DNA from: Planctomyces sp.
GTDB lineage: Bacteria > Planctomycetota > Planctomycetia > Planctomycetales > Planctomycetaceae
Reading direction: 5' to 3'
Assembly: GCA_016795105.1 (NCBI GenBank)
Contig: JAEUIH010000004.1
Span: 186,001 to 250,000 of the forward strand
DNA: 64,000 nucleotides
The notes below the pieces were generated by a model that saw nothing but the letters and a program-made list of their open reading frames with translations, did not search any database and was not told where the DNA came from. Below are positions 1-64,000 of this stretch, in pieces. Position 1 is the stretch's first letter. Each line of letters begins with the position of its first letter. Both the position numbers and the translations under genes were made by a program.

Positions 1-984
1 TCCGATGGGCCATGGTGGAAACGCTGGCTGCTGCAGAGGCAGACCTACCAATGGAAAATCTGGGTCATTCAGCGTGGTCCGATTCTGATTGTGGCCAACA
101 TCCAGTCTGTTCCAGGGCATACCATGCGGCCGGAAGTGCTGCTGGAAATGGAAACGATTCTGGAGTCACTCGAAATCAGTGAAACACCCGCATGGCCACC
201 AGATTTGTATCGCCGTCATGCGGTTGAACTGGCTCGCCGCAAATTTCCATTGTTGCGGGTGGAAGCAGGCAGCGGGTTTGCATTGAGGATCGAAGACTCT
301 CAGATTCAACTGGCAAACTTCTATCGTACCTACCTTCGTTCTCCCGACCTGTTTGAATCGATCCTGCTTCCGGGGATCACGGCAATGGTTCGACTTCTGG
401 AGTTAGGTCCGGAGCAGCTGGTGCCTCCACTGAGTGAAGTACGAACACGAATTCTTCCAATGTTAAGTCCCGTCGGAGAGTCGCACGGGCATCGGCTGGC
501 GGAAGTTCCGTGGGTCGGTGGTCTGAGTGTTCGTTTTGTACTGGATGAGGATGATTCGTATCGGTTCATTCCGGAAGAGATGCTGAGTCGCTGGAACATT
601 TCAGAGGACGAACTTCATCAGATCGCGTTGGACAATCTCGCAACTTACTCAGCGGAACATCCTTTGGAAGTTTCGGTGGTGGGAGATGATGCCGATCCTC
701 GAATGCTGATTCCAACGCGACCCGACGTCTACAACTGTTCGAGAATTCTTGATCAGGGTCTTCATGGTCGACTACGAGAGCTGTTGGGAGCGGAATTGCT
801 GGTTGGAATTCCCAATCGTGATTTCTTCGTTGCTCTGTCACTCAAACACCCTGGTCTGATTGACGAAGTGCAGTCAAAGATTTCAGAAGATTACACAACT
901 CTTCACCATCCCCTTACGCAGCGACTGTTGGTGATTTCGGCTGACGGCGTCAGTGAATACTGCGGTCCGCTCGGCGATCGTTGA
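1..984 (+). CDS. DUF1444 (YtpQ/UPF0354-like) protein, 5' end uncertain
   Basis: The C-terminal two thirds resembles the DUF1444/YtpQ family: a segment reading SYRFI after an acidic turn, the YNCSRIL stretch corresponding to the family's YDASRIL, and IPNRDFFVAL near the end. The family has no established biochemical role and is predicted to be cytoplasmic. The frame is open to the first base of the window, so the gene may begin upstream. Internal starts are a GTG at 91 and an ATG at 124, and the residues before 124 do not look like the family. The stop overlaps the likely TTG start of murG, so the two are probably co-transcribed. The family call is by remembered motif similarity, not a search. 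Confidence 0.68.
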   Translation, partial: SDGPWWKRWLLQRQTYQWKIWVIQRGPILIVANIQSVPGHTMRPEVLLEMETILESLEISETPAWPPDLYRRHAVELARRKFPLLRVEAGSGFALRIEDSQIQLANFYRTYLRSPDLFESILLPGITAMVRLLELGPEQLVPPLSEVRTRILPMLSPVGESHGHRLAEVPWVGGLSVRFVLDEDDSYRFIPEEMLSRWNISEDELHQIALDNLATYSAEHPLEVSVVGDDADPRMLIPTRPDVYNCSRILDQGLHGRLRELLGAELLVGIPNRDFFVALSLKHPGLIDEVQSKISEDYTTLHHPLTQRLLVISADGVSEYCGPLGDR

Positions 985-2144
985 GTGTGTCTGCAACGAT
1001 GGCAGCAACAGGATCCGACGAAACCGGGCCAAAGTGCATCTTCCTTTGCGGAGGCGGATCCGGGGGGCACTTGACTCCGGGAATTGCGGTTGCTGAAGAG
1101 CTTGGTCGTCTGTATCCGGATTGTCGGATCGTGTTTCTGACGAGTGACCGACCTGTTGATCGAAGACTGCCCGAACTTATCCATCTTCCGATCGGGCAAT
1201 TGACCGTGATTTCTCTCCGTATCCCTCCGGCCCGGGATGCCTTTCGTAAACCATGGTCATTCTTTCCACTGATGACTCTCGCGTTCATCGGAGCAATTGT
1301 CGCGAATATTCGCTATTGGCCCGACCGCGTAATAGGACTTGGTGGAATCGCAAGCGTTCCGGGAGTACTGATCGGGCGACTGTTTCGGCGGAGAGTGCTG
1401 TTGATGGAGCAGAACACGTCGATGGGTTCGGCGAATCAATGGTTGTGTCGCTTCGCTGACGTATTGTGTACGGGCCTGCCACTGGATTCTGAATTGTCCG
1501 GAAATCGTCGACTGAGAATTATCCACACGGGGATACCACTCCGACGTGCTTTCACATCTGCGATTTCTGTCGCATCAAGTCATTCAGACCCCGCTGGGAT
1601 TCAAGGTCATTTGAGGATTCTGATCCTTGGGGGAAGTCAGGGGGCTGCTCGGTTGAATCAGCTGGTTGTCCGAGCGCTGTGTTCGCTCGAGGAGTCTGGG
1701 GACTGGGCGATTCTACATCAAGCTGGCGAAGCTGACCGGGACCTTGTGCTGAACTTGTATCGCAGTCAGGGTTTGAACGCTGAGGTACGTACATTCATTG
1801 ACGACGTTGCTACAGAGATGCGAAGCTGTTCGATCGCCATCAGTCGAGCGGGGGCAACGACGATTGCGGAATTGTGCTCAACGGAAACTCCTGCGATTTT
1901 GGTTCCACTCAAAACTTCCGCCCGGAATCATCAGGTTCGAAATGCAGAATGGTATAGTCTGACGAGTGGATTGAAGTGGATTGATGAAGATGCTGAGGAT
2001 GCCGAAGACCAGATTCGGTTCCTGCTGAGTGAAATCAAGTGCAACTCGGAATGGCAGCAAAACGTTCATCGACGGCTGCCGGGAAATGGCCACGGGGCTG
2101 CCACAGCGGCTGTCATAGGGGAAATACTCAATGGTACAAAATGA
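981..2144 (+). CDS. murG: UDP-GlcNAc:lipid I N-acetylglucosaminyltransferase MurG
   Basis: MurG adds GlcNAc to undecaprenyl-diphospho-MurNAc-pentapeptide (lipid I) on the inner face of the cytoplasmic membrane, giving lipid II. The protein (387 aa) has the N-terminal glycine-rich loop GGGSGGHLTPG at about residues 24-34, the conserved EQN in the first Rossmann domain, the second-domain loop LGGSQGA, and a late donor-binding stretch with RAGATTIAEL. Length is normal for the family. A TTG at 981 overlaps the preceding stop; ATG at 999 is an alternative start. It overlaps the downstream sigma-factor gene by 14 bases. Its presence supports peptidoglycan synthesis in this planctomycete, although no other mur genes are in the window. 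Confidence 0.93.
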   Translation: MSVSATMAATGSDETGPKCIFLCGGGSGGHLTPGIAVAEELGRLYPDCRIVFLTSDRPVDRRLPELIHLPIGQLTVISLRIPPARDAFRKPWSFFPLMTLAFIGAIVANIRYWPDRVIGLGGIASVPGVLIGRLFRRRVLLMEQNTSMGSANQWLCRFADVLCTGLPLDSELSGNRRLRIIHTGIPLRRAFTSAISVASSHSDPAGIQGHLRILILGGSQGAARLNQLVVRALCSLEESGDWAILHQAGEADRDLVLNLYRSQGLNAEVRTFIDDVATEMRSCSIAISRAGATTIAELCSTETPAILVPLKTSARNHQVRNAEWYSLTSGLKWIDEDAEDAEDQIRFLLSEIKCNSEWQQNVHRRLPGNGHGAATAAVIGEILNGTK

Positions 2145-2793
2145 CGACGTGGGACGAGGCATGACCGTGACATCGACGAGTCTGATATTCAGGATTCAGT
2201 CGAAGGATCAGGGGGCGTGGAGTCGTTTTGTCAGGTTGTATACGCCGTTTGTCTATGCTCACTGCCGCAAATTTGGACTGCAACCCAGTGATGCGGAAGA
2301 CGTTTGTCAGAATGTGATGCGGTCGGTCTTCGTGAGTGTTGACCAATATCGCAGAACTGGGTCATTCCGAAGCTGGGTGGCTCACGTAACACGAAACAAA
2401 GTCATCGATTTCCTTCGGAAGGCCGGCAATCACCCAGGTGCTGCAGGTGGAACAGATTTTCAGATATTTCTGGCATCGATCCCTGCAGAATCCACGGACG
2501 CTTCACAGACACGGATAGGGAATGAATCGCAGAGTTCCGTAGCGGAGGATCCGCTGCTGTTAAAAGCACTTATGATGATCCAGGAAGAGTACGAACCAAC
2601 GACGTGGACCGCGTTCTGGCGCATGGTTGTCGAGAATCACTCTGCCGCGGACATTGCAGTGGATCTTGGCTGGACACAAAAAGACGATCCTGACAGTCTT
2701 CTGAAGGGAACTCGGAGAGTACGCCAGGCGAAGCTCAGAGTTCTGAAACGACTGAAAGAAGAATTCGGTGATGTCCTGGATCTGCCAAAGTAG
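2131..2793 (+). CDS. ECF-like RNA polymerase sigma factor
   Basis: This 220-aa sigma-70 family protein shows region 2 (YTPFVYAHCRKFGL, then DAEDVCQNVM and a tryptophan-containing SFRSWVAHVTRNKVIDFLRK) at about residues 30-95. Region 4-like helices follow at about 160-210, separated by a long linker. The pattern fits planctomycete-expanded ECF sigma factors. The start overlaps murG; ATG at 2161 is an alternative that keeps all of region 2. The following gene is a transmembrane kinase with a ZAS-like HxxxCxxC motif, which suggests a sigma/kinase signalling pair. The TAG stop lies inside the first copy of a hairpin repeat. Confidence 0.85.
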   Translation: MVQNDDVGRGMTVTSTSLIFRIQSKDQGAWSRFVRLYTPFVYAHCRKFGLQPSDAEDVCQNVMRSVFVSVDQYRRTGSFRSWVAHVTRNKVIDFLRKAGNHPGAAGGTDFQIFLASIPAESTDASQTRIGNESQSSVAEDPLLLKALMMIQEEYEPTTWTAFWRMVVENHSAADIAVDLGWTQKDDPDSLLKGTRRVRQAKLRVLKRLKEEFGDVLDLPK

Positions 2794-2916
2794 CAGGCAC
2801 ATTCCATGTGCCGTCCGCGTCATGTTGGTGCATTTTGGGATGGGTTTTGCGAGGGTGTTGCGGACGGCATTCGGAGAATGCCTGCTACAGTAGCGGCACA
2901 TCATGTGCCGTCCGCG
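2790..2916. repeat. Cluster of three BIME/REP-like hairpin elements
   Basis: Three imperfectly palindromic elements lie at 2790-2818, 2860-2888 and 2890-2916. Each has a core of the form GGCA..TGCC flanked by GTAGC on one side and GTCCGCG on the other. The second is inverted relative to the first and third. The cores differ (ggcacat/atgtgcc, ggcattc/gaatgcc) but every stem remains fully paired. The same element type forms the array at 34287-34566. The first copy starts at the sigma-factor stop codon. Confidence 0.8.
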
Positions 2917-2972
2917 TGGCGCGAAGACGTTTTAATCATTAAGATGAATCGTCCGCATTTAAGGAACTCGCA

Positions 2973-5900
2973 ATGTCCACGCAATCCTGTCCTGATCCAG
3001 ACCATCTCAAGTCATTTGTACTCAGCCGCCTTTCGGATTCAGACGCATCGGGCGTATTGGATCATCTGGAGAAATGTGGACATTGCGAAGAAACGGTCGC
3101 GGGTTTGGAAAAGACGCTGCAGTCGGTCGTACCTGCGCGGGTCACGATTCGAATCTCAGAATTTGAAAGTGAATCGGCGTGTCAGCGTGCGATTGAGTCA
3201 CTAGGTACTGCGGATTTAACAACTGTTGGCCAATCGGCTGTTGAAGCGGAACGTGCAGCCATGCCGGCAGATACGATTCGTGACTACAAGGTTGTTGAGA
3301 AGATTGGTCAGGGAGGAATGGGAGCCGTTTACAGGGCCATTCATCAGCGGATGCATCGAACAGTTGCGTTGAAAATCCTTCCTGCGGAGTTCATGGAAGA
3401 CACGAATGCCGTTGCGAGGTTTCATCGTGAGATGGCGGTGCTTGGCCAATTGTCACACCCGAATATCGTCCAGGCATTTGATGCCGGAGAAGATCAGGGG
3501 CAGCACTATCTGGTGATGGAATTCATCGAAGGGGAAGACCTTGGCACCATTGTTCGACGTCATGGCCGGCTCAGGATTGCCGACGCCGTTCTGATCATTC
3601 ATCAGGCAGCGGCCGCGCTTCAGTATGCTCACGAGAAAGGGTTCGTGCATCGGGACATCAAGCCGTCGAATCTGATGCTGGCGGGAGGCAGCACTGCTGC
3701 CGGCAAGAAGACGGCTGTCGTCAAGATGCTGGATCTGGGACTTGCGCGAGTCTTCTCCGAGAGTGCTGAGTCTGTCGCTGCGATGTCGGCCACGAAGGAA
3801 CTTACTTCTGCCGGTCAGATCATGGGAACTCTGGACTACATGGCACCGGAGCAGGGTAGCGATTCGCACGTGGTCGACATCAGAACCGATATCTATTCTT
3901 TGGGGGCCACATTTTACAAACTGGTAACCGGTGAATCACCGTTTGCCCAACATGCCTCCAAGCCACCAATGTTGAGGTTGATGGCCATAGCGACTCAACC
4001 CATTCCTCCGGTGATCGAAAAGCGACCGGATATTCCAGAGAAACTGGCTCGCGTCATTCATCGAATGCTGGAGAAAGATCCTGCAAAGAGATTTCAGACT
4101 CCTGGTGAGATACGGCAGGCGATCGGAGAGTATACAACTGGTGCAGATCTCGGAGCTTTGATTGATGAAACTAGTCGGGCGTCTGCTGAAGCTCAACAAG
4201 AAGTTCATGGGGTGAAACCTGCTGAGGCCGGAAGAGGTTCAGTCGGAAAGAGACGGCTGGTGGGTGTCGCTGGATTTGCAGCCTCGATACTGCTGGCCAT
4301 TATTCTTGTGCTGAATACGCGTCACGGCAGAATTGAAATCAACTCACCGGATGGAGCACTCCCGGCAGATGTCAGAATTGTGGTACTCAAAGGAGGCGAC
4401 GAAATTCAGGTGCTTCAGGCCGACAACCTATGGTCTGCAAAATTGGTGAATGGCGAATACGACATTGAGCTGCGTGGGGGCAAAGATCAATTTGAGCTTC
4501 GCGAGTCTAAACTTGTGATTTCCCGGATGCAGAAGACGATTGTGGAGATCGTAAAACGAGAGGTTGCTGCGGCGGATCCCGGGGTAACACGTGACACATC
4601 AGGAACCGGACAGGCTGTTACAAAAGCAGAGTCTGAAAACGCAACAGAGTCTGCGGCGAAGATACCAGAACAGTTGCAGGCGGGACCTGCCGAACTGGCA
4701 AAGATCGAATTCGACCCAGCAAAAGTATGGCAGCCTGGTTCCGTTGATCAGATACCACAGGGTGTTGTGCCGCAGCCGGCGGAATTTGACGAGTTATTTA
4801 CCTGGCAAATGCAGCCGGCGACAGCTCCGACCGGAATCCGGCAGGGGGACGAGGCTGGGTTTGAATGCAGTATTGATCCAAAGGGAGAGTTTGTACTCTG
4901 GAACGATGCGTATGGAGCTCGAGTTCAGCGAATTTCGGACAGCAGAGTCGTTCAATTCTATAGCCCGCGGTTTGAAGCTGCCTATCACAGTGCTCAGTAT
5001 AGTTTCAGTGGTGAGTACTTCCTGCTGATGAGCGGTGAGACCGTGGAGGTTCGAAGTCGAAACGGGAGACTTTTGTCGAAATTTCCGATCCCTGTGCCTT
5101 CTGCATTGTTTCATGAAGCAATACCTCATTCGCATCGCATGGCTACGTGGATGCGCAACAGCGACCGTCTGCTGATTGCGAGTAATGCCGGGATCGTTGT
5201 GATGAGTATCAACGGAGAAAAGATTGCTGAAGTCAGTCTCTACGAAGCAGACGTTGCACCATGGGCGCTTCATTTCTCGTCGCATCCTTCGAAGGAACAG
5301 GTCCTGATCGCGGGTGATCGAAATCTGGTTCGACTATGGGATGCTGAAACCGGTGAGATCAGGACGTTGTTGACATTGAGTCAGGGATGTCGGTATCGAG
5401 CGGAGTGGTCACCGACTGGAGAGCAGGTGCTGACGATATCAGAATTCTGCCAGCCGGAGATCGTGTTGTGGTCAACCGGTGGGGAAAAGCTGGCTTCTCG
5501 CGAAGCGAACGTGACGATGGTCGCCTGGTCTCCGGATCGTCGTTATATCGCGGGTTCCGGCGGGCAGATTTTTTCGGCGACTACTTTGGACGTTGTGAAG
5601 ACACTTCCAATCCCGGCTGATGTTGCTGAGGGGTTGTTTCGGCCGCAATGGGCAAAGGATGATGAAATCCAGTTGCTGGGTCGAACGTCCAGCGTTGTAA
5701 CGGCTCTGCGAACGGGACTTCTTCGCTTTCATCCCTCGGGACGACTGATTGGTCGATCCCTGGATTCTCCCCGTATCCTTGATGTAGCATCGGCAACGCT
5801 GGAAAAAGATGGAGTGGTGAAGTCTGCTCTGTTCCGCAGCCGTCAGCCGATTCGGATTGCGACGTGGTCAGATGCGGGAGCTCCGGTTGGTGTTGTCGAA

Positions 5901-7583
5901 AGCCCGGCAGTGTGTTCGTTGTCGGATTACGCGTTTGTCTGGAATTCAGCAACTGGCGAACTCGCTGTTGAAGAGTGGCCGTCACCGCGGATCAGTATTG
6001 TAGGAGAGAATGGAAAAATTACTCAGACATTGCCGGGACGCATGAATGGCCCTCTGGTATGGTCCGGTGATGGCAAGTTCCTGTGTACTCGAACTGCTGA
6101 GCACAACGAGCCTCTGAGCTTGCTGATCTTCGACAGAACAGGAAGAGAGGTCTATCGGTCTGTGCCGTTGGCGCAATACTATCTTTCTCCTGTTGCAAGT
6201 CGAGATGGACGCTGGATAGCGTGGAATTCTATTCCGAGCGGTGCGACGACAGGGTTTTATGAGCTGATTGATCTATCGACTGTTCCTCCCACAACCAGAA
6301 AGCTGTCCATCGTGAATGACGGATCGGAACGCTGGATGGCATTCAGTCCGGACAATCGGTGGCTAGCGATCATGCGCAGCAGTAACCCTGCTCACCAGAT
6401 TGATTTGGTTCGCTTGAGTGATTTGAGTATTCAGTCTGCCACCATCGATCCGAGAGGGTGGCAGAATTCAAGATCCGGAGCCTGGTCCCTGGATTCAAAG
6501 CGTGTGTTGATGGGAGACCTTTTTGAAGTTCATGAATCAATACCCATGAAGAAGATCGGGAAGATTGCAACCGTTCCTGGTGTTGAGGGACTTTATGCTT
6601 TTGGACCGGATCACGGGATGTTGTGGAATCAGAAGCACGGTACGAATCAGTTTGCAGTCAGTGACACGGATGGAAACGATGTTGCCGTGTTTCGTGTTCC
6701 GGGTGTTGCATATCCGGGAAATCGGAATACGGATCAGTCCGTGCGTCAGAACGATCGCAGAATGGTGTTTCTGAGTGGTCTGCAGAGTTCCGTCACGCGT
6801 ACGGCAACTGGAATCATGGATCAGACCGGCAATCAGCTGGCATGGACCGGATTCGTATTCGAAGACAATCAGCAGGTGACACTGAACGCCGCCGGTCAAG
6901 TCCTTCATGGCCCGGAAGACATCGACCGCTACTTCACGCATACCATCCACTACCCAGGAGGACGAAGTGTTCCGGTTACACGGAGGGAACTGGAGGAACG
7001 CTGGAACTCTGCTCCAGCTCAGCAGGCCGTAATGTGGCTGAGCGACATCGGGGCAGGGTTTGAGGTTTCCCGGGAAAATGATCTTCTGAAGGATTCAGAT
7101 GGGAACATCATTCATTCTCAGGCATCCGATGTGATATCGATCGACCTTTCCGGATACATGGAACTGTCTGACCGTGAAATGGCTCAATTGCCGCTGTTCT
7201 CGCAACTGGAATTGCTGAACCTCAAAGAGACGTCAGTCAGCAATATTCCGGACCTGAGTTCATTGTTGAAGCTGCGGGCCCTTGATGTTTCGAATACAAG
7301 ACTGAAATCACTACAATTCCTGCGAGGAGTGACTTCTCTTCAGGAGCTTTCCGTTGCGGGGCTCGAACTCACGGGCAACGACGCGGAAGTGATTTCCGGA
7401 TTGAAGCATCTTGAAAGTCTGGACCTGAGCAACACGAACATCGATGAGTTTTTTATTCTGGAACTTCGGTCAATAACAACGCTGAAGACTCTGAATTTGT
7501 CAGGCACAAAGCTGCTGTCTGACGATGTCGAGCAGTTTCGGCAGTCGCTGCCCGCCTGTCAGATTGAGTTTACTGAACCATGA
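2973..7583 (+). CDS. Transmembrane Ser/Thr protein kinase with ZAS-like motif, beta-propeller and LRR regions
   Basis: This 1536-aa protein has several parts. Residues 31-38 form HxxxCxxC, as in zinc-binding anti-sigma (ZAS) domains. A Hanks-type kinase domain spans about 105-385, with glycine loop GQGGMG (112-117), catalytic Lys134, HRDIKPSN with Asp228, and DLG (254-256) in place of DFG. One membrane helix lies at about 428-447. A long extracytoplasmic WD40/propeller-like region follows, rich in WSPD-type turns, and leucine-rich repeats occupy about 1385-1536. All catalytic residues are present, so an active kinase is expected. The topology suggests a sensor with a cytoplasmic kinase and an external propeller. 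Its position beside a sigma factor suggests control of that factor by binding or phosphorylation (inference). Confidence 0.92.
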   Translation: MSTQSCPDPDHLKSFVLSRLSDSDASGVLDHLEKCGHCEETVAGLEKTLQSVVPARVTIRISEFESESACQRAIESLGTADLTTVGQSAVEAERAAMPADTIRDYKVVEKIGQGGMGAVYRAIHQRMHRTVALKILPAEFMEDTNAVARFHREMAVLGQLSHPNIVQAFDAGEDQGQHYLVMEFIEGEDLGTIVRRHGRLRIADAVLIIHQAAAALQYAHEKGFVHRDIKPSNLMLAGGSTAAGKKTAVVKMLDLGLARVFSESAESVAAMSATKELTSAGQIMGTLDYMAPEQGSDSHVVDIRTDIYSLGATFYKLVTGESPFAQHASKPPMLRLMAIATQPIPPVIEKRPDIPEKLARVIHRMLEKDPAKRFQTPGEIRQAIGEYTTGADLGALIDETSRASAEAQQEVHGVKPAEAGRGSVGKRRLVGVAGFAASILLAIILVLNTRHGRIEINSPDGALPADVRIVVLKGGDEIQVLQADNLWSAKLVNGEYDIELRGGKDQFELRESKLVISRMQKTIVEIVKREVAAADPGVTRDTSGTGQAVTKAESENATESAAKIPEQLQAGPAELAKIEFDPAKVWQPGSVDQIPQGVVPQPAEFDELFTWQMQPATAPTGIRQGDEAGFECSIDPKGEFVLWNDAYGARVQRISDSRVVQFYSPRFEAAYHSAQYSFSGEYFLLMSGETVEVRSRNGRLLSKFPIPVPSALFHEAIPHSHRMATWMRNSDRLLIASNAGIVVMSINGEKIAEVSLYEADVAPWALHFSSHPSKEQVLIAGDRNLVRLWDAETGEIRTLLTLSQGCRYRAEWSPTGEQVLTISEFCQPEIVLWSTGGEKLASREANVTMVAWSPDRRYIAGSGGQIFSATTLDVVKTLPIPADVAEGLFRPQWAKDDEIQLLGRTSSVVTALRTGLLRFHPSGRLIGRSLDSPRILDVASATLEKDGVVKSALFRSRQPIRIATWSDAGAPVGVVESPAVCSLSDYAFVWNSATGELAVEEWPSPRISIVGENGKITQTLPGRMNGPLVWSGDGKFLCTRTAEHNEPLSLLIFDRTGREVYRSVPLAQYYLSPVASRDGRWIAWNSIPSGATTGFYELIDLSTVPPTTRKLSIVNDGSERWMAFSPDNRWLAIMRSSNPAHQIDLVRLSDLSIQSATIDPRGWQNSRSGAWSLDSKRVLMGDLFEVHESIPMKKIGKIATVPGVEGLYAFGPDHGMLWNQKHGTNQFAVSDTDGNDVAVFRVPGVAYPGNRNTDQSVRQNDRRMVFLSGLQSSVTRTATGIMDQTGNQLAWTGFVFEDNQQVTLNAAGQVLHGPEDIDRYFTHTIHYPGGRSVPVTRRELEERWNSAPAQQAVMWLSDIGAGFEVSRENDLLKDSDGNIIHSQASDVISIDLSGYMELSDREMAQLPLFSQLELLNLKETSVSNIPDLSSLLKLRALDVSNTRLKSLQFLRGVTSLQELSVAGLELTGNDAEVISGLKHLESLDLSNTNIDEFFILELRSITTLKTLNLSGTKLLSDDVEQFRQSLPACQIEFTEP

Positions 7584-9013
7584 CGGTTAATCCGGCGTCC
7601 TCTCAAGTGCGTGAGAACTTCGGTGGCAACTACCAATTGCGACCGGCATCCTGGTATGAACCGTCCAGTGAGGACGAACTACTGACGATAATGAAGTCTG
7701 TCAAAGGCCGAAAGATTCGGGTCGCAGGGCGTCTGCATTCGTGGAGTTCAGTGATCTGTGGAAATGATGTACTGATCAGTCTGCACCGATTTAACTCGAT
7801 TCGACTGGAGACAGAGAAGGCCGTTCCATCGGTGGAAATTGGGGCGGGCGTACAGATCAAGGCCATTCTTGCAACACTCAGTCCACTTGGATGGACACTT
7901 CCGTCTCTCGGCCTGATTAGTGAGCAGACAATTGCTGGCGCCATATCGACAGCAACCCACGGTTCCGGCAGATCCAGTCTCTCGCATTACGTGACTGCCG
8001 TTCGAGTGGCCATTTATGATCGGGAAACAGGACTCCCGGTGATCGAAGAAATCCACAGTGGAGATGCTCTCCGAGCAGTTCGTTGTTCTCTGGGTTCCAT
8101 GGGAGTGATCGTCAGTGTCAGAATGGAATGCAGACGGACGTATCGGATTCAGGAACACTGGAGTGAATATCAGGAGCTGAGTGATGTCCTCGACAGTGAG
8201 AATCGATATCCGCTGCAGCAGTTCTTCCTCGTTCCGTGGAAATGGACGTACCTCGTTCAGCATCGTCAGGAGTCGGATGCCCCCAGATCATTTCTGGCAG
8301 GTATTTATCGGATTTACTGGTTTCTGCTGATTGATCTGGGACTGCACCTGCTGCTGTTGTTTGCCGTGAGGCTTGTGCAAAGCCGCAGATTTGTGCGGTT
8401 GCTGTTTCGCAGAATTATCCCGCCACTGGTGATTCGGAACTGGAAGGTAGTTGATGATGCCTCAAAGATGTTGATTATGGAGCACGAATTGTTTCGGCAT
8501 ATTGAGACGGAGATCTTTGTCCGTCGATCGCATGTTGTTGAGTGTCTGCGATACGTTCGACATGTTTTAAGTGTGATGGGTGATCGCGATTCGCAGATAT
8601 CGGCTGACTTGACGTCGCAGCTTTCCGGAATCTCCAAAACGTCAGGTCGTGTGGAAGAGTTAAAGAGCTTGACGGGAACCTACCAGCACCACTATCCAAT
8701 TTGTGTGCGAAGAGTACAGGCGGATGAGACTCTGATTTCGATGACAGCCGATGCTTCCGGCGATTGGTATGCGGTGAGTCTGATCAGTTACGCGAAACGA
8801 GATGATCGCGCGGGATTCATGGTAATGGCAAGATTCCTGAATGAGACGACTTGCGAGTTATTCGGAACGCGTCCACATTGGGGTAAAGTCAACTTTTTGA
8901 CCGCAGATGTGATTCGAGTTGCCTGGCCGGAGATTGGTCAGTTTCTCACGGAAGCGAATCTGCGAGACCCGGAACATGTGTTTCGGAACGAAGTTTTGAA
9001 GGAACTGACCTGA
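7580..9013 (+). CDS. FAD-linked oxidase, aldonolactone-oxidase type
   Basis: The N-terminal half is a PCMH-type FAD-binding domain: a GRLHSWS stretch, then GAGVQIKAIL, TLPSLGLISEQTIAGAISTATHGSG (read as two adjacent motifs) and a GSMGVIVSVRM segment. The C-terminus has RPHWGK followed by DPEHVFRNE, characteristic of L-gulono/D-arabinono-1,4-lactone oxidases. Enzymes of this family oxidise sugar lactones or related alcohols with O2 or another acceptor; the substrate here is unknown. A hydrophobic stretch at about residues 240-270 could be membrane-associated. The start overlaps the kinase stop by four bases (ATGA), so translation is probably coupled. No link between the two functions is evident. 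Confidence 0.83.
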   Translation: MTVNPASSQVRENFGGNYQLRPASWYEPSSEDELLTIMKSVKGRKIRVAGRLHSWSSVICGNDVLISLHRFNSIRLETEKAVPSVEIGAGVQIKAILATLSPLGWTLPSLGLISEQTIAGAISTATHGSGRSSLSHYVTAVRVAIYDRETGLPVIEEIHSGDALRAVRCSLGSMGVIVSVRMECRRTYRIQEHWSEYQELSDVLDSENRYPLQQFFLVPWKWTYLVQHRQESDAPRSFLAGIYRIYWFLLIDLGLHLLLLFAVRLVQSRRFVRLLFRRIIPPLVIRNWKVVDDASKMLIMEHELFRHIETEIFVRRSHVVECLRYVRHVLSVMGDRDSQISADLTSQLSGISKTSGRVEELKSLTGTYQHHYPICVRRVQADETLISMTADASGDWYAVSLISYAKRDDRAGFMVMARFLNETTCELFGTRPHWGKVNFLTADVIRVAWPEIGQFLTEANLRDPEHVFRNEVLKELT

Positions 9014-9121
9014 GTGAAACAGAATCTGGAATCCGCTGGATAACGTGGTACACTGCTGGAAGAATCGATCGGGCATCGAAAATATGACCCCGCAAATTTG
9101 CAGTTCCGGAAAGTACCTCAG

Positions 9122-10210
9122 ATGTTTCGTGCGGGCTACATTCTGACTCCTCGGCAGGACCTGTTCTGGTTTCTGTCCCTGCCGTTTCTGGCAGTAGCAG
9201 TGGCACTGGCAAGTCAGCAGTGGCTGGCGGCGGTTGTCATGACCACGGTCGGCGTCTGGGTGACAATGCCTCATCAGTTTGCATCCTGGCTCCGTACGTA
9301 TGGGATTCCGGAAGAACGCCGAATGTGGAGCGATCGACTCTACGTGGCTCCCTTGCTGATCTTCCTGACAAGCCTTGCTGGTTTTTCGGTTGCTCCGATC
9401 ACCACAGCATTACTGGTGATTCTGTGGGACTATCAGCACAGCATTATGCAGCAGCATGGCTTCATTCGGATTTACGACTTCCGGGGGAAAACGGGAGCTC
9501 CGTCGACGGGTTGGTTTGATCTGATTTTAGGGTGGGTGTTGTTTTGTAACATGCTGATCACTTCTCCAATGTTTATGTGGCCTCTGGTTCGGGAGCTCTA
9601 TCGGCTGAGAATCCCTGTGACAGCGGAAGCCGTGCAGATCGTGATGAATATCAGCTGGACGGTTTGTGGACTCTATCTGCTGGTCTATGTGGGCCATGTT
9701 ATCTGGTCATTGAAAAATGGTTATCAGATCAACCCGATTAAGTATGTGTTTATTGGAAGCAGCTATTTTTTGTGGTACTTCTGTGCGTGGCATACGTCGA
9801 ACGTGCTGATCTGGGGCATTGCACACAGGATCATGCACGGCGCTCAGTATATGGTGATGGTCTACTGGTATCTGCGACGAACAACACAGACTCAACAGAC
9901 TGAAAGTCGCTTTGCCGCAACGCTTGTGAAGCCGGGCTTCGTCGTTGCATTTTTGCTGATGGGATTGTTTTATTCGTTTGTTGTTCAGGTGTTGACTGGC
10001 GGCCAGTTGGGCGTCTTCATTTTTGGCTGGAAGCAGTATCCGACTCTGTATGAAGCGATACCGGCTCTGGGGCTGGATGCGATGACTTCGGGCGAAGGCT
10101 ATGCGTTTACGACCAATGCTCTGCTGAATACGCTTGGGATGACACATTACTATTTTGATTCGTTCATCTGGAAAGTCCGGGATCGAAGAATCCACGGGGG
10201 GCTCACATGA
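9122..10210 (+). CDS. Polytopic membrane protein of unknown function
   Basis: This 362-aa protein has about eight hydrophobic segments, many ending in aromatic residues. Histidines recur near membrane boundaries (MPHQF, WDYQHSIMQQHGF, AWHTSN, IAHRIMHGAQY), a pattern sometimes seen in haem- or metal-binding membrane enzymes, but I cannot assign a family. ATG at 9122 is preferred to a TTG at 9098, because the residues before it are not membrane-like and the first helix follows shortly after. The stop overlaps the start of the next gene by four bases, indicating coupling. Confidence 0.75.
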   Translation: MFRAGYILTPRQDLFWFLSLPFLAVAVALASQQWLAAVVMTTVGVWVTMPHQFASWLRTYGIPEERRMWSDRLYVAPLLIFLTSLAGFSVAPITTALLVILWDYQHSIMQQHGFIRIYDFRGKTGAPSTGWFDLILGWVLFCNMLITSPMFMWPLVRELYRLRIPVTAEAVQIVMNISWTVCGLYLLVYVGHVIWSLKNGYQINPIKYVFIGSSYFLWYFCAWHTSNVLIWGIAHRIMHGAQYMVMVYWYLRRTTQTQQTESRFAATLVKPGFVVAFLLMGLFYSFVVQVLTGGQLGVFIFGWKQYPTLYEAIPALGLDAMTSGEGYAFTTNALLNTLGMTHYYFDSFIWKVRDRRIHGGLT

Positions 10211-10878
10211 GCCGCACCTCCGATATCCGATATCGCAGATTTCTGCAGATTGCATTTGCGATCTGTCTGGCGGTAACGATTTATGGTTATTCCAGCGGCT
10301 GGCCTGCCTGGCAGTTGTTGATGGCGTTTGCTCTGGTGCCCGGGATCGCTTTTGTGGTCTGGATGTACACGGGGCGTTTTAGAAGATATCGCTTTCTGTT
10401 CGGCATCTATGGAACACTGGCACTCGCTGCAACTTTTGAAGCGTGGGAATACAACCACTTTCCGGAGTCGATTGCCAGGTCCCTGGATTTGCCAAAGCCG
10501 CGCGGGGAGCCAAATCTCTACTTCGAATACGATTTGCCGGCGGTGGAAGCTCGACTGTTCCCCGATTCACCCGACACGATGCTGCTTCAGGCGGTTCAGT
10601 TGAACTACTGCACGTCGGGAGGTCCTTTCTTCGAGCAGCACCCATTCTGTACAAAGTACAGGGATGCAAGTCCCGCCGCGATCCGTGGGGTTCTGGAAGC
10701 GGCGCTGTCGAAGATGCCGAAAACCAATGAAGATATCTACTACAGCTATATTGACGTTCTGATCCATACAGGTGCGGAACAATCACAGATTGATGCTGCC
10801 GCAGAGCAGTGGAAGAAGCTGTTCCCCCTGTCAGAACGCACTGACCCCAGGACAAAAGTTCAGAGGCCCCCCCGGTAA
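10207..10878 (+). CDS. Membrane-anchored protein of unknown function
   Basis: This 223-aa product has three hydrophobic segments within the first 85 residues. A soluble domain follows that contains clustered Cys/Pro residues (NYCTSGGPFFEQHPFCTKY) and helical segments at the end. No family is recognised. It is translationally coupled (ATGA overlap) to the preceding polytopic membrane protein, so the two probably act together. It ends shortly before a 199-base gap in which I see nothing distinctive. Confidence 0.7.
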   Translation: MSRTSDIRYRRFLQIAFAICLAVTIYGYSSGWPAWQLLMAFALVPGIAFVVWMYTGRFRRYRFLFGIYGTLALAATFEAWEYNHFPESIARSLDLPKPRGEPNLYFEYDLPAVEARLFPDSPDTMLLQAVQLNYCTSGGPFFEQHPFCTKYRDASPAAIRGVLEAALSKMPKTNEDIYYSYIDVLIHTGAEQSQIDAAAEQWKKLFPLSERTDPRTKVQRPPR

Positions 10879-11077
10879 CCGCTGGAATCGCCGTGCTGTG
10901 CCCCTCATGCGCTTTGCCCGTTCTGCACCATGCCCGTCGCTCTGAGTCGTAAGTGCGGGGGGTTCAGTTGAGAGTAATTCAAGGGCAGCGTGTTGCCATT
11001 GAATGAGCACATGCTTATTCTTCTCGCCGCTAACTTTTGCCAGGGGCAAACTATCCTGAGAGACTGGAGTCGATTTC

Positions 11078-11695
11078 ATGAGTGACGGTCTGCGAGTGCA
11101 ATGTCCTCATTGTTCTGTCACCCTGAAGATCAAAGCTGTTGAGGATGTCGATCAACGCAAGTTGATTAAGTGTCCGAAATGCCAGTCTGCATTTTCAGTT
11201 GGCGACGGAATTCAGCACTTCAACTCAGGCGCAGCGTCACCTGAAGTTTCTCAGATACCGGTGTCCCGAAAGCCGTCAGCTTCGCCACCCGTCCCAAAGG
11301 CAACAAAAGCGTCAAAGGAAGCACCAGACTCAACGGCATCGGCTGGGGCTCGAAAGAGGAGACGGCCGGCGGCTGCCAGATCAGAAGCCAATGAATGGGA
11401 TGACGGGGGCGGAGACTTGTTTGGCGGGGTGAGTTCCGAAGGATCGGCATATGGTGATGAGTGGGGTGGAGGAGACTCCGCTGGCGATCCGTACCAGAAC
11501 GATGCATACGGCACGAGTCCTTCGCGGAAGCGAAGTCCTTCATCAAACGGTCGAAAGCCGGCATCAGTTCAGCGTACTGAACTTCCAGGCGTACGTCGGA
11601 TGGGGTTCTTTGGGTGGATTCTGTTTGGAGGACTGGCCGGCTCTTGGGTGTTGGTTTGTCGACGCTTTCGGGATTCTCCAATATGCCGTTTGTGA
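11078..11695 (+). CDS. MJ0042-type zinc-ribbon membrane protein, N-terminal part (frame-shifted)
   Basis: The N-terminus carries a zinc ribbon with CPHC and CPKC about 25 residues apart (MJ0042/zinc-ribbon type). A low-complexity Ser/Pro/Gly/Asp linker follows, and then the beginning of a hydrophobic segment (GFFGWILFGGLAGSW). The frame then runs into unrelated residues and stops at 11695. The frame of the next entry supplies the missing membrane segments, beginning exactly where this one stops making sense. One extra G in the GGG run at about 11647-11649 would restore a single protein of roughly 500 residues. This is either a sequencing error, a true frameshift or programmed slippage. Confidence 0.72.
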   Translation: MSDGLRVQCPHCSVTLKIKAVEDVDQRKLIKCPKCQSAFSVGDGIQHFNSGAASPEVSQIPVSRKPSASPPVPKATKASKEAPDSTASAGARKRRRPAAARSEANEWDDGGGDLFGGVSSEGSAYGDEWGGGDSAGDPYQNDAYGTSPSRKRSPSSNGRKPASVQRTELPGVRRMGFFGWILFGGLAGSWVLVCRRFRDSPICRL

Positions 11696-12591
11696 TTGGC
11701 CTGACAGCATTGTTCGTCGGGCCGATTGTCGGCTTTGGTGTCCGATTTGGTGCGGGAGAATCAACAGGCATCGGGCCAGGGCTGATCGCGGTCTGCATTG
11801 CTCTGATGGCAATCGGCGTTGGCAAAGTTGGTGCATTCAGTGTAGCAGACACCGGGTTGGGAAAGCAGGATTTGGATGAAATTGTCGCTCCGGACGGAGA
11901 AGAGTCGTTCATGGATGGAATCGAGAAGAATTCGTTGACTGAATCCGCGATGATTGGACGCCAGGCCGACAAGGTTCAGGAAGAGTGGCTGGCTGGTGGC
12001 AGGTTATCACAAGAGCAACTCGACAACTTTTGGGAGCAGCAATCCAGCTACTCTCCGTCTGAAGATTATTTACCTGAGGTTTGGACGGAAGCGACAACTC
12101 GATGGCAGGCAATGACCCCCGAAAACAAATCCGCAACACTGCAAACCGTGCAGCAGGAATGGTATGGTGATGAGCCGGATCTCGAGCCGGCCGACGAAAA
12201 TGATGCACAGCAATGGCTTGCGGACGCGATCACGGAAGAGTGGCTGAACGGGGGCCGAATTAGTCAGGAACAGCTGGATGCACACGACGAAGCACAGATG
12301 AATGCTCCAGTCGATCATTCAACTCAGTATCTGCCGGAGGTCTGGCAGGAGGGGCTGAATCGCTGGACGGCGATGACACCGGATCAGAAAGCGGCGGAAT
12401 CTGCTGTTGTTCGTGAGGAACTCAAGGAAATGCGTGAAATGGGGGAAACAATCGCTACAGGGCTGGGCTGGATTCTTGTTGTTGGACAAGCATTGGTGAA
12501 TTGCTTTTGGCCACTCAGCAATCCGTTTTTCATCTTCGGGGGAGTTTCGGCAGCATATCGGATGGGCTCCCATGGCGGTTCTGCCAGCTGA
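11614..12591 (+). CDS. C-terminal part of the zinc-ribbon membrane protein, with internal duplication
   Basis: This frame contains the hydrophobic segments expected after the zinc-ribbon half (SNMPFVIGLTALFVGPIVG, then GPGLIAVCIALMAIGVGKVG). Two tandem copies of a roughly 70-residue acidic module follow; each has EEWLxGGR(L/I)SQEQLD, then YLPEVW and W.AMTP. A C-terminal hydrophobic stretch ends the protein. An ATG at 11683 could permit independent translation, but the clean fit to the upstream frame makes one broken gene more likely. Function is unknown. Planctomycetes often encode zinc-ribbon/linker/membrane proteins of this style. Confidence 0.68.
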   Translation: MDSVWRTGRLLGVGLSTLSGFSNMPFVIGLTALFVGPIVGFGVRFGAGESTGIGPGLIAVCIALMAIGVGKVGAFSVADTGLGKQDLDEIVAPDGEESFMDGIEKNSLTESAMIGRQADKVQEEWLAGGRLSQEQLDNFWEQQSSYSPSEDYLPEVWTEATTRWQAMTPENKSATLQTVQQEWYGDEPDLEPADENDAQQWLADAITEEWLNGGRISQEQLDAHDEAQMNAPVDHSTQYLPEVWQEGLNRWTAMTPDQKAAESAVVREELKEMREMGETIATGLGWILVVGQALVNCFWPLSNPFFIFGGVSAAYRMGSHGGSAS

Positions 12592-12709
12592 CGGCCAAAT
12601 GGCCGACAAAATTCGGATTTTGGCTTGTGAAATGTCTGAATTTCAGCGTAGAACATAGCAGATCGTATGTGTTTTGCCTGAAATCGATTCTGTCTGAACC
12701 GGTTTTCCC

Positions 12710-13135
12710 TTGAATCGCATCGCTGGAATATTGCTGCTGATTTCCCATGGAATGCTGTCCATTTTGGGGCATTCGGGGCTGCATGCGCTTGTGGATTGCG
12801 GTTCTGGTTGCTGCCATGCCTCAACGTTGGAAGGTGCTGCGTCGGCAGAACATGGTGCCGAGCGACAGTCTCGCCCGTCCAGTCGATGCTCCCACGCCGG
12901 CTGTTCCCATGTGCATGAACACTCAAAATCGGAACAGTCTTCTGAATCTGTTCCGTGGCATGATTCAAAAAACTGCCGCCTGTGTGAGTGGTATCTGAAA
13001 GTTCAGGCAACGTCTCCAGGCTTTGTAGTGCTTGTTGTCGAACGCTATGTAGAGACGTACGAACTCCCCGGAAGTGAGTCGGCGGACACCGTTGCCGTCA
13101 TTCGATTGTGTTCCCGAGGCCCTCCGCACGCCTGA
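12710..13135 (+). CDS. Small secreted DUF2946-like Cys/His-rich protein
   Basis: This 141-aa protein begins with a short hydrophobic leader (IAGILLLISHGMLSILG). A Cys/His-rich stretch follows (CGSGCCH, CSHAGCSHVHEH), then a central CRLCEW and a C-terminal RGPPHA. DUF2946 proteins are short exported proteins with conserved Cys/His and a terminal R(A/G)PP, and are often found near metal or efflux genes. The family call is tentative. Export and metal or haem binding are plausible from composition. It precedes the DUF58 operon with a 230-base gap that shows no clear feature. Confidence 0.6.
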   Translation: MNRIAGILLLISHGMLSILGHSGLHALVDCGSGCCHASTLEGAASAEHGAERQSRPSSRCSHAGCSHVHEHSKSEQSSESVPWHDSKNCRLCEWYLKVQATSPGFVVLVVERYVETYELPGSESADTVAVIRLCSRGPPHA

Positions 13136-13365
13136 GTTTGTGTTGTTTGTGGAGAGTTGCCGTGGTGCTCATCAGAAGATCCGTCACGTGGTTTTCTGAT
13201 CCGCCATAACGAACGGCTGTGAACCTCAACGGGTTTTTGATTCAGCCGGGATTCCGTCTGCCGCTTCTCTTCCTGTGTCCTCAGGCATGCTGCCTGGCGG
13301 GCTTGATACATCCCAATGAATTCGCGTCTGACGACCAGTCAGACTGTGCGCCGCGAGGGGCTGCT

Positions 13366-14616
13366 ATGGCCTGGGTACGTCAACTGAATTCGATGTTGAA
13401 TCATGATTTCTGTCCATCTGCCAATCGATGGGTGTATTGGTTGAAGGATCCGTTCTGGAATCTGGTCCTTGCAACGCTGCTTTCGGTTGTCTGCGGGTTC
13501 TGGCTGAATCCGATGGCATTTCTGCTGACTGCCGTCCTTGCATTTGTGATTGGGATTGGAGTTGCGTGGCCGTGGATTGCGGTTCGAGGTCTGGAATCTC
13601 ACATCGTTTTTGATACTCGACGTGGTCGTGTTGGCCAGGCGGTCCTTGTGCGACTGAGGATTCAGAATCGCTGGCCCTGGCCTGTCTGGGGAGTGTCACT
13701 GGTTCGTGGTTTTGCGTTTCGAGACGCTGTTGATACGAACGAGGGTTTCTCGCTGGCGCGAGTGCCTGGCTGGGGTACAGCAGAGTTTACCTGGCCGTTT
13801 GTTCCAGAGAGGCGAGGTCTGTATCCGCTGGTCACACCGGAAGTCGAGACCGCGTTTCCGTTTGGACTCTATCGCGCATCACGTCCGGCCACCGTTGATG
13901 GCAGTGTTGTGATCTGGCCCGAAACGATTTCACTTGCTGGAATGCCGGATTCATCCGACAGTGACGAGGCTGATGATCGAATGACAGATCGCGCCGGCGA
14001 GTACGGAGATATGCTCGGAACTCGTCCGTTCCGTCACGGTGATTCTCTGCGTCGCGTGCACTGGGCTCAAACGGCACGGCAGCAGCAACTGATCGTCTGC
14101 GAACGACAGTCTCCAGCGACATCGTCTGTGCGGGTACTTCTGGATTTGAACTGGGGTGGATCAGAGTCTTCGTTGACTTCTGAGATCGGACAGGAAGAAC
14201 ACTTTGAGCTTGCTGTAAGAGTGACTGCCAGTGTTGTGGAGTCGCTTCATCGGCAGCATGCAGGAATTGAACTTCGTCTGGGGAAACAGCTGTTTGTTGT
14301 TGGCGAGTCGGTTGCTGGTTATCAGCGAGCAATGGATGCGATTGCGATGGCCGTTCGATCTGCTGAGGCAATGGACTCTGTCGCTTCAACAGCAAAAGCA
14401 CTGAGCCGCGGTTTCTTCATTGGGGTCTTCAGCATTCACCGCTATCGGGCACATCAGGGAACTCTGCGAGGACTGCACTCGATTGTCCTTGGGACGGAGA
14501 CTGCCGGGAGTGAGGGAGCTGTGCATTCGCCGCGTCTGTGGATTTCGCTTTCTTCGGAGGAGGAGGTCTCAAGTCGACTTCCGCAACTCTGGAAAGGTGC
14601 ATGCAATGTCCGCTAG
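13366..14616 (+). CDS. DUF58 domain protein
   Basis: This 416-aa protein has two membrane helices near the N-terminus (about residues 25-65), a beta-rich middle, and the DUF58 signature: an RxFRHGDSLRRVHWAQTAR stretch followed by LIVCERQ at about residues 220-250. The rest resembles a vWA-like fold. DUF58 proteins typically occur with MoxR ATPases and transglutaminase-like membrane proteins, as here. The system is thought to act in envelope-related assembly, but its biochemistry is poorly defined. The frame is open upstream to a GTG at 13219, but the residues before Met 13366 do not look like the family. It overlaps the next gene by 11 bases. Confidence 0.85.
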   Translation: MAWVRQLNSMLNHDFCPSANRWVYWLKDPFWNLVLATLLSVVCGFWLNPMAFLLTAVLAFVIGIGVAWPWIAVRGLESHIVFDTRRGRVGQAVLVRLRIQNRWPWPVWGVSLVRGFAFRDAVDTNEGFSLARVPGWGTAEFTWPFVPERRGLYPLVTPEVETAFPFGLYRASRPATVDGSVVIWPETISLAGMPDSSDSDEADDRMTDRAGEYGDMLGTRPFRHGDSLRRVHWAQTARQQQLIVCERQSPATSSVRVLLDLNWGGSESSLTSEIGQEEHFELAVRVTASVVESLHRQHAGIELRLGKQLFVVGESVAGYQRAMDAIAMAVRSAEAMDSVASTAKALSRGFFIGVFSIHRYRAHQGTLRGLHSIVLGTETAGSEGAVHSPRLWISLSSEEEVSSRLPQLWKGACNVR

Positions 14617-17044
14617 AGAGAATCGTTTGGGCAGTCGCGGTGGAGTGCCTGGAGTTCATCGCACGACGGTGCATCCGCCGGGCTCTTCTCAGCCACGGAC
14701 TCTGAATGCACTGAAGACAGGAATGCCGAGCAACGCCGGGATGACGAGCGCTGCTGTCCAGTGGATTTGTGTTGTGCTTGTTCTGCTTTCGTCCGCGATT
14801 TTTCTTGTGACTGAGGCGGACGGCAATCGTTCTGCCGGGGCGATGGCTGCTGAGATTGTGATTTGGTCCGGGAGTGTGATTGTCGCCGCATGGTGGATGC
14901 GACAGCGACTGAGCCGAGTTCAGGACGTTCCATACATGATGCCGCTGTTTGTGGCGATTGTTGTCCTGAGTTTGCTATGGGAGCCTGTTCAGCGTTCATT
15001 GCTGGACAGCGGACGACCATTTGAGATGTTGATTATGTTTAGTCAGAAGAATCTGATTCTGACACTTGCCGTCTTTAGTTGCTGGATCAGTTGCCAGCGA
15101 CTCGCTCTGATCATTGCCACGTTCCTTACAATTTTCTGTGCAGTGATGTCCGGTGATCGAGTTGTCTACGGGATGGTGGCAGCTTACGGTGTTGTGGCCA
15201 CTGCATGGCTGGTCGCCAGTTACTGGGAGACGGTTCGCGGTCGGTTGGTCAATCGTGAACGCGATGGGATTCCGGGGGTCTGGGCTTTGGCGGTTTCGGC
15301 CATACCGCTGGTGCTGCTGCTGACGATGACATCACAGGGCAACAACGCGATCCAGGCTGTTCGCGGGTTCTTTCCAGGATCCGGTGGGGATCAGGACTCC
15401 GATCCGTTTTCAAGAGGCGGAGTGAACGATGGTGCTGCACTCGTGGCAGGGAAGGATCAAATCCGAAGCTTTGCTCCGATCGAAGATGCACCGTTCGCGG
15501 ACTCTGACAAGCCGAGTCTGTTTGACGTGGTGAATGATCAGTTTGAGGAACCTGCAAAGAAGATAAAGGATATGGACCGATCGGTGGCACTGCCACCGGC
15601 CCTGATGGCAGAGGTCGATCAGCGACTTGCAAAATCTCAGCAGGCGTCTCGTGAATTCTCGACTCTCAGGAGAAATTCCGACACGAAAGCCAAACCGATT
15701 CGGGACCTCAGCAGTCGAGCATTGTTCTATGTGTCAGGGCGTGTGCCGCTGCATTTTCGTATGGAGACATATGATGTCTATGATGGGATCGACTGGTATC
15801 CCGAAGCAGAAGATCATGGCATGCATGGGATGGCATTGTTGACGCTGGGTGGAAAGCCCTGGTTGCGAATTCCCTGTGGGAATCGATCTCTTGGTCTGTT
15901 TGGGCATTCAGAGACTCATGCGATTAAAGTCGTCAATCTGCGTACGAATCTGATTCCCAGTCCGCTGGATTTGCGAGGTATTCACATTGACAAGATGGAT
16001 CGAGCGGACCTGTACGACTGGCACAAACATGGGATGATTCAACTGAACAGGAAAGCGCTTCCCGAGCTTACTGCGATTCAGTTGATGTCAGAGCGAATTG
16101 ACCGTGGACGGCTTGATGATCATCCACGTCTGATGATGTCGGCTCCGATGGACAGCCATTACCTTCAGGAACCACAGACTCTGCATATGCGGGCAGTTCA
16201 TGACCTTGCGGTGCAATGGACTGAAGGTGTGCCTTTTGGATGGAAACAGGTCAGTGCGATTTGTGAGCGACTCCAAAGTGAATATGTGCTCGATCGAAAA
16301 GCTGTTCCTCCGGAGGAATGCCAGTTTCCCGTGGGTGACTTCCTGTTTCGAACACGACGCGGCCCTGAGTATCTGTTTGCGTCTTCAGCAGCAATGATGC
16401 TGCGCAGTCTTGGCTATCCGACTCGACTTGTTAGTGGGTTTTATGCCAGCCCAGACAACTACGATGCCCGCAAACGTCACACGTCGGTTGGGGTATCGAA
16501 TGTGCACTTCTGGTGCGAAGTATTTGTGGGCGCCGGGACGTGGGTCACCGTTGAACCATCGCCGGGCTACTTTGTGCTGGAGCCACCTCCGACGTTCTGG
16601 CAGGAAGTGACACTGGCGATTCGTAGTGCAGTTTTGTTTGCCTGGAGACACTGGATACTGAGTCTGATCACCGTCACTGCTGCAGTTCTGTTGGTTATCT
16701 TCCGTCGAGTGGTACTCGATTGCTTTTTCACGATGTGCTGGAAGTTTCTGCCAGCGGGCAGTCCACGGCGGAGAATTCTCCAGACAGTCCGCCTTCTGGA
16801 TCGTCGTCTGCGCTATGCCGGGGCGCCTCGTCGTCGAGGAATGACGTATCAGCGATGGATGAAGACTCATCCGGCGGTGGCAGGAGTGTCGCCGACATTC
16901 AGTCACTTCGCGGGAGTTGCCGGCTGGGCCGCATATGCGCCCGAGACAGCAAGGCCGGAGGTTGAGGATATCAGTGAGTGTTGTCAGCGCATTCAGTTGG
17001 AATTGTCGCTTCGTAATTGTCGAAAGGTTGCATCCGTCGTATGA
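14606..17044 (+). CDS. Membrane transglutaminase-like protein with altered catalytic triad
   Basis: This 812-aa TgpA-like protein has about six N-terminal membrane helices, an extracytoplasmic transglutaminase-core domain (about residues 480-660), a membrane helix at about 670-700 and a cytoplasmic tail. In the core, the position that is Cys in active enzymes (RRGDCEHFA pattern) is Glu588 in RRGPEYLFA. The His is kept (His634, VHFWCEV), and the Asp is Glu650 (VEPSPG). Thiol catalysis is therefore unlikely, and a binding or structural role is inferred. ATG 14606 is chosen because upstream residues in this frame overlap the DUF58 gene. The stop overlaps the moxR start (ATGA). Confidence 0.83.
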   Translation: MSARENRLGSRGGVPGVHRTTVHPPGSSQPRTLNALKTGMPSNAGMTSAAVQWICVVLVLLSSAIFLVTEADGNRSAGAMAAEIVIWSGSVIVAAWWMRQRLSRVQDVPYMMPLFVAIVVLSLLWEPVQRSLLDSGRPFEMLIMFSQKNLILTLAVFSCWISCQRLALIIATFLTIFCAVMSGDRVVYGMVAAYGVVATAWLVASYWETVRGRLVNRERDGIPGVWALAVSAIPLVLLLTMTSQGNNAIQAVRGFFPGSGGDQDSDPFSRGGVNDGAALVAGKDQIRSFAPIEDAPFADSDKPSLFDVVNDQFEEPAKKIKDMDRSVALPPALMAEVDQRLAKSQQASREFSTLRRNSDTKAKPIRDLSSRALFYVSGRVPLHFRMETYDVYDGIDWYPEAEDHGMHGMALLTLGGKPWLRIPCGNRSLGLFGHSETHAIKVVNLRTNLIPSPLDLRGIHIDKMDRADLYDWHKHGMIQLNRKALPELTAIQLMSERIDRGRLDDHPRLMMSAPMDSHYLQEPQTLHMRAVHDLAVQWTEGVPFGWKQVSAICERLQSEYVLDRKAVPPEECQFPVGDFLFRTRRGPEYLFASSAAMMLRSLGYPTRLVSGFYASPDNYDARKRHTSVGVSNVHFWCEVFVGAGTWVTVEPSPGYFVLEPPPTFWQEVTLAIRSAVLFAWRHWILSLITVTAAVLLVIFRRVVLDCFFTMCWKFLPAGSPRRRILQTVRLLDRRLRYAGAPRRRGMTYQRWMKTHPAVAGVSPTFSHFAGVAGWAAYAPETARPEVEDISECCQRIQLELSLRNCRKVASVV

Positions 17045-18084
17045 AACTTCTCCGTCCGTCAGATCACACCGTTCCTGACTCGTCAGTAACGGATCAACCT
17101 TCACCAGATCAACCTTCACCGGATCAATTCGCGAGGGATCAATCTGCACTGGACCAGGCTGCAATCAATCAGCTTCGTGAGCGATTGAATGCTGCACTGC
17201 GAGGTAAGCCGGATGTGATCGAGAAGGTCCTGATCTGTCTTCTGGCAAACGGCCATCTGCTGCTGGAGGACAAGCCTGGCCTCGGAAAGACGACCCTTGC
17301 GAAGGCTCTGGCAGATGGAATCGGAGGTCGATTCGCACGGGCTCAGTGCACACCGGACCTGTTGCCCGGCGACATTACCGGGTTCAGCATTTTCAATCAA
17401 AAGGCGCATGAGTTCGAGTTTCGACAGGGGCCGGTATTTGCAGATGTGCTGCTGGCGGATGAAATCAACCGAGCCACACCTCGAACTCAGAGTGCGCTGC
17501 TGGAAGCGATGGCTGAGCGTCAGGTGACTGTTGATACCCAGCGATATTCTTTGAGTCCTCAATTCTTTGTGATTGCGACTCAGAATCCGGTTGATCAGCA
17601 CGGAACGTATCCTCTACCGGAGGCGCAGCTGGATCGATTTGCAATGAAGCTGAGTATTGGTTATCCGGATCCTGCAAATGAGCTGCAGATGCTTCAGCAA
17701 GCTGTCGCCTCGGGGGAACACAGCGACGCTCCCGCTGGCGCAGCGCTTCAGCCCGGTCAGCTCAGAAAGATTCAGCAGCGTGTAGCCGGGGTTCCGGTTG
17801 CTGTTTCGATTCAGGAGTATCTCATTCGCATTGCGGCCGCGACGCGGAGCCATGTCAGTATCTCTCTGGGGCTCAGTCCTCGCGGGTTGTTGATCCTTCA
17901 GCGGGCTGCTCAGGCTCAGGCATGGCTGCAGCATCGGTCGTTCGTAACACCGGACGACGTATTTGATGTTTCCGGTCCGGTACTGAGTGTTCGGCTTGGG
18001 CTGGAGCAGAACGAGGCCAATACGGTTGTGCAGGAAATACTGGATACGGTCCCGGCACCAGATTATTCGGAGAGCCAGCGATGA
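17041..18084 (+). CDS. MoxR-family AAA+ ATPase
   Basis: This 347-aa ATPase has Walker A GLGKTTLAKAL (about residues 80-90), Walker B LLADEINRA, sensor 1 ATQNP followed by EAQLDRF, and a C-terminal lid with SLGLSPRG. MoxR ATPases act as chaperone-like factors for vWA/DUF58 partners, here encoded upstream in the same coupled operon. The first 45 residues contain a degenerate DQ(P/S) repeat (SPDQP SPDQF and so on), probably a flexible tail. The start is the ATG overlapping the transglutaminase stop. All catalytic motifs appear intact. Confidence 0.93.
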   Translation: MKLLRPSDHTVPDSSVTDQPSPDQPSPDQFARDQSALDQAAINQLRERLNAALRGKPDVIEKVLICLLANGHLLLEDKPGLGKTTLAKALADGIGGRFARAQCTPDLLPGDITGFSIFNQKAHEFEFRQGPVFADVLLADEINRATPRTQSALLEAMAERQVTVDTQRYSLSPQFFVIATQNPVDQHGTYPLPEAQLDRFAMKLSIGYPDPANELQMLQQAVASGEHSDAPAGAALQPGQLRKIQQRVAGVPVAVSIQEYLIRIAAATRSHVSISLGLSPRGLLILQRAAQAQAWLQHRSFVTPDDVFDVSGPVLSVRLGLEQNEANTVVQEILDTVPAPDYSESQR

Positions 18085-18629
18085 ACAGAGATCCCGGAAT
18101 TTGGGGAGTACTGCTGATTGCTCTGGCCATGGCCGGGTGTCAGTCAGAAGCGGAGTCCGTCGGTGTTGATCATCAGGATGATGAGCAGCATGACGGAGAC
18201 CATCATGAAGATGAACACAACGAACATTTTGTTCCGGCTCATAAGCCCGCAAATCTGGAAGGGGCGGTGAACGAGTTACGTCGCCGGATACCGGAGGCGG
18301 CAGGAGGACAGGATGCTGTTGCCCGTCAGGAGTTGTTTGATGTTGTTCTGTGGATCCCGGAACTGGCAGCCGACAGTGACCTCAGGAAGAAGGACTGGGA
18401 ACGAGCGGCCGAGGCTTCTCGACGTCTGCACGAAGTGTGCACGAAGGCATGTAGTGCCGAAGGATCGCCGGAGGATCGAAAACAGTTGGTTGAGTCAACT
18501 CAGCCGTTGATCAATGAGCTCGCGGAATTACTGACCCGCGTCGAACTCGATCTGCATCGTCAACCCGGCGACAACCCAACACGTCAACCCGGCGACAACC
18601 CAACACGGCAGCCGGATGAAATCAACTGA
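18081..18629 (+). CDS. His/Asp-rich lipoprotein
   Basis: This 182-aa protein has a lipoprotein signal with lipobox LAMAGC, giving a mature N-terminal Cys at about residue 20. A stretch of some 25 residues dominated by His, Asp and Glu follows and looks metal-binding. After that comes a helical domain of about 100 residues (EGAVNELRRRI through LAELLTRVE). The C-terminus contains a tandem octapeptide RQPGDNPT encoded by a near-perfect 24-bp DNA repeat. It is coupled to moxR (ATGA overlap) and lies 18 bases before an ArsP-like permease, so a periplasmic metal-handling role for that permease is a reasonable inference. Confidence 0.75.
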   Translation: MNRDPGIWGVLLIALAMAGCQSEAESVGVDHQDDEQHDGDHHEDEHNEHFVPAHKPANLEGAVNELRRRIPEAAGGQDAVARQELFDVVLWIPELAADSDLRKKDWERAAEASRRLHEVCTKACSAEGSPEDRKQLVESTQPLINELAELLTRVELDLHRQPGDNPTRQPGDNPTRQPDEIN

Positions 18630-18647
18630 GTTAAGGGAGAGTCCGCA

Positions 18648-20201
18648 ATGGCAGCGATGATGTTCTGGGGATTCGTACTGAGGTTTGTGCAATGTCTTGC
18701 ACAGGCATCTCCCTTTATTCTGACGGGTTTTGTGATTGCTGCCATTCTGCAGCGATTTTTTGGAGTGACGGAAACTCGTCGGCTGTTTGGTGGTACCAGT
18801 CGCTGGTCATTGTTGCGTGCCTGGTTGATCGGCATGTTGTTGCCGGTGTGTTCGCTGGGTGTGATCCCGGTTGTTCGCGAGCTTCGAAGGGCTGGGTTGA
18901 AAGGGGGCACGATTCTTGCGTTTGCGATGTCGGCACCACTGTTTAACCCATTGTCACTGTTGTATGGGCTGACACTTTCAGAGCCGATTGCCATTATCAC
19001 GTTTGCGCTGTGTTCGCTCGTGATCGTGACAGTTGTCGGTCTGATCTGGGACCGGTTGTTTTCGGTCACGGAGACTGTTGCTCCGGTTGATCCCGAAATT
19101 GATTATGGAATACGGCGAATGGTTGCTGTGGGCGCATGTGCAGCCCGCGACGCATCCGGCAGTTCGTGGCTATATATTCTTGCAGGACTGTCAGGTGTTG
19201 CGTTGGCCGGTGCACTGCTTCCGGCGGGCGCATTGCAGCACACATTCAATTCAGACAACTCACTGGCGCCGCTCATCATGTCGGTGATGGCAATTGCCGT
19301 CTATGCAACACCAATGCTGGCGATGTCTCAGCTGGGAATGATGTTTCAGCATGCGAATTCAATAGGTGCCGCGTTCGTTCTGCTTGTGCTGGGTGCCGGC
19401 ATGAATCTGGGGCTTGCTCTCTGGATGTTTCGACAATACGGGGCTCGCAGGTCGCTGGTCTGGTTTCTGCTGCTGATGGGGGTTGTGCTTGGGCTGGCAT
19501 ATGGAATCGAGAGGCCACTGTTTCCGAGAGACATCGAACCGGCCAATCACACTCATGCCTTTGATATTTATTGTCAGCCATTTTCCTCGAACCAGAGTGG
19601 CTTCCTGCAGCTGGCTCATGCGACCGGAGAGAAACTGGACCGTGACATTCAGATCTATGAATGGCATTCATTGAAGCTGCTGTTGCTGCTGGCTGTTTCA
19701 GGAGTCGTCTTTCGAATCGTGGATCGTAGCGGCCGGATTACTCGCTGGATTGAGAGTTCCTCTTCAGCCAACCAGCCGAAGAAGCTTGATATTGTTTTGC
19801 CGCCGAGTGTGATCGGCCTGTGTTGTCTGGTCGGACTGGTCGTTCTGAGCGGTGTCGGCTGCTATGCATACTATCCAACAGCCGAAGAGGCGCTGGAGGA
19901 AATGTATATTGTCAGAGGTGAAGCCCTGTCGTCGGCTCGAAGCGGTGATCTGGCTCAGACTGAATACTGGATTGATCTGTATTCGGACTGGAGCCGCAAG
20001 ATGGAAGTGGGTGTCTATCTGCGTAATTGGGAACTGAGTGACTACCATCGCTGGAAGGCACGCCTGCTGAGAGAACAACTGGAACTTCTGAAACACGAAG
20101 TCGAGGATCAGGAAGAGGAGGAGGTTCGCGCCCTGATTCTGAAGATCTCCCGGACCCATCAGCGTATGCGGTATGCATTTACTGAAGAACTTGATGGATA
20201 G
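18648..20201 (+). CDS. ArsP/DUF318-like permease
   Basis: This 517-aa membrane protein has the layout of the DUF318 (PF03773) permease family. The first repeat carries LLPVCSLGVIPVVRELRRAG, then FAMSAPLFNPLSLLYG; a second helical half follows with AVYATPMLAMSQLG. Family members include ArsP, an exporter of trivalent organoarsenicals, and uncharacterised metal permeases. The usual CSCG-type cysteine pair is CSLG here, so one family cysteine is missing. A periplasmic loop (about residues 295-345) and a soluble helical tail (about 420-517) extend the core. A good ribosome-binding site (aagggaga) precedes ATG 18648. The upstream His-rich lipoprotein supports a metal-related role. Confidence 0.78.
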   Translation: MAAMMFWGFVLRFVQCLAQASPFILTGFVIAAILQRFFGVTETRRLFGGTSRWSLLRAWLIGMLLPVCSLGVIPVVRELRRAGLKGGTILAFAMSAPLFNPLSLLYGLTLSEPIAIITFALCSLVIVTVVGLIWDRLFSVTETVAPVDPEIDYGIRRMVAVGACAARDASGSSWLYILAGLSGVALAGALLPAGALQHTFNSDNSLAPLIMSVMAIAVYATPMLAMSQLGMMFQHANSIGAAFVLLVLGAGMNLGLALWMFRQYGARRSLVWFLLLMGVVLGLAYGIERPLFPRDIEPANHTHAFDIYCQPFSSNQSGFLQLAHATGEKLDRDIQIYEWHSLKLLLLLAVSGVVFRIVDRSGRITRWIESSSSANQPKKLDIVLPPSVIGLCCLVGLVVLSGVGCYAYYPTAEEALEEMYIVRGEALSSARSGDLAQTEYWIDLYSDWSRKMEVGVYLRNWELSDYHRWKARLLREQLELLKHEVEDQEEEEVRALILKISRTHQRMRYAFTEELDG

Positions 20202-20220
20202 CAGGATCGGGCGTTGCACA

Positions 20221-20655
20221 ATGAACCTGAAGAATGGACCGAAGTTTGAGTCCTGTTTGAGGCGATCGCTGCTGGGTGAATATGCGGCGATGCTCGGACT
20301 GATTTATTCCTGTGGAGGAACTTCTTGCTGGCTGATCTCCGCAGCCGATGTACCCACTGGATTCATAGTTGCATTTTCCCTTGTCTGGTTTTTCGTTCGT
20401 TGTACCGGCTCACTTGCGGGAAAACTCTGGACACCGATAATCACCGGCTTTCTGGCCCTGGCTCTGATGTCCGTGTATGTGAGTTTTTCACCCGTCAGTC
20501 AGCTCGTCTGGCTGCGGATCGGGCCCTTGTCGGCATTCTCTGTGAGTATAGCTATGTTGATGATGCTGTTGGTCGATGTCGTTGATCTGACAGCCGGGAT
20601 CCGACATCGTCGAACGGTTTCTCCCGAAGGCGCTGCCTTCAGGAGCGGACAATAG
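20221..20655 (+). CDS. Small four-helix membrane protein of unknown function
   Basis: This 144-aa protein has about four membrane helices (starting near YAAMLGLIYSCGG, FIVAFSLVWFF, PIITGFLALALM and IGPLSAFSVSIAML) and a charged C-terminal tail. No family is recognised. ATG 20221 is preferred; the frame is open upstream but overlaps the permease. Its TAG stop shares a base with the GTG start of the following prepilin-peptidase-like gene, indicating one operon. Confidence 0.65.
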   Translation: MNLKNGPKFESCLRRSLLGEYAAMLGLIYSCGGTSCWLISAADVPTGFIVAFSLVWFFVRCTGSLAGKLWTPIITGFLALALMSVYVSFSPVSQLVWLRIGPLSAFSVSIAMLMMLLVDVVDLTAGIRHRRTVSPEGAAFRSGQ

Positions 20656-21851
20656 TGACGCAACCTGTTTCCGAACAGCACGAACCCGGCAGCACCGGGC
20701 ATGAGCACACAGTGCCCGGGGAATCTGCGTCCCGGCACCCGGCGCTGACTCCGTCACTGAAGTTCTGGATGAAGCTCGCAGGCTGGTTGGCCGTCCTTGG
20801 TGGATTGATTTATGTTGTCTTGATCCCGGTGGTGGCGGAGTTTGTATTGAGTCTTCAGGGAGGAGGGGCAGATCCGAGCGAACGGCTCTCTGTCTCCAGT
20901 GCGATATTGCTCCGACTGATGGAACTGATCATGTCGAGCTGGTTCTTTGTGCTGGGAGCTGCGATTGGCAGCTTCCTGAACGTTGTTGTCTACAGGACAC
21001 CCCGCGGAATTTCTTTGACTCATGAACGATCTCGTTGCCCGGATTGTCTGACGCCGATCAGGTCCAGTGACAACATTCCTGTCGTTGGCTGGCTTCGGCT
21101 TGGGGGGCTGTGTCGCAGCTGCCACGCTCCTGTTTCCGCCCGGTATCCACTCGTCGAAATGCTTGTCGGTTTGATCTTCCTGCTGCTTTACTTCAGCGAG
21201 CTCATTTCCGGCGGAGCGAATCTGCCGTTTCGTCCGGTGAATGCATATCGCGGGATCGTATGGGTCATTTTCTATACGAAGTGGGACCTCGTGATGTTCT
21301 ATGCTTTCCACTGCTGCACGATCTCGTGTCTATTGACCTGGGGACTGATTGCCTTTGACAAACAGACATTGCCATGGCGCGCATTTTTGATCTGCGTGGC
21401 AATCGCCATGATCGCCAGTTTCGATCAATTCTGGTTACTGCCCGTACCAGTCAGCGTTCCGTTCGCGATGCCAGCGGAGTTCCCGACGCAATATTCCGGA
21501 ATCACGTCATCGCTTGTCGGACTGATCGTCGGAGGATGTACAGGGATTCTGGTCAACAGAGTTGTGCAGGTTCAGCAGACTTCGGGACATGAATCGGACG
21601 AGGGGGCAGGTCTGCGAATACCATCTCTGGTTGGTTCGTTCATTCTGTGTGGAACGGTTTTCGGCTGGCAGTTTGTGCTCGTCTGTGCTTTGCTCACCAT
21701 CGCAGTTTACTGGTGCATGGATTTGTCCGGGCGAATCGAAAGAACTCTCAGAAGCCGGTTGACCAGTCTCACATTCGCATGTGTGGTGACGATACACCTT
21801 GTCTGCTGGAGACTGATCTTGTGGCCGCTGCACAGCGGTCAGGGGTTTTGA
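20655..21851 (+). CDS. Prepilin-peptidase-like (A24) protein lacking the GxGD motif
   Basis: This 398-aa membrane protein carries a clear PilD N-terminal domain (PF06750 type): GAAIGSFLNVVVYRTPRG, then CPDC and CRSC about 32 residues apart (the zinc-binding tetrad), NIPVVGWLRLGG and SARYPLVEML. The C-terminal half has several helices and an Asp in AFDKQTLPW, possibly the first catalytic aspartate. I find no GxGD motif for the second aspartate. Active type IV prepilin peptidases need both, so cleavage activity is doubtful. A long N-terminal extension (about 80 residues) is unusual. The start is GTG, overlapping the previous stop. No pilin gene is nearby. Confidence 0.75.
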   Translation: MTQPVSEQHEPGSTGHEHTVPGESASRHPALTPSLKFWMKLAGWLAVLGGLIYVVLIPVVAEFVLSLQGGGADPSERLSVSSAILLRLMELIMSSWFFVLGAAIGSFLNVVVYRTPRGISLTHERSRCPDCLTPIRSSDNIPVVGWLRLGGLCRSCHAPVSARYPLVEMLVGLIFLLLYFSELISGGANLPFRPVNAYRGIVWVIFYTKWDLVMFYAFHCCTISCLLTWGLIAFDKQTLPWRAFLICVAIAMIASFDQFWLLPVPVSVPFAMPAEFPTQYSGITSSLVGLIVGGCTGILVNRVVQVQQTSGHESDEGAGLRIPSLVGSFILCGTVFGWQFVLVCALLTIAVYWCMDLSGRIERTLRSRLTSLTFACVVTIHLVCWRLILWPLHSGQGF

Positions 21852-21875
21852 GTGAAAACTGTGTGTGGAACAGAG

Positions 21876-23882
21876 TCACTTGTTCGGAACACGAACCAGT
21901 TTCTGCAGATCGGTGATATCAAACGCTTCCAGCAGTCCAAAGCAGTAGAGTTCCGGAGACTGTTCAAATGACGACTGTTCGTTGAGCAGTAGCTTTAGAG
22001 ACTCGAGGCGAGCTTCCTGACGAAGTTCCGCGAAGGGCGCAGGAATCAGCACAGAACTAATTACTCCAATCACACTGGTTCTGGGACCAGATGTCATCAG
22101 GGATAGCGGTTCTGAAGGATGTGATTCGCGAATCCATGCTGAGGTGCTGAGAATCTGACCGACCTGTACACCAAGTGGCCGTTGGCCGGCGGTGGAGATC
22201 ATCAGATTCCAGAGGTAACCTCGTTCCGGAATCTGGCATTCACCAAATCCAAAAACATCCACGACGTAGACTCTGTAATTGTCTTTGACGAGTTGAGAAA
22301 CAACGGCAGTCACCGAACTTCTTCCTCCATCGGAAATCACAAGCATTGATTTCTCGGGCTTGCCATGGAAGACTTCGATCACAGGTACCGTCCAATCTTC
22401 TCCCATACGAAGTTTCCAGTGACGCATTTCTGCGCCTTCAATCAGGGACATGGAATGCTGCTGGCCATCCGCTTTCCAGTTCTGCAGCCTGATGATCTGC
22501 TGAAGTGCTGTTTTTTGAGCGGCTTCCCAGTCAGCCCGAGCAGGTTCTGATTCCGGGATGGGAGGGCTGGCGGGCAGGGTGGCGGAGACACTGAGAGCAA
22601 GTTTAACAAAATCGAGGTTGTCGTCCGGCAGAGGAATATTGAGAGCTTCTTTCGATTTGATGTCCGCTTCTACACTCTGTTCTGTGACAGCAAAGTCTGT
22701 GTCTTTTCCTTCGAACCACTGATCTCGGATCATTCGATACAATGCCTGCCGGTTGTCGATCAGGAAGTTGTGAGTGCCTGGGTCGCTGTTGACGTGCATT
22801 CGGAGTTTTTGTCCGGCACCAAGCAGTTGATAGACAGGTGTTGCCGCCTGCATGAGTGGAGGCAGGGCGTGGCCCGATGCAAAGCAGCAGTTGTCCTTAT
22901 CGTTGTACGTCAGTAAAGCCGCGCGAGGTGCGAGCAGGGCAGTGAGCTGTGCATAGTCGGCAGTCACACCCAGATCGACCGGGGTCTGTTCAGAATCACC
23001 AAGGTCCGAAAAGTGATCCATACGCGTCAGGAAGCTGGAGTATCCGGCAACCGGATTGCAAAGTGTCACTCGGGTATCAAGCGAGCTGAGGAGTATTGTC
23101 TGCCAGCCACCTCCGGATAAGCCGGCAACCCCGACTCGTGAAGAATCCGCGTAATCCTGGCTCAGAAGAAAGTCGAGTCCCCGGGACATTGCGAGATAAA
23201 AGGGAGCAAGTCCGCTGGAACCGCACAGGTCAAGCTGATTGAGTTTCCCGTGGCCGAAGCCAGGAGTTGCCAGTTGTCCCATGCCGAACCATTCGAGGTT
23301 GAGCGAAACAACCTGATTGCGTGCCAGGTGAATGCAGCGAGCCTGTTTGTAGTCGGCCGCTTTTCCAGTAGGGTCATGGCCATTGACCTGCAGGAACACC
23401 GGATACTTTTTCGCTGAGTCGGTTCGCACGGCGACAGCATCGGGCAGATAGAGTAGCGCAGGAATCCAAAGTCCCGGAAGAACCTCAATCCGGTACTTGT
23501 CAATTCGGTAACCCGTTCCACCAGGGATTGTTTCGACAAACTCCACTCTCGTCGCAGCTGTCCGCCACTCCTGAGCCGCCTTGCCACGAAATACAACTTC
23601 GTCGAGGACTTTCTTTCGTGTGGAATCTGCGAACTGAGTCCATGCTGCGGGATCTGTGGGTTCCGGCACCGGGAGGATCCGAGGCCGAGCGACTCTGCGA
23701 ACATCATCAAGAGTTTGTCGATCCGGCAGAATCTTCGTTTGCAAAGAAGCGCCCAGCATTTCATCCGCGAGTGCAACATCCGCAGCAAAAAGCAGGCAAA
23801 GGCATGCCAGTAACGCTCTACGGATGGCCGTGTTTCTGCGGTTGTTGCTTTTGTGAGCCAGTGTTGGGAGGGTGCGACGCAT
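21876..23882 (-). CDS. Secreted alpha/beta hydrolase (acetylxylan-esterase-like)
   Basis: This 668-aa protein has an N-terminal signal peptide (RRALLACLCLLFAADVALA). An alpha/beta-hydrolase domain carries the nucleophile elbow GLSGGGWQT, an acid in LTYNDKDN and a His in DPGTHNF, giving a plausible Ser-Asp-His triad. A second region (about residues 490-650) has another hydrolase-like strand order (LVISDGGRSS, VYVVDVFGFGE) but no evident nucleophile. Planctomycetes carry many such secreted esterases, often annotated as acetylxylan esterases and linked to algal polysaccharide use. The substrate is unknown. It converges on the prepilin-peptidase gene with a 24-base gap. Confidence 0.8.
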   Translation of the reverse strand: MRRTLPTLAHKSNNRRNTAIRRALLACLCLLFAADVALADEMLGASLQTKILPDRQTLDDVRRVARPRILPVPEPTDPAAWTQFADSTRKKVLDEVVFRGKAAQEWRTAATRVEFVETIPGGTGYRIDKYRIEVLPGLWIPALLYLPDAVAVRTDSAKKYPVFLQVNGHDPTGKAADYKQARCIHLARNQVVSLNLEWFGMGQLATPGFGHGKLNQLDLCGSSGLAPFYLAMSRGLDFLLSQDYADSSRVGVAGLSGGGWQTILLSSLDTRVTLCNPVAGYSSFLTRMDHFSDLGDSEQTPVDLGVTADYAQLTALLAPRAALLTYNDKDNCCFASGHALPPLMQAATPVYQLLGAGQKLRMHVNSDPGTHNFLIDNRQALYRMIRDQWFEGKDTDFAVTEQSVEADIKSKEALNIPLPDDNLDFVKLALSVSATLPASPPIPESEPARADWEAAQKTALQQIIRLQNWKADGQQHSMSLIEGAEMRHWKLRMGEDWTVPVIEVFHGKPEKSMLVISDGGRSSVTAVVSQLVKDNYRVYVVDVFGFGECQIPERGYLWNLMISTAGQRPLGVQVGQILSTSAWIRESHPSEPLSLMTSGPRTSVIGVISSVLIPAPFAELRQEARLESLKLLLNEQSSFEQSPELYCFGLLEAFDITDLQKLVRVPNK

Positions 23883-24313
23883 TGCGGGTTCCTGCGAAGG
23901 GCAAAGTTTGGGAGCAGTCAGCGTACCAAAATCAAGCTGAGATCGGTACGGATTCTGTGAATTCCCAGGGAGACCGCGATTTGCGAACTCCGGCGGTACA
24001 CTCTTCTTGACGCGGGAAACCCGCGGACGTAGTCTTTCAGGATTGAAAAGTGGCCTGAAAGGTCAGGAATGCTCAAAAAACCTGAACATTCGGATGGAAT
24101 GTTTCAGTTCTTTGTCCTCAACCTGAAAATGGCTGTGATTCGAAACGATTTGAATGCAGAATTGACCGATCCTTTGGAATGGTTCCTTCCTGCCAAGCGA
24201 CATATACCCACCTACCTGGTCGCACTGTTTGTCAAAGTGTTTGTTGTCAAAGTTCTTGCTGAAGACAATCCTGCGGTTCCGGTCCTCACCAAAATTCTGC
24301 CGGAGTATTTGAG
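23883..24313. other. Divergent intergenic region, hydrolase (-) and DUF1501 (+)
   Basis: These 431 bases separate two divergently transcribed genes and must carry both promoters. An open frame at 24069-24320 (83 codons) overlaps the DUF1501 start by seven bases. It shows no family features, and its C-terminal repeat (FVKVFVVKV) comes from a short direct DNA repeat, so I do not call it a gene. I see no strong hairpin or operator here. Confidence 0.5.
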
Positions 24314-25666
24314 ATGCTGACGATTTACGGCCAAAAGGCGCGATACTGCGATGGAGTTGCGAGACGCAGCTTCCTCAAGATCGGCGGTTTGTCCATGGGA
24401 GCGGTCGGCGGTATGAACCTGTCGACTCTGATGCGCGCACAGGCCGCATCTCCAGGTCCAGTGAAGTCAGATAAAGCAATCATTAATATCTTCCTGGGTG
24501 GAGGGCCTCCCCATCAGGATATGTGGGACATCAAGACAGAGGCTCCTCGCGAGATTCGCGGGGAGTTCAGTCCGATCGACACGAACGTCCCGGGAATTCA
24601 AATCTGCGAAGTCTTCCCAAAGCTCGCAGCAATCATGGATAAGCTCGTTGTCGTACGATCCGTCGTTGGATGCTCCGGGGCTCACGATGCATTTCAGTGT
24701 TTCACAGGCTGGGATCGACGCAGTATCGAATCGATCGGCGGGCGTCCGGCAATTGGTCCTGTGCTCTCCAGGATGTTCGGACCGAAAGACCCCGGGATTC
24801 CACCGGCTGTTGCCCTCGCAGATAAGACTCAGCATGGTCCCTGGTCAGAGCCTGGAACTCCTGGGTTTCTGGGAGCTGCCTTCCAGCCGTTCCGTCCGAA
24901 TGGCAAGGGCATGGAAGACCTGACACTCAACGGTGTGACACTCGATCGACTTCAGGACCGTCGAACTCTGCTTGCAAGCCTTGACGGTCTGAAGCGAGAC
25001 GTGGATGCGTCCGGGATGATGCGAGGCATGGACTCGTTCACAGACGCTGCATTCGGTGTGTTGACGGGCAGTCGACTGGCTGAAGCACTTGATCTTTCAA
25101 AAGAGCCAGCCGAAGTTCGTGCTCGGTATGGAGACGGAAAGCCGTATCAGTTTCAGTATGATGGGGCTCCTACCTGTAACGAGCATATCCTGCTGGCTCG
25201 TCGACTGGTCGAAGCCGGTGTTCGTTCTGTCACTCTTTCCTTTGGTCGATGGGACAGCCATGGAAAGAACTTCGATCTTGTGCGCGACCATGGTTCTAAG
25301 CTCGATCAGGCTGTCAGTGCACTTGTCCTCGATCTTGAAGAACGAGGCATGCTGAATGACGTCACAATTCTTGTTTGGGGTGAATTTGGTCGAACTCCCC
25401 GAGTCAACGACGGTGCAGGCCGAGATCACTGGCCTCAGGTCAGTTGTGCACTGATGGCAGGCGGTGGAATGAGAACCGGTCAGGCGATCGGAGAAACAAA
25501 TCGTCTTGGTGAATATGCTGCGGTGCGACCAGTTGATATGCAGGAGATTATCGCCACAGCATATCACAACCTGGGAATCGATGTGATGAATACCGCGATT
25601 CCTGATCCAACCGGACGCCCGCAGTTCCTGGTCGATATTCGCGAACCGATGAAGGAAGTTGTCTGA
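24314..25666 (+). CDS. DUF1501 family exported protein
   Basis: This 450-aa protein has a twin-arginine-like leader (ARRSFLKIGGLSMGAVGG) near the N-terminus. The DUF1501 pattern follows: FLGGGPPHQDMWD, EVFPKLA, VVRSVVG, and near the end WGEFGRTPRVND with GRDHWP. The fold is related to alkaline phosphatase/sulfatase-type enzymes. DUF1501 is greatly expanded in planctomycetes and usually paired with a DUF1549/DUF1553 cytochrome-type protein, which is absent here. The substrate is unknown. The gene is solitary, with a divergent hydrolase upstream and convergent radC downstream. Confidence 0.9.
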   Translation: MLTIYGQKARYCDGVARRSFLKIGGLSMGAVGGMNLSTLMRAQAASPGPVKSDKAIINIFLGGGPPHQDMWDIKTEAPREIRGEFSPIDTNVPGIQICEVFPKLAAIMDKLVVVRSVVGCSGAHDAFQCFTGWDRRSIESIGGRPAIGPVLSRMFGPKDPGIPPAVALADKTQHGPWSEPGTPGFLGAAFQPFRPNGKGMEDLTLNGVTLDRLQDRRTLLASLDGLKRDVDASGMMRGMDSFTDAAFGVLTGSRLAEALDLSKEPAEVRARYGDGKPYQFQYDGAPTCNEHILLARRLVEAGVRSVTLSFGRWDSHGKNFDLVRDHGSKLDQAVSALVLDLEERGMLNDVTILVWGEFGRTPRVNDGAGRDHWPQVSCALMAGGGMRTGQAIGETNRLGEYAAVRPVDMQEIIATAYHNLGIDVMNTAIPDPTGRPQFLVDIREPMKEVV

Positions 25667-25692
25667 TAAGGGATCCGGCCGGACACGAATGT

Positions 25693-26454
25693 TCAGAAGT
25701 GTGAACTGCGCCATTCCCGAAGACTGACGGCTCGCTCACCGGCCACTACGATGTGGTCGATGAGCGGTATGCCGATAATCTCCGCAGCAGACTCCAGACG
25801 ATCTGTTACGCTGAAGTCCTGTTCGCTGGGGGTTGGGTCTCCTGATGGATGGTTGTGGACAACAAGCACGCAGTTCGCAGCGTCCCGAATCGCGGGCCGA
25901 AAGACTTCTCGAGGGTGAACCAGGCTGTTCCGCAGCGTACCGACCGTAATCTGATGTGTTGCGATGGGTTGATTCTTTGTGTCGAGCGTTACCAGGTGAA
26001 ATTCTTCCTGACGAGCTTCACGTGCAAGCCGAGCGAACCGTGAAAGGCAGTATTCCATTGCTGATGCAGGACTACTGATGCGAATCCGGTTTTTCTGACT
26101 CTCCGTCATTGAAGCGACAACTCGTTTCCCAAGTTCAATCCCTGCCATAATCTGACAATAGGCAGGCTCGTTGACAGCGCGACTGATTTCTTTGAGTTCC
26201 GCGATACCAAGGCCGGGCAGTTGGTCGAGTCTTTCAGCGATCCTGCCTGCGATACGTTCACCAGACTGAACTGCAGATTCACCAGGACGACCGCTGCGAA
26301 TGAGAATGGCCAGAAGCTCTGACGTTTTCAGCTGATGAGCGCCCAGCGTCATCAGTCGTTCGCGGGGACGGTCTCCCGGTGGCGCTTCGGCGATTCGAAG
26401 GTTTCCTGAGTCTGTGTCTGTGTCAGCGATCAGGCGGTTTTTGGCGATGGACAT
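25693..26454 (-). CDS. radC: RadC-family JAB/JAMM domain protein
   Basis: This 253-aa protein has the UPF0758/RadC architecture. A helix-hairpin-helix-like N-terminal half ends in a LPGLGIAELKEI segment, and a C-terminal JAB domain carries the metal-binding signature HNHPSGDPTPSEQD at about residues 200-213. RadC was named for a DNA-repair phenotype that has since been disputed, so its function is uncertain; the JAMM residues suggest a zinc hydrolase fold. Length is typical. The region upstream of its start contains two mutually exclusive hairpins between it and the preceding co-directional DUF1501 gene. Confidence 0.9.
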   Translation of the reverse strand: MSIAKNRLIADTDTDSGNLRIAEAPPGDRPRERLMTLGAHQLKTSELLAILIRSGRPGESAVQSGERIAGRIAERLDQLPGLGIAELKEISRAVNEPAYCQIMAGIELGKRVVASMTESQKNRIRISSPASAMEYCLSRFARLAREARQEEFHLVTLDTKNQPIATHQITVGTLRNSLVHPREVFRPAIRDAANCVLVVHNHPSGDPTPSEQDFSVTDRLESAAEIIGIPLIDHIVVAGERAVSLREWRSSHF

Positions 26455-26556
26455 GTTGATAGGCCAGCTTCAAGGTGTTTTGTCCGGGTTGCGGCAGCTT
26501 CTTGTGACAGAAGCTTCAGGGTGATGTTATACGATACCCTGGTTTCGTCAAGTGGC

Positions 26557-26603
26557 CATCACGCTCCGCATAGTACTCATCACGGCGGAGCGTGATGAGT
26601 ACT
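26557..26603. repeat. Overlapping alternative hairpins between DUF1501 and radC
   Basis: A 12-base arm at 26557-26568 (catcacgctccg) pairs perfectly with 26586-26597. A 13-base arm at 26572-26584 (agtactcatcacg) pairs perfectly with 26591-26603. The right arms overlap, so only one stem can form at a time. There is no T-run, so this is not a standard intrinsic terminator. It lies 10 bases past the DUF1501 stop and about 100 bases before radC, both on the minus strand. Confidence 0.7.
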
Positions 26604-26612
26604 TTGGCGGGA

Positions 26613-28079
26613 TTAGCTGATGATTTCGTGGATGACTTTTCCGGCGACGTCTGTCAGTCGGAAACGGCGTCCGTTGTATTTGAACGTCAGGCGTTCATGA
26701 TCCATGCCCATAAGGTGCAGGATGGTTGCATGAAGGTCGTTGATGTGAACTTTGTTGTCCACGGACTTGTAGCCGATTTCGTCAGAGTTTCCGTAGGTTG
26801 TGCCACCTTTTGCCCCACCTCCAGCCATCCACGCGACGAAGTGATGGGGGTTATGGTCGCGACCTGGTTTACCGCCGGTCTGGGCAATCGGTAATCGTCC
26901 AAATTCACCGCACCAGATCACGAGGGTATCGTTGAGTAAACCGCTGGCGGCCATATCGGACAGCAGTCCCGCGACCGGTTTGTCGGTTTCGCCGGCGAAC
27001 TGACGATGATTGCCTTCGATGTCATTGTGGCCATCCCAGGATCGCTGGTTCTCCATACCGCCGGAATAGATCTGAATGAAGCGGACGCCGCGTTCGAGAA
27101 GTCTGCGGGCGGTGAGACACTGTCTTGCAAAATGGTCACACTGTTCATCGCCGATCCCGTACAGGTCCTGAATGTGTTTTGGCTCGTTTGCAAGATTCAG
27201 AGCTTCCGGAGCCGCGGACTGCATTCGGTATGCCAGCTCAAAGCTTTCAATCCTCGCAGCCAACTCACTGTCGGCCGCATGCTGTGTCTGGTGCAGTGTA
27301 TTCAGACGCTTGAGAAGATCGAGTTCGTTACGTTGAGCAGAGTCGGTCAATGTTTGTGGTCGGACCAGATTTTCGATGGGCTCACCCTGAGGTTTGAGAT
27401 AGGTGCCCTGGTAGACACCCGGCAGAAATCCAGCGCTCCAGTTTGCCGCATGCCCCTTGGGAAGGCCTCGCCCCTTCGGATCGCTCATCACCACGAAGCC
27501 AGGAAGACTTTCGCTTTCGCTGCCGAGTCCATAAGTGATCCATGAGCCGACACATGGAAAGCCCATTCGGGCGAAGCCGGTGTTCATTGCGAACAGCGCC
27601 GGCGAATGATTGTTGGATTCTGTAAATCCGGACCGGATGACCGCCATGCGATCGGCATGTTCACCGAGATGTGGAAAGATGTCAGGGACCATCAGTCCGC
27701 ATTCGCCGCGAGGCGTGAACTGAAATGGAGACTGCATCAGATTGCCGACGGCATTTTTGAAGAACCCGGTGGTGTCTTTGAACTCCGGGTCAAATTCCCG
27801 AATGGTTTTTCCGTCCCACTTTGTGAGTTCTGGACGATAGTTCCATGTGTCGACCCCGCTGGGTCCGCCATTGATGAAGATCCAGATCACTCGTTTGGCG
27901 CGTGGTTCGAAATGACCTGGCTGAGGTGCAAGTGGATTGAGCGACCGATTGCCCAGTCCATCTTCAGCAGAAGCCTGATCCAGCAGGCCTTCGCGGATGA
28001 GCAGGTCTGCGAGACCCAGGATTCCAAATCCGCAACCGGTGGACTTGAGCATTTGTCGGCGAGAAGAAATCGGCGTCAT
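26613..28079 (-). CDS. DUF1501 family exported protein
   Basis: This 488-aa DUF1501 protein has a twin-arginine-like leader (SSRRQMLKSTGCGFGILGL). Family motifs include FINGGPSGVDTWNYRPEL, DIFPHLG, NNHSPALFAMNTG, and WCGEFGRLPIAQ with GRDHNPHHF near the end. It is longer than the other DUF1501 protein in the window and belongs to the sub-type that usually follows a DUF1549/DUF1553 gene; no such partner is present. The start is ATG 28079; residues upstream in the same frame overlap the ABC-F gene and are not leader-like. The substrate is unknown. Confidence 0.9.
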   Translation of the reverse strand: MTPISSRRQMLKSTGCGFGILGLADLLIREGLLDQASAEDGLGNRSLNPLAPQPGHFEPRAKRVIWIFINGGPSGVDTWNYRPELTKWDGKTIREFDPEFKDTTGFFKNAVGNLMQSPFQFTPRGECGLMVPDIFPHLGEHADRMAVIRSGFTESNNHSPALFAMNTGFARMGFPCVGSWITYGLGSESESLPGFVVMSDPKGRGLPKGHAANWSAGFLPGVYQGTYLKPQGEPIENLVRPQTLTDSAQRNELDLLKRLNTLHQTQHAADSELAARIESFELAYRMQSAAPEALNLANEPKHIQDLYGIGDEQCDHFARQCLTARRLLERGVRFIQIYSGGMENQRSWDGHNDIEGNHRQFAGETDKPVAGLLSDMAASGLLNDTLVIWCGEFGRLPIAQTGGKPGRDHNPHHFVAWMAGGGAKGGTTYGNSDEIGYKSVDNKVHINDLHATILHLMGMDHERLTFKYNGRRFRLTDVAGKVIHEIIS

Positions 28080-28126
28080 AGTCTGTATCTCCCGGACTGG
28101 ATTTGGAATCTGCGGATCGGATCGAA

Positions 28127-29917
28127 CTACCACTCTCCCAATTCTTCCTGCATTTCGCACCACTTCATTTCGGACTCGGCCAGCTGAGCGGCCAGAGATT
28201 CGACTTGATTGTGGAGCTCCATTGCTTTCTTCGCATCGGTGGTTTTCAGCAGCAAAGCGCTGAGTTCTTTTTTTTGTTCGTCGAGTTTAGCGATGGTCTT
28301 TTCAAGATTGCGAAGCTGCTTGCGCATCTGATGCTGATCTTTTCCGGACGCTGCTCGATCAGATTTACCGAGTTTCGAACTGGGTGGAGCGGACAGCTTC
28401 TTTCCGGATGATCGTTCGCGTTCGCCGTCTTCGATTTCTTTGTTGACGTAGTAGAGATATGCGTCGTAATCGCCCGAGTAGTTGCGGGCTCGACCGTCGC
28501 GTACTTCGATGATGTTCGTGGCGATTCGGCGAACGAAGTGACGGTCGTGACTGGTGAACAGAACCGTGCCTTTGTAGGCAAGCAGCGCATCAGCCAGCGA
28601 TTCAACGGTTTCGACATCAAGGTGATTACCAGGTTCGTCAAGAATCAGGATGTTGTAGGTACCAAGCATGAGGCCCGCCATACATAGTCGAGCTCGTTCG
28701 CCCCCGGAAAGAACTCGGATTGGCTTCTTCGTGTGTCCGCCTCGGAACAACAGTGAACCAGCGCACGCAAGGCAGTCCTGAGTGGTGGTGCCGGGTTTGG
28801 CATTGTATTCGAGGTACTCCAGAACTGTCTGATCCTGAGGCAGCGATGTGTAGACGTGTTGAGCATACACGCCGATTTCGCACCCATAACCCCACTTGAC
28901 CTTCCCTGCGACAGGCTTGAGAGAATCGACAATTGTTCTGAGCAAAGTTGTCTTACCCTGACCGTTATCTCCGACGATAGCGGCTCGCTGCTGGTGTTCC
29001 ACTTCCAGTTCAATACCAGAGGCAACGACATGATCGGCATACCCAATCGACAGGTCGAGGCATCTCAGCGCGGGTCCCTGACGGGGCTCGTCGATCAGAG
29101 GTGCACGGATATTGGCAGTTGGCAGATCAACTTCGATTTCTTCCAGCTGCAGGCGGTCCAGTTGCTTCTGTTTTGATCGGGCCTGGCTTGCAGTCGTGGC
29201 TCTGGCACGATTCTTGTCAATGAACCTTTGCAACTGCTTTTGTTTTGCCATCACGGCCGCATTCGTGCGTTCTGCCCGCTGAATTTCTTCTTCGACCTGC
29301 TGGAGGTATGGCCCGATCTTACCATTGTACATGGTCAGTTTGCCGCGGTTGAGATCAAGAGTCTGCTCACAGGTCGCAGTCAGAAACTCGCGGTCGTGTG
29401 ATACAATCAGGCAAGCAGCTGGGAAGCCTCGCAGAAAATGTTCCAGCAGAATCTGTGTGCGCAGGTCAAGGAAGTTGGTTGGTTCGTCGAGCATCAGCAG
29501 ATTGGGGTCGTGCAGCAGCAGTGCGGCCAGTTTGACTCGAGTCTGCCAGCCACCAGAGAGGTCTTTGACGGGTCCGTTGAGGTACTCGCCTTTGAGCTCG
29601 AATTCGGCAGCGACTTCTCCACATTTCCAGTCCGGCTGTCCGCTGTCCCTCATCAGGAAGTCCATCGCGGATTCGGTTGGGAGAAACGGATCATGCTGCC
29701 GCAGGTAACCCACTCGCAGATGCGGTGAACGGGAGACTTCGCCACTGTCAAGTTCTTCGTCGCCCAGAAGGACTCGGAGCAGTGTGGACTTACCAGCTCC
29801 GTTGCGGCCGATGAATCCAACCTTGGTGTCTTCGTAAATAGTGACACTTGCCCCGTCGAGCAGTTGCTGATCACCGTAACTTTTGAACGCGTCGGTAAGC
29901 TGAAGAAGAACGGACAT
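28127..29917 (-). CDS. ABC-F family ATPase
   Basis: This 596-aa soluble ATPase has two ABC domains and no membrane helices. Walker A motifs are GRNGAGKST (about residue 37) and GDNGQGKTT (about 330). The signatures are LSGGWQTRVKLA and LSGGERARLCMA, and the Walker B motifs are LLMLDEPTNFLD and ILILDEPGNHLD. A charged linker separates the domains and a coiled-coil tail of about 80 residues ends the protein, as in Uup/YheS-type members. ABC-F proteins act on the ribosome to relieve stalls or confer resistance; which applies here is unknown. ATG 29917 is chosen because upstream residues in frame lack family similarity. Confidence 0.92.
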   Translation of the reverse strand: MSVLLQLTDAFKSYGDQQLLDGASVTIYEDTKVGFIGRNGAGKSTLLRVLLGDEELDSGEVSRSPHLRVGYLRQHDPFLPTESAMDFLMRDSGQPDWKCGEVAAEFELKGEYLNGPVKDLSGGWQTRVKLAALLLHDPNLLMLDEPTNFLDLRTQILLEHFLRGFPAACLIVSHDREFLTATCEQTLDLNRGKLTMYNGKIGPYLQQVEEEIQRAERTNAAVMAKQKQLQRFIDKNRARATTASQARSKQKQLDRLQLEEIEVDLPTANIRAPLIDEPRQGPALRCLDLSIGYADHVVASGIELEVEHQQRAAIVGDNGQGKTTLLRTIVDSLKPVAGKVKWGYGCEIGVYAQHVYTSLPQDQTVLEYLEYNAKPGTTTQDCLACAGSLLFRGGHTKKPIRVLSGGERARLCMAGLMLGTYNILILDEPGNHLDVETVESLADALLAYKGTVLFTSHDRHFVRRIATNIIEVRDGRARNYSGDYDAYLYYVNKEIEDGERERSSGKKLSAPPSSKLGKSDRAASGKDQHQMRKQLRNLEKTIAKLDEQKKELSALLLKTTDAKKAMELHNQVESLAAQLAESEMKWCEMQEELGEW

Positions 29918-29998
29918 GTCTTGAGAGATGCTTTGTCGTTTACAAGAAAATTCGAATTGGAAAACCGTCATTTTACGTGAATTTGCCGGAGTTTCCAT

Positions 29999-30327
29999 GT
30001 CGTTCCGGGTTCGACAAGGGTCAGTCGGCCAATTCTCTCTGCAAAAATTGATGGTTGTAATGATGTTTTGTTAATGATTTTTGCAGTTTTTGCGTCTGTA
30101 AGGGCATTTCGATTTCAAAAAACAAAGGATGCCGGCAAATCCATTTCCTGGATGTTCGGAATTCAGAGTGCCTGAATGGGCATTGAATTCAATCTTCAAA
30201 GGCATAGACTTTTTCAACCCCGCCACCTTCCTTCCCGCATCTCCCGCCTGAATTGTGAAACCATCTCCGATTTCGTTAAACTGTTGTGACCTTTGAACAT
30301 ATTTGTCCTCGTATCTACGGTGAACCC
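29999..30327. other. Divergent intergenic region, ABC-F (-) and PQQ propeller gene (+)
   Basis: This A/T-richer stretch holds both promoters. A 10-base inverted repeat (ctgcaaaaat at 30039-30048 and its complement at 30077-30086) is separated by 28 bases and could be an operator or chance in an A/T-rich region. No RNA gene or other feature is seen. Confidence 0.45.
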
Positions 30328-32532
30328 ATGGCCTTGATTCCTGCCAGATTCCTCGTGCTCACAACTGCGGTTGTTCTGGGCGGACTTTTTACGGCTTCAC
30401 CTGTTCTCGGATTCAACGACTGGCCTCACTGGAGAGGTCCGAATCTGAACGGGCTGTCCGCGGAGAAAAACCTCCCGGAGAAGATGAATCCTAAAGACGA
30501 CAGTCTCGTCTGGCGCCATGAGGAATATGCTTCCCGATCGTCGCCCGTGATTATGGATGGTCGCGTCTATCTGGTCTGTCGAGCATTCGAAGAAACCACC
30601 AAAGAAGGCGAGCGGACAGTTTGTCTGGATGCCAACACCGGAGAACTGATCTGGGAGAGCATTCACAACATCTTCCTTTCTGATGCTCCTGCTGAACGTG
30701 TGGGGTGGTCGAGTGTTGTTTGTGATCAGGAAAGCGGAAACGTCTATGTGCTGGGGCTCGGTTGCCTGTTTCAGTGTCTGAACGGCAAGACTGGGGAGAT
30801 CGTCTGGCAGAAGTCGATGACCGAAGAATATGGAATGCTGTCGACATACGGCGGTCGAACCAACTTTCCAGTGGTGTTTGAAGATCTGGTCATCATCAGT
30901 GGAGTCATGACAGGCTGGTCTGACACTGCAATTCCAGCTCACAGGTTTGTCGCTTTTGATAAACGGACGGGTGAAGCTCGCTGGCTGAAGAGCACCAATC
31001 TTCGGCCGGAAGATACAACTTACAGCACGCCAGTGTTTGCAAAGCTGAATGGCCAGCCCACGATGGTCTTCGGAGCTGGAGACGGTGCAATTTATGCAGT
31101 GCAGCCTCGCACTGGTAAGACGATCTGGAAGTATCAGGCATCGACTCGAGGTCTGAACGCAACACCGCTCGTTGACGATCAGGGTGTTGTCTATTGTGGT
31201 CACAGTGAACAGAACGCATCCGATACGACAGTCCTCGGAGCCGTGTTTGCGTTCAACGGGAATACTGAAGGCGAGATTTCAGAAGGAGATCTGCTCTGGA
31301 AAATTCCCAAGAAGACAGTTGGTCGAACAGCACCGATCAAAGTTGGGGAACGCATCTACTACCTGGAAGACGGTGCAATGATGGTCATCGTCGATGCGAA
31401 GACTGGAGAAATCGTTGGCCAGAAGAAGCTCGGTCGAATCATGTTTGGAAGTTTATCGGCCGGTGACGGTAAGCTTTACGCGGCCGAAAATACCGGTCGA
31501 CTCTATGTTATGAAGCCATCAGAAAAGGGCGTAGACGTGATCAGCGAATCCCGACTTCCTCAGGGCGAAGAAGTCTTTGGGTCACCTGCGATTTACAACG
31601 GTCGCGTTTACATTCCGTCCATCGGAGCACTGTATTGTTTCGGTGCTAAAGAGCCGGCGGCGACATCGGCTGCAAAGCCAGTCGCTCCAGCAGCTGTTGA
31701 AGATAAGACCGTTACACAGATTCTGCTGACGCCAGTGGAGCTGATGCTCGAACCCGGAAAGACGGCCCAGCTTCAGGTTCGTGGCTATAACGCAGTCGGA
31801 CAGTTTGTAAAGGTTCTGAAGGACGCTGAAATCACTGTTCAGGGTGGTGGCGCCGTTGGAAAAGATCATGTTTATACGGCACCATCCGGTGTTCAGGTGG
31901 CAGGCGTTCTCGTCTCAGCCAAATCGGGCGAAATGACTGCCACGGCTCGTATCCGAGTGATTTCCCGACTTCCATGGAAGTTTGACTTCGCTGACGAAAA
32001 AGTTCCACCTGTATGGATTGGAGCCGACTATCGACACAAGCCGGCTCCGCTGGATGGCCAGAAGGGACTTGTCAAGATCAGCACGATTCCAAAGGGAACT
32101 CGAAGTCAGGCATGGATGGGCTGGACTGACATGCACGACTATACGATTCAGGCGGATTTCAAAGCCACCGAGAAAAATGGTTTGCTCCCTGACATGGGCT
32201 TGATTGCTCAACGTTATGCGATTGAACTTCAGGGAGCAAAACGTCTTCAGATTCGCTCATGGACTGCTCGTCGAGAGCTTCGCTTTGCAGAAACCATTGA
32301 CTTCGACTGGAAAGCCGGAGTCTGGTATCGAATCAAGTTCCAGGCGGAAAACAAAGACGGAGCCGCTGTATTGCGAGGCAAGGTGTGGGAGCGAGACCAG
32401 GCCGAGCCGAAGGAATGGCAGATCGAAGGAACAGACGCGACTCCAAACACGACGGGTAGCCCGGGATTGTTTGGAAATGCAACCGATGCGGAATTCTACA
32501 TTGATAACGTGGAAGTCACAGCCAATAAATAG
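30328..32532 (+). CDS. Secreted PQQ-binding-like beta-propeller protein with C-terminal lectin-like domain
   Basis: This 734-aa protein has a signal peptide (about residues 1-28). A PQQ-type propeller opens with DWPHWRGPNLNG, the usual first blade of planctomycete PQQ-like proteins, and has repeated blades of the form xGKTGExxW. From about residue 460 a beta-rich Ig-like segment precedes a C-terminal domain of roughly 200 residues that resembles a concanavalin/DUF1080-like jelly roll (YTIQADFK, then WYRIKFQAEN and FYIDNVEV). No enzyme activity is evident; binding to extracellular or envelope partners is inferred. A shorter paralogue lies directly downstream, 60 bases away. Confidence 0.85.
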   Translation: MALIPARFLVLTTAVVLGGLFTASPVLGFNDWPHWRGPNLNGLSAEKNLPEKMNPKDDSLVWRHEEYASRSSPVIMDGRVYLVCRAFEETTKEGERTVCLDANTGELIWESIHNIFLSDAPAERVGWSSVVCDQESGNVYVLGLGCLFQCLNGKTGEIVWQKSMTEEYGMLSTYGGRTNFPVVFEDLVIISGVMTGWSDTAIPAHRFVAFDKRTGEARWLKSTNLRPEDTTYSTPVFAKLNGQPTMVFGAGDGAIYAVQPRTGKTIWKYQASTRGLNATPLVDDQGVVYCGHSEQNASDTTVLGAVFAFNGNTEGEISEGDLLWKIPKKTVGRTAPIKVGERIYYLEDGAMMVIVDAKTGEIVGQKKLGRIMFGSLSAGDGKLYAAENTGRLYVMKPSEKGVDVISESRLPQGEEVFGSPAIYNGRVYIPSIGALYCFGAKEPAATSAAKPVAPAAVEDKTVTQILLTPVELMLEPGKTAQLQVRGYNAVGQFVKVLKDAEITVQGGGAVGKDHVYTAPSGVQVAGVLVSAKSGEMTATARIRVISRLPWKFDFADEKVPPVWIGADYRHKPAPLDGQKGLVKISTIPKGTRSQAWMGWTDMHDYTIQADFKATEKNGLLPDMGLIAQRYAIELQGAKRLQIRSWTARRELRFAETIDFDWKAGVWYRIKFQAENKDGAAVLRGKVWERDQAEPKEWQIEGTDATPNTTGSPGLFGNATDAEFYIDNVEVTANK

Positions 32533-32592
32533 TCGGTGCCGTTCAATAGCCTGAGACAACTAAACTTTATTTCAACGTTGAGGAATGTTCTT

Positions 32593-34290
32593 ATGTCGTT
32601 CAGGAAAATTCGATTGATGATGGCTTTCGCCCTGCCGGCTTTCGCCCTGCCGGGGTTCGCCCTGCCGGGGTTTGCTCTGATGGGAGCAATCGCCTGCAGC
32701 GTTTCGGAAGTCGCTGCAGCGGACCCGACTAAAGAAGTGCTGGAAGCAGTTTCCAAACTCAAAGTCGGACCAAAAGACTGGCCACAGTGGGGCGGTAGTT
32801 CTCATCGAAATAACACTCCATCCGGAAAGGATATTCCGATCGAGTGGGATGTTGAAGAAGGAAAGAATATCCTCTGGTCCGTGCCGCTGGGATCCGAAAC
32901 GTATGGAAACCCGGTCGTTGCCAATGGGAAGGTATTTATCGGTACCAACAACGGAAATGGATACATCAAGCGATATCCGAGCAAAGTGGATCTTGGTTGT
33001 TTGATCTGCTTCGACGAGAAAGATGGCAAGTTCCTGTGGCAGCATTCCAACGAAAAGCTGCCAACTGGACGCGTTCATGACTGGCCGCACCAGGGTGTTT
33101 GCTGTTCACCATTCGTCGATGGCAATCGAGCATGGTATGTCAGCAATCGTGGGGAAATCGTTTGTCTGGATATCGAAGGGTTTCATGACGGCGAGAATGA
33201 TGGTCCTTTCGTCACTGAAAAGGTGACAGATGCAACTGAGGCGGACATCATCTGGTCTGTGAACATGATGGCCGATCTGCGAGTCTCTCAGCATAATATG
33301 TGCAGCTGCTCGGTTACGTGTGCCGGAGAACTGCTGTTTGTCCTGACCGCCAATGGCGTTGATGAAAGTCACATCACCATTCCGGAAGAGAAGGCCCCGA
33401 GTTTCCTGTGCGTTGATCGCAACACCGGAAAAGTGCTCTGGTCAGACAATTCTCCTGGTGCAAATGTGCTTCATGGACAGTGGTCTTCACCAGGCTACGG
33501 TGTTCTTGGTGGGGTACCTCAGGTGTTGTTTGGCGCCGGCGATGGGTATCTCTACAGCTTCGCTGCCGAGGGAAAAGACGGCAAGGCCGAATTGCTGTGG
33601 AAGTTTGACTGTAATCCCAAGGATTCACTCTATCTGCTGGGTGGTCGAGCAACCCGGAATCACCTCATCGCGACACCTGTGATCCATGACGGACTTGTAT
33701 ACATCGGGGTCGGCGAAGACCCGGAACACGGTGAAGGGAATGGTCATCTGTGGTGTATTGACCCAACCAAGAGAGGTGATGTCAGTCCAACACTGGTCTT
33801 CAATTCAGCCGATCCATCCAAGCCGATTGCTCACAAGAGATTGCAGGCACTCGATGAAAAGGCGGGTGACTTTGAGCGAGAGAATCCAAATTCAGCGGCC
33901 ATCTGGCATTATGTCGGAACAAACCCCGAAGAGTTTGAAACGACTATGCACCGCACTTGCGGTACAGTGGCCATTAAGGATGGACTGCTGTTTATTGCCG
34001 ACTTCAGTGGGTTGTTCCACTGTCTGGATTTGAAGACCGGCGAACCGCACTGGACTCATGATATGTTTGCCGCATCATGGGCTTCACCACTGATTGTCGA
34101 AGACCGTGTTTACATTGGCGACGAAGATGGGGATATCTGCATTTTCAAGTTGTCTAAAGAAAAGGACTTGATCGCAGAATTGAACGTTGGTTCTTCGGTG
34201 TACACAACTCCGGTTGTTGCCAACGACGTCCTGTACATTGCCAACAAAAATCGCCTCTTCGCAATCAAAGAAGGCGCTCAGTCTAAGTAG
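32593..34290 (+). CDS. Secreted PQQ-binding-like beta-propeller protein with repetitive signal peptide
   Basis: This 565-aa protein is a PQQ-type propeller starting WPQWGGSSHRNN at about residue 62 and continuing with blades to the C-terminus (last strands LYIANKNRLFAI). The signal peptide core is four tandem copies of a five-residue unit (A/G)FALP encoded by a 15-bp DNA repeat at 32623-32682. Family members are abundant in planctomycetes, usually secreted or envelope-attached, with unknown ligands. The TAG stop is formed by the first bases of the 70-bp repeat array downstream. The upstream propeller gene is probably in the same transcript, ended by the terminator at 34574-34610. Confidence 0.85.
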   Translation: MSFRKIRLMMAFALPAFALPGFALPGFALMGAIACSVSEVAAADPTKEVLEAVSKLKVGPKDWPQWGGSSHRNNTPSGKDIPIEWDVEEGKNILWSVPLGSETYGNPVVANGKVFIGTNNGNGYIKRYPSKVDLGCLICFDEKDGKFLWQHSNEKLPTGRVHDWPHQGVCCSPFVDGNRAWYVSNRGEIVCLDIEGFHDGENDGPFVTEKVTDATEADIIWSVNMMADLRVSQHNMCSCSVTCAGELLFVLTANGVDESHITIPEEKAPSFLCVDRNTGKVLWSDNSPGANVLHGQWSSPGYGVLGGVPQVLFGAGDGYLYSFAAEGKDGKAELLWKFDCNPKDSLYLLGGRATRNHLIATPVIHDGLVYIGVGEDPEHGEGNGHLWCIDPTKRGDVSPTLVFNSADPSKPIAHKRLQALDEKAGDFERENPNSAAIWHYVGTNPEEFETTMHRTCGTVAIKDGLLFIADFSGLFHCLDLKTGEPHWTHDMFAASWASPLIVEDRVYIGDEDGDICIFKLSKEKDLIAELNVGSSVYTTPVVANDVLYIANKNRLFAIKEGAQSK

Positions 34291-34566
34291 GATGGGCATT
34301 CCTGCCCGTCGCGAGTACTGCCGTGTTGCGGACGGCACTCGGAGAGTGCCTGCAACGTAGGATGGGCATTCCTGCCCGTCGCGAGTGCTGCCGCGTTGCG
34401 GACGGCACTCGGAGAGTGCCTGCTACGTAGGATGGGCATTCCTGCCCGTCGCGAGTACTGCCGCGTTGCGGACGGCACTCGGAGAGTGCCTGCAACGTAG
34501 GATGGGCATTCCTGCCCGTCGCGAGTGCTGCCGCGTTGCGGACGGCACTCGGAGAGTGCCTGCTAC
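34287..34566. repeat. Tandem array of four 70-bp BIME-like units
   Basis: Four head-to-tail units start at 34287, 34357, 34427 and 34497 with an exact 70-base period. Each contains two hairpins: gggca/tgccc around ttcc, and ggcactc/gagtgcc around gga. Units 1 and 3 share gagtactg and tgcaac; units 2 and 4 share gagtgctg and tgctac, so the array arose by duplicating a 140-bp dimer. The second hairpin and its flanks match the elements at 2790-2916. There are no spacers, so this is not a CRISPR array. Confidence 0.92.
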
Positions 34567-34573
34567 AGAAATG

Positions 34574-34610
34574 GGGCTTTCGGACATGTTTTGTCCGAAA
34601 GCCCTTTTTT
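34574..34610 (+). terminator. Strong intrinsic terminator
   Basis: A perfect 13-bp stem (34574-34586 with 34592-34604, loop tgttt) is followed immediately by six T residues (34605-34610). It lies after the repeat array and most likely ends transcription of the two PQQ-propeller genes. It also separates them from the ABC exporter genes that follow. Confidence 0.88.
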
Positions 34611-34733
34611 ATTCGGAAATCGTAAACCGGAATAACGGCACGAGCGTTCGCGTTTTTGAAAAAACACGGATATACATTGGCCTGGCGAGCGAACAAGCGG
34701 CCGAGGTATTGGAATAGACGATGAGAATAAAAA

Positions 34734-35702
34734 GTGGGGGTGGCTGTGAACAGTAGTGATGCGGTCATAGAAGTGACCGACCTGACGAAAGTCTACCGGA
34801 GCGGCCTGTTTGGCAGTAAGAAACTCAAGGCACTTGACGGCGTATCTCTGAAAGTCCAGCGGGGCCAGATTTATGGGCTTCTGGGGCCGAACGGGGCAGG
34901 CAAGACAACGCTGATTAAAATTCTGTTGGGGATTTGCCGCAAGACGGCCGGTCATGCCACGGTACTTGGACAGCCAGCCGGTTCCCGGAGTGCTCGACAG
35001 GAGATTGGCTACCTGCCGGAGAATCACAGAATCCCGAGGCACCTGACCGGCGATACGGCGCTTGAATATTATGGGTCATTAAGTGGGTTATCCGTATCTG
35101 AGGTGCGGAAGCGGAGGCCGAAACTGCTGGAACTGGTTGGGCTGACCGGGCGTGGACGCGAGCGTGTTTCCGGTTATTCAAAAGGGATGCTTCAGCGACT
35201 GGGGCTGGCGCAGGCAATTATCCATAACCCAAGCCTGGTGGTATTGGATGAGCCGACCGACGGTGTAGACCCGGTGGGTCGCAAGGAGATTCGTGAAGTC
35301 CTGAAGAATCTCGCAACGCAGGGCACAACAATATTCCTTAACAGCCACCTGCTTCAGGAGATTGAGCTGGTCTGTGAAAACGTTGCGATTTTGACCAAAG
35401 GTAAAGTGCGAAGGACGGGAAGTGTTCGACAGCTCAAGCAGGAACTGGGCGATGCGCCGGTTCTGTTGCAGCTTGAGGGTGCGGAATCAGAAATCCGTCG
35501 GATTGTTGCCGGTCTTTCGCAGGTTGGAATTCGAAAGTCCGGTGAGCGTTTGTTTGAAGTGGAATGGAGAGTTACTTCACAGAAGACACTGGATGGAGTC
35601 ATTGATCAGTTGCGTGCTGCGGATGTGAGTATCTGGCGAATGGCTCGCCGCGAACTGACACTGGAAGAAGCATTTTTGTCAATCGTGGGAGGCCAGGACT
35701 AA
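34734..35702 (+). CDS. ABC transporter ATP-binding protein (ABC-2 type)
   Basis: This 322-aa ATPase has Walker A GPNGAGKTT (about residue 49), signature YSKGMLQRLGLAQA, Walker B LVVLDEPTDGVD and a switch His in FLNSHLL. A C-terminal extension of about 90 residues is typical of ABC-2 ATPases such as the GldA/CcmA-like group. GTG at 34734 is the furthest start; a second GTG at 34746 is equally possible, with a weak Shine-Dalgarno region. The stop TAA overlaps the start of the permease gene, so the two form one exporter unit. The substrate is unknown. Confidence 0.9.
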   Translation: MGVAVNSSDAVIEVTDLTKVYRSGLFGSKKLKALDGVSLKVQRGQIYGLLGPNGAGKTTLIKILLGICRKTAGHATVLGQPAGSRSARQEIGYLPENHRIPRHLTGDTALEYYGSLSGLSVSEVRKRRPKLLELVGLTGRGRERVSGYSKGMLQRLGLAQAIIHNPSLVVLDEPTDGVDPVGRKEIREVLKNLATQGTTIFLNSHLLQEIELVCENVAILTKGKVRRTGSVRQLKQELGDAPVLLQLEGAESEIRRIVAGLSQVGIRKSGERLFEVEWRVTSQKTLDGVIDQLRAADVSIWRMARRELTLEEAFLSIVGGQD

Positions 35703-38053
35703 TGCGTGCTTACATTGCAATCCTGAAAGATTCATTCCGTGAAGCAATGGCGTCCCGAGTTCTCTGGATCGCGCTGATCGGAATCAGTTTGTTGTTGATA
35801 GCTTTGGCGCCATTTGGACTGTTGTACGACCGCAGTCTTCAGCTTCGGCAGACTGAACTCACCAATTACGAAGCGTTTGCCCAGGCGATTCGCGAAAATT
35901 CCTCGAATCCTTCGACTCCGGCCGGGCATTTGTGGTCGTTGATGTCAGAGTCGCAGCGTAAGGACATGGAAGAATGGTTCTCGGCAGATGACACAGAAGC
36001 AGCTGGGAATCCCGGTCAGTCTCGTAAGCGTATCTCAAAGAACGGAATGACAAGGCTATTGAACGATCTGATTACCAGGCCGGAATTCTACAATGAGCAG
36101 GCGTGGGCGGCGGTCAAGCTGGATGACGACACGAAGCTGCTTGTTGAATCCAAATCGCCGACTGAAGGTGATATCGCGTTCAGAAATCTGCGACTGATGA
36201 ATGCCGCTTTTCCGCGATTTGTATCGATCCGTCAGGAGCCTGCAATTTCATTGACGTATATGGGGACGTCGATTGCTGGGCCATTTGATGCGATGCCGAC
36301 CCAGTTTTCTCAGACAACTGATCAGGTTATTATTACTGTTTTGTCACTGTTTCTGGGGTTCTTTGGTGTATTTGCGTCGCTCCTTGTCACCGCGACCGTG
36401 ATTCCGCGGACGTTTGAGCCCGGCGAGATCTCCCTGTTGCTCAGCAAACCCGTGAATCGGTCGTTCCTGTTTATCACCAAGTTCCTCGGCGGATGTGCAT
36501 TCACAACCCTGTGTGCAGTGTTATTGGTTGGAGGAGTTTGGTTCCTTCTGGGAGTCCGACTGAACTTCTGGCGACACGAACTATTGTGGTGTATTCCAAT
36601 TTACGTGTTCCTGTTTGCGATTTACTTTGCAGTATCGGCTGTGAGTGGACTGATTTGGCGCAATGCCATTGTGTCGCTCATTATGGTTGTACTGTTTTGG
36701 GGCGTATTGATTTCAGCAGGCATCACCAAGGGCTTTATTGACGAAAATGTGCTGAAGGCCAGTCGTATCGTTGAGATTGTTCCTGCCGGGGAAGATGTAT
36801 TTGTTGTTAATGGCAGTCGAGGCGTGCTTCGCTGGGATGCAGGTGCGGAAGCACAGTGGCAGCCCGTTTTTCGGCAGGACATTCAGGGAGTTCCTGCGTT
36901 TTTGCAGAGATTCATATTTGCCGGTCGCCGATATCGACCAACATGGGACCCCGCAGGTAAGCGACTTTTGGCTGTCCGCATGGAACCTGCTCGAACCGCT
37001 GCTATGGGATCATCCACGATTGTCAGCGGGAATGCTGATGGCAGCTATGAACAGCAGATAGAAGGCACGACACCCGATGGTGTTCTGGGGTTGTTTGTTG
37101 ACACGAAGGGACGCGTCGTTATGCCCGGACGTCGGACCTTCTATCAGTTTCTCGGTCAATCCGATCAGGAAAAGAAGACTGATCAGTTCATCAAAAATCT
37201 GTTTGGCGGCATGGTAAAGCCAGGAGCCAAGAAAGCGTTTGGTGAAATCTATGAAGGGGAATCCGTTGTCTGGAGTGCTTCCGCTGTTTGCGCATTCGAC
37301 GCGATCGACAACACGATCGTAGTTCTTGATGGGGGAAAACTGAATTGCTTTGATCTTCGAGACGACGGAAAATATGTCGCAGGTCCAATTCGTGATTTGG
37401 AATCAGAAGATGCCGCCGTCATGGCAGTTGGTGGTAAGCATGTCGTCGTGGCGCTGGCCAGCGGAAAACTGCTGGCCATCGATAAGTCCACTCTTGAAAC
37501 GGTCGCAGAATTTTCACTTGCAGCCGATCAGGTGCCTCGGGTGCTCGAAAGTGCTCCTGATGGGCGACTGTTTGCGGTGCTGACGCATCAGGGAAGCGTA
37601 CGGCTGTTCAGCGGGCCAGAGGCAAAGTTTGTTGATCAGCAGGTTGATGAAGAGGGCGTCGCTGCGGCAATTGCGTTCGATGCATCAAATCGGCTGCTTG
37701 TCTCCGATGGTCGTGAGTCTCTGACGATCTACGACGAAAATCTAAATGAGGTTGGCTCACATCGTGTGCGGTCAAGTTTCATCTACTATGCCTACGATTA
37801 TCTTGTCAATCCGATTTACCACATCCTGCCTCGACCATCGGACCTGGACAATGCCGTGACCTATCTTGTGACGGGTGAGAAGTCAGTGGCGATTGGAGAT
37901 GATGGAAATAACAACAACGGATCGATGGGACGCGAAAATCTGCAGCAGGACCGAATCACATTCGATATCCGAAATGCAGTTATCTCGAATGTCGCGTTCA
38001 TCGTCGTGGTGCTTGGGTTTGGTTGTCTTTATGTTGCTCGCAGCGATTTCTGA
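35702..38053 (+). CDS. ABC-2 permease fused to a beta-propeller-like domain
   Basis: This 783-aa protein starts with a membrane helix at about residues 20-42, then a soluble loop. Four to five helices follow at about 206-343, including the family-typical turn IPRTFEPGEISLLLSKPVNRS. From about 350 to 745 the protein is soluble and rich in short beta strands with repeated patterns (SGKLLAIDKSTLETV, DGRLFAVLTHQGSVRLFSG), as in a WD40/PQQ-type propeller. A final helix lies at about 758-780. Ordinary ABC-2 permeases are 250-400 residues and lack such a domain. Coupled to its ATPase. Its 3' end overlaps the convergent M20 peptidase gene by 25 bases. Confidence 0.85.
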   Translation: MRAYIAILKDSFREAMASRVLWIALIGISLLLIALAPFGLLYDRSLQLRQTELTNYEAFAQAIRENSSNPSTPAGHLWSLMSESQRKDMEEWFSADDTEAAGNPGQSRKRISKNGMTRLLNDLITRPEFYNEQAWAAVKLDDDTKLLVESKSPTEGDIAFRNLRLMNAAFPRFVSIRQEPAISLTYMGTSIAGPFDAMPTQFSQTTDQVIITVLSLFLGFFGVFASLLVTATVIPRTFEPGEISLLLSKPVNRSFLFITKFLGGCAFTTLCAVLLVGGVWFLLGVRLNFWRHELLWCIPIYVFLFAIYFAVSAVSGLIWRNAIVSLIMVVLFWGVLISAGITKGFIDENVLKASRIVEIVPAGEDVFVVNGSRGVLRWDAGAEAQWQPVFRQDIQGVPAFLQRFIFAGRRYRPTWDPAGKRLLAVRMEPARTAAMGSSTIVSGNADGSYEQQIEGTTPDGVLGLFVDTKGRVVMPGRRTFYQFLGQSDQEKKTDQFIKNLFGGMVKPGAKKAFGEIYEGESVVWSASAVCAFDAIDNTIVVLDGGKLNCFDLRDDGKYVAGPIRDLESEDAAVMAVGGKHVVVALASGKLLAIDKSTLETVAEFSLAADQVPRVLESAPDGRLFAVLTHQGSVRLFSGPEAKFVDQQVDEEGVAAAIAFDASNRLLVSDGRESLTIYDENLNEVGSHRVRSSFIYYAYDYLVNPIYHILPRPSDLDNAVTYLVTGEKSVAIGDDGNNNNGSMGRENLQQDRITFDIRNAVISNVAFIVVVLGFGCLYVARSDF

Positions 38054-39222
38054 CAGCAGAACTGAAAGTAGATTTCTGCTGCATCAATCACCTGACGAGT
38101 CTCAATCCATTCGTCTTTCGTATGTGCCTGGGCAATATTGCCCGGGCCAAATACGACCGACGGTATTCCAATCGCAGCAGTTCTGGATGCGTGGGTTCCG
38201 TACGGAACCCCAAGGATCTGTCGTGTTCCCACGACGGAATGGATTGAAGACCGGAGGTCTTCGGCGAGTGCTCCGTTGAGTTCATCACCGAGTGCTGCGC
38301 TGAGGCAATACGGGGCATCGTGTGTGAGTTCGAAGTCAAGCCGCGATCTGAGGAACTCAATCACCTCGCTGCGAACCGTCATACTGTCTTCGCCCGGAAG
38401 GACTCGTCGGTCGACATCAATCACGCAGGCGTCCGGAACAACATTGACGCTGCTTCCTCCGGAGATCAGTCCAACACTGAGTGTTGCCGGACCGCAAAGT
38501 CGATGAGCGGGCCTCGAATCTGGTAGCCATGCGGCGTATTCCTCAAGCAACCCCAGGACCTTCGCCATTCGATAGATCGCATTTGTGCCTTCGGAAGGTC
38601 GAGAGCTGTGACAGGCTCGACCAGCAGTTCGGATTTTCCAGCGAGTTGCGCCTCGATGGGCCACCACAATGTCAAGTTCCGTGGGCTCAGCGACAATCGC
38701 CACGTCCGGGGCCTGAGGGCACAACTGGTAGGACCCCGTGCGATTCTTCCAGCTGTCAACAAGATGATTGATGCCAAGACTGGTGGATTCCTCGTCACAC
38801 GTCATGGACATAACAACGTTCGGCATTCCCTGTGGGCGTTCATGGTATAGCCGCGTAGTTGCGGAGAGCATCGCCGCAAGGCCGCCTTTCACGTCACAGG
38901 AGCCTCGGCCGTACATTCGACCGTCACGTTCTGTTGGCGTAAAAGGAGGAATTGTCATCCCGTCAACTGGGACGGTGTCCTGGTGAGCATCGAGAAGCAC
39001 GGTTCCCGTTCCGCCATTCGATTCCACACGCGTCAGTACGTTGCATCGTCCTGATGCAGTTTCGATGATTTCACAGGGCATTCCCTGTGACCGAAGATAC
39101 TCTGCAAGCCATGCTGTCACGCGTCCCTCAAAGAACTCATCGCCCGAAACATCGCGTCCCATCGGATTGACGCTTGGTATTGAGATCAGCTGTCGCAGGA
39201 TTGAAAGAGGATCACTGGTCAT
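38029..39222 (-). CDS. M20 family metallopeptidase (ArgE/DapE-like deacylase)
   Basis: This 397-aa protein has the M20 metal-binding pattern: LLDAHQDTVPVDG with the first His/Asp, GRGSCDVKGG with the bridging Asp, TCDEESTSLG with the catalytic Glu, and a late YGTHAS His. The dimerisation insert contains HRGATRWKIRTAGRACHSSRP. This layout is that of acetylornithine deacetylase, succinyl-diaminopimelate desuccinylase and related carboxypeptidases; substrate specificity cannot be fixed from sequence. The start is ATG 39222; the frame extends upstream without family similarity. No biosynthetic partners are adjacent. Confidence 0.88.
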   Translation of the reverse strand: MTSDPLSILRQLISIPSVNPMGRDVSGDEFFEGRVTAWLAEYLRSQGMPCEIIETASGRCNVLTRVESNGGTGTVLLDAHQDTVPVDGMTIPPFTPTERDGRMYGRGSCDVKGGLAAMLSATTRLYHERPQGMPNVVMSMTCDEESTSLGINHLVDSWKNRTGSYQLCPQAPDVAIVAEPTELDIVVAHRGATRWKIRTAGRACHSSRPSEGTNAIYRMAKVLGLLEEYAAWLPDSRPAHRLCGPATLSVGLISGGSSVNVVPDACVIDVDRRVLPGEDSMTVRSEVIEFLRSRLDFELTHDAPYCLSAALGDELNGALAEDLRSSIHSVVGTRQILGVPYGTHASRTAAIGIPSVVFGPGNIAQAHTKDEWIETRQVIDAAEIYFQFCCQKSLRAT

Positions 39223-39375
39223 TGGAAGACTCACGGAGGTAGGGTTTGAGAGTTCAGGAACGTGGTTTTTAGGCGGGCTACGAATGTTCGTCGACTGAGT
39301 CTCGGGGATTGTCAGTGAATTGCAATCGTTCAGCGACATCGAAACAATGCAGATCACTCATTCAGGGGAATCAAT

Positions 39376-40839
39376 ATGCACTCATTGCGTCTGACCAGAC
39401 GAATTCTGCTGGTTTCTTTCAGTGTCCTGCTGCTGTCCTCCATGGCCGACGCAGGAGTCAAAGCGAGTTCCTTTGGAAGCACGGTGAGTTATTTTCGTCG
39501 TGATCAGGGATTGGCTCCGGCTGGTACCGTTCTTCCCACTGATTTCAGCGAAGGGGCCGGGCGATTGTGGAGATCACCGGTTGATCCCGGGATTTCGTCG
39601 CCGTGTGTGGCTGGAGGGCTGGTTGTTGTGACAACCTGGAAAGACGGAGACAAAGAACTGGCGACGGTTGCTCTCGATCGCACATCCGGACAGCAGGTCT
39701 GGAAGAGAGTGTCACCGCTGCGTGAAGTCGAACCATTTCATTCGGTGGGAAGTCCAGCGTCTTCCACTCCTGCCAGCAATGGCGAACAGTTGTTTGTCTT
39801 TTTTGGAAGTTACGGACTGTTATGCTATGACCTGAATGGGAAGCTTCTTTGGGAACAACCAATGGGGCCGTTTCAGGATGAATTTGGTGCCAGTAGTTCT
39901 CCAGTCCTTTCCGGCAACAATGTCGTTCTGAACGAAGATCATGATGTCCAGAGTTTCATCTGCGCATTCGACCAGGCGACAGGCGAGCTCCGGTGGAAAA
40001 CTGACCGAGAGGCGGCAACTCGCAGCTATTCCACTCCGTTTCTTATTGGCCCTCAGGGCGAAGAACAAATTGTGATTGCCGGGTCGCTTCAAATGACAGC
40101 ATATTCACCCAATGATGGAACGCGACTCTGGTGGTATGACGGACTGTCTCGAATCGTGGACAGCACACCAGTCGTCGTCGATGGAAAGATTATCGCCGCA
40201 ACCTGGACACCGGGTGGCGATTCTGAAGACCGGATTGTGATGGAACCATTCGCAGATGCTCTGAAGACGTTTGACACGGATGACGATCAGGAAATTGGAG
40301 AGTCTGAGCTACCTGAGGGTAATGAAATTCTTCAGCGGTTCTTCAGGATTGACCTGAATCAGAATCATAAGCTGGATGAAGCCGAGTGGATTAAACATTC
40401 AAAGGTTTTTGAACGAGCAAAAAACGTAGCTGTCTCACTTGCGCCAGGCACAGAAGGGCCGGTCGCTCAGGAGAACGTGCAGTGGACCTACACTCGCGGA
40501 CTACCGACGGTTCCCAGTTCCGTTGTCTATGACGGCATCCTGTACATGGTCAAAGACAGCGGGATTATCACCAGCGTTGATATTCAGACGGGGGAGATGC
40601 TGAAACAGGGACGTGCGATCGGTCGAGGCAACTACTACGCGTCGCTCGTCGCTGGAGACGGTAAGGTCTATATGATCAGCGAGAGTGGTGTTATGACAAT
40701 TCTGAAAGCTGGCAGAGACTGGGAGATCGTTGGCTCCCACGATTTCGGCGAACGCGTTCTGGCGACGCCTGTGTTTGCCGACGGAATGATGATCATTCGT
40801 ACGGACGCCGCCGTCTACGCGTTTGCCACTTCCAACTGA
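39376..40839 (+). CDS. Secreted PQQ-like propeller protein with inserted EF-hand pair
   Basis: This 487-aa protein has a signal peptide (about residues 1-26) and PQQ-type propeller blades (DRTSGQQVW, YDLNGKLLW, DQATGELRW, DIQTGEML). Between blades, at about residues 298-340, two EF-hand calcium loops are inserted: DTDDDQEIGESE and DLNQNHKLDEAE. Both have acidic or Asn ligands at loop positions 1, 3 and 5 and Glu at 12. Ca2+-dependent shape or binding is inferred; no enzyme motif is seen. It is a single gene running divergently from the M20 peptidase and convergently to the phosphoesterase. Confidence 0.85.
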   Translation: MHSLRLTRRILLVSFSVLLLSSMADAGVKASSFGSTVSYFRRDQGLAPAGTVLPTDFSEGAGRLWRSPVDPGISSPCVAGGLVVVTTWKDGDKELATVALDRTSGQQVWKRVSPLREVEPFHSVGSPASSTPASNGEQLFVFFGSYGLLCYDLNGKLLWEQPMGPFQDEFGASSSPVLSGNNVVLNEDHDVQSFICAFDQATGELRWKTDREAATRSYSTPFLIGPQGEEQIVIAGSLQMTAYSPNDGTRLWWYDGLSRIVDSTPVVVDGKIIAATWTPGGDSEDRIVMEPFADALKTFDTDDDQEIGESELPEGNEILQRFFRIDLNQNHKLDEAEWIKHSKVFERAKNVAVSLAPGTEGPVAQENVQWTYTRGLPTVPSSVVYDGILYMVKDSGIITSVDIQTGEMLKQGRAIGRGNYYASLVAGDGKVYMISESGVMTILKAGRDWEIVGSHDFGERVLATPVFADGMMIIRTDAAVYAFATSN

Positions 40840-40870
40840 TCAGTTCGTGTTGGGATCCGGTGGCCGGACT

Positions 40871-41704
40871 TTACCAGGGCTTCCACCATGGTTTTCTTTG
40901 AGCAGATGCGGAGTCGTTTCGCTGCCTGTTGATATCCGTTGCGACATTCGACTGCGGACCACTGCCTCCGGATGTGATCACATGTTTTTCAGGAAGCAAA
41001 ACGCAGCTGAGCTCTCCGCCAACGCCGCCGCTTGTATCAGTACAGATCATGCCATTGCCAAATTGAACTTTTGGCAATGGGACGTGGCCAATAACGATCG
41101 TGACGGGACAATCCATCGGCGGGCCGATATGGATAAAATCCTTAGAATAGAGCCATGGCGGGTGGCTGAGTGAATAGTCGCGTTCGCGGAGAATTCGAAC
41201 CTGAGTCTCAAACGGAAGGTTGCGATCGAGTCCTGCATGCACAAACAGGAAATCAGAATGCTCAATACTCCACGGAAGGTCCGACATCAGAGTGGCGTGC
41301 TCTTCAGGAAGTGCCTCCCGAAGTGCTTTCAGGTCGCCGTGCGGGATACCGTAGGATTCGAATGTTGTATGCGCGTCGTAGTGGCTGAGCCATCGCTGAG
41401 AAAAGTCGACGAATTCAGGAGTCTTAATCAAGCCCAGTGAACAGGCCATGGCAAGTTCGTGATTGCCACACAACCATGTCACTTTGTTGTGTTGTTTTGC
41501 GAGATCACAATACAGCTTCACCGTGCCTGCCGGATCAGGACCACGATCGACGAGGTCGCCGATAAAGACAATCCAGCGACGAGAAATATCCGGGAGCTTT
41601 GCGAGCTGGGCAATGATTTTGCGAAGCTTATCCGTTTGTCCGTGGACGTCGCCGATAACAGCGACGGGTCCGTCAATACGATGGGGCACTGATGGCATGA
41701 TCAA
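40871..41704 (-). CDS. PPP-type metallophosphoesterase
   Basis: This 277-aa protein has the calcineurin-like phosphoesterase signatures GDVHG (about residue 18), GDLVDRG (about 49) and GNHE (about 80), with later His in IVIGHVPLP, giving a two-metal active site. The order and spacing fit bacterial PrpA/ApaH-like PPP phosphatases acting on phosphoproteins or dinucleoside polyphosphates. Two Met codons (41704 and 41698) are possible starts. The gene is not in an obvious operon. With several Ser/Thr kinases typical of planctomycetes, a protein phosphatase role is plausible but unproven. Confidence 0.88.
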   Translation of the reverse strand: MIMPSVPHRIDGPVAVIGDVHGQTDKLRKIIAQLAKLPDISRRWIVFIGDLVDRGPDPAGTVKLYCDLAKQHNKVTWLCGNHELAMACSLGLIKTPEFVDFSQRWLSHYDAHTTFESYGIPHGDLKALREALPEEHATLMSDLPWSIEHSDFLFVHAGLDRNLPFETQVRILRERDYSLSHPPWLYSKDFIHIGPPMDCPVTIVIGHVPLPKVQFGNGMICTDTSGGVGGELSCVLLPEKHVITSGGSGPQSNVATDINRQRNDSASAQRKPWWKPW

Positions 41705-41883
41705 TCAAACATTACAGGTTTCAGAACCAAATCGGCTCACTCCGGGAAATCGTTCCCGAACCGCCGGTGACTCATCATGATACGACATTTTCGTTTTTTG
41801 TGCCAATGCAATCCCCGATCATGACGTGTGAAGTAGCCCCCGGTCTGCTCCAGCACATTCAGGCATTCGAGGTAATTTAACCT

Positions 41884-42051
41884 CGAAAAACACGAACCAC
41901 ACGAAAGAATCGCAGGGGGTCAACAGTTCGGGAGATGGCAGAAGAATGGGGGCAGGAGAATCGCAGGCGGGGTTGACATTTGAACCTCGAAAAGCACGAC
42001 AAAATCCCACCAGTACTCGTTTGTGTTTTTTCGTGTGGTTCGTGTCTTTCG
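41884..42051. repeat. Inverted and direct copies of a cacgaaccacacgaaa element
   Basis: A 24-base segment at 41884-41907 (cgaaaaacacgaaccacacg and four more bases) recurs in inverted orientation at 42029-42051 with one mismatch. A partial direct copy (cctcgaaaagcacga) lies at 41986-42000. The arms enclose about 120 bases. Short open frames across this stretch are products of the repeat, not genes. The rest of the 41705-42338 gap shows no gene or RNA. Confidence 0.75.
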
Positions 42052-42338
42052 TGGTTACCAATCACGCTGGCTACACACTGGATGAAGCCGGAATCAACGC
42101 CCTGCAATCCTCGCTGCGCAAAACACCAGCAACAAACAACTTATGCAACTCACCGTTTAAAATCTTTGCGGCTCGAAAAAAAATCAACGGTTAGAAGTAC
42201 AAATGAATTGCAGGGGAAGGCAGGGGCGTTTGATATACGGCATGAAACGGCATCAATGGTTTTGAGGGAAGGCTCTTACGTACAATTCCTCTCTGTGACT
42301 CCGTGACTTTGTGCGCCAAATGGAATGCCTGGCAGTGA

Positions 42339-43853
42339 TCAAAAAGAATAGGTTCCCTGAAGATAAAGCTGTTCTGCATCTGAACGCGCGAGCCCGCCGT
42401 TATTAACGGCGTCGCCGTAGAAAAAGACCAGATATCCAAGCTGCACATTGAATGTTTTGCTGTGGGTGTAGGTTCCGACGAAGTCCAGCTCCGTGCCTAC
42501 GTTCCTGTCACCACTTCCAGGGAGCGCCGCCCCGGCAAGGTTGTAGATTCGGTCTGATGCCTTAGCGAGATCGAAGTAGTGCCATTGACTCACAATCCCA
42601 AGTTTCTCATGGGGTTTGATGCTGGCCTGAACTCCATAGTCCAGCAAATTTTGGCCTGAGAAATTATCGATCTGCCCCCAGTATGCATGTCCGAGCGGAT
42701 ACAGAGTATAGAACGTATTGATGTCACCAGTCGTTGGATCGTTGTCCCCGGAGCCCCAGTAGAAGATCCCTCCCAAACCCGGTTTCCAGATGACGTCTTC
42801 AAATGTATAACCACCCAGCGCCCCGAACATCCCCGCCTGAACATCTCGATATTCTGCAGTTCCGAAACTGTCCTCACCAAACTGCCAGGCTCCCTCGATA
42901 TCCCAGTTCCAGGTACCAACAAGCGTCTTGCCCTCTTTGACCGGCAGCTTTCCGGTAAGTCTCGCTCCCAGCGTATGGCGATTGCCATCGTGCAGTGCTG
43001 CACTTGATTCGGACTCATCGAACCAGAGATAGTAGAGATCCAGGCTGTTGTTTTCGAGGCCGTTCCATGTCGAGTAAACGCCGCTGATCCAGCGACTTGA
43101 GTCAGCTCGATCGAAGCTGTACGGCCGAGGAGTGTTGCCAGCGGCTGCGTTCACACTTTGCATTGCAAACGCATCGATGGTCCATTCATCGCTCGTGTAG
43201 ATCAGCTTGTGGCCTTCAAAGTTACGAAACGTATTCGCCCATGCGAGTGAAGACAGAAGTCGCTGGCCGCCATACTGCAGAAATTGCCGACCATATCGAT
43301 ACTTCAGATTTCCATCACCGACGTCCCCGACATTCAGTTCCGCGTAGTACTGAAGCAGGTCTGCACGATTGATGTCAATCGGTGTGGGAAGATAGGGAGC
43401 GTCGAGCCCGAACATTGAAGCGTCAATTGCCTGAATGTAACCACCAACCAGGTCTTTGTAGCTGGCCTGAACGTAAGGAGTCATCCTCCAAAGTTCGTAT
43501 GATGAATGTCCGGGACCACCTGGACGCAGACGATTTTTCTCGTTCATGTGTCGATATCGCAGCTCAGCACCAGCCGAATATGTCAAACTGCCGGCCTTCT
43601 GACCCTTCAGGCATTTCAACAACGGTTCATCGCCCAGCACTGAATCAAACAGAGCATTGCAGTCAAGGACTCTGTATTCGATTGGCGGACAGGCGTCGAC
43701 TTCACCGCAACCAGGGTCACAACAGCATGAGTCACCAAAACTGACTTCGTTGTTTGCCATACACACATTGGTGGCCAGGAAAGCAAAGGCGATCAGTGAC
43801 GACGTCGACTTTACCACCCGCGAAATTGCAGAAAGCCGTGACATTGCTGACAT
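42339..43853 (-). CDS. Outer-membrane barrel, alginate-export/AlgE-like porin
   Basis: This 504-aa protein has an N-terminal signal peptide and a short Cys-rich mature start (CCCDPGC and CPP). It then consists of alternating amphipathic beta strands ending in a terminal Phe, as expected of an outer-membrane barrel. Blocks such as AGAELRYRHMNEKN, LKYRYGRQFLQYGGQRL and TLVGTWNWDIEGAWQFG resemble the alginate_exp family (PF13372), which planctomycetes use broadly as porins. It lies on the same strand as the nap genes, about 300 bases beyond them, so nitrate/nitrite or general anion passage is possible. The 294 bases upstream hold its promoter and nothing else recognisable. Confidence 0.78.
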   Translation of the reverse strand: MSAMSRLSAISRVVKSTSSLIAFAFLATNVCMANNEVSFGDSCCCDPGCGEVDACPPIEYRVLDCNALFDSVLGDEPLLKCLKGQKAGSLTYSAGAELRYRHMNEKNRLRPGGPGHSSYELWRMTPYVQASYKDLVGGYIQAIDASMFGLDAPYLPTPIDINRADLLQYYAELNVGDVGDGNLKYRYGRQFLQYGGQRLLSSLAWANTFRNFEGHKLIYTSDEWTIDAFAMQSVNAAAGNTPRPYSFDRADSSRWISGVYSTWNGLENNSLDLYYLWFDESESSAALHDGNRHTLGARLTGKLPVKEGKTLVGTWNWDIEGAWQFGEDSFGTAEYRDVQAGMFGALGGYTFEDVIWKPGLGGIFYWGSGDNDPTTGDINTFYTLYPLGHAYWGQIDNFSGQNLLDYGVQASIKPHEKLGIVSQWHYFDLAKASDRIYNLAGAALPGSGDRNVGTELDFVGTYTHSKTFNVQLGYLVFFYGDAVNNGGLARSDAEQLYLQGTYSF

Positions 43854-44147
43854 CCCTGACGACTTGAGGCACTGGCCTTATCTGGACTCTCTGAGTCATT
43901 TCCTCCACAGTGTGAGAAAATGAGAGTCTGTTGTCTGATATTTCGCCAATTGCCTTTCGGCACATCTGATCTGACTGATTCGTTTGTTCACTCTGACCCA
44001 TTGATGGATTGTGATTGCCTTACAATCCTTAAGGTTTTCCCAGTCAGATGGTGGGGAACTGACAACTCTTGATCGTATCGGCGTTCACACATTCGGCAGC
44101 AATTGCCGGAAACCTGACGAGCACCATCCCTCGTCTGATTTCCTGAT

Positions 44148-44669
44148 TCACTTCGCAGCGGCAAGCGGAGTATGTTTGATTCTGACCAGCCTGATGCCGT
44201 CATCGCGGCGTTCGAGCGTATCAATCCAGTTGACGGACTGCCATGCATATCGGATTTGTACTCTTGGAATCGTGCCGGTGAGTAGAGTCGACTGAGCCAA
44301 TCGCAGTTGCTCCGCTGTTGCTGTCGAGCTGACTGAAGATCGCTGAGACTGAGGTAATCGCTGCATCAGCAGAATGTCTGAACCGAGAAGCTCAATATCA
44401 GCGAACAATTGTTGCACCTGCTCTGCGGACAACATCGCTTCTCGCATTGGAGGCAATTCTTCAAGGTTGAGTCCAGCATGATTGGCCGGTTGAGAGACCG
44501 GCTGGAGCGTATTATGCGACTGGCCCAGCGTGTCATGCGATTGGCTCGTGGAATTGCCATCAGCCTCCGGCCCTGAAATTCTGACAGCATCCGACTGAGC
44601 GTCAGGCTCGAGGCGTGGCGGGCGAAGTCGAAACCAGTCACGACGAGTCATCTTTGGATTTTCAGGCAT
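44148..44669 (-). CDS. Small Tat-like protein downstream of the nap genes
   Basis: This 173-aa protein starts near TRRDWFRLRPP, a twin-arginine-like sequence without a long hydrophobic core. It has a Ser/Gln/His-rich low-complexity region and a C-terminal domain of about 90 residues (LSAEQVQQLFADIELL, then VQIRYAWQSVNWIDTLERR). I recognise no family. An internal Met at 44651 is an alternative start. It is the last gene of the napD-napA-napB-like run, 36 bases after the cytochrome. A role in maturation or assembly of the nitrate reductase is a guess from position only. Confidence 0.6.
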   Translation of the reverse strand: MPENPKMTRRDWFRLRPPRLEPDAQSDAVRISGPEADGNSTSQSHDTLGQSHNTLQPVSQPANHAGLNLEELPPMREAMLSAEQVQQLFADIELLGSDILLMQRLPQSQRSSVSSTATAEQLRLAQSTLLTGTIPRVQIRYAWQSVNWIDTLERRDDGIRLVRIKHTPLAAAK

Positions 44670-44705
44670 GACAACACTGCACTCTTTGATCTGCTGGCCA
44701 TTGAT

Positions 44706-45536
44706 TTAGGGACCATTGTTCTGGTTGTTACTGATCTCGGGGCCCGGAAGGAATTGTGGTTCAGTATGCTGCAACGTTTGTTCGAGGGTGGCTGAAGGAG
44801 TATGGCACTGCAGACAGTTGCTTCGCCATGGATGAGTTGTACGAATGCCATGCCTGCCCGAATAGCCATGGCAGCTCATGCAGTCAGATCTCATCCAGGT
44901 TGTGTGAGGCATTTGAGGAGGTGCACCTGGGAAGGCCCGAGGTCCCCCGGTCGGTGCCGGCAAACCAGTAAACAGATTCTCGCGAAACACTACTGATGGC
45001 AAATGTCGCGGCTCGCTTTCAACATGACACTGCGTACAGTTTGCCATCATTGTGTGAGACATTTTCGGAATGAGAAGTGACGAAGTCACAGCGCCATTCC
45101 TGTGGCAGGCGATACAGGAAACATCTGATTGCTGATCGATTGGGTGAGGTACTGTCGGTGGAGCTCCATTAAAAGCTCGATTCTGAGATCTCTGCTGTAG
45201 AGCCATCAGCTTGTCTTCCGGCCGAATTCGAATTTCCGCCAGTGGGTCGATACTGGACTTCAGGCTGGCAAGGTCATCAGGAGTTCGTCGTGCGGCAGTC
45301 ATTCTCACCATTTCTGAATAGTCAGTGGCCGGGATGACACCATTGTCAGTGGCGGGGACGACACCGACCTCAGGTGGCTCCTCGCTCTCTGTCAGCTGAT
45401 TTGCGGGCGAACGCTCGGAATCGACAGAATTCGAATTCATGGGAGCCTGCAGACCGGTGAAGTACCCAGCCACAGCAACAGACATGATGACAAAGGCCGT
45501 CAGAAGAGCAGCATTCGAAGTGCGGTCCGTCGTCAT
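44706..45536 (-). CDS. Membrane-anchored tetraheme NapB-like cytochrome c
   Basis: This 276-aa protein has an N-terminal membrane anchor (about residues 10-28), a Pro/Asp linker and four CxxCH haem sites at 141-145, 167-171, 219-223 and 241-245. The two halves repeat the NapB layout: GAPPxxPH, a first haem, then an H near the second haem (copies begin at 124 and 204). Canonical NapB is a soluble diheme protein of about 150 residues, so this looks like a duplicated NapB. It should pass electrons to NapA in the periplasm. Its start overlaps the napA stop by four bases. Confidence 0.82.
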   Translation of the reverse strand: MTTDRTSNAALLTAFVIMSVAVAGYFTGLQAPMNSNSVDSERSPANQLTESEEPPEVGVVPATDNGVIPATDYSEMVRMTAARRTPDDLASLKSSIDPLAEIRIRPEDKLMALQQRSQNRAFNGAPPTVPHPIDQQSDVSCIACHRNGAVTSSLLIPKMSHTMMANCTQCHVESEPRHLPSVVFRENLFTGLPAPTGGPRAFPGAPPQMPHTTWMRSDCMSCHGYSGRHGIRTTHPWRSNCLQCHTPSATLEQTLQHTEPQFLPGPEISNNQNNGP

Positions 45537-47962
45537 GAGGGCACCTTGCTGATTCGCACTGCAGCCTTTTTGTAGTCAGGTTGTTTGGAAAACGGATCGA
45601 CGGCGTCCAGTGTCAGATCGTTGACCAGCAGCGTCTCGTCGAAGAACGGGATAAACAGAGTTCCTTTCGGTGGCTTCCCTCGGCCATCGATCCATACTGG
45701 AATGATCAGTGACCCTCGACGTGATTCAACTCTGATTCGGTCGGCATTTCGTAACCGATAAACGGCAGCATCATCCGGATGCATCTCAGCGTATGCTCCA
45801 GGCATGGCGCGGCTGAGTTCGGGGATACGTCTAGTCATCGAGCCGGTGTGCCAGTGCTCGAGAACTCGGCCCGTCGAAAGCATAAAAGGATAGTCGTTAT
45901 CTGGTAGTTCCGCCGGCGCAATCCACGGATGAAACCAGATCTGTGCTCGATCGTCATGCGTCGATGAATGGTAAAACTGAATCTCTTTCCCTTCTGCGAC
46001 ATAGGGATCGAATCCCTCAGCAAAGCGAAAACGTGTTTCCTGCCATTGCCCATCTGATTCGACAACAGGCCAGCGGAGTCCCCTTGCTTTGACGTATTCG
46101 CCATATGGAGCAAGGTCCTTATGTTTGAATCGCGTGAACTGCCGATACTCTTCGAACAGGTGTTCATCGACATTGGTGTCGTAGTAGTGTTCCCATTCCC
46201 AGATCGGAACTGGAGCCCCATCACCATTCTTAATGTCAAACAGGAACTGGCCGTCTCTGTCCTTCATGCCCTCGACGCCTCGATTAAACAACTCCCGGGC
46301 AACCGCAATCGTCTGCCAGCAGTCATCCCGAGCTTCGCCGGGCGGGTCAACCATCCTGAACCACTGTTGTGTTCTGCGTTCAGAATTGCCAACCATTCCG
46401 TTCTTCTCAACCCACATGGCGGATGGAAGGATCAGATCGGCCAGTCGAGTTGTTGCAGTGGGATAGACGTCGCTGACGATCAGAAACTTATCTTCCAGCC
46501 CGGCTTTATTGTCACCTTTGGGATTGAACAGCTTGTTCAGATTAGGAAGCGTCTGGCCCGGATTTGTCACTTGTACCCAGATTGTGCTGATGTCTCCGCC
46601 TTTGTCTGTTGGAGTGCAGAAGCTCTCCCACATTTTGACGGTGTGATGCCCCGGGGTTTCTTGAATTCGACCAGGCGGCAATCGCCACAGTTCCTCTGCC
46701 TTCGCGCGGTTCTGAGCATCAGTGACGACCATCCCTCCGGGAAGGGCATGTGACAGTGTTCCCACTTCACGAACCGTGCCACACGCAGAAGGCTGTCCTG
46801 TCAGGCTTGTCGGCGCATTCCCGGGTGATCCGAAATGGCCACTCAGCAGATGAATTCCGTGGACCATCGAATTGATCGCAGTTCCCCGAGTATGCTGGTT
46901 CATCCCCATACACCACAGGGACGTGATTTTCAGTGAAGGATTCCCAAAGAGATCAGCGAGCATGCGGATCTTGTCCGCGGAAACGCCCGACAGTGCTTCA
47001 ACGTGCTCCGGCGTGTAAGGCTCAAGCAGTGCCTTATAGTCCTCAAATGTGATTGCCTTTCCGTGAAGGTTGGGGTTTGCGTCGTCCGGAGCTTTGAAGC
47101 TGCAGAATTGGTCGACAAACTTTCGGCTCCAGGTACCATTCTTTATCAGCAGATGAGCGATGCCGTTGGCAATCGCCAGGTCGCCGTGTCCCTTCATTTC
47201 AAGGTAATGCTGGCAGGCCTCGGTCGTACGCGTTCGGCGAGTTCCAATGTCGATGAGGAGCACATTCTCTCCACGACTTCTCCGATCGATGACTCGAGAA
47301 AACAACACTGGATGCATCTCAGCCGGATTGTTTCCCCACATGATCAGAACATCACAGGCATCGAGGTCGTCATAGCAGCCGGCAGGTTCATCAACGCCAT
47401 AGGTCGCCAGGAAACCAGTGACCGCAGAAGCCATGCAGAGTCGGGCGTTGGGATCGATGTGGTTGTTGGACAGTCCGCCTTTCATAAACTTCTGAACGGC
47501 ATACCCCTCCGGAATTGTCCACTGCCCCGAGCCATAAAACGCAAACCGATCCGGAGCCGCCTGTATACGATCGGCGATTGTGCTGATCGCCGTCTCCCAC
47601 GAGATCTCTCGATAGCTGTTGCCATCTCGCAGCAACGGCTTCCTGAGCCGATCTTTGCCGTAAAGTGCTGCTCCGACGTGATAGCCTTTCACGCACAGCA
47701 AGCCCTTGTTCACTTCCGCATTTCGATCACCTGCCACTGCAACGACTTTACCACCCTGCACCCCAACCTGGACATGACAGCCCGTGCCACAGAATCGACA
47801 GGGAGCCTTCTCCCAGTTTACTCCCGTCAACGATTCGTCACCGAGAATTGGTAATGCAGGACCAGTGATGCCTGCCACCGCCGCCGCAGCAGCCATGGCA
47901 GATGCTCTGATAAACTGCCGACGATCAAATGCAGCATCCATCGGTTCTGAGTCAAAGCTCAT
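45533..47962 (-). CDS. napA: Periplasmic nitrate reductase catalytic subunit NapA
   Basis: This 809-aa molybdoenzyme reduces nitrate to nitrite in the periplasm. A Tat leader (DRRQFIRASAMAAAAAVAG) is followed by the [4Fe-4S] ligands Cys55, Cys58, Cys62 and Cys90. The Mo-ligating Cys176 (ARLCMASAV) and typical bis-MGD-binding segments follow (WGNNPAEMHPVLFSR, GMNQHTRGTAINS, STGRVLEHWHTGSMTRR near the end). Length matches the NapA family. ATG 47962 starts the Tat leader. It overlaps napD upstream by 11 bases and the NapB-like gene downstream by 4. No napC, napG or napH is present; the electron source is probably the divergent NrfCD-type genes. Confidence 0.95.
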   Translation of the reverse strand: MSFDSEPMDAAFDRRQFIRASAMAAAAAVAGITGPALPILGDESLTGVNWEKAPCRFCGTGCHVQVGVQGGKVVAVAGDRNAEVNKGLLCVKGYHVGAALYGKDRLRKPLLRDGNSYREISWETAISTIADRIQAAPDRFAFYGSGQWTIPEGYAVQKFMKGGLSNNHIDPNARLCMASAVTGFLATYGVDEPAGCYDDLDACDVLIMWGNNPAEMHPVLFSRVIDRRSRGENVLLIDIGTRRTRTTEACQHYLEMKGHGDLAIANGIAHLLIKNGTWSRKFVDQFCSFKAPDDANPNLHGKAITFEDYKALLEPYTPEHVEALSGVSADKIRMLADLFGNPSLKITSLWCMGMNQHTRGTAINSMVHGIHLLSGHFGSPGNAPTSLTGQPSACGTVREVGTLSHALPGGMVVTDAQNRAKAEELWRLPPGRIQETPGHHTVKMWESFCTPTDKGGDISTIWVQVTNPGQTLPNLNKLFNPKGDNKAGLEDKFLIVSDVYPTATTRLADLILPSAMWVEKNGMVGNSERRTQQWFRMVDPPGEARDDCWQTIAVARELFNRGVEGMKDRDGQFLFDIKNGDGAPVPIWEWEHYYDTNVDEHLFEEYRQFTRFKHKDLAPYGEYVKARGLRWPVVESDGQWQETRFRFAEGFDPYVAEGKEIQFYHSSTHDDRAQIWFHPWIAPAELPDNDYPFMLSTGRVLEHWHTGSMTRRIPELSRAMPGAYAEMHPDDAAVYRLRNADRIRVESRRGSLIIPVWIDGRGKPPKGTLFIPFFDETLLVNDLTLDAVDPFSKQPDYKKAAVRISKVPS

Positions 47963-48242
47963 GGCAAGTTGGCCTTTCAGACGGAGCTCCCGGAATTTCA
48001 CCGGACTCGTCCTCAAAATGAACAAACACAACATCGACGAACGCCACACCGGGGATCTGCTGCAGCTGCCTCGTTCTTTCTTCGAGCACGTCCGGGCATG
48101 AAGAGTCGATCAGAATCGGAATGCGATATTGAAGTCCTTCAGGACCCGGCACTTCCACACCTGGAAGACTGGCGATTTCGTCCATGGTTCGATGAAGGTC
48201 AGAATGACATCGGTCCAGAGTAACAACGAGACTGGCAATCAT
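47952..48242 (-). CDS. napD: NapD-like Tat-leader chaperone
   Basis: This 96-aa protein starts IASLVVTLD and has GVEV after a helix, then a C-terminal GVAFVDVVFVHFED strand: the ferredoxin-like pattern of NapD. NapD binds the NapA twin-arginine leader and delays export until the cofactor is loaded. Upstream residues in the frame (to 48314) do not match the family, so ATG 48242 is chosen. The 3' end overlaps napA, consistent with co-translation of chaperone and client. Confidence 0.83.
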   Translation of the reverse strand: MIASLVVTLDRCHSDLHRTMDEIASLPGVEVPGPEGLQYRIPILIDSSCPDVLEERTRQLQQIPGVAFVDVVFVHFEDESGEIPGAPSERPTCHEL

Positions 48243-48359
48243 GATTGAATACTGTTTCTCAGGAATCTGCTGCTTTCGTTCCTGAATTGAGGTGATCAGA
48301 ACTATCAGTGCCAAAACTCAATCTTGCAATTCCAGACAAACGAGTCTACATTTTCGTCC
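48243..48359. promoter_or_regulatory. Divergent promoter region between napD and the Rrf2 gene
   Basis: These 117 bases hold the promoters for napDAB (-) and the Rrf2/NrfCD operon (+). A 7-base inverted repeat (tcaggaa and its complement ttcctga, 13-base spacer, about 48258-48285) is present. I do not see a canonical FNR site or a copy of the palindrome at 53557-53582. Regulation by the adjacent Rrf2 protein is inferred from position. Confidence 0.45.
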
Positions 48360-48794
48360 ATGATTTCGTCAACAGCGACATACGCACTTCGAGCTGTCGT
48401 TTATCTCGCAAGTCAGTCAGACCGTTTTATCTGTCGATCGGAAATCTCCGATGCGACAGTTGTTCCCCATGAATACCTGTTAAAAGTTTTGGGACTATTG
48501 GATTCGGCGGGGATTGTTGAATCGCGTCGTGGTCCAGGTGGCGGTTATCGCCTTCGAATCTCTGCTGAGGAATTGACGGCATTTGAAGTTGTCAATGCAG
48601 TTGAATCAATTCCTCGGATTACAAAATGTCCATTAGGAATCGAGGGGCACCAAAAACTGTGTCCACTTCATCGACTTCTGGACGAAGGGGCCAGATGCGT
48701 CGAAGAGTCATTTGCAGACGCAAGGATTTCTCACCTGCTTTCAGGAAAGCGTTCAAAGACGTGCACTTTTACTGCGAACTTCATGAAAAAGTAA
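48360..48794 (+). CDS. Rrf2-family transcriptional regulator
   Basis: This 144-aa regulator has an N-terminal winged helix (YALRAVVYLASQSD, then SEISDATVVPHEYLLKVLGLL) and the wing RRGPGGGYRL. A cysteine cluster CPLGIEGHQKLCPLHRLLDEGARC follows, placing three Cys where NsrR/IscR-type members bind an Fe-S cluster. Rrf2 proteins sense NO, iron-sulfur status or redox. Here it is divergent from napDAB and leads the tetraheme-cytochrome/NrfC/NrfD genes, suggesting that it controls both arms. ATG 48360 is chosen because residues before it are not family-like. A second Rrf2 gene lies at 53099-53536. Confidence 0.88.
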   Translation: MISSTATYALRAVVYLASQSDRFICRSEISDATVVPHEYLLKVLGLLDSAGIVESRRGPGGGYRLRISAEELTAFEVVNAVESIPRITKCPLGIEGHQKLCPLHRLLDEGARCVEESFADARISHLLSGKRSKTCTFTANFMKK

Positions 48795-48808
48795 ATGGAG
48801 ACTAATCC

Positions 48809-49495
48809 ATGTTGGGCTGGCCACGTCGTTTGCCTGCTCTCTTGTTGATCGGCCTGCTGTTGCCGTGTGCCATCGTTGTTATTTTCACTGCAGCGATGAA
48901 TCTGCAGGAGACAGATCATTACGCCGCAATTGTTCAATCCGGAAATCCGTCGGGAGTCGACTCGATTTCGTCTGGTCAGCAATTGTCTGGGCAAAGTTCG
49001 ACTCTTCGCCACACGGTTGAGATTCGGCGTCCGACAGGACCTCCGCGAGTCATCACCACGTTGAAGGATGCGAGCGGAGAATTTGTGACTGTCGCCTGCT
49101 CGACATGTCACACAACTCGACCGCCAAACCATCAGAACAAAAGCGTCCGGGAACTGGATGAGTTCCATAGTGGCATGGCATTTTCGCACGGCACGGTCAG
49201 TTGTCTCTCCTGTCACAACTCCGAAGACTACGACTCACTGAAACTGGCAGACGGGGCTCCGGTGGAATTTACCAGCGTAATGACTCTCTGTGGCCAGTGT
49301 CATGGGCCTCAATTGAAAGACTATCAACATGGTGCTCATGGGGGGATGAATGGGTACTGGGATTTAACTCGCGGTCCTCAGCAGAAGAACAACTGCGTCG
49401 ACTGCCATGATCCGCATTCACCGCAGTTTCCCCACATGAAGCCTGTCTTTAAACCCAGAGACCGATTTCTCGAACAATCGGGGACTGAACATTGA
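48809..49495 (+). CDS. Membrane-anchored tetraheme cytochrome c
   Basis: This 228-aa protein has an N-terminal membrane helix (about residues 8-30) and four CxxCH sites: CSTCH, CLSCH, CGQCH and CVDCH. It is not a standard NapC/NirT, because it lacks the usual spacing around the first haem; the last part (NNCVDCHDPHSP) resembles multiheme proteins found with NrfCD-type complexes. It is likely the periplasmic haem module of a quinol-oxidising complex with the two following genes. Its TGA overlaps the TTG start of the Fe-S protein, indicating coupled translation. Confidence 0.82.
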   Translation: MLGWPRRLPALLLIGLLLPCAIVVIFTAAMNLQETDHYAAIVQSGNPSGVDSISSGQQLSGQSSTLRHTVEIRRPTGPPRVITTLKDASGEFVTVACSTCHTTRPPNHQNKSVRELDEFHSGMAFSHGTVSCLSCHNSEDYDSLKLADGAPVEFTSVMTLCGQCHGPQLKDYQHGAHGGMNGYWDLTRGPQQKNNCVDCHDPHSPQFPHMKPVFKPRDRFLEQSGTEH

Positions 49496-50478
49496 CGCCT
49501 CACAAAACGACTAACGGTCAGGATCCAAACGAGTCAGCGAATCGTCGTTCGGCAGAACCGCTGCTCCCGATTCTGGAGGCGCCTTCGACGCGTCGAACGG
49601 TTTTAAAGACGGTCGGCGCTGCATTGGGACTGGCCGCGTTTGGTGAAGCGCTATCACCACTCATGGTTGTTCCGGAGAATATGTCGATCGACGAATTCCT
49701 GCAGCAGCACTACAAGGAACTCAGTGACGACGACAAGCAGAGAATCTTTTCGAGACTCGAGGCTGAAACCAAAGAGCGTTTTGGGGCCGAAGTTAAGATC
49801 GTCGATCCGAAGCCGATCCCCGGTGTTCGTTTTGGCTACGCCATCAATGTCAGCAAATGCAATGGCAATGGCAAATGTATGGAAGCCTGTAACAGGGAAA
49901 ATAATCACCATCGAGGAGTTGATCAGTCATATATCAGAGTGCTGGAAATGTCGAAGGGCTCAATGGACATGGAGCATGGTTCTACCACCTTCGATCACAC
50001 AGTTCCGCAGGACGACAAGTTTTACATGCCCGTCCAGTGTCAGCAATGCGATAATCCTCCGTGTGTGTCAGCCTGCCCGATCGAAGCGACCTGGAAGGAA
50101 GACGACGGAATCGTAGTTGTCGACTACAACTGGTGTATCGGATGTCGATACTGTGAAGCTGCCTGCCCATATCATGCTCGGCGATTTAACTGGGAACCGC
50201 CGGAGATTCCCGCTGGTGAAGTGAATCCTAACCAGGGCTACCTGTCGAATCGGATTCGCCCCCAGGGAGCAATGGAAAAATGTCACTTTTGCCTGCATAG
50301 AACACGCGAAGGGCGAGCTCCGGCATGCCAGGAAGCCTGCCCCACAGGTGCAAGAGTCTTTGGCGATCTGAACGATCCGGATTCGGATATCAACTATGTT
50401 CTGAAGAACAAGCGAGTCTTTGTGTTGAAGGAAGAACTCGGCACGAAACCCAGCTTCTTTTATTACTTTGATTCATGA
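49492..50478 (+). CDS. NrfC-like periplasmic Fe-S protein with an altered first cluster
   Basis: This 328-aa protein has a Tat leader (TRRTVLKTVGAALGLAAFG) and four ferredoxin-type cysteine motifs. The second, third and fourth are complete (CQQCDNPPCVSACP, CIGCRYCEAACP, and CHFC with CQEACP). The first reads CNGNGKCMEAC, with Asn where the second Cys is normally found, so a [3Fe-4S] or missing cluster is likely. Family members carry electrons from an NrfD-type quinol oxidase to periplasmic acceptors. The start is a TTG overlapping the previous stop, and the gene end overlaps nrfD (ATGA). Confidence 0.88.
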   Translation: MTPHKTTNGQDPNESANRRSAEPLLPILEAPSTRRTVLKTVGAALGLAAFGEALSPLMVVPENMSIDEFLQQHYKELSDDDKQRIFSRLEAETKERFGAEVKIVDPKPIPGVRFGYAINVSKCNGNGKCMEACNRENNHHRGVDQSYIRVLEMSKGSMDMEHGSTTFDHTVPQDDKFYMPVQCQQCDNPPCVSACPIEATWKEDDGIVVVDYNWCIGCRYCEAACPYHARRFNWEPPEIPAGEVNPNQGYLSNRIRPQGAMEKCHFCLHRTREGRAPACQEACPTGARVFGDLNDPDSDINYVLKNKRVFVLKEELGTKPSFFYYFDS

Positions 50479-51740
50479 GTAGTCACGACATGGCAAACAG
50501 CAGAACAGATGCAGTCCGCAGCTATCCTGGATTCCTCTGGTGGGGTCTGGGTCAGGCGACGAACGGCGGGCTGAGTTTCTATGTCTGGATGTTTGTGCTC
50601 ACTGCAATTTCACTTGTGGGCGCAAATGCCTGGGCTCATCAGGTCGCTGAGGGGATGATCCTTACGAACATGACAGATCATGTCAGTTGGGGATTGTATA
50701 TCGCAAATTTCACCTTTTGTGTGGGGCTTGCTGCTGGTGGCGTCATGATGGTTATCCCAGCCTATCTTTATGATGACGAAGACATGCACAAAGTCGTCAT
50801 CATTGGCGAAGCAGTCGCCATCGCTGCAATCGTCATGTGCACACTCAGCGTGATGGTCGATCTTGGACGGCCAGACCGTTTCTGGCACCTGATTCCAGTG
50901 ATTGGTCGAGTCAACTGGCCAGTGTCAATGTTGACCTGGGATGTCATCGTACTGAACGGATATCTGTTGATTAACCTTCATATTGTTGGCTACCTGCTCT
51001 ACATGAGATATCTGGGACGTAAGCCAAATCCTCGCTGGTATGTTCCATTTGTGTTTCTTTCAATTCTCTGGGCGATCAGTATTCATACGGTTACAGCGTT
51101 TCTCTATTGCGGACTCGGAGGACGTCCCTTCTGGAACACAGCTCTGCTGGCCCCTCGATTTCTCGCCTCCGCCTTCGTCAGCGGCCCCGCATTTATCATT
51201 CTCGTGATGCGAATTCTGCGGATCACAACCGGATACTCAGCTCCTCCCGGACCGGCGCGAACGCTGATTCAGATTATTCGCGTCTCGATGACCATCAATT
51301 TGATCATGCTGGCGAGCGAGCTCTTTACTCTGTTTTACACAGGCGGTGCTCACAGTGCGTCCGCAAAGTATCTGTTCTTTGGAAGCCACGGTCACTTTGG
51401 ACTGGTGCCATGGATCTGGACTGCAATTGTCTGCAATTTGGTAGGCACGGCACTCTTCTTTATGCCAAATGCTCTTGAACGCGGCAGCATTCGGATCGTC
51501 GCATGTGTTCTGTGCATTGTTGGTATCTGGATCGAAAAGGGAATGGGGCTCATTATCCCGGGGTTCATTCCATCAACACTTCATGAAATCGTTGAATACA
51601 CTCCCAGCCTGGTGGAGTGGAAAGTCACGGCGGGTATCTGGGCGTTTGGATTCCTGCTGTTGACCGTGCTTTTGAAGCTCATTGCGACCGTCTTCGCCTC
51701 TGAAAAGTCCGGTACCGCGCTGGAGCGTGTGTCCGAGTAA
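50475..51740 (+). CDS. NrfD/PsrC-family membrane quinol oxidase subunit
   Basis: This 421-aa integral membrane protein has about ten helices in the NrfD/PsrC style, with WGLYIANFTFCVGLAAGG early, VDLGRPDRFWH between helices, and FGSHGHFGLVPW later. Such subunits bind menaquinol and partner with NrfC-like Fe-S proteins. With the upstream tetraheme cytochrome, the set looks like a complete quinol:cytochrome module able to feed the NapB-like cytochrome and NapA. The closest well-studied analogues are Nrf/Psr complexes and alternative complex III. Convergent with the DUF3365 genes. Confidence 0.9.
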   Translation: MSSHDMANSRTDAVRSYPGFLWWGLGQATNGGLSFYVWMFVLTAISLVGANAWAHQVAEGMILTNMTDHVSWGLYIANFTFCVGLAAGGVMMVIPAYLYDDEDMHKVVIIGEAVAIAAIVMCTLSVMVDLGRPDRFWHLIPVIGRVNWPVSMLTWDVIVLNGYLLINLHIVGYLLYMRYLGRKPNPRWYVPFVFLSILWAISIHTVTAFLYCGLGGRPFWNTALLAPRFLASAFVSGPAFIILVMRILRITTGYSAPPGPARTLIQIIRVSMTINLIMLASELFTLFYTGGAHSASAKYLFFGSHGHFGLVPWIWTAIVCNLVGTALFFMPNALERGSIRIVACVLCIVGIWIEKGMGLIIPGFIPSTLHEIVEYTPSLVEWKVTAGIWAFGFLLLTVLLKLIATVFASEKSGTALERVSE

Positions 51741-51829
51741 GCCGTTGATGTTTTTTCAGGGTTACTTCTTCACCAAACCTGGTGGTCGTCGCTCATGCGT
51801 TTGAGACGATGTCGTTGACCAGAGGGGAG

Positions 51830-52387
51830 TCATTGCCCAATCGGGATGGCAATAATGAGTCCTGCTGTTCTGTCTTTGGTGCTTTTTCGATCCGGCATGT
51901 GACACTTCAGGCAGTGGTTGCTGAGTGTAATTGGAGCTGCACGAAGATATGTGTGTTCTGTAACCTGTTCGTGAAATAGTTTTCCGGCTTTCAACGCCTT
52001 CACGGCCTCGGTTTCGAATTCACCCTGTGCCACATGGTCCGTGTTCATCGCCTGACCATCAACAGCCAGCCATCGCAGTCTGACATGCTCCATCGACTCG
52101 ATGTCCCGGAAAATCTCACCCATGGCGGCTGCCGGAATCGGAAGAGCCTCGTCTTCACGGTAGTAGCGATCATGGACGACCCGCAGTGTGGAATGAATGG
52201 TCGTATGGAGGAGTTTCGCGTGCCGCCTTGCCTCGTCGATCGTTAATGTCGGTCTGGATTCAGCCCCCTGCGAATCAGATTGCGGGACCTTCGCTTCGTC
52301 AGCGCAGATGTGTGTCCCGATTCCCACAATCAGAGCGACAACGATCGCGGCAAATGAGACGTGCCCTGCACAAATTGAACTCATCAT
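51830..52387 (-). CDS. DUF3365 c-type haem protein
   Basis: This 185-aa exported protein has an N-terminal hydrophobic leader and a DUF3365 (Tll0287-like) domain with one haem site CLKCH near the C-terminus. Family motifs include LRVVHDRYYRED, MEHVRLRWLAVDGQAMN and YLRAAPI before the haem. DUF3365 domains occur as stand-alone haem sensors or in signalling proteins and have PAS-like folds; haem redox or gas sensing is possible. It follows another DUF3365 gene and an Rrf2 gene on the same strand, 17 bases apart. Confidence 0.85.
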   Translation of the reverse strand: MMSSICAGHVSFAAIVVALIVGIGTHICADEAKVPQSDSQGAESRPTLTIDEARRHAKLLHTTIHSTLRVVHDRYYREDEALPIPAAAMGEIFRDIESMEHVRLRWLAVDGQAMNTDHVAQGEFETEAVKALKAGKLFHEQVTEHTYLRAAPITLSNHCLKCHMPDRKSTKDRTAGLIIAIPIGQ

Positions 52388-52404
52388 GTACTCCGATTCC
52401 GGGA

Positions 52405-53034
52405 CTACGGTTGAACGGATTGGTCTTCAGTCACAGGCATGCTGATCACAAGGCCTGCCAGTCTTGGGGTTGTTGACGGCTTGAAGTTGAAGCCCGCATG
52501 GCAGTTCACGCACCCGCTGTGCAGAGGAATCGGCGTCGCTCGGCGATAAACACCGTTATCAACTGTTTCATAGGCCGCCACACCTTTGCCAAGTTCCCGA
52601 GCCGCCTGCTTCTCGAATTCCGTCGACGGGTCATGGTTAACGCTCATTGCCTTAAGGTTGACAGAAATCCAATTGGCCTTTGACCCCGTTTCTCGCTCCA
52701 GTGCCTCGAATACATCCTCCATCGCCCGAGCCGGGATGACGGATCGGTCAGCATGGAAGTATCGATCGTGCATGACCTCCAGTGTGGCCGTATAAATCTG
52801 GTGCATCAACACGGCTCGATCGCGAGCAACCGCCAGTGGAATGCGAGACTCTCCGCGAGCGTTTTTTGGCTGATCGTCAGTGGCTGCCGTGTCTGTTTCG
52901 CCAGTCGCAGCGCCGCCTGTTTTTTCATCGGCCCCGAACGACCCGGAAACCATCAGCATCAAAACCACAAGACATACGGATACTGATACCAATCCAGAAG
53001 TGGCAGCATCAGGCAGGCAGGTTGTTCGCTTCAT
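52405..53034 (-). CDS. DUF3365 c-type haem protein (paralogue)
   Basis: This 209-aa paralogue of the downstream DUF3365 protein has a longer signal region (about residues 15-36) and a Gly/Thr-rich linker. The domain carries LEVMHDRYFHADRS, KANWISVNLKAMSVNHDP and YRRATPI, and a single haem site CVNCH. Tandem duplication is evident from the shared layout. It lies between the Rrf2 regulator and the second copy, so all three are probably one transcript. A role in nitrogen-oxide or redox sensing is inferred from context only. Confidence 0.85.
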   Translation of the reverse strand: MKRTTCLPDAATSGLVSVSVCLVVLMLMVSGSFGADEKTGGAATGETDTAATDDQPKNARGESRIPLAVARDRAVLMHQIYTATLEVMHDRYFHADRSVIPARAMEDVFEALERETGSKANWISVNLKAMSVNHDPSTEFEKQAARELGKGVAAYETVDNGVYRRATPIPLHSGCVNCHAGFNFKPSTTPRLAGLVISMPVTEDQSVQP

Positions 53035-53098
53035 TCAAAATCTCCGGATGATTTCTGATGGCAGAATTGTGATGGGTCACGACAGATGTGGCAGCCGT

Positions 53099-53536
53099 TC
53101 ATTCACACTGGACATCGCACAGCGGAACAATGCGGCTGTCGGAACGAAGTACCTGCCCAATCGTAACATTGGAAAAGGCCTTCTCCGTTGCTGCGTAGGC
53201 TTGATCAAGTTGTTCATGCAGCGGGCAGAGACTCGTGTGCGAAGGCAGGCCCAGCGGACAATGCCGAATCCGCTCTAAAGGTGCGACCGCGTTCACAACG
53301 TCCAGAATTGTGATCTCATCGGGGGAACGAGAAAGCGAATACCCGCCTCCCGGTCCCGATCGTGAATGCACCAACTGTGCCTGCACAAGATCCTGAAGCA
53401 CTTTGTGAAGGTAACGCCGCGGAACCTTTGTCTGTTCACATAACGAATCCGCCGGCTCTGACTGGCCGGCATCTCCAGCCAGGCAGGCAACGGTTCGCAG
53501 CGCGTATTCGGCGGTTTTGGAAAGCATGTGATTCAC
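53099..53536 (-). CDS. Rrf2-family transcriptional regulator (NsrR-like context)
   Basis: This 145-aa regulator has the winged-helix core ([14 protein letters not shown], then [14 protein letters not shown]), wing [10 protein letters not shown], and Cys residues in [18 protein letters not shown] plus two near the C-terminus (CDVQC). It is similar in plan to the Rrf2 protein at 48360. It is divergent from the flavohaemoglobin gene, and a 26-base palindrome sits between the two. The context (hmp beside an Rrf2 gene) matches NsrR-type NO regulation, but assignment as NsrR itself is not proven. Confidence 0.88.
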
Positions 53537-53556
53537 CCTCAGATTTGGAATCTTTG

Positions 53557-53582
53557 AATTCTACACATTGACATGTAGAATT
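53557..53582. promoter_or_regulatory. Palindromic operator candidate for Rrf2 regulation of hmp
   Basis: Perfect 9-base arms (aattctaca and tgtagaatt) flank an 8-base spacer, giving a 26-base dyad. It lies 20 bases upstream of the Rrf2 start and about 112 bases upstream of the hmp start, in the short divergent region. Size and placement suit a homodimeric winged-helix repressor such as an NsrR-like protein. Confidence 0.7.
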
Positions 53583-53694
53583 GAAGTGATAAAGTCGAAT
53601 TCAGGAAAGGCACATCCATTTTTGTGTATTTGAGTTGATTGGTCGCCAGAAAGATAAAGCAAATATTGCTCCTGAATTGATTGGAATTCTCTAT

Positions 53695-54924
53695 ATGCTC
53701 AGTGAAAACACCATCCAGATTGTTAAGTCCACGGCTCCAGCAGTTGCGCAGCACGCGGAGGCGATTACTCGTCGCTTCTATCTGTTGATGTTTGTTGGAA
53801 ATCCCGAGGTCAAAGCGTTTTTTAATCAGGCTCATCAGCATTCCGGGGGGCAGCAAAAGGCCCTGGCTGGAGCGATTTGTGCGTATGCAGCCAACATTGA
53901 TAATCTCGCGGCGCTGGGGCCGGCAGTCGAGCTGATTGCTCAAAAACACTGTTCGCTGGGAGTTCAGCGTGAACACTACCCGATTGTGGGGAAGCATCTT
54001 TTGGCGGCGATTCGTGATGTGCTTGGGGATGCAGCAACCGACGAAGTGATCGCAGCCTGGGCGGAAGCGTATGGATTTCTGGCAGAGATCTGCATTGGTC
54101 GCGAAGCGGAAATCTATCGCGAGCAGGCATCAGCATCGGGTGGATGGAATGGCTATCGCAATTTCCGCGTGGAGCGAAGGGTTGTGGAGTGCGAGCATGT
54201 GACATCATTCTATCTGAAGCCTTCCGACGGAAAGGCTCTGCGTGACTTTAAGCCTGGGCAGTACATCACCGTCAATCTCCCGCACCCGACGACCCCGACA
54301 TCTCCTCGCAACTATAGTTTGTCTGATCGGCCCGGGTTACCCCATTATCGAATCAGCGTCAAGCGGGAAGCAGCACCAACACTTGATGCTCCGGCCGGTT
54401 TGATCTCGAATTTGCTTCACGATCAGGTGCAGCCGGGTGACGAGCTTTCCATTGGTCCTCCCTGTGGGGAATTCACGCTCGATGTTTCCACTGCGGTTGG
54501 CAAGCCTGTGGTGCTGCTGGCAGGTGGCATTGGTGTGACTCCGCTCCTCAGCATGCTCAAATCGCTGGCGAAAGTTACAACAACTCCTGTCTACTTCGTT
54601 CATGCTTCCCGGAACAGTCGAATGCATGCCCTGGCGGGAGAAGTGCGGGATGCAGCAAGTCAGCGTCCAGCGATTCGGACGCATTTTCGTTATGACGCTC
54701 CGCTGGTTGATGACCTGAGCGCAGGGCGTTGTGACAGCATCGGTCGCGTTGATCTTGAATTCCTTCAGTCTATTCTGCCCACAAGCGACGCGGAATTCTA
54801 CTTCTGTGGCCCGAAGCCGTTCATGACGGGGGTTTACCGAGCTCTGAAAGACTGGAGCGTTGATGAATCACGAATCCACTTTGAATTCTTCGGGCCTCGA
54901 CAGGAGATCAGTAGAGTTCATTGA
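53695..54924 (+). CDS. hmp: Flavohaemoglobin, nitric oxide dioxygenase
   Basis: This 409-aa protein converts NO and O2 to nitrate using NAD(P)H. The globin domain (residues 1-140) has the proximal His85 ([13 protein letters not shown]) and a Tyr in [10 protein letters not shown] that matches the distal B10 site. The FAD domain has RNYSLS at about 205, and the NAD domain has [11 protein letters not shown] at about 277 plus a C-terminal YFCGPKPFM. Domain order and length match E. coli Hmp closely. ATG 53695 is chosen over an upstream in-frame Met whose residues are not globin-like. Probable Rrf2 control through the palindrome upstream. Confidence 0.95.
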
Positions 54925-54997
54925 GAGGTAAGCCGATTGGTGTCAATCCTCTCCCGGAACGACTTTCTGGCTCACCTATTTTGACAAGGAGCACGTC

Positions 54998-56314
54998 ATG
55001 CGTCTCAGCAACACACCCGCGATCGCTTTACTTTCAGCAGTGGCAATGCTGGCGAGCAGTGTTCCTGTCGTCGCATTTCAGGGTGGCGATGAGTTTGAGA
55101 AGGAGCCCATTCTTTACAGTACATCCACGCCACGTAACCGCGTTGAGGCATTGAAGATCGCGATCGAGTCCGGCAATAAGACGATCCGGAATTCTCCGAG
55201 ATTCGGCTACCTGCCAGACCTACTCAACGCACTGGAAGTTCCAGATGAATCTCAGACACTGGTATTTTCAAAGACCAGCCTGCAGATGCGGCGAATCTCT
55301 CCACGAACCCCGCGCGCGATCTATTTCAGTGACGATGTTTACATAGGATTTTGCCAGTCCGGCGACGTACTTGAGATCTCAGCCGTTGATCCCGAACTGG
55401 GAACTGTCTTCTATACGGTCGATCAACACACTCCGGATCAGCCCATCATTCAGCGTCAGACCGAAAGCTGCCTCGTGTGTCACAGTTCATCCCGGATGGA
55501 AGGTGTGCCTGGTCATATCATTCGTTCGCTGTATGTTGATGCCGGAGGTCAGCCACTCCTTTCTGCGGGCAGTCGGACTGTCGATCATACAACTCCGGTG
55601 AAGGATCGCTGGGGAGGCTGGTACGTGACCGGTACTCATGGTGCTCAGACTCATCTCGGCAATCTGGTGATTCGTGATCGCGATGTTGTTGAGCCCGTCG
55701 ACAATTCGGAAGGTCAGAATGTCACCGATTTGAAGTTCCGAATTAATCCGGATCGCTATCTTTCTCCACACAGCGACATTGTGGCGCTAATGGTGCTGGA
55801 GCATCAGGTTCTGGTTCACAACCGCATCACAAAAGCCAGCTTCGAGACTCGTCAGGCGCTCGCATACGACGAGATGATGCGAAAGATGATGGATAAGCCC
55901 GAAGGGGAGTTGCTCGAAAATACGACTCGTCGAATACAAACTGTGAGTGAACGTCTTGTCGATGCGTTGTTGTTTGTCAATGAGGCGAAGTTGACGGAGC
56001 CATTCCGGGGAACATCAGGTTACGCAGAACAGTTTGTCGGACTAGGCCCCCGAGACAGTCAGGGACGTTCTCTGCGGGACCTGGATTTGTCGACTCGAAT
56101 GCTGAAGTATCCGTGCAGCTATCTGATCTACTCCGAAGCATTTGACCAGTTGCCGAAGGCCTCAAAGGACTGTGTACTCCGGAAACTATGGGATGTGCTT
56201 TCCGGGACAGACGTTTCCGAAAAGTATTCTCACCTGTCACCGGATGATCGTCGCGCCATTCGAGAAATTCTGCTTCAGACAAAGTCTGATCTTCCGGACG
56301 ACTGGAAGAGTTGA
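54998..56314 (+). CDS. Exported monohaem cytochrome-like protein
   Basis: This 438-aa protein has a signal peptide (about residues 1-28) and one CLVCHSS haem site at about residue 165, in a beta-rich region with IYFSDDVYIGFC before it and GGWYVTGTHG after it. The C-terminal half is helical (YDEMMRKMMD, then VSERLVDALLFVNEA). I recall this layout from planctomycete conserved secreted proteins but cannot name a characterised family. It follows hmp by about 70 bases, so it is probably co-expressed and may be a periplasmic redox protein. Confidence 0.72.
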   Translation: MRLSNTPAIALLSAVAMLASSVPVVAFQGGDEFEKEPILYSTSTPRNRVEALKIAIESGNKTIRNSPRFGYLPDLLNALEVPDESQTLVFSKTSLQMRRISPRTPRAIYFSDDVYIGFCQSGDVLEISAVDPELGTVFYTVDQHTPDQPIIQRQTESCLVCHSSSRMEGVPGHIIRSLYVDAGGQPLLSAGSRTVDHTTPVKDRWGGWYVTGTHGAQTHLGNLVIRDRDVVEPVDNSEGQNVTDLKFRINPDRYLSPHSDIVALMVLEHQVLVHNRITKASFETRQALAYDEMMRKMMDKPEGELLENTTRRIQTVSERLVDALLFVNEAKLTEPFRGTSGYAEQFVGLGPRDSQGRSLRDLDLSTRMLKYPCSYLIYSEAFDQLPKASKDCVLRKLWDVLSGTDVSEKYSHLSPDDRRAIREILLQTKSDLPDDWKS

Positions 56315-56393
56315 GTCTTTTCGGGAATCTGCCGTCTTTCTCTCACGATCTCCAGCTTTGCGTCGACATTCAGAATTACCGAAGGAACAACAC

Positions 56394-56741
56394 ATGGCGA
56401 CTGAACATCTGCAACCCGGCGTTGTTACGCATTTACCGCTCGGTCCGGCATTGGGCGAATCAGCAACGACGGCATTCGTTAAGACGGCTTCATTTGAGTT
56501 GATTCGAATGGTGCTTCCGGCCGGCAGGGAAATTCCTCCACACAAGACTCGCGGTGAAATTACGGTTCAATGTCTGGAGGGTCGAGTCCTTTTTTCGTGT
56601 TACGGTGAAACGGTGGATCTCCGTCCCGGCGATTTGCTTTATCTGGCTGCCGATGACGTGCATGCATTGAAAGCGGTTGAGCCGTCGTCGTTACTTGTGT
56701 CGCTGGTGCTGGCAAAAGATCGGTCACGTTCAGGTGATTGA
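56394..56741 (+). CDS. Small cupin-domain protein
   Basis: This 115-aa protein is a single cupin barrel: LPAGREIPPHKTRGEITVQCLEG forms motif 1 (with one His and Glu in place), and RPGDLLYLAADDVHALKAVE motif 2 with its His. Such proteins bind a metal and a small ligand or act as sensors. The frame extends upstream without cupin features, so ATG 56394, after a plausible gaaggaa site, is used. It lies between the monohaem protein and an HPP-family membrane protein in the hmp operon. Confidence 0.83.
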   Translation: MATEHLQPGVVTHLPLGPALGESATTAFVKTASFELIRMVLPAGREIPPHKTRGEITVQCLEGRVLFSCYGETVDLRPGDLLYLAADDVHALKAVEPSSLLVSLVLAKDRSRSGD

Positions 56742-56760
56742 CGGGAGTACTTCTACGTCC

Positions 56761-57327
56761 ATGCAGAACAGATTTCCGGGCCGACGAATATCGCGAATTC
56801 GGATGAATCGTCGGATTGTTGTGATGGCACGCCGGAGCCATCGTAAGGGGCGCGACTTTCAGCCGAAATTCTCTTCCACGCAAATGATACTGTCATGGGC
56901 GGGTAGCTTTCTGGGAATCGGACTGCTCGCATATCTCTCTGTCGGCAGCAAATATCCGATCATTGCTGCGCCGATGGGGGCCACGTCAGTCCTGGTTTTT
57001 GGAGTTCCTCATAGTCCATTAGCTCAACCGAGAAACGTAATCTGCGGAAATCTCATCGGTGCATTCGTGTCTGTGGCTCTGGGGCAATCATTTGGGGCGG
57101 CACCCTGGGTGATGGCAATGGCCGTGGCAACAACGATCGTTCTGATGAAGATCACTCGAACCGTACATCCACCGTCGGGCGCCGTGGCTCTGGTCGGAGT
57201 CATGTCTGAAGTCTCGTGGGACTTCTTGTTCGCTCCGGTTCTTGCGGGTTCCGTATTGATCGTTCTCTGGACTTACGTCTTCAACAATGTGTCGCCTGGA
57301 CGCTCCTATCCCACACATTGGCTCTGA
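56761..57327 (+). CDS. HPP-family membrane protein (nitrite-transporter-like)
   Basis: This 188-aa protein has a basic N-terminus and four to five membrane helices, with the family hallmark HPPSGAVAL and a preceding VFGVPHSPLAQPRNVICGNLIGA block. HPP proteins from cyanobacteria and plant chloroplasts have been shown to move nitrite across membranes. In this operon (hmp, haem protein, cupin) and next to a nitrate reductase cluster, nitrite or related anion transport is a reasonable inference. ATG 56761 follows the cupin stop by about 20 bases. Confidence 0.85.
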   Translation: MQNRFPGRRISRIRMNRRIVVMARRSHRKGRDFQPKFSSTQMILSWAGSFLGIGLLAYLSVGSKYPIIAAPMGATSVLVFGVPHSPLAQPRNVICGNLIGAFVSVALGQSFGAAPWVMAMAVATTIVLMKITRTVHPPSGAVALVGVMSEVSWDFLFAPVLAGSVLIVLWTYVFNNVSPGRSYPTHWL

Positions 57328-57371
57328 ATCGCTTCGGGATCTGCAGTGATCGAGGGAAAGCCCGGGCGGGT

Positions 57372-58103
57372 TTAGTGCTTCTGCCGGCTACTTGTATGAG
57401 GGGGGTTACTGATGTTCAACTGGTGAATTACGCCGTCCTCCATTTCATAAATCGCATCAAACACTTCCAGCGTACGCTGGTCATGAGTCACCACAATGAC
57501 TCCAGCACCGTGTTCGCGGGCGACGTTGCGAAAGAGTTCCATGACCTGACGACCTCGATGACTGTCTAAGGCCGCCGTAGGTTCGTCTGCCAGGATCACG
57601 CCTGGATGATTGGCGAGAGCTCTGGCCACGGCGACTCGCTGCTGCTGACCACCCGACAGCATCGCTGTGCTGTGATCCAGACGGTCTCCGACTCCCAGTT
57701 CGTCCAGCAGCTCGACCGCGCGAGTCCGAGCTGCCCTGCTGGTCATCCCGTTGAGTTCCATCGCGATTTGCACGTTCTCTATGGCGCTCAGGAAAGGAAT
57801 CAGATTGGATTTCTGAAACACGTACCCAATGTGTTGACGTCGAAAGCTGCGAAGATTGACGGCTGCATGAGGTCCATCCATCACGAGCATGCCTCCGATG
57901 CGAACCTGCCCTGATGTTGGTGGGTTGATCAATCCCACGGCTGTCAGAAACGTGGACTTACCTGACCCGCTCGGTCCCAGTAACGCAATCACCTCACCTC
58001 GCCGCACTTTCACACTGACATCGCGCATGGCAACCACTTCGGTATTACCTCTGCCGTAGATCTTCGTCAAGCCGATGGTTTCAATGGCCAGTTCGTCAGG
58101 CAT
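57372..58103 (-). CDS. ABC exporter ATPase, MacB/LolD/DevA type
   Basis: This 243-aa ATPase has Walker A GPSGSGKST (about residue 42), Q-loop in YVFQKSNLIPFLS, signature LSGGQQQRVAVARAL, Walker B VILADEPTAALD and switch His in VVTHDQRT. The family serves FtsX/MacB-type permeases rather than classical importers. ATG 58103 follows the permease stop by five bases; upstream frame residues overlap that gene. It ends the operon HlyD-FtsX-ABC. The substrate is unknown. Confidence 0.92.
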   Translation of the reverse strand: MPDELAIETIGLTKIYGRGNTEVVAMRDVSVKVRRGEVIALLGPSGSGKSTFLTAVGLINPPTSGQVRIGGMLVMDGPHAAVNLRSFRRQHIGYVFQKSNLIPFLSAIENVQIAMELNGMTSRAARTRAVELLDELGVGDRLDHSTAMLSGGQQQRVAVARALANHPGVILADEPTAALDSHRGRQVMELFRNVAREHGAGVIVVTHDQRTLEVFDAIYEMEDGVIHQLNISNPPHTSSRQKH

Positions 58104-58108
58104 TGTGG

Positions 58109-59323
58109 CTATCCCATCAAAGCATCGTTTGGATTGACACGCATGGCCTTCCAGATTCCCAGCAAGCTCGAAAGCAATGAGATCACGCACACGATGACCG
58201 CCAGTTGAATCAGATCGTCGTTTGTCAGAACAACTCGACGCGGAAAATGCGGAAACAGCTTCTGTCCGACAACCCATGCGATCCCGTATCCCAGTCCGCC
58301 CAACAGGAGTGCCTGCTGCAGAATGAGTCCCAGGATCACGTGGTTTGGTGCACCGATCAGCTTGAGGAGTGCGATAGAATGAATCTTGTCCAGAGTCAGC
58401 GTGTACAGAATTAGAGCCATGATGATGGCGGCAATTATCGTCAACAGAACACGAAACATGCCAAGCTGCCGTTTGGCTTTGTCGACCATACCCTGAACCA
58501 GCAACTCTTCCTGCCCGGCTCGACTAAAAACCGACACATCGCCCCACGACGAAATGATGCTTTCAACCTGTTGCAGGTCTGCTCCCGGAGCCACTCTGGC
58601 GATTACAGCGCTTAGCGGCGGAGGTGTGATCCCCGGCAGTTCTGATGTTGGCCGCGCCAGTTGTTCCGTGAGTGCTGGTTGACTGAGAAACAGTTCGTTC
58701 TTCTGCCCGCGTGAATCACGCGCGGCACGTTCCAGTCGAACAGATTCGCCCGAGCTGTCGAACTGAATGGCCTGAGAATCCCGCACTGTTGTGAACGCCA
58801 TCCCATCGCCACCCGAGCTGACCATGCCAGAGGTAATGCCAACCACGGTATAGGTTTCTTTGCCGAGTGGAATTTGTTCGCCAAGTTGCAGACCGAGCGT
58901 TTTATCGGCAACGATTTCGAAATGATTTTGTCGGAGGGCTCGCCCGGAAGTCAGCGGCAGCCATTCGCCTTTGTCGATCGGCCAACTCAGTCCCAGGACA
59001 GATATTCGCATGGGCTGGCCGTTGTGTTGCCGCTGAATCGTGTGGTACACGAATTCTCGCGAAGACTGGATTCCAGGCACGGCTTCGACGCGGTACAGCA
59101 GCGACGTTGGGACTCGTGACACTTCAGCAAAAGGGCCACGCGTATCTTTTTGAACGATCCACAAGTCCGCATCGATGCGATTGATCAGCAGCGTGGCGTC
59201 TTCCAGCAGTCCACGATAGATACCAGCCATTCCCATGACGATCATCAGCAGCATTCCGATGCCCAGCACCGTCAGAATGAATCGGCCGAGATTGTGTCTG
59301 ATATCTTTGATTGCAAGGTTCAT
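58109..59323 (-). CDS. FtsX-domain ABC permease, DevC/MacB-like
   Basis: This 404-aa permease has an N-terminal helix (about residues 13-38), a large extracytoplasmic domain (about 40-280) with ADLWIVQKDTRGPF, as in DevC-type proteins, and three C-terminal helices (about 285-395) with the FtsX pattern ALLKLIGAPNHVILGLILQQALLLG. It overlaps the HlyD gene by four bases. DevBCA/MacAB systems move lipids, peptides or toxins across the envelope in concert with an adaptor; the cargo here is not known. Confidence 0.9.
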   Translation of the reverse strand: MNLAIKDIRHNLGRFILTVLGIGMLLMIVMGMAGIYRGLLEDATLLINRIDADLWIVQKDTRGPFAEVSRVPTSLLYRVEAVPGIQSSREFVYHTIQRQHNGQPMRISVLGLSWPIDKGEWLPLTSGRALRQNHFEIVADKTLGLQLGEQIPLGKETYTVVGITSGMVSSGGDGMAFTTVRDSQAIQFDSSGESVRLERAARDSRGQKNELFLSQPALTEQLARPTSELPGITPPPLSAVIARVAPGADLQQVESIISSWGDVSVFSRAGQEELLVQGMVDKAKRQLGMFRVLLTIIAAIIMALILYTLTLDKIHSIALLKLIGAPNHVILGLILQQALLLGGLGYGIAWVVGQKLFPHFPRRVVLTNDDLIQLAVIVCVISLLSSLLGIWKAMRVNPNDALMG

Positions 59324-60501
59324 TGAATGGCAACCTTCCTGCCTTCGAAGTTCTTCACGGCCGCTTCCGACGGCAGCAAAATCTGTTCACCGCCAGGGAC
59401 GCCTTCCAGAATTTCTACCTGTTCGCGATTGCTGAGTCCCAGCTTGACCGGATGCCACTGAGCTGTACCATCGCGCTGAACAAAAACACCCGGTGTTGCC
59501 TCGCGCCATGATACAGCGATGGCTGGGATGATCTTCGCTTTGTCGCGGCGAGCTGTCTCAATATAGACTTCGGCTCGCTGTCCAATGGCCCAGTTGGCGG
59601 GCAGTTCCAGCACGCGTATATCGACGGTGAACTCCCGAGTTTCGCGGTCGGTCTCTCTTCCCAGCCGGGCGACTTCACCGCGAAACGTTTTGGCATCTTC
59701 CGATCGAAACGCCACCCGAGCCGGTTGTCCCGCAGCGATGTGAGACATTTCTGTTTCATCCACCCACGCACTGACCCACAGCACTTCCGTTGAGATCAAG
59801 CTTAGTACCGGACTTCCGGGGACAGCGACGGCGCCGGGATCGCGATATCGCTGCACAATCAGCCCGGCAAAAGGTGCCGTAACGACTGTGTCTGCCAGCC
59901 TCGCCTGATGAAATGCCAGCGTACTTTCGGCGACCAGTTCCTGCTGCCTGGCCTCGAGCAACGCGGCATCTGCACGGGCGACTCCGGCAAGAGCGACATC
60001 CATCTGTTCGCGAGCTTTGTCCATGTCTGTCGCACTGGCCGCATTAGACGTTACCAGCATCGCCACTCGCTCATGGTTCTGATCTGCCTGCTTCAGCACT
60101 GCTTTGGCCTGGTTCTGATCGGCCTCGTACCGATTCAATCCCGCTTTCGCTGCAGCGACGCCGACCTTGGCCATTTCGACCTGTTGTTTGAGTTCAGTGT
60201 CATCCAGTTGAAACAGCACGTCACCAGGTTGAACGGTGTCCCCCTGATCGACGCGAACTTCCTGAATTCGCCCTGATATCTTAGGGCTGATAATCGCTTT
60301 CTGTTTTGCCTCCAAAGTCCCTGTTCCCATAACCTCCGCCACGATCGGCCCTTCAGCTACCTCAATCACAGTAACTGTGATAGGCAAAAATCGCAGCCAG
60401 TAGATTGTCGTTCCGGCAACGAAAATGAACATCACAAGCTTTATCAGTTTGGACAGCCAGTTTGAGGCCATGATTGATTGCCGGGTCTGCTGAGTTGGCA
60501 T
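59320..60501 (-). CDS. HlyD/MacA-type membrane-fusion adaptor
   Basis: This 393-aa adaptor has one N-terminal helix (about residues 18-38) and the first half of a lipoyl-like domain (SGRIQEVRVDQGDTVQPGDVLFQLD). A long alpha-helical hairpin (about 95-205) follows, then the second lipoyl half (TVVTAPFAGLIVQRYRDPGAV) and beta-barrel domains. It bridges the inner-membrane permease to the outer envelope. ATG 60501 or the internal ATG 60471 may start it. It heads the exporter operon after a small LRR-type gene 39 bases upstream. Confidence 0.9.
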   Translation of the reverse strand: MPTQQTRQSIMASNWLSKLIKLVMFIFVAGTTIYWLRFLPITVTVIEVAEGPIVAEVMGTGTLEAKQKAIISPKISGRIQEVRVDQGDTVQPGDVLFQLDDTELKQQVEMAKVGVAAAKAGLNRYEADQNQAKAVLKQADQNHERVAMLVTSNAASATDMDKAREQMDVALAGVARADAALLEARQQELVAESTLAFHQARLADTVVTAPFAGLIVQRYRDPGAVAVPGSPVLSLISTEVLWVSAWVDETEMSHIAAGQPARVAFRSEDAKTFRGEVARLGRETDRETREFTVDIRVLELPANWAIGQRAEVYIETARRDKAKIIPAIAVSWREATPGVFVQRDGTAQWHPVKLGLSNREQVEILEGVPGGEQILLPSEAAVKNFEGRKVAIQ

Positions 60502-60540
60502 GGTTGTTGGGCTCTCCGGAAATATGACACGGGTCTCGCG

Positions 60541-60885
60541 TCAGTAGCAAATTCTCACAGCCGGAACGGCTTCGTGCAATCGGTCAATGCCCTCCAGTGT
60601 CACACGAGTATTGACAACAGAGAGAAACCTTAGGCTTCGGAGGTTTGTCAAACGCTGAATCCCGGTGTCCGAGATAGTGGTGTCATTATCCCCGATTTGA
60701 CTGCGAACAGAACCTGCAGGCAACTCGCCGTTCCTGCCGTTGATGGGCACTGATTCGTCTGCAGACGCTACTGTGTTCGCGCAGCAAACGACAAGCAGGT
60801 TCGCGCAGCAAACGACAAATAGCCCGCCCTGAAACCACAGCCAGCCAGACGTACAATCACGCACGATACCGCCTCCTCGATCCAT
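60541..60885 (-). CDS. Small exported LRR-fragment protein with duplicated leader
   Basis: This 114-aa protein has a hydrophobic leader containing a tandem eight-residue repeat (LFVVCCAN, LLVVCCAN) from a 24-bp DNA duplication at 60775-60822. It ends with about one and a half leucine-rich repeats (LTNLRSLRFLSVVNTRVTLEGIDRLHEA). It may be a remnant of a longer LRR protein. It is divergent from arsR and leads the HlyD/FtsX/ABC operon. ATG 60885 or 60903 is possible. No function is assigned. Confidence 0.55.
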   Translation of the reverse strand: MDRGGGIVRDCTSGWLWFQGGLFVVCCANLLVVCCANTVASADESVPINGRNGELPAGSVRSQIGDNDTTISDTGIQRLTNLRSLRFLSVVNTRVTLEGIDRLHEAVPAVRICY

Positions 60886-60909
60886 TGACTCATGCCTCCA
60901 CATCAACAT

Positions 60910-60931
60910 AATATTCAAAAAATCGAATATG
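60910..60931. promoter_or_regulatory. Candidate ArsR operator in the divergent region
   Basis: An inverted repeat atattc (60911-60916) and gaatat (60925-60930), with an 8-base A-rich spacer, lies in the short region between the exporter operon and arsR, 34 bases before the arsR start. A/T-rich dyads of this size are common ArsR/SmtB targets. Binding could control both directions. Confidence 0.5.
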
Positions 60932-60964
60932 TGAATCGAATGGTCCCGGTTTGGAACTCGCAGA

Positions 60965-61378
60965 ATGGCAGATTCTCGACAACAAAAGGCGACGGCAGAA
61001 CTGTTGAAGGCATTTTCGCATCCAACTCGATTGTCCATTCTTCAGGAGTTGCTGGCCGGTCCAAGGTGCGTGACTGATATGGAGGAAATCCTTCCGGCAA
61101 GGCAAGCCAATATCTCGCAGCATCTTGCCGTGCTGCGGCATGCTCGACTTGTTGACTATGCTCAGGACGGCGTTCTCAAATGTTACTACCTTTGCCGCCC
61201 GAAACTCGTGAAGGATCTACTCACGCTGATGGGACGTGATGAACCCATGGTAATTCGCACTGCAAAGGAGATTAAGGCTGAAAAGAAGCGACTGGCGGAT
61301 ATGAGTGAATCGTCCCGCTCAATCGAAATATCGGCCGCAGTGACCAGCGGCGTCAAGCGGAGGTCGAGAGTTCGATGA
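60965..61378 (+). CDS. arsR: ArsR/SmtB-family regulator
   Basis: This 137-aa winged-helix repressor has LLKAFSHPTRLSILQELLAG, the recognition region ARQANISQHLAVLRHARLV and a wing DGVLKCYYL. One Cys (PRCVTDMEEIL) lies in the helix that carries the CxC metal site of classical ArsR proteins; a second Cys is in the wing, so metalloid sensing is possible but the canonical CxC is absent. The ATG of the next gene overlaps its TGA. It begins a coupled operon of five genes ending in a truncated haemoglobin. The symbol reflects family, not proven arsenic response. Confidence 0.85.
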   Translation: MADSRQQKATAELLKAFSHPTRLSILQELLAGPRCVTDMEEILPARQANISQHLAVLRHARLVDYAQDGVLKCYYLCRPKLVKDLLTLMGRDEPMVIRTAKEIKAEKKRLADMSESSRSIEISAAVTSGVKRRSRVR

Positions 61379-61837
61379 GCAGGCAGATCTACCTGGACTA
61401 CAACGCCAGCACGCCGCTTGATCCGGAAGTCGTCGAGGCGATGCGTCCGTTCCTAAACATGGCGTACGGAAATCCTTCCAGCCTGCATTGGGCGGGAAGT
61501 CCTGCACGCGATGTCGTGCGGCAGTTAAGAGGCGAATTCGAGGAGAGGCTTCGGGATGAATTTGGTGATCGAGTCGTTCTCAATGGTCATCCAGTCGACC
61601 GACTTCCCAATACTTTGAATGTCAGCTTTCTGGATCACGACGGGGTCGGCCTGTCACGCAGGAACGGCAACGATCAGTCCTGTGCTTGCTGCGATGGGAG
61701 CGTCCCCTGAGATCGGTCGGGGCGCCATCAGGTTCAGCCTCGGAAGAACCACGACAGGCGACGACATCAATACAGCCATAGACCTTTTGGCAGGTATTCG
61801 AAAATCTGACGAAACGCTGTCGGAAGGCGACACATGA
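61375..61837 (+). pseudogene. Cysteine desulfurase (NifS/IscS) remnant with internal deletions and frameshift
   Basis: The first about 50 residues match NifS/IscS N-termini (IYLDYNASTPLDPEVVEAM, then GNPSSLHWAG). The sequence then jumps to a C-terminal part (FGDRVVLNG, RLPNTLNVSF), losing roughly 200 residues including the PLP-binding Lys region. After another gap the frame changes, and the active-site loop TTGSACHAG with VLAAMGASPEIGRGAIRFSLG continues in frame from 61619 to 61837. It cannot encode an active enzyme. Yet both ends keep four-base overlaps with neighbours (ATGA at arsR, ATGA at the methyltransferase). Confidence 0.85.
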
Positions 61838-62592
61838 AACAACTGTCACAATACACACCGGATGAGATCAAAGCTGCCGTTGCCGAACGGTACAGTTCAG
61901 TAGCCACCGATCCCGCTGAGAAATTCAATTTTCCGGTAGGGCGAAAATTCGCAGAGAGCGTTGGGTACCAGACAGCAATCCTGGACAACCTTCCGCAGGG
62001 AATGTGGGAATCGTTCACAGGTGCCGGAAATCCGCAGGCGTTTGTCGATGCGAAGCCGGGAGAAACGGTGCTGGACCTTGGATGTGGAGCAGGTCTTGAT
62101 CTGTATCTTTATTCTCAGAAAGTCGGGCCGACGGGAAAACTCATCGGGCTCGATCTCTCAGCGGACATGCTCAGCAAGGCTCGCCGCAATCTTCTTAAGA
62201 TGGGCGTCACAAACGTCGAGTGGCTCTATGCTCCGGCCGACCAGATTCCGCTGCCAGACAATTCGGTCGATCTGGTGTCTGCCAACGGGATTTACAATCT
62301 GTCACCTGACAAGGATGCGGTTATGCGAGAAGTTTCGCGCGTCCTGAAACCCGGAGGTCGTACAATTTTTGCGGAGATTGTGCTGAAGAGTGAGTTACCC
62401 AACGAAGTCCGCTGCGAGATCAAAGACTGGTTCCGATGCATCGGCGGAGCGCTTGTTGAAGAGGATTTCCTGCAGCGACTGCAGGCCAACGGTCTGACAA
62501 ACCCGCAAATCCTCTGGCTTGGTCGCAATGCGCGAACAGGTCATGAATTATCAAACTGTGCAGTGATTCGAGCAGAAGAGGGCAGATCGTGA
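61834..62592 (+). CDS. ArsM-like class I SAM methyltransferase
   Basis: This 252-aa methyltransferase has the SAM-binding block VLDLGCGAGLDLYL, GLDLSADML and motif LPDNSVDLVSANGIYNL. Cysteines C-terminal to the core (VRCEIKDWFRCIGGAL and SNCAVI) lie where arsenite methyltransferases bind As(III). The usual GCGxP cysteine before motif I is Ala here (GAGNP), so the arsenic site is incomplete. The ArsR-led operon nevertheless suggests methylation of arsenite or a related thiol-bound substrate. Start codon overlaps the preceding remnant; the stop overlaps the next GTG. Confidence 0.78.
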   Translation: MKQLSQYTPDEIKAAVAERYSSVATDPAEKFNFPVGRKFAESVGYQTAILDNLPQGMWESFTGAGNPQAFVDAKPGETVLDLGCGAGLDLYLYSQKVGPTGKLIGLDLSADMLSKARRNLLKMGVTNVEWLYAPADQIPLPDNSVDLVSANGIYNLSPDKDAVMREVSRVLKPGGRTIFAEIVLKSELPNEVRCEIKDWFRCIGGALVEEDFLQRLQANGLTNPQILWLGRNARTGHELSNCAVIRAEEGRS

Positions 62593-62909
62593 AACTGTGT
62601 TCAGAATCACGGCTGCATGTGATCAATGGGGCATGTCCCCTGCACTCCCGCCTCAGAAAGAAGACCATGGCTGCGGAGCAGAAGCCGATCGAGCAGGATC
62701 TTGAACAAGTATTCGGTCGTCTGATTGGTGTTCTCGCCAAAGATGCTGTCGGCAAGTTGACTCACCCGGCTACTTCAGTGCATGCCCACCTGATCTTCAC
62801 AAATGACAAAGGTGAGCTTCTGACCGGACACCTCGAACAATTCGGTCTGCAAAAGAATTCACGGCTATTGCTGCCGGTACAGTCCACTGGCGGGGAGGCA
62901 TCAAAGTGA
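62589..62909 (+). CDS. Small unknown protein in the ArsR operon
   Basis: This 106-aa product is read from a GTG overlapping the methyltransferase stop; an internal ATG at 62667 would give 80 residues. The first 25 residues are basic and contain a CPLH. The rest is a compact domain (EQDLEQVFGRLIGVLAKDAVGKL, then AHLIFTNDKGELLTGHLEQFGL) of unknown family. Its end overlaps the truncated-haemoglobin GTG by four bases, so all three are coupled. Confidence 0.6.
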   Translation: MKLCSESRLHVINGACPLHSRLRKKTMAAEQKPIEQDLEQVFGRLIGVLAKDAVGKLTHPATSVHAHLIFTNDKGELLTGHLEQFGLQKNSRLLLPVQSTGGEASK

Positions 62910-63295
62910 CCGCCCCGCAACTTTCATTGTTTGATCGAATTGGTGGTGATTCCGTTATTCCCCAGTTGGTCGAACGACTCTACCTTCGCGTACTTCAGGA
63001 TTCGCAACTGGAGCCATTTTTTCGGGAATCTTCGTTGCCGAGGGTGCTCGCCATGCAGAGAGAATTCATCGCGGCTGCGCTCGATCGCCCGGTAAAGTAT
63101 TCTGGCCAGGACCTCGCCCGTATTCATGATGGCCGGGGCATACGTCGTGAACATCTTGCCAGATTTCTGGCCCATCTGACCGAAGCACTGACCACCTTTC
63201 CAGAAATTGATGCTCGCTACACAGCGGAAATTGTGAGTCGTATTGCAACATATAGTGACCAGATCGTGGGAGACTCCGGTGGGGACGATGGTTAA
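62906..63295 (+). CDS. Group I truncated haemoglobin
   Basis: This 129-aa globin has SLFDRIGGDSVIPQLVERLYLRVLQDSQLEPFF, with a Tyr at the distal B10 site, and IHDGRGIRREHLARFLAHL, matching the VHQGRGI proximal-His segment of mycobacterial HbN (group I, TrHb1). HbN has NO dioxygenase activity. The start is GTG overlapping the upstream gene. In this ArsR operon its role is unclear; NO or O2 chemistry, or protection of methylation chemistry, are possibilities. Window context also includes Hmp and Nap. Confidence 0.87.
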   Translation: MTAPQLSLFDRIGGDSVIPQLVERLYLRVLQDSQLEPFFRESSLPRVLAMQREFIAAALDRPVKYSGQDLARIHDGRGIRREHLARFLAHLTEALTTFPEIDARYTAEIVSRIATYSDQIVGDSGGDDG

Positions 63296-63324
63296 GCGGA
63301 ATTCACAATTCGCCTGAATCGCAA

Positions 63325-63651
63325 TCATTGTTGTTCCGGTTCACCTTCCACCACTTCTCGAAACAGTTCCCGTAGTTTTTCTTTGCCTTCACGAAGTAGC
63401 TTTTCACCCTTCTTCGTTGCTCGGTAATTCTTTCGGCGTTTGCCGTCGACGACCTCGTCTTCGCTGGTCAGGTAGCCACTTTCGGCTAAGTCGTGCAAAA
63501 TTGGATAGAGAGTACCCGGGCTGAGTTTATACCCGTGTCGCCCCAGTTCTTCGATCATTTCCACTCCGTGGATCGGCTCTATGACAGCGTGATGCAGAAT
63601 GTGTAGCCGAACGAACCCGCCGAAAAAGTGCTTCAGCAAATCGCCGGACAT
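63325..63651 (-). CDS. PadR-family transcriptional regulator
   Basis: This 108-aa regulator has the PadR winged helix: LHILHHAVIEPIHGVEMIEELGRHG, LSPGTLYPILHDLAESGYL, and a wing DGKRRKNYRATKKGEKLL. Members are usually repressors of nearby efflux or phenolic-stress genes. It is divergent from the RND efflux gene that starts at 63774, with an acgatatcgt palindrome between them, so it probably regulates that pump. It converges on the truncated-haemoglobin gene. Confidence 0.9.
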   Translation of the reverse strand: MSGDLLKHFFGGFVRLHILHHAVIEPIHGVEMIEELGRHGYKLSPGTLYPILHDLAESGYLTSEDEVVDGKRRKNYRATKKGEKLLREGKEKLRELFREVVEGEPEQQ

Positions 63652-63674
63652 TGCATCACCCTCATTGTCGAACT

Positions 63675-63684
63675 ACGATATCGT
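63675..63684. promoter_or_regulatory. Palindrome between padR and RND gene
   Basis: A perfect 10-base palindrome acgatatcgt lies in the 122-base divergent region, 24 bases upstream of the padR start and 90 bases before the RND start. PadR targets are dyads of this kind, but a single 10-base palindrome can occur by chance. Confidence 0.4.
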
Positions 63685-63773
63685 GATTGGATAAAACTAT
63701 GAGAGAACTCGGGTTCGACCGGTATGACTCGGTCAGGCGGAGTACCCCTCCGATAGTCTAATGAAAGTTCGTG

Positions 63774-64000
63774 ATGAACCCAATCACGTTTGCATTGCGA
63801 CGTCCGTTTACCGTTATGGTCGGTGTTGTGGCGGTCGTTTTGGCCTGTTCTGTCGCTCTGCGACCAAGGCAGGTTGATCAGTCTCTGCAGGCACTTGGAA
63901 TTGAACTTCCGCTCCAGACCATGAAGGTCGACATTTTTCCGGCGTTGAACCTGCCTGTAGTGTATGTCTGCCAGCCGTACGGCGGCATGGATCCGGCGCA
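63774..64000 (+). CDS. RND efflux transporter, N-terminal fragment (cut by window edge)
   Basis: From ATG 63774 the frame reads the first helix of an RND inner-membrane pump ([19 protein letters not shown]), then [20 protein letters not shown] and MDP. This matches the usual RND start, in which a DIFP(x)ln motif follows the first membrane helix. The gene continues beyond the window. Divergent PadR probably regulates it. Whether it is an HAE1-type drug pump or a metal pump cannot be told from this part. An insert between the helix and DIFP (about residues 30-50) is slightly longer than usual. Confidence 0.85.

Follow-up and report, generated by a model that had tools for sequence, protein, structure and literature searches.

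A periplasmic nitrate reductase locus in a planctomycete with a candidate NrfD-type quinol dehydrogenase module

Introduction

Periplasmic nitrate reduction is usually held not to conserve energy at the quinol step. In canonical Nap systems, such as those of Escherichia coli and Wolinella, NapDAB is accompanied by NapC and/or NapGH. The locus analysed here shares with them NapA, NapD, a NapB homologue and twin-arginine export, but it lacks NapC and NapGH, its NapB is a tetrahaem tandem duplicate, and genes for an NrfD-type complex adjoin it. NrfD-type subunits bind the quinone at the periplasmic face, beside the NrfC/PsrB Fe-S subunit (PMC8076601, PMC13059093).

A similar arrangement has been described in the metagenome-assembled genomes OFTM8 and OFTM33, in which an NrfD cluster beside Nap was suggested to be a novel nitrite reductase or respiratory complex and, in the accessible part of that paper, is not put forward as a Nap quinol dehydrogenase (PMC10732223). 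These loci are probably two of the present set (L164 and L163, respectively). No proposal of an NrfD module as the quinol dehydrogenase of Nap was found in the passages of open literature that the search covered.

Organisation of the locus

The window (the whole stretch of DNA analysed, 64,000 nucleotides from Planctomyces sp.) carries a napD-napA-NapB-like arm that diverges from an rrf2-THC-Fe-S-nrfD arm, THC being a membrane-anchored or exported tetrahaem cytochrome c. The intergenic region between the NapD start and the likely Rrf2 start (48243..48359) presumably serves to control both nap and the quinol module, and the divergent arrangement recurs in 27 of the 37 loci of the phylum in which NrfD and NapA are linked. 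The complete locus occurs a second time in the same assembly, on another contig (C17).

On the minus strand, NapD (47952..48242, counted from its likely start; PF03927, 32.6 bits, above cut-off), the chaperone of the NapA signal peptide, is followed by NapA (45533..47962), a predicted Mo/Fe-S nitrate reductase subunit with a twin-arginine signal, whose reading frame opens at 48049, with its likely ATG at 47962. The NapA models are by far the best for this protein but lie above its scores in their strict cut-offs (NF010055, 868.9 bits against 904; TIGR01706, 838.4 against 930.6). It shares 365 of 781 aligned residues with E. coli NapA and retains CRFCGTGC and NARxCMASAV; by these cluster and Mo-Cys regions the catalytic subunit is of the NapA type, and nitrate reductase activity is predicted.

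The adjoining cytochrome (44706..45536, minus strand) passes the NapB cut-off (PF03892, 31.9 bits) yet has four CxxCH motifs in two NapB-like halves. When three sequences were compared, the second half matched the first with E 3e-10 and E. coli NapB with E 2e-6. The preliminary description had spoken of a NapB-like gene; the homology stands, and the protein is corrected, from its sequence, to a tetrahaem internal tandem duplication of dihaem NapB. Four CxxCH motifs were also present in 52 of the 56 NapB relatives counted among the best 80 of 571 NrfD relatives. A structure model of this protein (pLDDT 71) gave no Foldseek match under E 0.001.

The nap operon ends with ORF173 (44148..44669, minus strand), a conserved protein with relatives in 43 of the 69 nap loci among the best 80 of 571, and with no match in Pfam and NCBIfam searches; its N-terminal RRxWFR is reminiscent of the NapG-like ferredoxin that occupies the same place in relatives. 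An outer-membrane porin of the alginate-export family (42339..43853, minus strand; PF13372, 239.1 bits) is a candidate nitrate/nitrite porin, loosely associated, 15 of those 69 loci having a gene so labelled no more than 9 kb from nrfD.

The divergent THC, Fe-S and NrfD module

On the plus strand, an Rrf2-family regulator of the IscR/NsrR superfamily (48360..48794; PF02082, 82.9 bits; TIGR00738 above cut-off) is separated by 14 bases from the THC gene (48809..49495), which overlaps by 4 bases the Fe-S gene (49492..50478), itself overlapping nrfD (50475..51740) by another 4. This close spacing bears out the preliminary description, in which Rrf2 headed a coupled, divergent tetrahaem/Fe-S/NrfD set. 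Of the 69 loci among the best 80 of 571, 28 have an Rrf2 gene at a distance of up to 9 kb.

THC has four CxxCH motifs, scores 27.8 bits with the NrfB-like family PF22678 (cut-off 27), and keeps H120, H127, H177, H203 and H228 invariant across 47 sequences. Its structure model (pLDDT 76) has a hydrophobic helix at residues 10-33 and found no Foldseek match under E 0.001, while the best VIA-align result (Z 3.0, to NrfA) is too weak for use; a sequence search of the PDB returned weak matches to NrfA and octahaem reductases (best E 0.0044). The Fe-S protein, of the NrfC/PsrB/DsrO/QrcC kind (PF13247, Fer4_11, 80.2 bits), carries a twin-arginine motif, a strict form of which occurs in just 17 of 67 relatives, and 15 cysteines, one cluster-ligand Cys being replaced by Asn.

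The third protein is a membrane quinone-reactive subunit of the NrfD/PsrC family, as indicated by its score (PF03916, 123.9 bits), its approximately 10 hydrophobic segments and the overlap with the Fe-S gene. Sequence matches for it in the PDB were ACIII subunits only. It scores 419.9 bits with the DsrP model NF045798 (cut-off 350), against 27.1 of 347.6 with the model of E. coli-type NrfD (TIGR03148) and 42.3 of 570 with that of QrcD; similarly, the Fe-S protein reaches 191.4 bits for DsrO (cut-off 200), 126.8 of 377.6 for NrfC (TIGR03149) and 166.5 of 400 for QrcC. Judged by family models, the module is nearest to DsrOP and not to E. coli NrfCD. Thus, the earlier label of NrfC/NrfD-like holds for membership of the NrfD family but is too narrow, the DsrP and DsrO models scoring higher. 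RefSeq calls one homologue of this NrfD DsrP.

Absence of NapC and NapGH

The preliminary description had reported napD, napA and a NapB-like gene without napC, napG or napH; all the genes it named were confirmed, and no match to NapC, NapG or NapH was found in the window. The NapC family PF03264 has no match in the whole genome (99.96% complete). The napH model gave two weak matches there, at 44-45 bits against a cut-off of 213, neither of them on the two contigs that carry nap, and no NapH linked to nap. THC was itself considered as a protein of the NapC/NirT type and rejected: PF03264 does not match it at E 1e-3, and E. coli NapC fails to find it in the window. Two THC orthologues (G038, G088) show weak PF03264 matches of 21-22 bits, or 24-30 with neighbours.

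Among 54 distinct genomes with NrfD of this type, 16 lack any NapC-family match, 7 have weak or large multihaem matches only, and in 31 the match lies within 1.5 kb of NrfA and is therefore read as NrfH. These 54 are what remains of 58 genomes after removal of three included for NapA in which NrfD was not found (G014, G257, G470) and of G483, very probably the same as G047, a reduction that also brings those lacking PF03264 from 20 to 16. A NapC hidden elsewhere was rejected on these grounds, PF03264 being absent from the Planctomyces genome and mostly representing NrfH beside NrfA in the 54.

With regard to NapGH, NapH was found in none of the 80 named loci (best 80 of 571 relatives) with all ORFs counted, a recount that catches fusions which counting by best label only (0 of 69) could miss. 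A NapG-like ferredoxin without NapH is present in 23 of the 69 loci, or in 36 of the 80 counting all ORFs. Across 76 genomes, 48 match the napH model at E 1e-10, none above the strict cut-off and most of them partially and far from nap; the matches of G319, G054, G339 and G223 (160-174 bits) look like true NapH. In genus g121 (G359, G367), which belongs to the clade of the window, a fused NapH-NapG (napH 43-46 bits) sits between napB and a NapG-like gene, beside the module, and in G319 and G223, on another NapA branch, NapG and NapH stand beside a related module. The preliminary description had asked after NapC or NapGH elsewhere; the Planctomyces genome speaks for its claim, and g121, G319 and G223 against it. 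The replacement of NapC by the module has good support; that of NapGH is the rule, with exceptions.

Linkage of nap and the module across genomes

A scan of named genomes covered the best 80 of 571 relatives, found by NrfD with one NrfD per locus, and counted NapA from 60 bits, a rule that also admits fragments at contig edges. NapA lies within 6 kb of nrfD in 69 of these 80 closest loci, the other 11 being broken off at most 3.4 kb upstream of nrfD, and it is present in all 61 named loci having at least 4 kb upstream. The 80 loci belong to Planctomycetota, Verrucomicrobiota and Myxococcota, with one locus of Sumerlaeota; a related gene set from Flammeovirga was the first match of 1262 records in a NapA plasmid search. 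NapB accompanies at least 56 of the 69 loci, THC at least 65 and the Fe-S protein at least 63, these being lower bounds, as ORFs were called from the first start after a stop, which makes lengths overlong and misses some ORFs.

Within the phylum, 392 genomes include 77 with NrfD, 66 with NapA and 45 with both (Fisher test, p 1.8e-22, uncorrected for ancestry). The two genes lie 1.7-4 kb apart at 37 or more loci in 35 genomes, 37 being a lower bound since two candidates were scored per genome (contig C539 of G359 also carries napA and the module). The co-occurrence and gene order proposed in the preliminary description are thereby recovered. At 31 of the 68 NapA places of the phylum no NrfD is linked, mostly on other NapA branches. 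A NapA tree built from 67 ORFs longer than 700 aa from chosen loci contains a clade of 42 (SH-aLRT 99), 40 of which have a module of this kind, the remaining two lying on cut contigs, one with THC at the edge. Pairwise distances of NapA, NrfD, Fe-S protein, THC and NapB correlate with one another (r 0.46-0.78; 0 of 999 permutations as high) in a test on 42 of the 80 loci without species-tree control. The association of nap with the module is old.

Proposed electron route and alternative readings

Taking into account the observed gene content, order and coupling, the haem and cluster motifs, the absence of NapC and of linked NapGH and the linkage in several phyla, we consider it likely that this is a Nap system in which the THC-Fe-S-NrfD complex acts as quinol dehydrogenase. 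NrfD, in the inner membrane, would oxidise menaquinol and hand the electrons to the exported Fe-S protein, from which they would reach THC and then the double, tetrahaem NapB. NapA would receive them at its cluster and molybdenum and reduce nitrate to nitrite, NapD serving in NapA maturation. From the genes we infer this direction of flow and order of carriers, a physical complex, the quinol used (the menaquinone-pathway family PF02621 has two matches in the genome) and a signal for the Rrf2 protein, which probably controls both divergent arms. More broadly, many planctomycetes and members of several other phyla probably have a Nap without the usual membrane donors, fed by a neighbouring membrane complex.

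It is unlikely, although deserving of most attention among the alternatives, that the module serves generally as a menaquinol:cytochrome c reductase, an NrfBCD-like or ACIII-like hub for several periplasmic reductases, whose proximity to nap reflects shared regulation. At 7 of the 10 loci L090-L099, a sister module whose NrfD is 53-58% identical accompanies octahaem cytochromes in the absence of nap; in L175 and L177, THC-FeS-NrfD has both NrfHA and nap as neighbours; and in G420 a distance of 32 kb separates one module of the clade (L079) from napA, which is itself adjoined by a 57%-identical NrfD. In Thermosulfurimonas dismutans, NrfD genes near nap were assigned to nitrite or sulphur metabolism (PMC5276818). 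Against a general reductase stand the linkage to NapA in the NrfD clade of the window, unbroken in the 61 named loci that have room, the scarcity of NrfA, which just 3 of the 69 loci (best 80 of 571) have at a distance of up to 9 kb, and its absence from the Planctomyces genome. Independence of the module from nap, a possibility raised in the preliminary description, is countered by conserved linkage in the clade and favoured by the sister module and by G420. The G420 exception and the NapHG fusion of g121 lower slightly our confidence in the route through the NrfD module.

Still less probable is that Nap draws its electrons, by way of a soluble cytochrome c, from ACIII or from a complex of the cytochrome bc type, the NrfD module serving, for instance, in reductive maturation or in nitrite/NO detoxification. 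Campylobacter jejuni Nap relies on Qcr (PMC6195509), other planctomycete NapA genes adjoin cytochrome b at 6 loci, of which 4 also have an octahaem cytochrome, and a distant NrfD on contig C386 of the Planctomyces genome is taken for ACIII; however, the cytochrome b-linked NapA proteins fall on other tree branches, without the NrfD module. Finally, a sulphur-type, DsrJOP-like complex near nap by chance, to which the DsrP score and the RefSeq name might point, is rejected as very improbable given the linkage to nap across phyla and the lack of any dsrA match in the Planctomyces genome or above cut-off in 33 module genomes (in 11 of which dsrA matches are weak and partial, the strongest reaching 41.8 of 392.9 bits).

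Significance

If true, the route through the NrfD-type module would be a distinct one for nitrate respiration. In a recent review, the NapC substitute in NrfH-containing nitrate respirers is described as less understood (PMC12285233), and the locus is a concrete and widespread candidate for it because in 31 of the 54 NrfD genomes NrfH accompanies NrfA and no NapC is linked to nap. We suggest, tentatively and as a speculative extension, that in a large, multi-phylum branch of Nap a dedicated NrfD complex could move charge as it oxidises menaquinol and thereby conserve energy at the quinol step, and that Nap quinol modules may be exchangeable (NrfD, cytochrome b plus octahaem, NapC and NapGH types), the NrfD type replacing NapC in NrfH bacteria. 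The energetics are testable in cultured Stieleria, Haloferula, Verrucomicrobium, Pelagicoccus and Pyxidicoccus, in which the locus is on record among the best 80 of 571 relatives. An annotation trap has also to be mentioned, as the NCBI model labels such NrfD proteins DsrP, a name that may be taken as a sign of sulphate reduction in genomes lacking dsrA.

Comparison with known systems

In the 11-gene nap cluster of T. dismutans, nap is likewise accompanied by genes for NrfD, an Fe-S protein and multihaem cytochromes, but it is of the napMADGH type, with NapGH present and NapB absent (PMC5276818). QrcABCD and ACIII (ActABC) share an NrfD-like protein, an Fe-S protein and a multihaem cytochrome c, as well as quinone:cytochrome c chemistry, Qrc running toward quinone reduction (PMC13059093); the locus in the window differs in having no QrcB/ActB-like subunit. 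DsrJOP, part of DsrMKJOP, resembles the module in that DsrP (above cut-off) and DsrO (just under it) are the best models and a multihaem cytochrome stands in front, and differs in that THC has four haem motifs and no match named DsrJ, in a genome without dsrA. E. coli NrfBCD has in common the combination of multihaem cytochrome c, Fe-S protein and NrfD and a quinol oxidation that feeds a periplasmic reductase, predicted in the present case; it differs in an NrfD of 8 membrane segments, against about 10 in the window, and in the five haem motifs of NrfB, against four in THC, the probable partner of the module in the window being NapA.

Gene organisation

The nap genes and adjoining module of the preliminary description were found in the window by ORF listing and profile identification. 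On the minus strand, NapD (47952-48242) is followed by NapA (45533-47962 by its likely ATG), a NapB-like cytochrome (44706-45536), ORF173, a conserved protein at the end of the operon (44148-44669), and an alginate-export-type porin (42339-43853). Divergently, on the plus strand, Rrf2 (48360-48794) precedes a tetrahaem cytochrome c, THC (48809-49495), an Fe-S protein (49492-50478) and NrfD (50475-51740), with four-base overlaps at THC/Fe-S and Fe-S/NrfD. NapA is identical to E. coli NapA at 365 of 781 aligned residues, its cluster and molybdenum-cysteine regions being intact in this comparison, and twin-arginine motifs are present in both NapA and the Fe-S protein.

The porin, whose type occurs in the vicinity of nap at 15 of 69 loci within the best 80 of at least 571 NrfD relatives, is a candidate nitrate or nitrite porin. 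Beyond the module, 51830-56314 encodes two Tll0287-like haem proteins, a second Rrf2, a flavohaemoglobin-like protein and a one-CxxCH protein, likely nitrosative-stress genes, in an order kept in the close relatives L136, L137 and L139. Contig C17 of the same assembly (locus L068) holds a second full nap and module locus (NapA 87%, NrfD 92% and THC just 65% identical to the window), either a paralogue or a stray contig.

The cytochrome's relationship to NapB holds, but not as a single NapB unit: it has four CxxCH motifs and two NapB-like halves, each aligning to NapB around the two haem sites of the latter. Half 2 matches half 1 (E 3e-10) and E. coli NapB (E 2e-6) in a three-sequence test whose E values serve for ranking only. 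A tandem of two NapB units is the best reading of the protein; 52 of 56 NapB-like relatives counted within the best 80 also have four CxxCH motifs. ORF173, without a Pfam or NCBIfam match, represents a conserved nap-linked family (within 9 kb in 43 of 69 NapA-linked loci of those 80). In many relatives it is preceded by a NapG-like ferredoxin, a remnant of which, an RRxWFR-like start, seems to be fused to ORF173 in the window.

Conservation of the linkage

Within the family (101 genomes), NrfD orthologues at least 58% identical occur in 16 genomes, and NapA adjoins in 14; of the remaining two, one (L087) has a truncated NapA at a contig start beside the module and the other is a 261-base fragment. 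Eleven more family genomes have NapA (42-86%) with no NrfD of at least 58% identity found, among them G014, cut at a contig start. Across the phylum (392 genomes), 77 genomes have NrfD (E 1e-30), 66 have NapA (E 1e-120) and 45 have both (Fisher p 1.8e-22, uncorrected for ancestry). The two genes lie 1.7-4 kb apart at 37 loci in 35 genomes, 27 divergent like the window and 10 same-strand; no such linkage is seen at 31 of the 68 NapA and 54 of the 91 NrfD positions. When NapA is at least 62% identical, 27 of 32 are linked, and the other five are on short or cut contigs.

Scanning named species with the window NrfD gave at least 571 relatives, of which the 80 closest (63-91% identical) were retained. 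They belong to Planctomycetota, Verrucomicrobiota and Myxococcota, plus a single locus of Sumerlaeota; some duplicate phylum genome records (e.g., L137 and G047). In these best 80, NapA lies within 6 kb of NrfD in 69; in the 11 loci without it, the sequence upstream of nrfD is shorter than 3.4 kb, and all 61 with at least 4 kb have NapA. The co-occurrence and gene order proposed for checking are thus borne out by both the phylum and the named loci. Rrf2 is within 9 kb in 28 of the 69. Farther away, a Flammeovirga plasmid (Bacteroidota) carries napD-napA-cytochrome-hypothetical-4Fe4S-nrfD, its NrfD named DsrP; profile matches identify its cytochrome as NapB-like and its hypothetical protein as THC-like, with four CxxCH each. 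In L208 (Rubritalea profundi), napA is split into four broken ORFs, and truncation also seems to affect THC and NapB, with Fe-S and NrfD intact; either the nap locus is decaying or the sequence contains errors.

Quinol donors and exceptions

The window's own genome has no match to PF03264 (the NapC family), no NrfA and no nap-linked NapH. Within the best 80 of at least 571 relatives, NapH has no match in any locus, all ORFs counted; in the 69 NapA-linked loci, the NapC family is within 9 kb in three, each time as NrfH beside NrfA, and a NapG-like ferredoxin in 23. Of 54 distinct genomes having window-type NrfD, 16 lack a PF03264 match, in 31 a match lies no more than 1.5 kb from NrfA, and seven have weak or large multihaem matches alone, one being THC itself. 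The proposal that the module stands in place of NapC and NapGH is therefore well supported for NapC, nap-linked in 0 of 54 genomes, and for NapGH it holds generally but not always. G359 and G367, of one genus in the window's clade, have a fused NapH-NapG after napB and the module on the other side; napB and a NapG-like gene flank the fusion (about 540-565 aa; L211 3189-4883, L210 3209-4897). In another NapA branch, G319 and G223 combine NapG and NapH with a related module; thus, the module and NapGH are not mutually exclusive. The role of NapGH in C. jejuni is called unclear, perhaps NapA maturation, in PMC6195509.

In G420 (L079), the module most similar to that of the window (NrfD 71%) adjoins a NapB-like tetrahaem gene 32 kb from napA, which has its own NrfD (57% identical). 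G211 carries the module at the end of a contig, and NapA was not found in its genome.

Evolution and other NapA loci

A tree of 67 NapA sequences contains one clade of 42 (SH-aLRT 99), 40 carrying a module of the window's kind (L078, L080 and L081 being of a sister type, NrfD 53-58% identical); the other two are on cut contigs, one with THC at the edge. More distant modules occur in two other NapA groups (L086 and L129; L082-L085). Pairwise distances of NapA, NrfD, Fe-S, THC and NapB correlate over 42 loci (r 0.46-0.78), as would be expected of one inherited unit, the species tree being uncontrolled.

Where NapA lacks the module, its neighbours are cytochrome b plus an octahaem cytochrome at L108, L117, L122 and L123, and cytochrome b on its own at L113 and L114. 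At L109-L111, L125 and L126 (L125 and L126 close to contig ends) the octahaem stands alone, and at L118-L120 a tetrahaem gene with a membrane anchor occupies the position of NapC, a type matched by PF03264 in G200 only. The cytochrome b of the first two groups, of bc/b6 type and directly beside napA, suggests that a bc-like complex, possibly an electrogenic one, drives Nap there.

The sister module also occurs without adjoining nap. Of the 10 loci L090-L099, 7 (L090-L095 and L098) have an octahaem cytochrome of about 485 aa after it, and the set likely forms a quinol-to-octahaem reductase operon (nitrite or similar); octahaem and nap are joined at L080, L081, L084 and L085. The NrfD module is therefore portable, and within the clade of the window it is bound to nap, save for exceptions such as G420 and G211.

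Proposed electron route and known systems

The description of the pair as NrfC/NrfD-like is correct for the NrfD superfamily but not for NrfCD of the E. coli type: the window NrfD scores 27.1 bits on the NrfD model and 419.9 on the NCBI DsrP model (cut-off 350), and the Fe-S protein 191.4 on the DsrO model (cut-off 200). PMC8076601 gives ten helices for DsrP and QrcD, like the approximately ten hydrophobic segments of the window NrfD, and eight for E. coli NrfD. Scores and segments thus place the pair near DsrOP. A sulphur complex is very unlikely, since dsrA exceeds its cut-off in none of 33 genomes with the module; the Nap-linked NrfD family falls within the scope of NCBI's DsrP model. In L129, the NrfD of a nap operon (KM029_RS26155) is named DsrMKJOP subunit DsrP in RefSeq. 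Residue 126 of the Fe-S protein, a ligand of the first cluster, is Asn in 29 and Cys in 38 of 67 clade sequences; Asn perhaps leads to a [3Fe-4S] or otherwise tuned cluster.

Linkage, motifs and missing alternative donors are observed directly in these genomes. Taking into account that the quinone site of NrfD-type subunits is on the periplasmic side, adjacent to the Fe-S subunit (PMC13059093), and that menaquinone-pathway genes are present in the window's genome, a route can be proposed in which menaquinol would be oxidised by NrfD, and electrons would pass to the Fe-S protein, THC, the double NapB and finally NapA, as gene content suggests.

The consulted portions of the literature contain no passage proposing the module as a Nap quinol dehydrogenase, and the text of PMC8076601 lacks "Nap" and "nitrate reductase" as whole words. 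PMC10732223 reports an NrfD cluster downstream of Nap in MAGs OFTM8 and OFTM33 (probably our L164 and L163, respectively), suggested by its authors to be a nitrite reductase or respiratory complex, and PMC5276818 reports NrfD genes near napMADGH. As for energetics, PMC6195509 holds the NapC and NapGH routes not to be energy-conserving and Qcr to conserve energy; according to PMC13059093, electrogenicity in the NrfD family has been shown for Qrc only, toward quinone reduction. The locus is a real, widely conserved Nap variant with its quinol module changed and NapB doubled, a surprise for nitrate-respiration specialists that is testable in cultured bacteria, and it represents a recombination of known parts, partly seen before.
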